Virus record (IMG/VR): IMGVR_UViG_3300042351_000193
Coordinates: 1-21,032 of that record
Length of the DNA stretch: 21,032 nucleotides
Direction: 5' to 3' (one strand)
Source of the DNA: a virus
Below the pieces are notes generated by a model. The model was not told the DNA's origin. It worked only from the letters and a program-made list of their open reading frames with translations, and searched no databases. This document shows, piece after piece, positions 1-21,032 of the stretch (within the stretch, counting starts at the first letter, position 1; every line of letters begins with the position of its first letter). Made by a program: the position numbers and the translations under genes.

Positions 1-198
1 GACAATGGGAGCGACATCAAGTACACCATAGTTTCCTGAGTCGGGATAATTTTTAAGTGTGGCAACGGTTGCGCCACCAATTTGTAAATCAAATACATAT
101 TTGAAGGATGATTCTGATACATTTCCTGAAGTTGCTATATGCCATAAACTATCATGAGCCGATGAGTAAGATGGTGGAACGTATACGCTTGTTGCCAT
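1..198 (-). CDS. Probable virion structural protein, N-terminal fragment
   Basis: The reading frame opens with ATG at 198 and stays open for 66 residues to the window edge, so only the N-terminus is visible. Its start overlaps the stop of the upstream gene by one base (TAATG), which supports the start choice. The fragment begins MATSVYVPPSYSSAHDS and continues with alternating hydrophobic and polar residues (SSFKYVFDLQIGGATVATLK, then PDSGNYGVLDVAPIV), as in beta-rich phage tail proteins. I recall similar openings in Bacteroidetes phage structural proteins, but the assignment rests on context (downstream of the tail-assembly chaperones) rather than a domain. Its full length and role cannot be judged here. 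Confidence 0.6.
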   Translation of the reverse strand, partial: MATSVYVPPSYSSAHDSLWHIATSGNVSESSFKYVFDLQIGGATVATLKNYPDSGNYGVLDVAPIV

Positions 199-866
199 TA
201 TTTCTTAAATGTTTGTGTTATTGTTAATGCTATATCTTGTCCTAATGCTTGTGCTAATTTTGCTTGGAACTCTTGTCCAAATGCTTTGTCTAAATTATCA
301 TCAAAAAACCCTACTCTGCCTATTCCTTTTTTCTTAATATTCTTAGCTGTATTAGTTGCTAATTGCCTTAATTTAATTTTAGGGTCAGCCACATTTGAAA
401 TCGTTTTCCTTTTTATTTGTAATGGAGTTAATCCTTTTCTTTGGTCTTCTCTTCTAATATAATTCTTATGCCTTAAATACCATTGAAGAATTGCCTCAAC
501 CATATTTTTAGAAACGCTTAACGTTCTAAATTTATAAGGCGAATTTGGTTGACCGCTTTTTAATCCTTTTACTCCTTTGTTTTGAAAATCATAATATTCA
601 GATGCTGGGTTTGATTTATCATAACCAATTGTTAACGAATATTTATTTCCTGATTTCTGAATAGTTGAAACCGTTATATCACTTAAATTTCCCCTATCAA
701 CTTTTTTCTTTGCATTTATTCTTTGTTGAGCCAAACCAATAAACTTAGTCGCAGCATCATACATCACTTTTTCAACTGCATTTAATTGCAATTGACCTTG
801 CCTACCTATTCCCCCTACATCAAAATTTTCCCCTAATGCTTTTTGTGCCTCAAGAATGCTTGCCAT
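198..866 (-). CDS. Hypothetical phage protein, possibly tail-completion/neck type
   Basis: A 222-residue basic protein starting at ATG 866, overlapping the preceding chaperone gene by 17 nt. No catalytic motif is visible. The N-terminal half is helical and charged (residues about 27-60). A central part reads SEYYDFQNKGVKG and SPYKF, a phrase reminiscent of HK97 gp10-like or minor tail proteins, where a residue near the N-terminal third faces a Y-x-F-x-x-x-G loop. A Lys/Arg-rich stretch lies near residues 130-185, followed by a C-terminal helix. Its position directly after the tail-assembly chaperones suggests a tail or head-tail connector role. This is inference only; the protein could equally be an unknown virion component. 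Confidence 0.75.
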   Translation of the reverse strand: MASILEAQKALGENFDVGGIGRQGQLQLNAVEKVMYDAATKFIGLAQQRINAKKKVDRGNLSDITVSTIQKSGNKYSLTIGYDKSNPASEYYDFQNKGVKGLKSGQPNSPYKFRTLSVSKNMVEAILQWYLRHKNYIRREDQRKGLTPLQIKRKTISNVADPKIKLRQLATNTAKNIKKKGIGRVGFFDDNLDKAFGQEFQAKLAQALGQDIALTITQTFKK

Positions 867-1026
867 ATATCTGTTTCATTTGCTCTCTATCAAAACTATT
901 CTTTGCCTTGATATAACTTAAATCGTTTAATGCTTGAATCGTTGGCAACTCAAAAGCATCTGCTAAATTTATTCTTTCGTGTTCGGCAATGATGGTAGCT
1001 TGGTAAATCCATCCATAACGTTGCAT
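850..1026 (-). CDS. Tail-assembly chaperone, T-like part (overlapping frame)
   Basis: From the ATG at 1026 this frame encodes 58 residues; without a start requirement it is open back to the T9 run at 1133-1141 (a TTG at 1134 would give 94 residues). The ATG-started part reads MQRYGWIYQATIIAEHERI and then LPTIQALNDLSYIKAK, the pattern of short T-like tail chaperones (W, then AE-x-E-R-I, then AL-x-DL-x-Y-x-K-x-K). It lies -1 relative to the preceding 215-residue gene and shares up to 166 nt with it. It could be made by independent initiation at 1026 or as the C-terminal extension of a -1 frameshift product of about 255 residues, as in lambda G-GT. The segment between 1134 and 1026 looks less protein-like than the rest, so the exact fusion point is uncertain. 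Confidence 0.7.
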   Translation of the reverse strand: MQRYGWIYQATIIAEHERINLADAFELPTIQALNDLSYIKAKNSFDREQMKQIYGKHS

Positions 1027-1616
1027 AAAGCCATTATCGTTACCTCTGCTTCTAATTTCTCCATCCCGCTCTTCATCAACTCCTCTTTCAAATAATCCTT
1101 TAAACTCACTATCGATTCGCTGAATACTTGACAAAAAAAAACCACACTTCCATAAACCGATTCAAAGCTACCCGATAATAAATCTTCGGCATATTCTTCG
1201 TGCTTGCTTGCATCGTACTTAGCTACCTTCCAACCTCGCCAGGTCAACTTCATAGGCATAACCATTGAAGCAGCAATCTTATGCAAGTTGTTTATAATGT
1301 CATCCCCAAAAAACTTAGTTTCTAAGTATCTTGAATACGGGATATTACGAATATCATAAACGCACCTATAACGCTTTTTACCAACCTTAATATAATCACT
1401 TGGCTTTGGAGTTGGTGCTGACTCGGTAATAAATGTAATTTCTTTTAACTGCTCATTTAATTCCTTAATACTTAAAGAATCAATTTGTGCTTCCGTTTGA
1501 TATGTTAAAATCTCTAATGACTTTACTGCAATATCTAACTCGGTCAAACCTTCCCTTTTTGTAAGTAGGTTTTGAATTTGTTGCCATTGCCATACCGTGA
1601 CATCTTTCCAGTTCAT
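969..1616 (-). CDS. Tail-assembly chaperone, G-like protein
   Basis: A 215-residue protein with ATG at 1616, 16 nt after the large terminase stop. It starts MNWKDVTVWQWQQIQNL and continues with a helical region, a central beta-like segment (KVGKKRYRCVYDIRNIPYSRYLE) and helices ending in GSFESVYGSVVFF. This layout is that of G-like tail chaperones of Bacteroidetes phages: 'W-x-D-(I/V)-T' opening, 'LHKIAASMVMPM' and 'YDASKHEEYAEDLLSG'. These proteins bind the tape-measure protein during tail assembly in related phages. Two in-frame -1 slippery heptamers (T TTT TTT at 1140-1134 and T TTA AAG at 1104-1098) lie inside the C-terminal third and point into the overlapping frame. Family assignment is from remembered patterns, so moderately sure. 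Confidence 0.75.
   Translation of the reverse strand: MNWKDVTVWQWQQIQNLLTKREGLTELDIAVKSLEILTYQTEAQIDSLSIKELNEQLKEITFITESAPTPKPSDYIKVGKKRYRCVYDIRNIPYSRYLETKFFGDDIINNLHKIAASMVMPMKLTWRGWKVAKYDASKHEEYAEDLLSGSFESVYGSVVFFCQVFSESIVSLKDYLKEELMKSGMEKLEAEVTIMALCNVMDGFTKLPSLPNTKE
1098..1141 (-). promoter_or_regulatory. Putative -1 frameshift region (two slippery heptamers)
   Basis: On the minus strand a run of nine T (1141-1133) is read GTT TTT TTT TGT in the 215-residue frame, giving the heptamer T TTT TTT at 1140-1134. A second in-frame heptamer, T TTA AAG, lies at 1104-1098. A -1 slip at either joins the first 161 or 173 residues to the overlapping frame and gives a 255-residue fusion in both cases. 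Only a weak ATTC/GAAT hairpin is seen just downstream, so stimulation by structure is not evident. The T9 run could alternatively be a sequencing or polymerase-slippage artefact. Confidence 0.5.
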
Positions 1617-1632
1617 ATTTATAAATAGCTAA

Positions 1633-2799
1633 TTAAACAAAGTTGTATCTGCCCGTTCCTGACTTAAAATCAAACTTGCGCCAAGCTAATGCTAAAGCAC
1701 AAACGCAGTCATCGGTAAATCCCGTTGGCGCTGAATACTTTACTCCGTGTGATGTATATTGATATTCAAAAACTTCTAATTCATTTTTAATCATTCCTTC
1801 AGGATAGTGTACCCGTTCCTGATGTATTGCCACTTGAAGACCAAGCATTAATTCCTGCTTGCTTTGACTTGTAAATTTAAACCCTTCTATATCCATCCCT
1901 TCCCGTTGCAATTGCTCGACTACTGGGTCGCCTACTCCAGTACTATCAATTAACATAGGTGCTTTTGGTAAATTGCGGATTATGTTCTGAGTGCTTGCCC
2001 AATCCTTCTGAAATCGGTCATAATAAGCCACATTGCCACTATTATCTAAACCGATAATTACGGTCCAATCTGAATACTTTGCCAAATCGACTCCGTAACA
2101 TTTAACAATATTGGTAGATAAGTCCGCTGTACACTTACGTATTGCCTCGCTACCAAATGGATTCGCAGCGTTCTCAGCTGGGTTAGCCATGTATTCTTGT
2201 TCGAATACTACGGGAATTGCTGATTGCTTAATTGAATCAACCTCAGAACTTGCAATATAAGGATTGTCGTATGTCGAATATTTAAACGATTCCCATTCTC
2301 CGTTTGCTTCTAATCCTTTTAAATATAAAGAATAAAAATAATTCTTACCTCTTGGAGTTGATAGGAATAGCGCCTTGCCTTTGTAATCGGTTAAGGTAGG
2401 TCTTATAGCATTATTCCATCCATTCTCTAAATTTGGAATGTAAGATGCTTCGTCAATAATAACGTAATGAAATCTTAAACCACGAAGATTATCTAATCGC
2501 TCGCCAGTAAAGAATCGAATGACTCCACCCGTAGCCAATTTAAAAGTCAAATCTGATATGTTAGAAGTTGCTACTTCAGGCGGAAGTATTAAAGCAATAT
2601 CATCAAAAAAGACTTTGGCTAATTTATAAGTCGGAGTTATGTAAGCTACTGACTTTCCTTGTAATGCCTCCACGCAAGTGATGACCTGGCTAATCAATGA
2701 CTTGCCAAATCTTCGCCCGCACATAAGCACTCTAAACCTCGCCTTGCTCTGTAATACTTTCTTCTGCGCCTCGTGTGGAGTCGGTAGGATAATCTCCAT
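1633..2799 (-). CDS. terL: Terminase large subunit (ATPase and nuclease)
   Basis: The motor that pumps phage DNA into the prohead and cuts the concatemer. The ATPase half has Walker A GRRFGKS (residues about 28-34 from the ATG at 2799), Walker B VIIDEA (about 113-118) and the coupling motif FLSTPRG (about 146-152). The RNase H-like nuclease half shows the three expected acidic sites: D in YGVDLAKYSDW (about 238), D in LIDSTGVGD (about 285) and TDD (about 363-364) near the C-terminus. At 388 residues it is compact but complete. A TTG two codons upstream (2805) is open, but ATG is preferred. It overlaps the small terminase by 68 nt, the classic terS-terL pairing, and is followed directly by tail chaperones rather than portal. 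Confidence 0.95.
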   Translation of the reverse strand: MEIILPTPHEAQKKVLQSKARFRVLMCGRRFGKSLISQVITCVEALQGKSVAYITPTYKLAKVFFDDIALILPPEVATSNISDLTFKLATGGVIRFFTGERLDNLRGLRFHYVIIDEASYIPNLENGWNNAIRPTLTDYKGKALFLSTPRGKNYFYSLYLKGLEANGEWESFKYSTYDNPYIASSEVDSIKQSAIPVVFEQEYMANPAENAANPFGSEAIRKCTADLSTNIVKCYGVDLAKYSDWTVIIGLDNSGNVAYYDRFQKDWASTQNIIRNLPKAPMLIDSTGVGDPVVEQLQREGMDIEGFKFTSQSKQELMLGLQVAIHQERVHYPEGMIKNELEVFEYQYTSHGVKYSAPTGFTDDCVCALALAWRKFDFKSGTGRYNFV

Positions 2800-3142
2800 T
2801 GGCAAATTTTATAGTTATTTCAGTATCTTGTTTTATATCAGCCGATTCTTTTGGCTTTCCAAATACTCTACTTAATAAAGTTTCTATTGAATACAAAGAG
2901 CCATTCTTTAAAGACTTGTTCATTGCTCCAGCGATTGTCTTTTCTAATATTGAACTTTGTGGATTATCAAATATCTCTTTAAGTTGCTCAATATTCATAG
3001 CAAGCATTTTACGAATTGTTATTCCAATCTCGGTCATATTATAACCTGATTCTTTTAATAGCGTAACGTATTTCTTTGGTCGACCATTTGGATTCCCTGA
3101 TTGACCTTTCTTGAAACTTACTAAATTTTGTTCGTTTGCCAT
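2732..3142 (-). CDS. Probable terminase small subunit, DUF5681 type
   Basis: A 136-residue protein with ATG at 3142. Residues 12-22 are KGQSGNPNGRP, the signature of DUF5681, a domain common directly upstream of large terminases. The middle (LLKESGYNMTEIGITIRKMLAM, then EKTIAGAMNKSLKNGSLYSIETLLSRVFGKP) is helical, as expected of a DNA-recognition subunit, and the C-terminus is acidic. It would recognise the packaging site and regulate the large subunit. The gene overlaps the ParB-methyltransferase by 22 nt and the large terminase by 68 nt. The role is inferred from domain plus neighbour; DUF5681 proteins have not all been shown to be terminases. Confidence 0.8.
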   Translation of the reverse strand: MANEQNLVSFKKGQSGNPNGRPKKYVTLLKESGYNMTEIGITIRKMLAMNIEQLKEIFDNPQSSILEKTIAGAMNKSLKNGSLYSIETLLSRVFGKPKESADIKQDTEITIKFANGDYPTDSTRGAEESITEQGEV

Positions 3143-4290
3143 ATCTCTCCGTTTCTTTTAATTACTAATGTTGGGTCTAACTTAATCATTCGGTCAACTA
3201 TTACCTGGCAGTATTTAGGGTCAAGTTCCATTCCATAGCATTTCCGATTAAGCTGATGCGAAGCTACCATTGTTGAGCCTGAACCTAAAAAGAAATCTAA
3301 ACATATTTTATTAATTGGTAATATATTTTCAATTGCCATCGATGCTAATCCAACTGGCTTTTGAGTTGGATGTAAATATTTATTTGCCCCATCTTTTCCA
3401 ACACTCCAAACACTGCCTAATCGTTTACCTTTAATTTCAGCGCCTCTATGATATACTAATGCAATTTCAAAATCAGTTAGAAATGTTTTTTTTAAATCTC
3501 CAATACCTCCACCACCTTTATCCCAAACAATTAAATTTGATAATTCTCCAATTTGTGAACAAATTTCAATCCAATCTTTTAAAACTTTCCAGGATGTCCA
3601 AACAAAAACAAATCCATTTGTAAATAATGGTAAATTATTAATCCATTCAGTTATAAAAACATCATCATTTTTTAATACTTCAAATTTTTCTGATTTGGTC
3701 CTCATATTTGATTGATAACTAACACCATAAGGAGGGTCAGTAAAAACCATATCAGCTTTTTCTTCATTCATTAATTTAGCAACTGAATCACTATCTGTTG
3801 AATCACCACAAAGCAAACGATGTGGACCAATTTCAAACAAATCTCCTAAAACAATATCTGTTTCTAATCCGCCATCAGGTACATCGTAATTATCTTCTTC
3901 TTCGCTTCCTAAATCATTAACATCAAATACGGGTACATCTAACCCCCACTCAACTAATTCTTCAGCATCCCATTCGTTGGCAAGCATATCCCAATCCCAT
4001 TCTCCATAGCCAACATTGTCTTTAATTATAAATGCCTTTTGTTGGTCCTCATTTAAATCACTCGCCTTTATTACTGGAACTTCTTTGAGTCCAGCTTCCT
4101 TGCAAGCCTTTAGTCGCATATTGCCACCCAATACAATCATATCATCGTTAACGACAATAGGTCTTAAAGATAGCATCTGAGGAAACTCTTTAATCGATGC
4201 TACTAACTTTTTAAATTTGTCATCCTTGATAATTCTCGGATTGTTTGGATTCGACTTTATGTCGGTCAGTTTGGTTGTTGTGATATTCAT
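3121..4290 (-). CDS. ParB-domain/DNA adenine methyltransferase fusion
   Basis: A 389-residue two-domain protein. Residues about 1-115 form a ParB/Srx-like nuclease fold: SNPNNPR at 13-19 and LGGNMRLKA at 54-62. Residues about 145-375 form a beta-class DNA methyltransferase: catalytic DPPY at 185-188 precedes the target-recognition region, HPTQKP lies at 307-312, and the SAM-binding motif DFFLGSGST at 332-340 follows. The order IV then I is that of the beta class and DPPY favours N6-adenine. Such fusions are frequent in phages and are orphan enzymes; no restriction endonuclease partner is seen here. It probably protects phage DNA from host restriction or marks it for packaging or transcription. 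It overlaps the next methyltransferase gene by 4 nt (ATGA). Confidence 0.93.
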   Translation of the reverse strand: MNITTTKLTDIKSNPNNPRIIKDDKFKKLVASIKEFPQMLSLRPIVVNDDMIVLGGNMRLKACKEAGLKEVPVIKASDLNEDQQKAFIIKDNVGYGEWDWDMLANEWDAEELVEWGLDVPVFDVNDLGSEEEDNYDVPDGGLETDIVLGDLFEIGPHRLLCGDSTDSDSVAKLMNEEKADMVFTDPPYGVSYQSNMRTKSEKFEVLKNDDVFITEWINNLPLFTNGFVFVWTSWKVLKDWIEICSQIGELSNLIVWDKGGGGIGDLKKTFLTDFEIALVYHRGAEIKGKRLGSVWSVGKDGANKYLHPTQKPVGLASMAIENILPINKICLDFFLGSGSTMVASHQLNRKCYGMELDPKYCQVIVDRMIKLDPTLVIKRNGEIWQTNKI

Positions 4291-4823
4291 TTTTTAAATC
4301 CTATAAAGTAAAGGTCGCACATTCCTATTGTATTTGTCTGAAATTCAAATACACTAAAATGCTTTTCAATATCTATTTTTTCACGAATTAAACTTTCATT
4401 TAAATTCATATAATAATCATTCTCAAGATTGCTTGTAAATGGACTACATTGAGGAGATGTTCTTCTTGTCCCGTGTTCAGCTCTTCCATCCGTTGCGCAA
4501 GTAAAAACAAACATACCACCAACCTTTAAAAGATTAATAGCATTGAGCATTGTCTTATCCCAGTACTCATCATGTTCAAAACACTCCGAACTAATAACAA
4601 CATCAAATTTATCTTTGCTTTTAAATTCATGACCTCTGCAAACAATATCAACATTTGGTCCTTCGCCTATATCAATTCCAGTATAATGATAATCAGTAAA
4701 TAAATATCGATTGTTTCCATTTATATCCAATGAGCCTATATCTAAAACTTTTACTCCCGTAAAAAATGAGGGAAATTTGTTTTTAATACTGATTAAATAA
4801 TTTTGTTGTTCAACGTGTGCCAT
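4287..4823 (-). CDS. Class I SAM-dependent methyltransferase
   Basis: A 178-residue Rossmann methyltransferase. SAM-binding motif I is KVLDIGSLDINGNN (residues about 25-38), the acidic end of strand 2 is GIDIGEGPNVDIV (49-61), and motif IV/post-motif is FDVVISSECFEHD (73-85), followed by LLKVGGMFVFTC (98-109). It has no DPPY or PC motif, so it is unlikely to be a standard DNA N6-adenine or cytosine methyltransferase; sugar, lipid or protein substrates are more likely. Later residues RAEHGTRRTSP recur, in my recollection, in phage and surface-polysaccharide methyltransferases. It sits 3 nt after a glycosyltransferase, so methylation of the transferred sugar is a reasonable guess. Confidence 0.88.
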   Translation of the reverse strand: MAHVEQQNYLISIKNKFPSFFTGVKVLDIGSLDINGNNRYLFTDYHYTGIDIGEGPNVDIVCRGHEFKSKDKFDVVISSECFEHDEYWDKTMLNAINLLKVGGMFVFTCATDGRAEHGTRRTSPQCSPFTSNLENDYYMNLNESLIREKIDIEKHFSVFEFQTNTIGMCDLYFIGFKK

Positions 4824-4826
4824 ATT

Positions 4827-5843
4827 TTAATCAAGTAGTTTAGAATATATAGCAAAACGCTGCTCATTAATTTTAAATAAATCGTAATGCTCCCGAACAT
4901 ATTCAGCATTTGACTCGCCAAAATCTGTTCTCATTTGTGAACTAAATGCCATTCGTTTAATATCTCGTTCCCAATTATCAACCCAACATACCGTTGGAAT
5001 ATCATCGTATGGCGCTCGTTTCATAGCCATAAATGGAATCCGTTTAGCTCCAGCTTCTAATGCCTTTAGATTTGATTTTAACCGATTAAATTTATTATCT
5101 AATAAAGGCGCAAGTAATATATCTGCCTCTTGGTAAAAATTCATATACAAATCTACGGGCATTGATTCAAGAATCTTATAGTTTAGTTTCTCTCCAGCAG
5201 TAAACCAATCGCCCATCTGCTTCCAATGAAATTCATTAAACTTATTCCATCCGCAAAGAAGCATCCGTGTCGATTCTCTAAATGATTTAGACTTTGCTAA
5301 TTCTCTAATCGGATTCTTTAACTGCCTCATATCAGGGAAGTGAGTGATGCTTCCCGTATGCGCAATGGTAACTAATTCATTAACATTTCTTGTCGCAGTA
5401 AATTGGTCCTTATCAAACGGCAAAGCATTAGGCAAAACAAAGCAGTTAGGATTTATCTTTACTATCTCAATTCTCAATCGATTATGAGTTGTCGTTACAA
5501 CATCAGCAACTTTAATATAATTCTTTATTACTTGAGTGACTCCTAAAGACCGATAGGTAGGCGCAGATAAATGCTGGCTGAACAACTCCCAATAGTCATC
5601 AATATCGACAACCAATTTAAAGCCAATCTTAGCCTTCCATTTTAACAAATCGGGCAATGGTATCAATTCGCAAAAACGATTGACGACAACCACGTTTATT
5701 GACTTCTCAATAAGCATCTCTTCGGTCATTGTATCCGTGATAATACAATACTCCTTTTTCATTACGGATAATGGTAATGCTAATCGATGGTAAGTGACTC
5801 CTGAATGTCTACTTCCGACTGCGCAGATTCTTAGTTTTGACAT
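4827..5843 (-). CDS. Glycosyltransferase, GT-B fold (GT4-like)
   Basis: A 338-residue enzyme from ATG 5843 (a TTG at 5873 is open but lies deep in the preceding gene). The N-terminus GSRHSGVTYHRLALP (residues about 10-24) is the GxxSGxxxxR acceptor-side loop of GT-B enzymes, and VVDIDDYW (78-85) ends the N-terminal domain core. The C-terminal donor-binding domain has YQEADILLAPLLDN and then FNRLKSNLKALEAGA (about 237-266), which is the E-x7-E region of GT4-like families. There is no signal peptide. Phage glycosyltransferases decorate phage DNA, virion proteins or host surface glycans; the sequence does not tell which. It is bracketed by a methyltransferase and small membrane proteins in the same operon. 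Confidence 0.88.
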   Translation of the reverse strand: MSKLRICAVGSRHSGVTYHRLALPLSVMKKEYCIITDTMTEEMLIEKSINVVVVNRFCELIPLPDLLKWKAKIGFKLVVDIDDYWELFSQHLSAPTYRSLGVTQVIKNYIKVADVVTTTHNRLRIEIVKINPNCFVLPNALPFDKDQFTATRNVNELVTIAHTGSITHFPDMRQLKNPIRELAKSKSFRESTRMLLCGWNKFNEFHWKQMGDWFTAGEKLNYKILESMPVDLYMNFYQEADILLAPLLDNKFNRLKSNLKALEAGAKRIPFMAMKRAPYDDIPTVCWVDNWERDIKRMAFSSQMRTDFGESNAEYVREHYDLFKINEQRFAIYSKLLD

Positions 5844-6093
5844 CGTTTGGTTTTTGTTGGTTGAGTTTTGCAATATACTTTATTCCTTCGTAATGTGCTG
5901 ACAATCTTTTGAGCATATCAAATACACAAGAGCCACACCACGAATTAAAATTAAAATCCTTGTTGACATATTTACGATATAGATTCGCATATTCTTCAAG
6001 TACTTCTCGGTCAATGTTTTTAGTAAACCCTAAAGCGACTGCCTCAAAGTTTATAATGTTGGCTTCTATAAATGCTATCTCTTGCTCGGTCAT
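5809..6093 (-). CDS. Conserved small phage protein with a CGSC pair
   Basis: A 94-residue hypothetical protein starting at ATG 6093, whose ATG shares bases with the stop of the upstream gene (ATGA). It is mostly helical and ends in Lys/Arg. Residues about 52-56 read WCGSC, followed by VFDMLKRLSAHYE. The phrase 'Y-x-x-x-N-x-x-x-W-C-x-x-C-x-x-x-x-L-x-R-L-x-x-x-Y' recurs in small proteins of Bacteroidetes phages as far as I remember. The two Cys could bind a metal with a partner or form a disulfide. No enzymatic motif. The 35-nt overlap with the glycosyltransferase implies coupled translation. Confidence 0.75.
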   Translation of the reverse strand: MTEQEIAFIEANIINFEAVALGFTKNIDREVLEEYANLYRKYVNKDFNFNSWCGSCVFDMLKRLSAHYEGIKYIAKLNQQKPNDVKTKNLRSRK

Positions 6094-6317
6094 AGTTTGT
6101 TAATTAATCTAAAAATTACTGCTCCTAATATTCCTGAACTAAACACGATAGCAATCCATTCTTGGAACTGCAAAGGAACTACAATTAAAACGATAGCGCT
6201 CCAGGTACTTAGACAAGGAGTGCAACTAAACGGTTTAAAGTTTAGTCCAAATGACTGATATAAATTAGTCATTGTAAAAAAGACGGCAAAGGAGACGGCT
6301 GCGATTATAGTTATCAT
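6090..6317 (-). CDS. Small membrane protein with CxxC motif
   Basis: A 75-residue protein predicted to have two membrane segments: residues about 1-20 (MITIIAAVSFAVFFTMTNLY) and about 38-70, with CTPCLSTW in the connecting part (Cys at about 32 and 35). The start ATG 6317 overlaps the upstream stop (ATGA) and its own stop overlaps the next start in the same way, which strongly supports it as a translated gene. The CxxC in a short loop next to membrane segments recurs in small phage and prophage proteins. The function is unknown; a membrane-acting host-takeover or superinfection role is possible but unsupported. Confidence 0.75.
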   Translation of the reverse strand: MITIIAAVSFAVFFTMTNLYQSFGLNFKPFSCTPCLSTWSAIVLIVVPLQFQEWIAIVFSSGILGAVIFRLINKL

Positions 6318-6496
6318 CTATTTGATTGGTAAATTTCATCCTTAACTAAACTCCAGTAAGCCTTATCATCTGCTTTTAATTTCTGCTCAAGTAATAATGA
6401 ACAAATGTACAAAGCTAATTCAAAAGCAAGTGCTTTATTGCCACAAAAATACAAGGCATTAATTAACATACTTTTTGCTTTCTCATCAGGCTTCAT
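6314..6496 (-). CDS. Small hypothetical protein
   Basis: A 60-residue protein from ATG 6496, overlapping the end of the sigma-like gene by 11 nt and the start of the CxxC membrane protein by 4 nt. It is mainly helical, with a hydrophobic centre (ALYFCGNKALAFELALYICSLLLEQ) flanked by charged ends, more like an amphipathic helical hairpin than a clear membrane span. I do not recognise the family. Support comes from the tight overlapping packing and strand agreement. Confidence 0.65.
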   Translation of the reverse strand: MKPDEKAKSMLINALYFCGNKALAFELALYICSLLLEQKLKADDKAYWSLVKDEIYQSNR

Positions 6497-6998
6497 CTCT
6501 TATCTTCTTTTTAATGTTTGAAATCGTTTTGACTATCGACATATATGGAATACCAGTCTTTCTCGAAATCTCTGTTTGATTAAAATTCAATTCAACGTAT
6601 GTATCGAGTAGCATATCCTCATACCAAGATAGTTCTTTTCGTGCTACCTCCACTCGATTAAATAGCTTTTCTTTGTATTCCTTTGATTCATCCTCAATCT
6701 GCACTAATTCGTGAATCTCATCAATGCTTTCAAACTTGGCTCTGAAATGTCTAAAGAATGGTTGATTCATTCCAGTACTATAAATCATATTTAGCATACA
6801 TCTGACCAACCAATATTTTAATCCACTCGTTCCGTTGTTATTGTATATCGACCAAAATTTGTCTTCGGTTATTGAGCAAAGATTTAAAAACATTTCTTGC
6901 TTTAGTTCTTCCCTCAAGTTTGCTGGTTGCATTTTCATCAAGGCTTGCTTAATCTCCTTTGAATTGTAAAGTTCCTCAATGATTTGCGACCTGGTCAT
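6486..6998 (-). CDS. Sigma-factor-like transcription regulator
   Basis: A 170-residue protein whose C-terminal part (residues about 123-165) reads ELSWYEDMLLDTYVELNFNQTEISRKTGIPYMSIVKTISNIKKKIR, the layout of a sigma-70 region 4 or LuxR-like helix-turn-helix: a helix, then NQTEISRKTGIPYMSIVK as the recognition unit. The N-terminal helices (LREELKQEMFLNLCSI, then GLKYWLVRCMLNMIYS) resemble region 2 in pattern, without clear -10-melting residues. Residues in the text longer than 20 are given here only as one motif span for positions 123-165; key residues are N140, Q141, T142, S145 and S154. It probably directs host RNA polymerase to later genes. It overlaps the following gene by 11 nt. Confidence 0.7.
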   Translation of the reverse strand: MTRSQIIEELYNSKEIKQALMKMQPANLREELKQEMFLNLCSITEDKFWSIYNNNGTSGLKYWLVRCMLNMIYSTGMNQPFFRHFRAKFESIDEIHELVQIEDESKEYKEKLFNRVEVARKELSWYEDMLLDTYVELNFNQTEISRKTGIPYMSIVKTISNIKKKIRDEA

Positions 6999-7093
6999 TC
7001 TTTTGATTTTCTGATTATTTCAAAAATAAAATAAACAATAAAAGCCACCTCGATTATTCCAACCGCAATGGCTTCCCAAATTAACCTTTCCAC
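6995..7093 (-). CDS. Tiny single-span membrane protein (missed-size ORF)
   Basis: Between the DUF3310 gene and the sigma-like gene a short frame starts at GTG 7093 (or an upstream in-frame TTG, giving about 40 residues) and ends in a TGA that overlaps the sigma-like ATG in an ATGA junction. The 32-residue product begins MERLIWEAIAVGIIEV and continues with one strongly hydrophobic helix (AFIVYFIFEII) and a basic tail RKSKE, so it would sit in the membrane with the C-terminus in the cytoplasm. The ATGA junction and the clean hydrophobic segment argue for a real gene; the non-ATG start is the weak point. Function unknown. Confidence 0.5.
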   Translation of the reverse strand: MERLIWEAIAVGIIEVAFIVYFIFEIIRKSKE

Positions 7094-7311
7094 TTTTCGA
7101 GTTCCCGATTTAAATACCAAACTGCTTTACTTAAATCTTTCTTTTTAAATCCTTTCTTATCGGCTCGCAGTATGTACTTAATTGAGTTTCCAAGATTAAA
7201 GTTTAAGTCAAATGCATCAATTATATCAATTACCTCGATGCCATTCCCTTGATAATGCTCAGGATGATTGACCTCTTCTTTGATAACTCCTTGATAATTA
7301 ATCTTTTCCAT
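7081..7311 (-). CDS. DUF3310 family protein
   Basis: A 76-residue protein from ATG 7311 (an upstream TTG at 7317 is less likely). It carries the DUF3310 signature: VNHPEHYQGNGIEVIDII (residues about 14-31), then LGNSIKYILRADKKG and KDLSKAVWYLNREL. In other phages this domain occurs alone or fused to nucleotide kinase-like or DNA-metabolism proteins, and its biochemical role is not settled. The length is normal for the free-standing form. Its neighbours include a PAPS reductase-like enzyme upstream and a sigma-like protein downstream. Confidence 0.88.
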   Translation of the reverse strand: MEKINYQGVIKEEVNHPEHYQGNGIEVIDIIDAFDLNFNLGNSIKYILRADKKGFKKKDLSKAVWYLNRELEKWKG

Positions 7312-7325
7312 ATGCAAAGTTTACA

Positions 7326-7538
7326 TTATAATCCGTGCTTTTCCAAATAATCCTTGATTTTTTTTGTCTGATGGTATGCTGGTCTTGAACTACCATTATT
7401 ATTTTTGATTCTATTTAGGTTTATTTCAAGGCTAAAATTTAAATCTAAATACGTTGCGCCTTCAATAACTACTTGGATTGTAGGTCGTTGTATTCTCATT
7501 GTAATCCAATCAATAGCCTTTTTATAATTCTCGTTCAT
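7326..7538 (-). CDS. Small hypothetical protein
   Basis: A 70-residue protein whose ATG at 7538 follows the stop of the PAPS reductase-like gene directly (TAA ATG). It has an N-terminal helix (NENYKKAIDWITMRIQ), a hydrophobic strand-like part (TIQVVIEGATYLDLNFSLEI) and a polar Asn/Lys-rich C-terminus with a helix DYLEKHGL. No family is recognised. The zero-length junction upstream and 14 nt to the next start support an operon gene. Confidence 0.65.
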   Translation of the reverse strand: MNENYKKAIDWITMRIQRPTIQVVIEGATYLDLNFSLEINLNRIKNNNGSSRPAYHQTKKIKDYLEKHGL

Positions 7539-8360
7539 TTAATCAGTACAATATCCAGCTTGACATCCGCTTCCAGTTCCAAAGAAAAAGTCTTGTTGCA
7601 ATCCTATTTTTTTAAATTGTTCGTAAGTACCTTCCTTTTTAAATCGTTTAGATTTTGTTTCTTGGTCTGCAAACCATTGCATCTTTTTAGTTTCTAAATC
7701 CCAATTCTTTCTTAATTGTTGTAATGGCTTATGGAAGCATCCCACACAATTTGAGTCATCAGGGAATATCAATTGAGTTGTATCGACCCATTTCTTAACA
7801 TCGTAATGAGTAACTCTATTTTCTATCAATGGAAAATAACCTTCTCGCCATTCTATTTCTTCCCACTTGTTTCGTACCCCCCCCCCTTGCTTACCTATTA
7901 TTCCCTTGAATGAAGTACTAAACCTTTCTGCTCTTTCCATTTCATCGTATCTAAATCCAATGCCCATCTTTACTTTTTCTCCAATGTGTTTAAACCACCA
8001 ATCCCAAATAGGTCGCATCTTCATTTCGGTTGTGCAAAATCTCCATTGTTGATTTGGTAATCCTTTTCCTCCAGTTGCTTTTCGATTAACTTCTTCAAAA
8101 GTATTTCCCGTTACCCATATAATTTCTTTTCCTATTAATTGCTCTAAATCTATAACTGCCTTTAAAGTTATATCCGATTCCGCAGTTGCTATAAACTCTT
8201 GACCTATCTTATCTGAAATAAATTGAACTAGTTTTAAATCTTTTGGAGTGCATCTTTTATCCTCAATTCTAATTAAAGAAAATAGATTATAATCAGCTGG
8301 GTAATGATAAGCAAGGTAACTCGATGTCTTGCCTCCGCTTAATGAATTAATTGATTTCAT
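7539..8360 (-). CDS. PAPS reductase-like ATP pyrophosphatase (PP-loop, Cys-rich)
   Basis: A 273-residue member of the adenine nucleotide alpha-hydrolase superfamily. The PP-loop is SLSGGKTSS at residues 6-14. RFCTTEMKM (about 107-115) matches the RxCTxxxK motif of this family. Two Cys pairs follow: CVGC at 205-208 and CQAGYC at 266-271, which with C109 could hold an Fe-S cluster or zinc. Phage members of this family are commonly annotated as PAPS reductases, but sulfate reduction by a phage is unlikely; sulfur or nucleotide modification of DNA or tRNA (DndC- or ThiI-like chemistry) fits better. A run of ten G encodes part of KQGGGV (about 158-162). It overlaps the nuclease gene by 4 nt. Confidence 0.88.
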   Translation of the reverse strand: MKSINSLSGGKTSSYLAYHYPADYNLFSLIRIEDKRCTPKDLKLVQFISDKIGQEFIATAESDITLKAVIDLEQLIGKEIIWVTGNTFEEVNRKATGGKGLPNQQWRFCTTEMKMRPIWDWWFKHIGEKVKMGIGFRYDEMERAERFSTSFKGIIGKQGGGVRNKWEEIEWREGYFPLIENRVTHYDVKKWVDTTQLIFPDDSNCVGCFHKPLQQLRKNWDLETKKMQWFADQETKSKRFKKEGTYEQFKKIGLQQDFFFGTGSGCQAGYCTD

Positions 8361-8707
8361 ATCTCATCCAATCTAAATCTACGAATTAAACTTTCACAAT
8401 CCTCAATGCTTCGTACAATCGCATAATAATAACCGTGATTAATTGCTATCTGCTCAAATGCTTTTTGGTTTGGTTGCTGAGTTCCTTTCTCAATTTTAAC
8501 CTCAACAAATAAACCTTTCCATCGTTTATTAGAAACCATCCAAAACATATCAGCCACTCCAGCCTTTGCTCCTTCCATTTTTAATTTGATTGCAACAAGC
8601 CTATGCCTTGCGCCTCCGTTTGGAATAGCATAATAGTAAAAGTCTTGAGTCCATTCTAACCATTTGCAAATTGCCACCTGGAGTTTATGTTCGTGTTCGT
8701 TTCTCAT
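8357..8707 (-). CDS. VRR-NUC domain nuclease
   Basis: A 116-residue stand-alone VRR-NUC (PD-(D/E)xK superfamily) enzyme. Visible motifs: AIPNGGARHR (27-36), KLKMEGAKAGVADMF (41-55) with the catalytic Asp at about 53, GLFVEVKIEKG (65-75) with the E-x-K pair at 69 and 71, and Q81 in QPNQKAF. The length is typical of free-standing phage and bacterial VRR-NUC proteins, which are proposed Holliday-junction or replication-fork nucleases. It starts at ATG 8707 directly behind a repeated 20-bp motif that may control it, and opens the gene block running down to the packaging genes. Confidence 0.92.
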   Translation of the reverse strand: MRNEHEHKLQVAICKWLEWTQDFYYYAIPNGGARHRLVAIKLKMEGAKAGVADMFWMVSNKRWKGLFVEVKIEKGTQQPNQKAFEQIAINHGYYYAIVRSIEDCESLIRRFRLDEI

Positions 8708-8767
8708 TATACCTTATCTCATATAAAAATTAAATATGTTAATCTTTTATACCCTATTGCATATAAA
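8708..8767 (-). repeat. Two direct 20-bp repeats before the nuclease gene
   Basis: On the plus strand, copies begin at 8708 (tataccttatctcatataaa) and 8748 (tataccctattgcatataaa), identical at 17 of 20 positions with a 40-bp period, about four helical turns. One copy ends at the VRR-NUC start codon. The surrounding 96-nt gap (8708-8803) holds no gene and is very AT-rich. The spacing suggests paired operator sites for a phage regulator or a duplicated promoter; I see no full TAnnTTTG box here. Confidence 0.55.
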
Positions 8768-8803
8768 TAACATTAAACATATTTTACATTTTACTGCTAA
8801 TTG

Positions 8804-9100
8804 TCAAATATCTTTAACATTATAAGTTTTGTTGTAATATTTTTCTGATGTATAATAAGCATTTAGCTCATACAATTCTCCAATACACCCATCAGTAAAG
8901 GCATCCTTTATCTGCTCTTTCTCCATTTGTTTGGCTTTATTGACATATACAGATAAATCTGTTGAATCAATGAAAGCATTGTAAAAACTAATTTTAGGTG
9001 GTTTGCTAAAATCAAATTCATAGTCATCATTCATATAGTCCTCATATTTTACCAAAATTTGTTCTACCAACCATTCTACTGCCGTTTGTTTAGTTGTCAT
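8804..9100 (-). CDS. Conserved small phage protein (TAVEWLVEQ type)
   Basis: A 98-residue acidic protein starting MTTKQTAVEWLVEQI at ATG 9100. The opening 'KQTAVEWLVEQ', a central KAKQMEKEQIKDAF with an Asp/Cys-containing turn, and the ending YYTSEKYYNKTYNV recur in short proteins of Bacteroidetes phages and genomes, where they have no known function; this is from memory. It overlaps the Cys-rich upstream gene by 11 nt. Length is normal for that group. Confidence 0.75.
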   Translation of the reverse strand: MTTKQTAVEWLVEQILVKYEDYMNDDYEFDFSKPPKISFYNAFIDSTDLSVYVNKAKQMEKEQIKDAFTDGCIGELYELNAYYTSEKYYNKTYNVKDI

Positions 9101-9323
9101 TTTCTAGTTGTTTAGAATAATACAATTCACAGAATCCATGTGGTATCTCAAAAAATACAGATAAATTCTCACCTTCTGATTTTAAACCATTGCAAATAAA
9201 TCCAAATGGTTCAATAATACTTCCACGACCTATGAATCTATTTGCAGGATGACCTACAACAGGAGTTTGATAAATACAATTACAGCAACATCCAAATTCT
9301 GTACCTTTTTTACAATTTGCCAT
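9090..9323 (-). CDS. Cys-rich small protein, probable metal binder
   Basis: A 77-residue protein with seven Cys at positions 4, 12, 13, 14, 16, 44 and 65 and His at 25 and 62. The N-terminal CCCNCIYQTPVVGHP and the later GFICNG and GFCELY suggest zinc or disulfide stabilisation of a small fold. No family name is known to me. ATG 9323 is preceded by 4 nt after the previous stop. Its presence within the early block hints at a host-takeover protein, but nothing in the sequence proves it. Confidence 0.7.
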   Translation of the reverse strand: MANCKKGTEFGCCCNCIYQTPVVGHPANRFIGRGSIIEPFGFICNGLKSEGENLSVFFEIPHGFCELYYSKQLENDN

Positions 9324-9327
9324 TGTC

Positions 9328-9525
9328 TTATTGATTTAGTAAATCTTTTAAAAAATTAGAAATATTTAGCATTCCTTCTTTTTCCCTTTTAAACTGCATT
9401 TCTTTATATTCTTGACTTTGCATATAATCGGGCAATAAACAATTTTCCAGAAATAATTTATCCTCGTATGCTTTCCTTTCTTTTTGCTTTTTGTCTTGAA
9501 CAATTTTACTTAGAATATTTCCCAT
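9328..9525 (-). CDS. Small charged helical protein
   Basis: A 65-residue protein from ATG 9525, rich in Lys, Glu and Gln (IVQDKKQKERKAYEDKLF, then YKEMQFKREKEGML). It is predicted to be helical, with no membrane segment and no recognised domain. It is placed between two small genes with 2-4 nt gaps, as expected of a translated operon member. Confidence 0.6.
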   Translation of the reverse strand: MGNILSKIVQDKKQKERKAYEDKLFLENCLLPDYMQSQEYKEMQFKREKEGMLNISNFLKDLLNQ

Positions 9526-9529
9526 AGCT

Positions 9530-9730
9530 TTAATTATTATTTTTTAATCTTCCGTGACTTGTGTATAACCGTAAATCTATCGTATCCGTATAAATATCCT
9601 CAAATTCGGAAATTCCGAATATTACTTTTGCCTCTGATTTTTTTTGTATTGTCTGTTTATTTTTCAAAGCATAATAGTAAGCATAGCTAATTAATGCTAT
9701 TGCAGTAATGTAAATTATTTTTCTTTTCAT
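9530..9730 (-). CDS. Small membrane-anchored protein
   Basis: A 66-residue protein beginning MKRKIIYITAIALISYAYYYALKN: a short basic N-terminus and one hydrophobic helix (about residues 5-22), followed by a polar domain of about 40 residues. This is either an uncleaved anchor or a signal peptide without a clear cleavage site; there is no lipobox Cys. The ATG at 9730 overlaps the upstream stop (ATGA) and is preceded by the recurrent TTAAACCAA motif 7 nt upstream. Function unknown. Confidence 0.7.
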   Translation of the reverse strand: MKRKIIYITAIALISYAYYYALKNKQTIQKKSEAKVIFGISEFEDIYTDTIDLRLYTSHGRLKNNN

Positions 9731-10476
9731 TTTTCGTTTGGTTTAATAGTTCCATCATTATCAATAAAGCAATCAAATGTAACTAAACTATTGACAAATT
9801 TAATATAACCTTGAGTTTTGCAGTGCATCTTCCTTTCTTCAATATCCTGAATGATAGAATATTTATTCCAAAGTTCAATTCGTTCTTCTTTTGATATCGT
9901 TGGAATCTTAAATTGCTCCAGGTAATCAAAGAGAATTGACAAACCTCCAGCGATAAACGTAAACTTTTTATCGTTCTTCTCGCAAAACCTTATTTGATTT
10001 GCATATTCATTAGCAGTATCAATCGCTTGCTTCTTTAATTCTTGGTCACTTGGCTTTTCTCTCACTGGCTCTATTGGTTTAGGTAAGTTTTTAATTTCTT
10101 CTTTTGAGTATTCAATATAGGCATTCATAATCCTACCAAAATATTCACAAGAAAAATTCTCATAGCATTTAGCATCGACATTTAACTTGCCAGCAACTGC
10201 CATTTCAAAAGCAATCTTTATTTCTTCGCAAGTATTATTTCCAAAATTAGACTTAACAAAATTAGTCAATACAACCTTTTCTTCTTCAGTTGGTAAATTG
10301 TTTCCTCTTAAGCCAACTAAAACCATTGTGTAACGTAATGCTTGCTTTATATCTTCTTCGTTCCTTACACGTAAAGCAATGGCGCTTTGTGCTTGTTGTA
10401 TTGCTATTGCATTACCACTTCCGTAAGGCTTCCATTCTTGCGGCACTTGTTCCGAGTTTCTCAGTTGTATTTCCAT
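9727..10476 (-). CDS. Conserved phage protein next to the replication gene, function unknown
   Basis: A 249-residue soluble protein from ATG 10476, overlapping the replication gene by 65 nt. Recognisable conserved phrases are KQALRYTMVLVGLRGNNLPTEEEKVVL (residues about 44-70) and FEMAVAGKLNVDAKCYENFSCEYFGRIMNAY (about 89-119), which I recall from many Bacteroidetes phages in the same position after the replication initiator. There is no Walker A motif, so it is not a DnaC-type ATPase loader. A Lys/Glu-rich linker (about 120-150) separates a helical C-terminal part. The position suggests a replication accessory (for example initiator partner or helicase recruiter), which is inference. Confidence 0.75.
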   Translation of the reverse strand: MEIQLRNSEQVPQEWKPYGSGNAIAIQQAQSAIALRVRNEEDIKQALRYTMVLVGLRGNNLPTEEEKVVLTNFVKSNFGNNTCEEIKIAFEMAVAGKLNVDAKCYENFSCEYFGRIMNAYIEYSKEEIKNLPKPIEPVREKPSDQELKKQAIDTANEYANQIRFCEKNDKKFTFIAGGLSILFDYLEQFKIPTISKEERIELWNKYSIIQDIEERKMHCKTQGYIKFVNSLVTFDCFIDNDGTIKPNEK

Positions 10477-11083
10477 TATTGTTAAATTTAGTTTTGTTTT
10501 GCATCCAAGTTTTTACTCTGCGACTAATATCAAAAAACTTTTCTGACTCCCATCTTGGTTTACCTTTTTTATCAGCTTCCATCCAATAAGAAACAAAATT
10601 TTCATATTCATCTCCTATTTCAGATTGAACCATAGTAACCATATCATAAAAAGAAATTTGTTTGTCTTTCACTACTCTTTCTTTATTATTAGTATAATTA
10701 TTATCTTCTTGTTTACTATAATCATTATTACTAATATTTGATTGTTTTCCTATATTAGGATTTTCCTCATTAGGTTTTCCTGTTATTAGGTTTTCCTCAA
10801 TAGGAATTTCGTATAGTAGGTAATCAACTACCCAAAAACCTTTATTATTTTGATATCTATTTCGTGCTAAATAACCAAAATTTTCCAATTCTTTTAAAGC
10901 AGATATTACACTTGGTAAGCCTTCCTTTACTTGCTTTGAAATACGTTCTGCAGAGAACTCCCAGTTGTCAGGCTTTGATTGAATGTAAGCATACATCCCT
11001 TTTGCCTTAAATGAAATATGAATGCTATTCAGCAAATCATTAGGTATTGTTCCGTACCTATTTTTAATAATTAATTTACCCAT
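10412..11083 (-). CDS. Winged-helix replication protein (lambda O-like layout)
   Basis: A 223-residue protein. Residues about 10-95 form a winged helix: IPNDLLNSIHISFKAKGMYAYI, SKPDNWEFSAERISKQ, and LKELENFGYLARNRYQ. A polar Asn/Glu-rich linker (about 95-140) follows, and the C-terminal part has FVSYWMEADKKGKPRWE and FDISRRVKTWMQN, as in the C-terminal helicase-contact domain of phage O/DnaD-like proteins. It would bind the origin and recruit host replicative helicase. The linker-coding DNA contains tandem repeats that may be its binding sites. A promoter and an attenuator-like leader lie upstream. It overlaps the next gene by 65 nt. Confidence 0.85.
   Translation of the reverse strand: MGKLIIKNRYGTIPNDLLNSIHISFKAKGMYAYIQSKPDNWEFSAERISKQVKEGLPSVISALKELENFGYLARNRYQNNKGFWVVDYLLYEIPIEENLITGKPNEENPNIGKQSNISNNDYSKQEDNNYTNNKERVVKDKQISFYDMVTMVQSEIGDEYENFVSYWMEADKKGKPRWESEKFFDISRRVKTWMQNKTKFNNNGNTTEKLGTSAARMEALRKW
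10681..10797 (-). other. Putative replication origin: iterons plus AT-rich segment inside the replication gene
   Basis: Within the linker-coding part of the replication gene the plus strand holds attaggattttcct at 10754-10767 and attaggttttcct at 10769-10781 and 10785-10797, preceded by a partial copy at 10744-10751: repeats of about 13 bp with 14-16 bp periodicity. Each contains the near-palindrome AGGTTTTCCT. The adjacent 10681-10740 is only about 15% G+C and could serve as the unwinding element. Lambda and relatives have four iterons and an AT-rich stretch in the middle of the O gene, so the arrangement matches an initiator-embedded origin. Confidence 0.6.
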
Positions 11084-11094
11084 TTTTTTTAATT

Positions 11095-11183
11095 AAAAAA
11101 GCCACCAAATAAATCAATCGGTTCTCACTTCGATTTCATTAAATGATGGCATTTTAAGACCTTTGATACTATGATGTGAGAAC
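11095..11183 (-). promoter_or_regulatory. Attenuator-like leader of the replication gene
   Basis: The leader RNA can form a hairpin whose outer stem is GCCATCA (11150-11144) with TGGTGGC (11107-11101, including one G-U pair), inner stem AATCG (11135-11131) with CGATT (11120-11116), followed by six U (11100-11095) just before the start codon: a terminator shape. The 10-nt apical loop contains GTGAGAAC (11128-11121), perfectly complementary to GTTCTCAC at the 5' end of the leader (11183-11176). The two pairings could compete or form a pseudoknot. A 12-codon ORF, MPSFNEIEVRTD (11152-11114), spans the hairpin. Confidence 0.55.
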
Positions 11184-11194
11184 GTATCCGCTTA

Positions 11195-11225
11195 CAAATA
11201 TAAAAAAACTAAACCGATTTACAAA
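11195..11225 (-). promoter_or_regulatory. Bacteroidetes-type promoter of the replication gene
   Basis: On the minus strand TTTG (11225-11222) is followed after 19 nt by TATATTTG (11202-11195), matching the Bacteroidetes primary-sigma consensus (-33 TTTG, -7 TAnnTTTG, spacing about 19). Transcription would start near 11188, giving an untranslated leader of about 105 nt before ATG 11083. The -33 box overlaps the end of the upstream gene. Confidence 0.75.
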
Positions 11226-11475
11226 GTCTTTTTGAAAAATATCCTGAATATATTGGATGCTCTGATTCAAATAACCTAGCATAGTCAGAAGTGAAATTGT
11301 TATTGACTTTGTACCTATCATTCCCTTCGACCATTGTATTCCATCGAATGACTTCGAATATTTGCTTTGCTCCAAGTCTAATGTATCCTCGATTGATTAG
11401 TTGATATGCTAAACGTTTAAACTCCTGGTATATTTGGGGATTGGATTCGTGGTATTTTTTGAAACTTGTTTTCAT
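11209..11475 (-). CDS. Conserved small phage protein
   Basis: An 88-residue protein from ATG 11475, directly preceded by TTAAACCAA. It reads SNPQIYQEFKRLAYQLINRGY, then GAKQIFEVIRWNTMVEG, YKVNNNFTSDYARLFESEHP and YFSKRL. The pattern 'NP-x-I-Y-x-x-F, R-G-x-x-x-x-G-A-K-x-I-x-E-x-I-R-W, K-x-N-N-x-x-T-x-x-Y-A-R-L-F-x-x-x-H-P' is one I recall from many phage and prophage proteins without known function. It is the last gene before the promoter of the replication gene and shares 59 nt with the preceding small gene. Confidence 0.8.
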   Translation of the reverse strand: MKTSFKKYHESNPQIYQEFKRLAYQLINRGYIRLGAKQIFEVIRWNTMVEGNDRYKVNNNFTSDYARLFESEHPIYSGYFSKRLCKSV

Positions 11476-11572
11476 TTGGTTTAAATTTAGATGTTTGATA
11501 TAATTTCTTATAATCTTTTTTTAACTCTTTTGTCAAATGGTCTTGCCATTGGTTAAACGTTAATTCTTTCAT
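11417..11572 (-). CDS. Small basic protein
   Basis: A 51-residue Lys-rich protein beginning MKELTFNQWQDHLTKELKK. I chose ATG 11572, because it shares an ATGA junction with the stop of the upstream mini membrane ORF; a longer version from TTG 11605 would run through that ORF. The N-terminal half is an amphipathic helix and the C-terminal half is basic and Pro-rich (KFQKIPRIQSPNIPGV). It overlaps the next gene by 59 nt, which is unusually long for this region and is the main doubt. Confidence 0.55.
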   Translation of the reverse strand: MKELTFNQWQDHLTKELKKDYKKLYQTSKFKPNENKFQKIPRIQSPNIPGV

Positions 11573-11688
11573 CTTATTAGGTCTACAATTAAATAAAATA
11601 TCCAAGTGGCAATGATTCCCACGATGCCTATCATCGTGAGAAATTCTGCCGTTTCAGTTGAGTTATTGGATTTGCCTTGATTTTTCAT
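11569..11688 (-). CDS. Mini single-span membrane protein (39 aa)
   Basis: A frame too short for usual ORF cut-offs runs from ATG 11688 to the TGA at 11571-11569. The product starts MKNQGKSNNSTETAEFLT and continues with a hydrophobic helix (MIGIVGIIATWIFYLIV) and the end DLIR, so the polar N-terminus likely faces outside or inside with one membrane span. It begins inside the last codons of the upstream gene (26 nt overlap) and ends in an ATGA junction with the next gene. This packing and the clean helix support a real gene; function unknown. Confidence 0.6.
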   Translation of the reverse strand: MKNQGKSNNSTETAEFLTMIGIVGIIATWIFYLIVDLIR

Positions 11689-11896
11689 CTTGCATTTGTT
11701 TAGCTATCATTTGAACTTCTCGCATTACTTCAGGGTACTTAATGTATCCGTTCTCTTTATTCCTAAGATTCCAGTAGACTACTTGCTGAACATTCTGAAC
11801 GTTCCATTCTCTTGCGCTAAAAGGTAAAATACCTTTCTTGTTTAAACTATCGGCAACCGCCTGATGTATAATATTTTTCTTTATTTTAATCATCAT
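11663..11896 (-). CDS. Small hypothetical protein (HTH-like?)
   Basis: A 77-residue basic protein starting at tandem ATGs (11896, 11893). It reads KNIIHQAVADSLNKKGILPFSAREWNVQNVQQVVYWNLRN and ends in MQDEKSRQIQ. Two short helices followed by a Trp/Val helix could form a small helix-turn-helix, but the pattern is weak. Its stop lies 26 nt into the mini membrane ORF. Its start overlaps the stop of the upstream gene. I do not recognise the family. Confidence 0.65.
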   Translation of the reverse strand: MMIKIKKNIIHQAVADSLNKKGILPFSAREWNVQNVQQVVYWNLRNKENGYIKYPEVMREVQMIAKQMQDEKSRQIQ

Positions 11897-12390
11897 AGTA
11901 TTGTTTTTTTAATTGATGTTGTACTTGATTTAGCTGGTGGATAGAACTCAAACGATTCGCCCGTTTCCTCATCTACCGTAATAGTCTTATTCTTGATTCC
12001 TTTACAAAACTTCTCGACTTCCTTTTGCTTTTCTTTTAACTCATCGATTTGGTCCTGAATATCAAACCATTGCTTGGTTGCACTAAAGTCGTATTTCGTT
12101 CCAACCTCAGCCACTTGCATCTCAACATTATGAACTTCAAATCGACCTTTGTCGTATTTAAGTAATTCATCGACTGCTTGCTCTTTTAAAGTCTTCTCAA
12201 GTTCAGCAAATAGCAACTGATACTTCGATGCGATGGCAAGCAAAGACTTAATGTCTCTGCCCCCTTCCTTGATGCCCTCGTTAATCAAATGAACCAAGTG
12301 ATTAATCTGAGCCTTGCTCATGTCTAAGATTGGATTATGACCGAATAAACCTATCTCGAATTGTTGTGGATTAAATTGTATTTCTTCCAT
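11893..12390 (-). CDS. Conserved recombination-module protein, coiled coil
   Basis: A 165-residue protein between an SSB-like gene and small genes. Residues about 40-75 (KEGGRDIKSLLAIASKYQLLFAELEKTLKEQAVDELLKY) and 105-130 (QWFDIQDQIDELKEKQKEVEKF) are helices likely to coil. Between them lies EVHNVEMQVAEVGTKYDFS, and near the end VDEETGESFEFYPPAKSSTTSIKKTIL. The phrases 'AEVGTKYDYS' and 'DEETGE-x-x-x-x-x-PP-x-K-x-ST' are, in my memory, common in Bacteroidetes phages next to ERF or SSB. The helical-rich layout recalls host-nuclease inhibitors such as Gam, without evidence of homology. Confidence 0.72.
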   Translation of the reverse strand: MEEIQFNPQQFEIGLFGHNPILDMSKAQINHLVHLINEGIKEGGRDIKSLLAIASKYQLLFAELEKTLKEQAVDELLKYDKGRFEVHNVEMQVAEVGTKYDFSATKQWFDIQDQIDELKEKQKEVEKFCKGIKNKTITVDEETGESFEFYPPAKSSTTSIKKTIL

Positions 12391-12392
12391 GA

Positions 12393-12698
12393 TTAAAAAG
12401 GTAAATCGTCATTAACTAACTCAGCACTTGGCTGACCTTGTATTGGTAATACTGGCGCTGGCTTTGAAACTGGAGTGTTTAATCCTTCCGTTCCTTTTAC
12501 CTTAAAGTTGCCCAAGATAGGAGCATTACTTTCGGGAGTTTTAACTCCGTCTTGCGTTACGAAACCGAAGTTTCCGTATTGGTCAGCATCCTCTTTTAAG
12601 AATCCGCTGATGTTTAGGTAAGTACCTTTCTTACCCTTGTACAATTTAGACTTGTCTAACAAATCTACGTTAATTGAAATGCTTACTAACTTGCTCAT
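12393..12698 (-). CDS. SSB-like single-strand DNA-binding protein
   Basis: A 101-residue protein with an N-terminal beta-rich half (SISINVDLLDKSKLYKGKKG, then YLNISGFLKED, FGFVTQDG) compatible with a small OB fold, a Pro-rich disordered part, and the C-terminus NDDLPF. The acidic tip ending in D-D-(I/L)-P-F is the hallmark of bacterial SSB, which uses it to dock replication and recombination partners. The N-terminal half is shorter than bacterial SSB and does not show its usual motifs, so it is a divergent phage type. It lies directly downstream of ERF (4-nt gap), its natural partner. Confidence 0.8.
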   Translation of the reverse strand: MSKLVSISINVDLLDKSKLYKGKKGTYLNISGFLKEDADQYGNFGFVTQDGVKTPESNAPILGNFKVKGTEGLNTPVSKPAPVLPIQGQPSAELVNDDLPF

Positions 12699-12702
12699 TT
12701 GA

Positions 12703-13254
12703 TTATTGATTAATTGTGAAACTTAATTTTTTAGTTGAAAATAAACTGATAATATCTTTATTGCCTTTAATATCTGATTGCCATTTAGACCAAAATTCAT
12801 TTAATTGTTCTATTGATTTACATTGGTCAACTTGTTCTTTCCAAAATTGTAATCCAACAGCCTCATCTTTTCCGTGAGTATTGGTTGCATCCGAATCTTT
12901 TGTATCATCCATAGCAAATAATCCACATAATGAATATTTTCGAGCATATGAGCTGCTCGCCCCAGTAACTTGACTGCCATCCATTCCTTTCTTGCTTTCT
13001 TCTTCTCTTGCATATCCATCCGTTGACCACGTTTCCTTGCCGTTTGAGAGAGTCGCAGTAGCTTTGATATAATATCTATCGCCCACGTTAATTATCGTGT
13101 CGGAAATCGTAATAGAATAACCCATCGGATTAACTACTTGCTTGACTGCTTCAAGGATATCTTCAGCACTTCGGTAGTTGTATTTACCGAATGAATTAAA
13201 TTGTCCTTTAGGTGCTTTAACCTTTGCTTGAATTTCTGCTAATTTGTTTTCCAT
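12703..13254 (-). CDS. erf: ERF family single-strand annealing protein
   Basis: A 183-residue recombinase of the ERF family. Diagnostic stretches are FGKYNYRSAEDILEAVK (residues about 22-38), and GSQVTGASSSYARKYSLCGLF (about 93-113) followed by AMDDTKDSDA. These proteins form rings on single-stranded DNA and anneal homologous strands during phage recombination and recombination-dependent replication. The C-terminal 55 residues are variable (QFWKEQVDQCKSIEQLNEFWSKW), as usual. ATG 13254 is preceded by TTAAACCAA with an 8-nt gap. It is followed by an SSB-like gene. Confidence 0.93.
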   Translation of the reverse strand: MENKLAEIQAKVKAPKGQFNSFGKYNYRSAEDILEAVKQVVNPMGYSITISDTIINVGDRYYIKATATLSNGKETWSTDGYAREEESKKGMDGSQVTGASSSYARKYSLCGLFAMDDTKDSDATNTHGKDEAVGLQFWKEQVDQCKSIEQLNEFWSKWQSDIKGNKDIISLFSTKKLSFTINQ

Positions 13255-13256
13255 TT

Positions 13257-13403
13257 TTAGTCTTGGTTTAACTCTATAAATTTTGATTTGTAAACTCTTT
13301 CTTCACGATAGACTTTAGACCAAAAGTCTTCAAGTCCTTCGCAAAACCAGGTACAATGATAGAACCCAGCTTCGTCTTGAAATTTTGCTTTATACTTTAT
13401 CAT
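13257..13403 (-). CDS. Small hypothetical protein (48 aa)
   Basis: I start this gene at ATG 13403 because the upstream mini membrane gene ends two bases earlier (TAA T ATG); a longer frame back to 13472 has no ATG and would cover that gene. The product reads MIKYKAKFQDEAGFYHCTWF and CEGLEDFWSKVYREERVYKSKFIEL, a small possibly alpha/beta protein with two Cys. No family recognised. It is 2 nt upstream of the ERF start, in the same operon. Confidence 0.6.
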   Translation of the reverse strand: MIKYKAKFQDEAGFYHCTWFCEGLEDFWSKVYREERVYKSKFIELNQD

Positions 13404-13404
13404 A

Positions 13405-13530
13405 TTAGTAGATGATTGGAATAATATGAAACAATAGGAAGTAAAAAAATATTGCGATTGCAATACTACCAAATAAACCTTCTCGGTCAGTTTGGTAAAA
13501 GTCTTTGATGTACTCGATTGATTTTTTCAT
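13405..13530 (-). CDS. Mini membrane protein (41 aa)
   Basis: A short frame from ATG 13530 to TAA 13407-13405. The product starts MKKSIEYIKDFYQTDREGLFG and continues with one hydrophobic span (SIAIAIFFYFLLFHIIPIIY) up to the last residue, giving a cytoplasmic polar N-terminus and a C-terminal membrane anchor. The ATG is preceded by TTAAACCAA with a 7-nt gap, the same leader motif as its neighbours, and a perfect hairpin lies at 13551-13570. These features argue for translation. Function unknown. Confidence 0.65.
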   Translation of the reverse strand: MKKSIEYIKDFYQTDREGLFGSIAIAIFFYFLLFHIIPIIY

Positions 13531-13550
13531 TTGATTGTTGGTTTAAGATT

Positions 13551-13570
13551 GCCGAAGAATCCGCTTCGGC
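13551..13570 (-). other. Intercistronic hairpin
   Basis: GCCGAAG (13551-13557) and CTTCGGC (13564-13570) form a perfect 7-bp GC-rich stem with a 6-nt loop between the 66-residue gene and the mini membrane gene. On the minus strand it is not followed by a U-run, so an mRNA-processing or stabilising hairpin fits better than a terminator. On the plus strand it is followed by a T-rich stretch, where it could end stray antisense transcripts. Confidence 0.6.
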
Positions 13571-13584
13571 TCGGGTTATATTTT

Positions 13585-13785
13585 TTACCACTCTTTAAAA
13601 TCTTGATTTTCTTCGTACCCTAATAAATATTCTTCTATTTCTTTTGGGTCGGTTAATATAACCATTTCTCCGTTACCAGTTCCTTCAGGCCACTTGTGTG
13701 GAAATTTAGGTCTTCTATAATAAGAATCTGCACTTCCTCTATCATAAGGTGAACCGTGAGTTGAATCGATTGTTGAATTTCTCAT
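13585..13785 (-). CDS. Conserved small phage protein (SPYDRGSADSYY type)
   Basis: A 66-residue protein starting at ATG 13785. The N-terminal half, THGSPYDRGSADSYYRRPKFPH, is a phrase I remember from small proteins of very diverse phages; the C-terminal half has LTDPKEIEEYLLGYEENQDFKEW. It has no known function. It is the first gene after the junction region and follows a -7 box at 13833-13826 and a TTAAACCAA motif, so it probably opens the early operon that continues with ERF and SSB. Confidence 0.8.
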   Translation of the reverse strand: MRNSTIDSTHGSPYDRGSADSYYRRPKFPHKWPEGTGNGEMVILTDPKEIEEYLLGYEENQDFKEW

Positions 13786-13825
13786 TTTTTGATTGGTTTA
13801 AGTTTATTATTTGTTTTTGTTGAGA

Positions 13826-13833
13826 CAAATATA
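13826..13833 (-). promoter_or_regulatory. Probable -7 box of the early operon
   Basis: TATATTTG on the minus strand fits the Bacteroidetes -7 consensus TAnnTTTG and lies 40 nt before the first early start codon (13785). The expected -33 TTG at a 19-nt distance is not present (T-rich instead), so the promoter may be weak or need an activator. A 55-nt stretch of extreme AT content lies upstream. Confidence 0.5.
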
Positions 13834-13891
13834 TACCTATTATTTTAAATAAAAAAACTTTTTATAAAATTATTATAATTATTTATTTAAC

Positions 13892-13937
13892 GGTCATATA
13901 AAACAAAAATCCCCACCGATATGACCAGTAGGGATTT
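13892..13937 (-). terminator. Terminator hairpin with pseudoknot potential at the late/early junction
   Basis: In the minus-strand RNA AAATCCCTAC (13937-13928) pairs with GTGGGGATTT (13916-13907) over 10 bp, with one U-G pair that would be C-A in the opposite strand's RNA, so the structure is made for the minus strand. TTGTTTT follows. The loop carries GGTCATAT (13926-13919), perfectly complementary to ATATGACC (13899-13892) after the U-rich stretch, which gives an H-type pseudoknot with connecting loops of 1, 2 and 7 nt. It would end transcripts of the phosphoesterase/lysis operon. Confidence 0.65.
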
Positions 13938-13981
13938 CATTTACTTAAACCTATTTAACAAAAAATTTAACTATGAAAAAA

Positions 13982-13989
13982 CAAATATA
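13982..13989 (-). promoter_or_regulatory. Second -7 box upstream of the junction hairpin
   Basis: TATATTTG on the minus strand sits directly after the phosphoesterase stop. No -33 TTG at the right distance is seen. A transcript from here would begin with the junction hairpin and a 17-codon ORF, MKSLLVISVGIFVLYDR (13940-13887), that spans it. It may be a promoter whose readthrough is attenuated, or a chance match in AT-rich DNA. Confidence 0.35.
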
Positions 13990-13992
13990 ATA

Positions 13993-14988
13993 CTATTTAA
14001 TTATTTTACCTTCTCTTATCTGAATATTATGCACCATACTTTTGCCGTTGTCTATCTCGACAATAGCCATTCCGTGATTGTGATGTGAGAAAGGCATATA
14101 TTTAGGACTAAGCAACGTTAGGCAACCAGTAGTGTAAGTATTAATAAATTGCTTCATACTTGTTTTACGCTGAGTAAAACTCGTTCTATGGACGTGTCCT
14201 ATAAGAGTATTGCATAGGGTTTTATTTAGCAAGTTTTGAGATGGGTTAATCCCTCCAGCTCCATACCATTCATGTCCGTGTCCAACAAGCAAATCGCCCA
14301 TCTCCATACCCTGCCAATCTTCAACCATCGTAATGCCTAATTTATCTAACCTAAAAAATATATCAAATTGTAAATCGTGCAACTGAGCAAACTCCTCAGC
14401 TTGTAATTGTAATGACCTGGCGAATCGATTTTCATGGTTGCCTAACTTATAATAAATTGGAATCTTTCTAAATATATCCCTAAGCCTTTGCAAGAAATCC
14501 CGATTCATATCGACTTCCCTTTTAAAATCCCTCATATCCTTTTCCTTTTCGTGCCTGGAAATAGAATAAAAGTCTTGGATATCTCCATTAAGATACAAGC
14601 AATCAATCTCTTGCTCCTTTAAATGCTTAATAGCGCAAGTCAAAGCAGTCAAGTCGTGATAAGGGAAATGAATGTCAGATAAGATTCCGACTTTTTTTAA
14701 GTGGTTAGGTAATTTAGCCGATACATATTCTTTGCCAATGCTATCTTCAATCCCAAAATTGTCCAAAGTATCGAGGTTATAGTTTACGACTACTGGTGGC
14801 ATCTCTTGATTAACTGCCTGCAAAGACCTATCCTTTGCCAAAATATTGTATTGGCTCATTAATTTCCTTAATGAATTTGGACTTTTATATCCATACATTT
14901 CATAAAATGAATTGTAAAAATCCGTTTTGCTAAGATTTTTTGAAAAGAAATGTTCCTTAATCTTAACTAATTTATCGTCCTTGTTCAT
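13993..14988 (-). CDS. Calcineurin-like metallophosphoesterase
   Basis: A 331-residue protein. Residues about 1-60 form helices with a possible DNA-binding HTH (FYNSFYEMYGYKSPNSLRKLM), and residues about 98-320 form the metallophosphoesterase domain with all expected metal ligands: SDIHFPYHD (D105, H107), NGDIQDF (D136), GNHENR (N184, H185), GHGHEW (H237, H239) and GHVHRT (H265, H267). Phage members act on cyclic nucleotides, DNA ends or phosphoproteins; the substrate cannot be told here. It lies at the end of the lysis operon, just before a terminator, and overlaps the 63-residue gene by 17 nt. Confidence 0.92.
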   Translation of the reverse strand: MNKDDKLVKIKEHFFSKNLSKTDFYNSFYEMYGYKSPNSLRKLMSQYNILAKDRSLQAVNQEMPPVVVNYNLDTLDNFGIEDSIGKEYVSAKLPNHLKKVGILSDIHFPYHDLTALTCAIKHLKEQEIDCLYLNGDIQDFYSISRHEKEKDMRDFKREVDMNRDFLQRLRDIFRKIPIYYKLGNHENRFARSLQLQAEEFAQLHDLQFDIFFRLDKLGITMVEDWQGMEMGDLLVGHGHEWYGAGGINPSQNLLNKTLCNTLIGHVHRTSFTQRKTSMKQFINTYTTGCLTLLSPKYMPFSHHNHGMAIVEIDNGKSMVHNIQIREGKIIK

Positions 14989-15163
14989 ATTCTTCCATTA
15001 AAACATCGACTAAAAATTCGATATTGTTTAGCACTTTCATTCGTAAAACGTAAGCAGCATCATCAACGTGTTCGATGTTCTCCATTACATCCATCATGGT
15101 ATCGAGTAAATCTTTTGCTCTTGATTTTGGCTTCTCCACTGGCTCAATATCTATTTTATACAT
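14972..15163 (-). CDS. Small acidic helical protein
   Basis: A 63-residue protein from ATG 15163, which overlaps the stop of the spanin-like gene by 8 nt. It is Pro/Lys-containing at the start (EPVEKPKSRAKDLLD) and then helical and acidic (MMDVMENIEHVDDAAYVLRMKVL, then LVDVLMEEYEQGR). It may be a dimeric helical protein. No family recognised, and no membrane segment or catalytic motif is visible. Confidence 0.65.
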   Translation of the reverse strand: MYKIDIEPVEKPKSRAKDLLDTMMDVMENIEHVDDAAYVLRMKVLNNIEFLVDVLMEEYEQGR

Positions 15164-15605
15164 GAAATATTCTTAAATATAAGTAACCAAAGATTATAAG
15201 TCCTTGAAAAATAATGGTTAAGATACACCAAGTTGGAATAATATTCGTTACTTTTTCTTTATTAGATATTAATTTATCGGTTGACAAAGTAGAAGCATAC
15301 AAATTTTGATAGACATTTTCAATAGAATCTATATTAATCGTGGCTTGAATATTGCCCTTGTAAGACCTTATAATTATGCGACCCTGAGGAACGGTTATTT
15401 TAGAATAAAATCGTGTCAGTATGCCCGTAGAATCACAAGGATTCGCAATGGTTAGCGTATCGTGGACCGAATCATATTTAGTAATTACTTTGTAGTCACG
15501 AATTGTATCAATACGAATCTTTTCAGTTATGATATTAACCGATTTAGTTGGCTTACAAGAATAAAAAAAGTTTGCAATTAGCAAACCGATGAGTAGTTTT
15601 TTCAC
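15156..15605 (-). CDS. Candidate unimolecular spanin (lipoprotein with C-terminal membrane segment)
   Basis: A 149-residue protein. The N-terminus MKKLLIGLLIANFFYSCKPT is a lipoprotein signal with the acylated Cys at 17. Residues about 122-146 (IIPTWCILTIIFQGLII onward) form a membrane helix near the C-terminus. The middle, about 100 residues, is beta-rich and includes DSVHDTLTI and a later helix. An outer-membrane lipid anchor plus an inner-membrane anchor in one protein is the defining topology of u-spanins such as T1 gp11, which fuse the two membranes at lysis. It follows the lysozyme gene with a 4-nt overlap, exactly where a spanin is expected. No sequence family is recognised. Confidence 0.7.
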   Translation of the reverse strand: MKKLLIGLLIANFFYSCKPTKSVNIITEKIRIDTIRDYKVITKYDSVHDTLTIANPCDSTGILTRFYSKITVPQGRIIIRSYKGNIQATINIDSIENVYQNLYASTLSTDKLISNKEKVTNIIPTWCILTIIFQGLIIFGYLYLRIFHV

Positions 15606-16057
15606 GAAAAGTATAATTCAGATTCTGCTTGTCTTCTCAAGGTAAGTCCGTTAAGAACTTTGCCTCCACTTTTATTCCATTTTAAAAATTCTAACTTGAT
15701 TAAAGGGTCATTTGGATTAGCGTTGACTTTCTTTAATAATGTGCTTTTCTTTAAAGCGCCAGCGCCCACGTTATAGCAAAACGATACAAGGGCATCGAAC
15801 TGATTTTGATTAATGTCATCACGACAAAATGAGTCAACGCTCCTTTCATAATGTTTAATTACATTTAAGAATATATCCGTTGCTCTTGCTTCACTTATTG
15901 GTGCATCAGTCATTTTGACTTTAGTTCCATCTTCGTAATAGGTGCAACCGATTGAAATTGTCGGTATGCCAGCTGGACATAAGTAAGGCTTGAGTTTAAC
16001 TCCCTCAAACTTCTTTATTAGGCTTAGTCCTTTTGGGCTTATTTGGTTGACTTTCAT
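15602..16057 (-). CDS. Endolysin, GH24 lysozyme
   Basis: A 151-residue phage lysozyme of glycoside hydrolase family 24, which cuts peptidoglycan between MurNAc and GlcNAc. The catalytic core is KKFEGVKLKPYLCPAGIPTI: Glu18, then Cys27 in the place of the T4 Asp, then Thr33, giving the E-8-C-5-T spacing of the P21/P22 type. Further conserved are NQFDALVSFCYNVGAGAL (about 84-101) and the ending KWNKSGGKVLNGLTLRRQAE. There is no signal or SAR anchor, so it needs a holin. It overlaps the holin-like gene by 53 nt and the spanin-like gene by 4 nt. Confidence 0.94.
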   Translation of the reverse strand: MKVNQISPKGLSLIKKFEGVKLKPYLCPAGIPTISIGCTYYEDGTKVKMTDAPISEARATDIFLNVIKHYERSVDSFCRDDINQNQFDALVSFCYNVGAGALKKSTLLKKVNANPNDPLIKLEFLKWNKSGGKVLNGLTLRRQAESELYFS

Positions 16058-16319
16058 CTAATTTTGCTCTTAGTTCTACATTCTCTGAACGTAGATTATG
16101 AATCTCAGTAGTTAAACTTTCGACCTTATCTTTTAAGTCGGCAACCTCTGCTTTTAAATCCGTTGCCATCTCTCTCCAAATTTTAATAGCTTCTTGAACA
16201 TTAGTAATTTCAGTCGATTGTACCTCAACTCCTTCTTTCTTTCTGCCAAATAACCAAGTAATTAAAGAACCAAATAATCCCGTTATTCCTGGTATTACTA
16301 TCTCCTCCCAATCATTCAT
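16005..16319 (-). CDS. Holin-like membrane protein with coiled coil
   Basis: A 104-residue protein with one N-terminal hydrophobic segment (VIPGITGLFGSLITWLF, residues about 8-24), then GRKKEG and a long coiled coil from about 45 to 90 (MATDLKAEVADLKDKVESL, EIHNLRSENVELRAKL), ending in a basic tail. Small proteins of this layout occur just before lysozyme in Bacteroidetes phages, as I recall, and are candidate holins or lysis regulators. One membrane segment fits class III holins such as T4 t only loosely, so an Rz-like or lysis-regulator role remains possible. Its start overlaps the previous stop in a TAATG junction. Confidence 0.65.
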   Translation of the reverse strand: MNDWEEIVIPGITGLFGSLITWLFGRKKEGVEVQSTEITNVQEAIKIWREMATDLKAEVADLKDKVESLTTEIHNLRSENVELRAKLDESQPNKPKRTKPNKEV

Positions 16320-16663
16320 TATTCGCCATCAGTTTCAGGTGCAACTTCTTCTTCCTCTTCAACCAATACTTCTTCTTCCTCTTCAATCAATACTTCTTCT
16401 TCTTGTACTGGAACGATTTTCTTTTCTTCTAAGCCTAATGTTTCTAATGCCCATTTAACAATGAACGAGTCATCAACTCCCCATTGAGCAACGATTGGCT
16501 CAGGTATAATCAAGTTGCCTTCTTCAATCATAGGATTAAATTGGCTCATCAATTTGAAATACAAAGTTTGCTCAGGATTTTGAAGTGCATAATTAACGAC
16601 CTTAATTTCTACTCGGTCTGCAATTTCTCTAACTCCTTTAACTGGCTCAATAAATACTATCAT
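16319..16663 (-). CDS. Small protein with Glu-rich repeat tail
   Basis: A 114-residue acidic protein. Residues about 1-80 look like a compact folded domain (IEPVKGVREIADRVEIKVVNYALQN, then IVAQWGVDDSFIVKWALETLG). The last 30 residues are a low-complexity tail with repeats of the form EEEEEVLV/I, encoded by a 24-bp tandem repeat. A virion-associated or assembly role is suggested by its place between the adhesin and lysis genes, without direct evidence. It starts at ATG 16663, one base after the stop of the upstream gene (TAA T ATG). Confidence 0.7.
   Translation of the reverse strand: MIVFIEPVKGVREIADRVEIKVVNYALQNPEQTLYFKLMSQFNPMIEEGNLIIPEPIVAQWGVDDSFIVKWALETLGLEEKKIVPVQEEEVLIEEEEEVLVEEEEEVAPETDGE
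16344..16403 (-). repeat. 24-bp tandem repeat encoding the Glu-rich tail
   Basis: Two 24-bp units begin at 16344 and 16368 and differ at one position; a third partial copy starts at 16392 and diverges after about 11 bases. Each unit encodes eight residues of the Glu-rich tail, so copy-number change would keep the reading frame and alter the tail length. Confidence 0.75.
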
Positions 16664-16664
16664 A

Positions 16665-16934
16665 TTAGTCTTTAATAAATATCTCTAATAATTGCGCTTT
16701 CGCTAAAACGGTAAATGACTCGCTATCTTTTACGAATCCTTTTAAAGTTTCTTGGTCCGACTTGTCTAAATCTAAGACCTCGCCTTTAAATAATTTCTTT
16801 GCCCAATCCCAAAATTTAAGTGCATCTCCTTTAGATGCGGAGGCTAATGCGCCAGCTAACATTTTACCAGCATTACCACCCTCAAAAACTTGGTCATCAA
16901 GACCGATAAAGTCAAAGTTAAAATCTAATTTCAT
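16665..16934 (-). CDS. Conserved small virion-region protein
   Basis: An 89-residue protein reading MKLDFNFDFIGLDDQVFEG, then GNAGKMLAGALASASKGDALKFWDWAKKLFKGE, and ending LAKAQLLEIFIKD. The pattern 'L-D-G/D-x-x-x-E-G-x-N-A-G-K-x-L-A, K-G-D-x-x-K-x-W-D-W-A, F-x-x-D-x-E, LAKAQ(I/L)L' is common, in my recollection, to small proteins near tail fibre genes of many phages; its role is not known to me. ATG 16934 is preceded by an AACCAA-type leader. A 51-nt gap separates it from the adhesin stop. Confidence 0.8.
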   Translation of the reverse strand: MKLDFNFDFIGLDDQVFEGGNAGKMLAGALASASKGDALKFWDWAKKLFKGEVLDLDKSDQETLKGFVKDSESFTVLAKAQLLEIFIKD

Positions 16935-16985
16935 TTGGTTGTTTGTTTAGTTTACAATTATAAATAGCTATTATTCAAAATTTTA

Positions 16986-19184
16986 TTAATCTGGCCAATA
17001 TCTGTATGTTCCATTTGGATTAAGTATTATTTTAAATAATACATTTCTTAGCTTTGGCTCATTATCATATATATTAACATAAACATCTTCTCTTGAATCA
17101 AATAATTGAAACCAAATATCACCTGGATTAACATAAGCAGTAGTAATATGCCTTCCTTTATGAAAAATTCTATAATAGATTCTTATCCAAAATGTCCCAC
17201 TTGTTTGAAATGGATAATCTACATTTATATTACCAAATAAATTATCTCTTACTGGATTAGGTGCATACATATTACCAACGGCAGTAAAAGTATTTATTCC
17301 AGCATCGTAAGTCAATGGGAATTGTTGACTTACGGGAGTTCTATTATTAATCGCATAATCCCAAGTTAAATCATTAGTATCAATAGGGGCAATAACGTTT
17401 TGATTTGTATCTCTACAAGTTGCCGTTGCTAAAAATTGATAATTGTTAGCCCAATCAATTGACCTTTCATCTTCATGTACTTGAGTCCCTCCAACAAAAC
17501 CTTTAAAATTTGTAAATTGTCTTCTTGGAACTACTTGACTATTTGAATTAATTATTAAATTATCAAAAGGTCTTCCCGATACGGGTTGTACTATTGAAGA
17601 CATTCTATAATAATCAATAACTAAATTTATCCTGACATAAAAAATATATTGTCCTACGGGAACGGTTACATTACTACGTTGAAATATTAACAATTCATAA
17701 GGTAAAAGACCTTGAGAATAAAAAAAATAAGTTTCATTAATAAATACTGAAACGTGGTCAACAATTCTTAAATGGTTAGGTAAGGTAATTCGCATGGCTA
17801 CCAAAGAAGAATTAGTACTTGGTTGGTTTCCAATTGTTAATCGATATACATAATAAGCCTCATCCGTAGGTATTGCAGTTATTGGTCTTGGATATTTAAA
17901 ATTTTCATTAAACGAGTCAACTGAAAAAGCAAATGATGGCTCTCCAAATACATAAGTTGACACCGTATTACTTTGAGCATAATTATTTAAAATATTCCCT
18001 CCATAAGCAGAAGCAAAGTTTGTGTAATTCCCAACCGTTATTGCCCTAACCGTAAATACAAACTCGGCAAAGTAATCTACTGGTAATGAAGTAGAAGTTG
18101 TATAAGTCAAAGTCTTTCCACTAACCGTTAAACTAAATGGAATTGGAATATCAACCGTACTTACAAATTCAAATCCACTTGGCAAAACATCTGACATCAC
18201 AATTTGCCCAGTTGTCACATTTGCCAAAATTCGCATTTGAATCCTTACCGTTCCCGATTGATTAAGATTAAATGAGTCTGGCATCGATTTCGATAATGTC
18301 ATCTGAGGATAACCGTAAACACAAGTCCCGTATTGATTTGCAACCGATTGCCCATTAGCATCAAGCCATTGGTTACATAATGCAGTTGCCTGATTATTTG
18401 CATTAGTATCGGCATCAGCCTGACTTATTGAACTTGTATAAGTAGCCGTAAAAAAAGGCGAATAAACTTCTTGATATGAGCCTACTCCGTATTCCCCGCA
18501 GTCATTCTTTTGAATTGTACGGACTAATCTTTTAGTGACTGAACTTGTCCAAGTTTCTGCGCCACCTATTAAAGTAGTGGTTGTATTTGAGGTCTTAGAA
18601 ATCGCTTCGCCTCCACCCGATACCGTTGCATAATTATAATACGTTGTCGATATAACTGGATTAACAATTAACTGAAGTACTAAGACTCCGTTTGGTTGCA
18701 AAACACCGTTATAAGTTCCAAAAACATTATAAGAGAATTTACCAACATCGATTGAAACTTGCTGAACGGTTATATTCCATCCATCTCCACTATGAGTAAT
18801 AAAATTTAATCCGTATTGAAAATAATCAGATATTTGAATAGGCGCAGTCGTTGCCGTTGTGCCATTGTTTACAATAGTTAAGTAATACGAATATGCTTGA
18901 TTAAGATTCCCACCCGTAGGCGCCGATTTGCTAATCGTTAAATATGGATTAGGTTGGTTACATCGTTGACAATATAAATACCATTCAGTCGGAAATACCG
19001 TTGGTAGACTGCCGTCAGGTCTTGGAGTGTAATATTGATTTAAGGGGATTGTTTGCCCACTTGAGTTTTGAAGTTGACCAAGTTCAGCAGCCGTAATAGA
19101 AATAGGAGGATTCGTTAAAGATTCCCCCGTCATTTCATTGTACACATCGGCAAAAGACATTGCCCCACTTCCTTGTAATGGCAT
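16986..19184 (-). CDS. Virion adhesin with DUF11 and DUF5977 domains
   Basis: A 732-residue protein. The first 50 residues (MPLQGSGAMSFADVYNEMTGE) are a short virion-attachment-like start. Residues about 80-205 are a DUF11-like immunoglobulin-fold repeat (LTISKSAPTGGNLNQ), 213-290 a DUF5977-like segment (VRTIQKNDC, then SQADADTNANNQATALCNQW and GTCVYG), 291-410 a second DUF11-like repeat (MTLSKSMPDSFNLNQSG), and the remainder beta-rich. Such domains are typical of secreted adhesins of Bacteroidetes; here they probably form a tail-tip receptor-binding or virion-decorating protein. The start follows the tail fibre stop directly (TAG ATG). Attachment to the particle is inference. Confidence 0.8.
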   Translation of the reverse strand: MPLQGSGAMSFADVYNEMTGESLTNPPISITAAELGQLQNSSGQTIPLNQYYTPRPDGSLPTVFPTEWYLYCQRCNQPNPYLTISKSAPTGGNLNQAYSYYLTIVNNGTTATTAPIQISDYFQYGLNFITHSGDGWNITVQQVSIDVGKFSYNVFGTYNGVLQPNGVLVLQLIVNPVISTTYYNYATVSGGGEAISKTSNTTTTLIGGAETWTSSVTKRLVRTIQKNDCGEYGVGSYQEVYSPFFTATYTSSISQADADTNANNQATALCNQWLDANGQSVANQYGTCVYGYPQMTLSKSMPDSFNLNQSGTVRIQMRILANVTTGQIVMSDVLPSGFEFVSTVDIPIPFSLTVSGKTLTYTTSTSLPVDYFAEFVFTVRAITVGNYTNFASAYGGNILNNYAQSNTVSTYVFGEPSFAFSVDSFNENFKYPRPITAIPTDEAYYVYRLTIGNQPSTNSSLVAMRITLPNHLRIVDHVSVFINETYFFYSQGLLPYELLIFQRSNVTVPVGQYIFYVRINLVIDYYRMSSIVQPVSGRPFDNLIINSNSQVVPRRQFTNFKGFVGGTQVHEDERSIDWANNYQFLATATCRDTNQNVIAPIDTNDLTWDYAINNRTPVSQQFPLTYDAGINTFTAVGNMYAPNPVRDNLFGNINVDYPFQTSGTFWIRIYYRIFHKGRHITTAYVNPGDIWFQLFDSREDVYVNIYDNEPKLRNVLFKIILNPNGTYRYWPD

Positions 19185-21032
19185 CTATTTATTCAATAAT
19201 GCTTTTAACTCTTTGATTTGTGTTTGTTGCTCTTTAATCGCTTCAATTAATAAAGCAGATATATTTCCGTATTCAACTCCAAGAATACCATCGTTTCCTT
19301 TATTTACAATCTCAGGAAGAACCGTTTGAATCTCTTGAGCAATAACTCCAGCGTGGCGCTTAGAATCATCTGCTTTAAATTCGTAAGTATATCCGTTTAT
19401 TTGCTCTACTTTTTCTAAAGCATTTTCAATTTTTAAAAGGTTTTTCTTTAAGGTAATATCAGAGTTAGAAGTAATTGTACCGGTTGCTCTGATTGCACCT
19501 GATACATACAAACGTTCTCCGTTGTCAGTAGCTGTACCCATAAGAATATTTCCCCCACTCGTAATCCGCATACGTTCAGAGCCACCTAAATAATATGCTA
19601 ATGAGCCTGATAAATTATCCATTGCAATTAAAGAAGCTCCATTAATATAACCACAAAGCATACTATAAGATGAAGTATGGTCAAGTCTTATAGAAGTTCC
19701 ACTATCTATACCGCTTACATTAAGTCTTGCACTTGGCGAAGTCGTTCCAATTCCTACGTTGCCAGCAGAAGTAATTCGCATACGTTCGGTACCAGTACTT
19801 AAATCGCTAGTAGTGATTCCTTGTTTAAAAATAATATTACCAGTAACGTCAGTACCAATAACCATATTAGCAGGCACTGAAGACGCTGCTTGCATACCAA
19901 TAACGGCAGTACCTCTTGCAGTTTGACCAATTTGTATAACTGATTGAGTTCCAGCAGCACTTAAAATATGTAATAAATTACCTGGCGTAGTAGTTCCAAC
20001 ACCTACAAGGCCAGTAGAAGTAATTCGCATACGTTCAGAACCATTAGTATATAATAAAATATTATTAGAATTAGAACCTAAATATAATTCTCCTCCTCCA
20101 GAATATACAAATCCTTTATCAACTCCAGCAAGTTGAAATAACAAACCTGATGTACTTGTAGCTGAATTAAATACTAAAGCTTTATCAAAACCTGATGCAG
20201 TTGTAGTTCCTAATAATAAATTTCCCCCACTTTCAAATAAAGCACTATTCCCAATCGCAGTACTTGAAGTAAATTTAGCGTGATAACCAGTTGTTCCACT
20301 TAATGCACTTGCCTTATCGTTAAAAGTATTCCAATCCGTACTTGATAAGAATCCTGAAACCGTAGAACTTGCTTGCTTAACTTGAATAGAAGTTCCACTT
20401 CCTAAAATTGCTCCCGTTCCTCCCGTAATTGTTAAAACTGAACTTGTGGCTTCGGTTAAATTACCACTTGTCAAACTAATAACTCCCGTAGTATTATTAT
20501 AAGAAACTGCTCCACTTGCACTTATCAATGCTCTTATACTTGAATCAGTATAAACCGTACCTGAATAACTAATTGCACCAGTTGTATTATTATAAGTGAT
20601 TCCCGTGCCTCCACTTAATGAAGTCAAAGAAATACCACCTAATCCAGCAAGAGTGTAATTTGGTACGTTTATTACTCCCGTTGTATTGTTGTAAGTAGAT
20701 GCGCCACTATCCCCCGTTGTTGTCAAAGAAATTAATGCCCTAACCGAAGAATCCGTGTACACCGTGCCACTATAAGAAATTGCACCCGTAGTCGAGTTGT
20801 AAGTTATTCCCGTTGAGCCACTAAACAAAGCACGAATCGAAGCATCAGTATAAACCGTACCCGAATACGAAATAACTCCCGTAGTTGAGTTGTAAGAAAT
20901 ACCAGTTCCACCACTTAGAAAGGTTGCAGTAATACCACCAAGACCAGCAAGCGTATAAGTAGGTATGTTTAATACACCCGTTCCACTTGAGTAAGTCGAA
21001 GCACCTGAACTACCCGTTACCGTTAAGCTAAT
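19185..21032 (-). CDS. Tail fibre with S74 intramolecular chaperone, 5' end outside the window
   Basis: An open frame from the window edge to a stop at 19185 gives 615 residues; a start at 20828 would be a TTG inside repeats and is not real. The visible N-terminal third consists of repeats like SGGTGITYNNTTGAIS and GTVYTDSSIRALIS. The middle has three ERMRITS-(T/A/G)-G-x-V-G-(I/V)-GT-x-x-P type motifs. The last 92 residues, from Ser at 19463, are a Peptidase_S74 chaperone (SDITLKKNL, then HAGVIAQEIQTVLPEIV and LIEAIKEQQ) with the catalytic Ser and a Lys five residues later. It would trimerise the fibre and cleave itself off. Confidence 0.92.
   Translation of the reverse strand: MSLTVTGSSGASTYSSGTGVLNIPTYTLAGLGGITATFLSGGTGISYNSTTGVISYSGTVYTDASIRALFSGSTGITYNSTTGAISYSGTVYTDSSVRALISLTTTGDSGASTYNNTTGVINVPNYTLAGLGGISLTSLSGGTGITYNNTTGAISYSGTVYTDSSIRALISASGAVSYNNTTGVISLTSGNLTEATSSVLTITGGTGAILGSGTSIQVKQASSTVSGFLSSTDWNTFNDKASALSGTTGYHAKFTSSTAIGNSALFESGGNLLLGTTTASGFDKALVFNSATSTSGLLFQLAGVDKGFVYSGGGELYLGSNSNNILLYTNGSERMRITSTGLVGVGTTTPGNLLHILSAAGTQSVIQIGQTARGTAVIGMQAASSVPANMVIGTDVTGNIIFKQGITTSDLSTGTERMRITSAGNVGIGTTSPSARLNVSGIDSGTSIRLDHTSSYSMLCGYINGASLIAMDNLSGSLAYYLGGSERMRITSGGNILMGTATDNGERLYVSGAIRATGTITSNSDITLKKNLLKIENALEKVEQINGYTYEFKADDSKRHAGVIAQEIQTVLPEIVNKGNDGILGVEYGNISALLIEAIKEQQTQIKELKALLNK
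19567..20036 (-). repeat. ERMRIT-coding repeats in the tail fibre gene
   Basis: The 11-mer cgcatacgttc occurs on the plus strand at 19567, 19777 and 20026, each coding ERMRI in the tail fibre. The repeats (spacing 210 and 249) mark repeated stalk modules. Confidence 0.65.
20488..21032 (-). repeat. Tandem modules in the upstream part of the tail fibre gene
   Basis: The tail fibre frame contains repeated modules of about 32 residues (SGGTGITYN-x-TTG-x-IS-YSGTVYTD-x-S-x-RAL-x-S) at least three times plus a degenerate fourth, interleaved with GASTYNNTTGV(I/L)N(V/I)P-x-YTLAGLGGI twice. The array continues beyond the window. Such repeats recombine easily and change fibre length. Confidence 0.7.

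Follow-up and report, generated by a model that had tools for sequence, protein, structure and literature searches.

Origins embedded in the gene of their own initiator are already known, for example from lambda and TP901-1. In lambda and the Stx phages, the initiator gene has iterons and then an AT-rich tract at its centre, and additional iterons lengthen the protein (PMC7466680). The oriL of SPP1 likewise has direct repeats in the gene for the initiator gp38 together with an AT-rich unwinding element (PMC6316719). Rep of Lactococcus phage TP901-1 (ORF13) and Rep2009 of Tuc2009 are reported, in a paper later than the original one on TP901-1, to bind direct repeats located in their own genes and serving as ori (PMC8965321). 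Among plasmids, the ori of pSK41 is central in rep, where it codes for a linker, and is bound by the winged-helix N-terminal domain (NTD) of Rep; the NTD of pPR9 Rep is described as pfam13730 and as having a relative in a phage replication protein (PMC5703833).

The locus described here is a well supported further case, judging from its sequence. It lies in a linear virus record of 21,032 bases that was analysed whole and that we call the window. The features needed below are:

11195-11225, minus strand: match to the Bacteroidota-type -33/-7 promoter upstream of rep, TTTG...TATATTTG (consensus match only)
10412-11083, minus strand: rep, encoding a winged-helix (HTH_36) replication initiator of 223 aa (PF13730 and phrog_428 matches)
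10802-11059, minus strand: predicted winged-helix DNA-binding domain, residues 9-94 (AF2 model and fold matches)
10802-10810, minus strand: degenerate iteron-like unit 0, GAAATTCCT, encoding E-I-P, 14 bp 5' of unit 1
10788-10797, minus strand: iteron 1, AGGAAAACCT, in the frame that gives (E)-E-N-L (conserved codons)
10772-10781, minus strand: iteron 2, AGGAAAACCT, in the other frame, (T)-G-K-P; relatives have AGGAAATCCT, AGGAATTCCT or AGGTTTTCCT
10757-10767, minus strand: iteron 3, AGGAAAATCCT, in the frame that gives (E)-E-N-P (repeat match and codon conservation)
10744-10751, minus strand: truncated iteron 4, AGGAAAAC, encoding G-K-Q; many relatives have AGGAAAACC (repeat match)
10671-10743, minus strand: AT-rich tract and candidate DNA unwinding element, encoding disordered linker (G+C, codon and AT tests)
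10481-10654, minus strand: helical C-terminal domain (residues 144-201), with modules that vary among relatives (AF2 helices)
9727-10476, minus strand: next gene, overlapping the end of rep, a candidate helicase loader (synteny, Bacteroidota-phage matches and a weak lambda P model match)

The product of rep matches phrog_428, 'replication initiation protein' (E 1.7e-16), and PF13730 (HTH_36; E 8.9e-6, 25.9 bits against a curated cutoff of 25). HTH_36 is the sole Pfam match at E <= 0.1; the search found neither a RepA_N domain nor a DnaB_2/DnaD C-terminal match. The AF2 model has a mean pLDDT of 68, falling below 50 at residues 98-142, which we regard as a disordered linker. With VIA-align the model resembles the DnaB primosome protein (Z 9.8), the Rep NTD entries of pSK41 type (Z 8.1 for 4pql, 7.4 for 5kbj and 7.3 for a third), RctB domain 1 (Z 7.7) and the DnaD NTD (Z 7.2), and the Foldseek E-values for these fold matches are about 1e-3 at best. 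The predicted fold thus matches that of known initiators (DnaB, pSK41-type Rep NTD, RctB and DnaD).

On the plus strand, the repeats read ATTAGGATTTTCCT at 10754-10767 and ATTAGGTTTTCCT at 10769-10781 and 10785-10797, with the partial copy GTTTTCCT at 10744-10751. In the direction of the gene the units run GAAATTCCT - AGGAAAACCT - AGGAAAACCT - AGGAAAATCCT - AGGAAAAC, and the four AGG units are spaced 16, 14 and 16 bp from start to start. Directly 3' of the array, G+C drops to exactly 0.15 at 10681-10740, compared to 0.34 over the window, and only 0.55% of the 60-bp windows are this poor in G+C. A sequence-only reading of this DNA had described the repeats, the partial copy, the 14-16 bp spacing and the adjoining 60 bp of about 15% G+C, all of which we find at the places it gave. 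It had also placed them in the linker-coding part of a winged-helix replication gene, in agreement with the HTH_36 and PHROG matches and the disordered linker. The origin-like layout of iterons and AT-rich tract that it proposed for this region is likewise supported by our comparisons of sequence. Separately, a non-coding stretch at about 13786-13992, without iterons and possibly regulatory, contains the 60-bp windows with the least G+C in the record (down to 5%, near 13825-13844).

TP901-1 Rep is a homologue of the Rep described here (tblastn 30.6%, E 1e-7; HTH_36 E 2.4e-5), and the TP901-1 gene carries TTTTCCAGATGTGG repeats 15 bp apart, followed by CTACTAAATACTAAT. The two phages differ in host phylum, and TP901-1 Rep has a DnaB_2-type C-terminal domain, unlike Rep here. 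The TP901-1 repeats are read in one frame whereas those of the window are read in two, with a core flanked by A and T (AGG..CCT), unlike that of TP901-1. In TP901-1 the ssb gene stands just before rep; in the window a gene for a small protein ending in DDLPF stands between Erf and rep. This gene (12393-12698, minus strand) follows that of the Erf annealing protein, and the ending of its product resembles the acidic tips of single-strand binding proteins.

The likeness to the lambda O / ori-lambda and Stx-phage origins is one of layout only, and the lambda iterons are longer and of another sequence than those of the window. In lambda the initiator gene is followed by P, and here the model of the next gene's product weakly resembles P (see below). 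The likeness to SPP1, which has an additional oriR elsewhere, is again one of layout. The NTD of pPR9 Rep and the Rep described here belong to the same Pfam family (pfam13730); pSK41 and pPR9 are plasmids, the pSK41 NTD is RepA_N rather than HTH_36, and pSK41 Rep is larger (319 aa), so that the fold resemblance to pSK41-type NTDs (Z 7.3-8.1) is a likeness of kind, not membership.

Since spacings of 16 and 14 bp are not multiples of three, the same iteron word is read in two frames, as GAA-AAC-CTA (ENL) or GAA-AAT-CCT (ENP) in one and as GGA-AAA-CCT (GKP) in the other. A repeated peptide therefore cannot explain the DNA repeats. We randomised the gene 20,000 times, holding the peptide fixed and drawing codons according to the phage's own usage. 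Three AGG-N4/5-CCT dyads are observed compared to a mean of 0.18 (at least three in about 1 of 20,000 randomisations), and seven cross-frame pairs of identical 8-mers compared to 0.07 (again about 1 of 20,000). Close homologues use AAC in ENL and AAT in ENP, codon choices that preserve the position of CC.

The same signal is found across the clade. We aligned 39 clade genes and, for pairs sharing a residue, compared the fraction using the same codon with an expectation taken, amino acid by amino acid, from the winged helix. This fraction is 0.91 in the iterons (0.56 expected) and 0.85 in the AT-rich tract (0.60 expected), with a bare excess in the C-terminal part of Rep (0.62 for 0.56 expected). 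Pro94 in unit 0 has the same codon in 489 of 489 such pairs, and the E, N and P codons of iteron 3 do not vary among clade pairs sharing the residue. At least one AGG-N4/5-CCT dyad is present in 39 of 40 distinct viral homologues and three or four in 25 of the 40, with zero in L072 under this strict pattern.

Where the peptide changes, the dyad persists. In L045, L046 and L071 ENP becomes EIP or EIL and the dyad is retained as GGAAATCC; in L060-L068 GKP becomes GIP with the dyad as a perfect palindrome, AGGAATTCCT; in L048-L050 it becomes GFP, with Phe for Lys, encoded by AGGTTTTCCT, the unit of the window in reverse complement; and an Asn to Ser change in homologues likewise leaves the dyad intact. 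Homologues that keep the peptide and lose the DNA repeats had been named beforehand as the case against an origin, and the alignment gave the opposite. The earlier claim that the repeats dictate the linker peptide is thus borne out by the two frames, the frozen synonymous codons and the residues changed under a constant dyad. Judged from codon choice, these results show that four to five AGG-N4/5-CCT dyads, arrayed at intervals of about 15 bp, are kept at the DNA level, and that the adjoining tract is likewise kept as AT-rich DNA; in rep itself the tract has an AT content of 0.87 compared to the 0.79 predicted by its own codon usage.

To place the locus in its family, we searched with Rep using tblastn and found homologues in 233 phage records; scans with the single proteins of a Bacteroides phage (VA7) and a Pseudoalteromonas phage (PHS3) gave one further locus each. 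The HTH_36 model matches most of the homologues tested, several of them below the Pfam cutoff, and the sequence matches of the distant homologues are modest. We compiled 26 distant genes from phages of Bacillota, Bacteroidota, Pseudomonadota, Actinomycetota and Helicobacter, and most have repeats that recur about every 15 bp directly 3' of the wing, with a GG-A4/5-CC core and usually C..G flanks (for example CGGAAAAACCGTAT in VA7, CCGGAAAATCCGCTT in BK649P1, ACGGAAAATCCGTTA in NIIg3.2 and TCGGAAAAACCGTTC in fHoEfm07). The array is not clear in Helicobacter COL 5-PUJ or in the short genes of Elener, SA01 and bajarodcaudo, and those of Lv-1 and TP901-1 consist of two or three units only. The 16/14 spacing is also found in Oenococcus phage Krappator149.

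Over 28 genes, a set that is diverse and, as in all our statistics on related sequences, not independent, the self-similarity of the linker DNA peaks at a lag of 15 (0.478 compared to 0.428 in synonymous controls, z 10.6), with a smaller excess at lags 14 and 16 and little at other lags. We consider this test stronger evidence than the family-wide count of GG-N4-6-CC, for which the excess is modest (85 compared to 61, sd 6, in the synonymous control), part of the motif being imposed by the peptide anyway. The 60 bp 3' of the array fall within the lowest 10% G+C of their own gene in 22 of 27 genes. With array ends set by hand in 26 genes, the mean AT content of the tract is 0.74 compared to 0.66 expected from the peptide and each gene's own codon usage; no gene lies below its own-codon-usage mean (Wilcoxon statistic 0), 17 of the 26 are individually enriched at P<=0.05, and the AT-enriched tracts include some from G+C-rich Actinomycetota phages. 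The sequence-only reading had proposed that this design arose independently, which does not hold: the initiator family spans several phyla, most members have the same kind of iterons and AT tract at the same position, and TP901-1 Rep is homologous. From these comparisons, the ancestry of the module, iterons and AT tract within the gene, is apparently common across phyla.

The tract itself may contain a further element. CTACTAA follows the array in 9 of 28 genes compared to about 1.2 expected under synonymous randomisation, and stands directly 3' of the iterons in L073, L076, L080, L091, L094, L097 and L098. The recognition element of Bacillus subtilis DnaD, CTACTATTACT, consists of TnnT strings (PMC10201434), and the tract starting with CTACTAA in HTH_36 phage genes is alike. 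TnnT strings in the AT tract exceed the synonymous control in length, but only weakly (Wilcoxon P 0.015 over 26 genes, 6 individually at P<=0.05). This sequence resemblance is suggestive of a DnaD-recognition-like element in the unwinding tract.

It is conceivable, as a tentative reading that we consider rather doubtful in its full form, that HTH_36 phage initiators of at least four phyla inherited one ancestral in-gene origin module. Such a module would consist of dyadic GG-A4/5-CC iterons with a 15-bp period and, at a constant position behind them, an AT tract often starting with CTACTAA, so that the linker would code for the iterons and a strand-specific helicase-loading element. The clade of the window would have switched the outer base pair from C-G to A-T, and its array would have entered two frames.

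One explanation for the DNA repeats is that selection acts on a repetitive peptide, either a flexible linker or a motif for protein binding (ENPxxGKP, for instance), and that the repeats simply follow from it. Most family members do have a quasi-repetitive peptide with a period of five residues, and its Pro and Glu/Gly positions are conserved. Against this stand the one word in two frames, the frozen synonymous codons, the replacements of Lys by Phe and of Asn by Ile or Ser that retain the dyad and the lag-15 self-similarity of the DNA above its synonymous control (z 10.6). We regard this explanation as largely refuted and give it a very small probability. An alternative is that the repeats are putative Rep sites of mainly regulatory function, in autorepression or in copy-number or incompatibility control, and that the true origin lies elsewhere. 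In iteron plasmids the binding of iterons can serve regulation and origin alike, which favours this alternative. A scan of the window with a clade-derived matrix, from which the 11-bp unit was left out, nevertheless gave two strong sites, both inside the array (scores 20-21), and none of like strength elsewhere in the 21-kb record, the rep promoter region included (next best 9.6). The adjoining AT tract is furthermore selected at synonymous sites throughout the family, and the repeats of the homologous TP901-1 are reported as ori. A mainly regulatory array is thus improbable, if somewhat less so than a selected peptide.

The conserved island might also mark a recombination joint, at which initiator halves are exchanged within the linker and the DNA is kept by homogenisation rather than by origin function. 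Several observations fit such exchange: the C-terminal half of Rep is swapped among modules behind one constant winged helix and array (L014-L017, L020-L025 and L060-L072 compared to the window), L024 and L025 align to Rep through the C-terminal part only, and in distant phages HTH_36 precedes C-terminal domains of differing families. Exchange cannot, however, create dyads with a period of about 15 bp within one gene, or account for their retention by distant phages of different sequence. We consider homogenisation a highly improbable source of the island, and recombination at the linker may act in addition to origin function.

Taken together, the segment at about 10671-10810 is, we predict with high confidence from sequence, the theta-type replication origin of this phage, located within the gene of its own initiator. 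The winged-helix NTD of Rep would bind the dyads, and the Rep-DNA complex would open the adjoining AT-rich tract. The host helicase and replisome would then be recruited by the C-terminal domain of Rep, perhaps with the product of 9727-10476, and the encoded linker would act as a disordered tether whose sequence is dictated mainly by the DNA. GC skew, suggested earlier as a check, does not change sign here, although nearly every gene is on the same strand. No replicative helicase was recognised in the 21-kb linear record, and the replication module of this fragment may therefore be incomplete.

The gene at 9727-10476 belongs to a family that is found after rep in almost every clade locus (28-100% identity) and whose matches are confined to Bacteroidota phages. 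In the Staphylococcus and Enterococcus homologue loci, the equivalent position is occupied by a DnaC-like helicase loader. The product has a confident, helical AF2 model (pLDDT 85). In VIA-align this model ranks lambda P from the DnaB-P complex first, but weakly (Z 6.0 over 81 residues), at a level that a helical protein could reach by chance. Foldseek with this model gave nothing convincing, and sequence-profile searches of the product found no helicase loader. A small match to a photosystem II 11 kDa protein (E 3e-4) was judged a helical-bundle resemblance. The product is a candidate helicase loader of an undescribed family.

Several lines of evidence agree with the Bacteroidetes background suggested by the sequence-only reading and support a Bacteroidota host background. 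A Shine-Dalgarno-like 4-mer precedes only 3 of 29 genes, the -33/-7 promoter match lies upstream of rep, the next gene has matches in Bacteroidota phages alone, and there is one prophage homologue of Rep in a Chitinophagaceae genome. That genome alone matched among 395 searched from its phylum, so close relatives are rare in sequenced hosts, and a terminase comparison gave no clear host. The window also encodes a phosphoadenosine phosphosulfate reductase-like protein (phrog_424) at 7539-8360 on the minus strand.

Less expected than another initiator-embedded origin are an array read in two frames, a module whose ancestry apparently spans phyla and the suggestive CTACTAA/TnnT motif. The array in two frames serves as a natural control, separating selection on DNA from selection on protein, which the usual arrays of 15 bp, or five codons, cannot do. 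An origin is predicted with confidence for a clade of uncultured phages that probably infect Bacteroidota, together with a simple rule: immediately behind the winged helix stand dyads of GG-A4/5-CC with a period of about 15 bp and a tract that is AT-enriched at synonymous sites. This rule should find origins in many HTH_36 phages and prophages in which the gene is annotated merely as 'hypothetical' or 'helix-turn-helix'.
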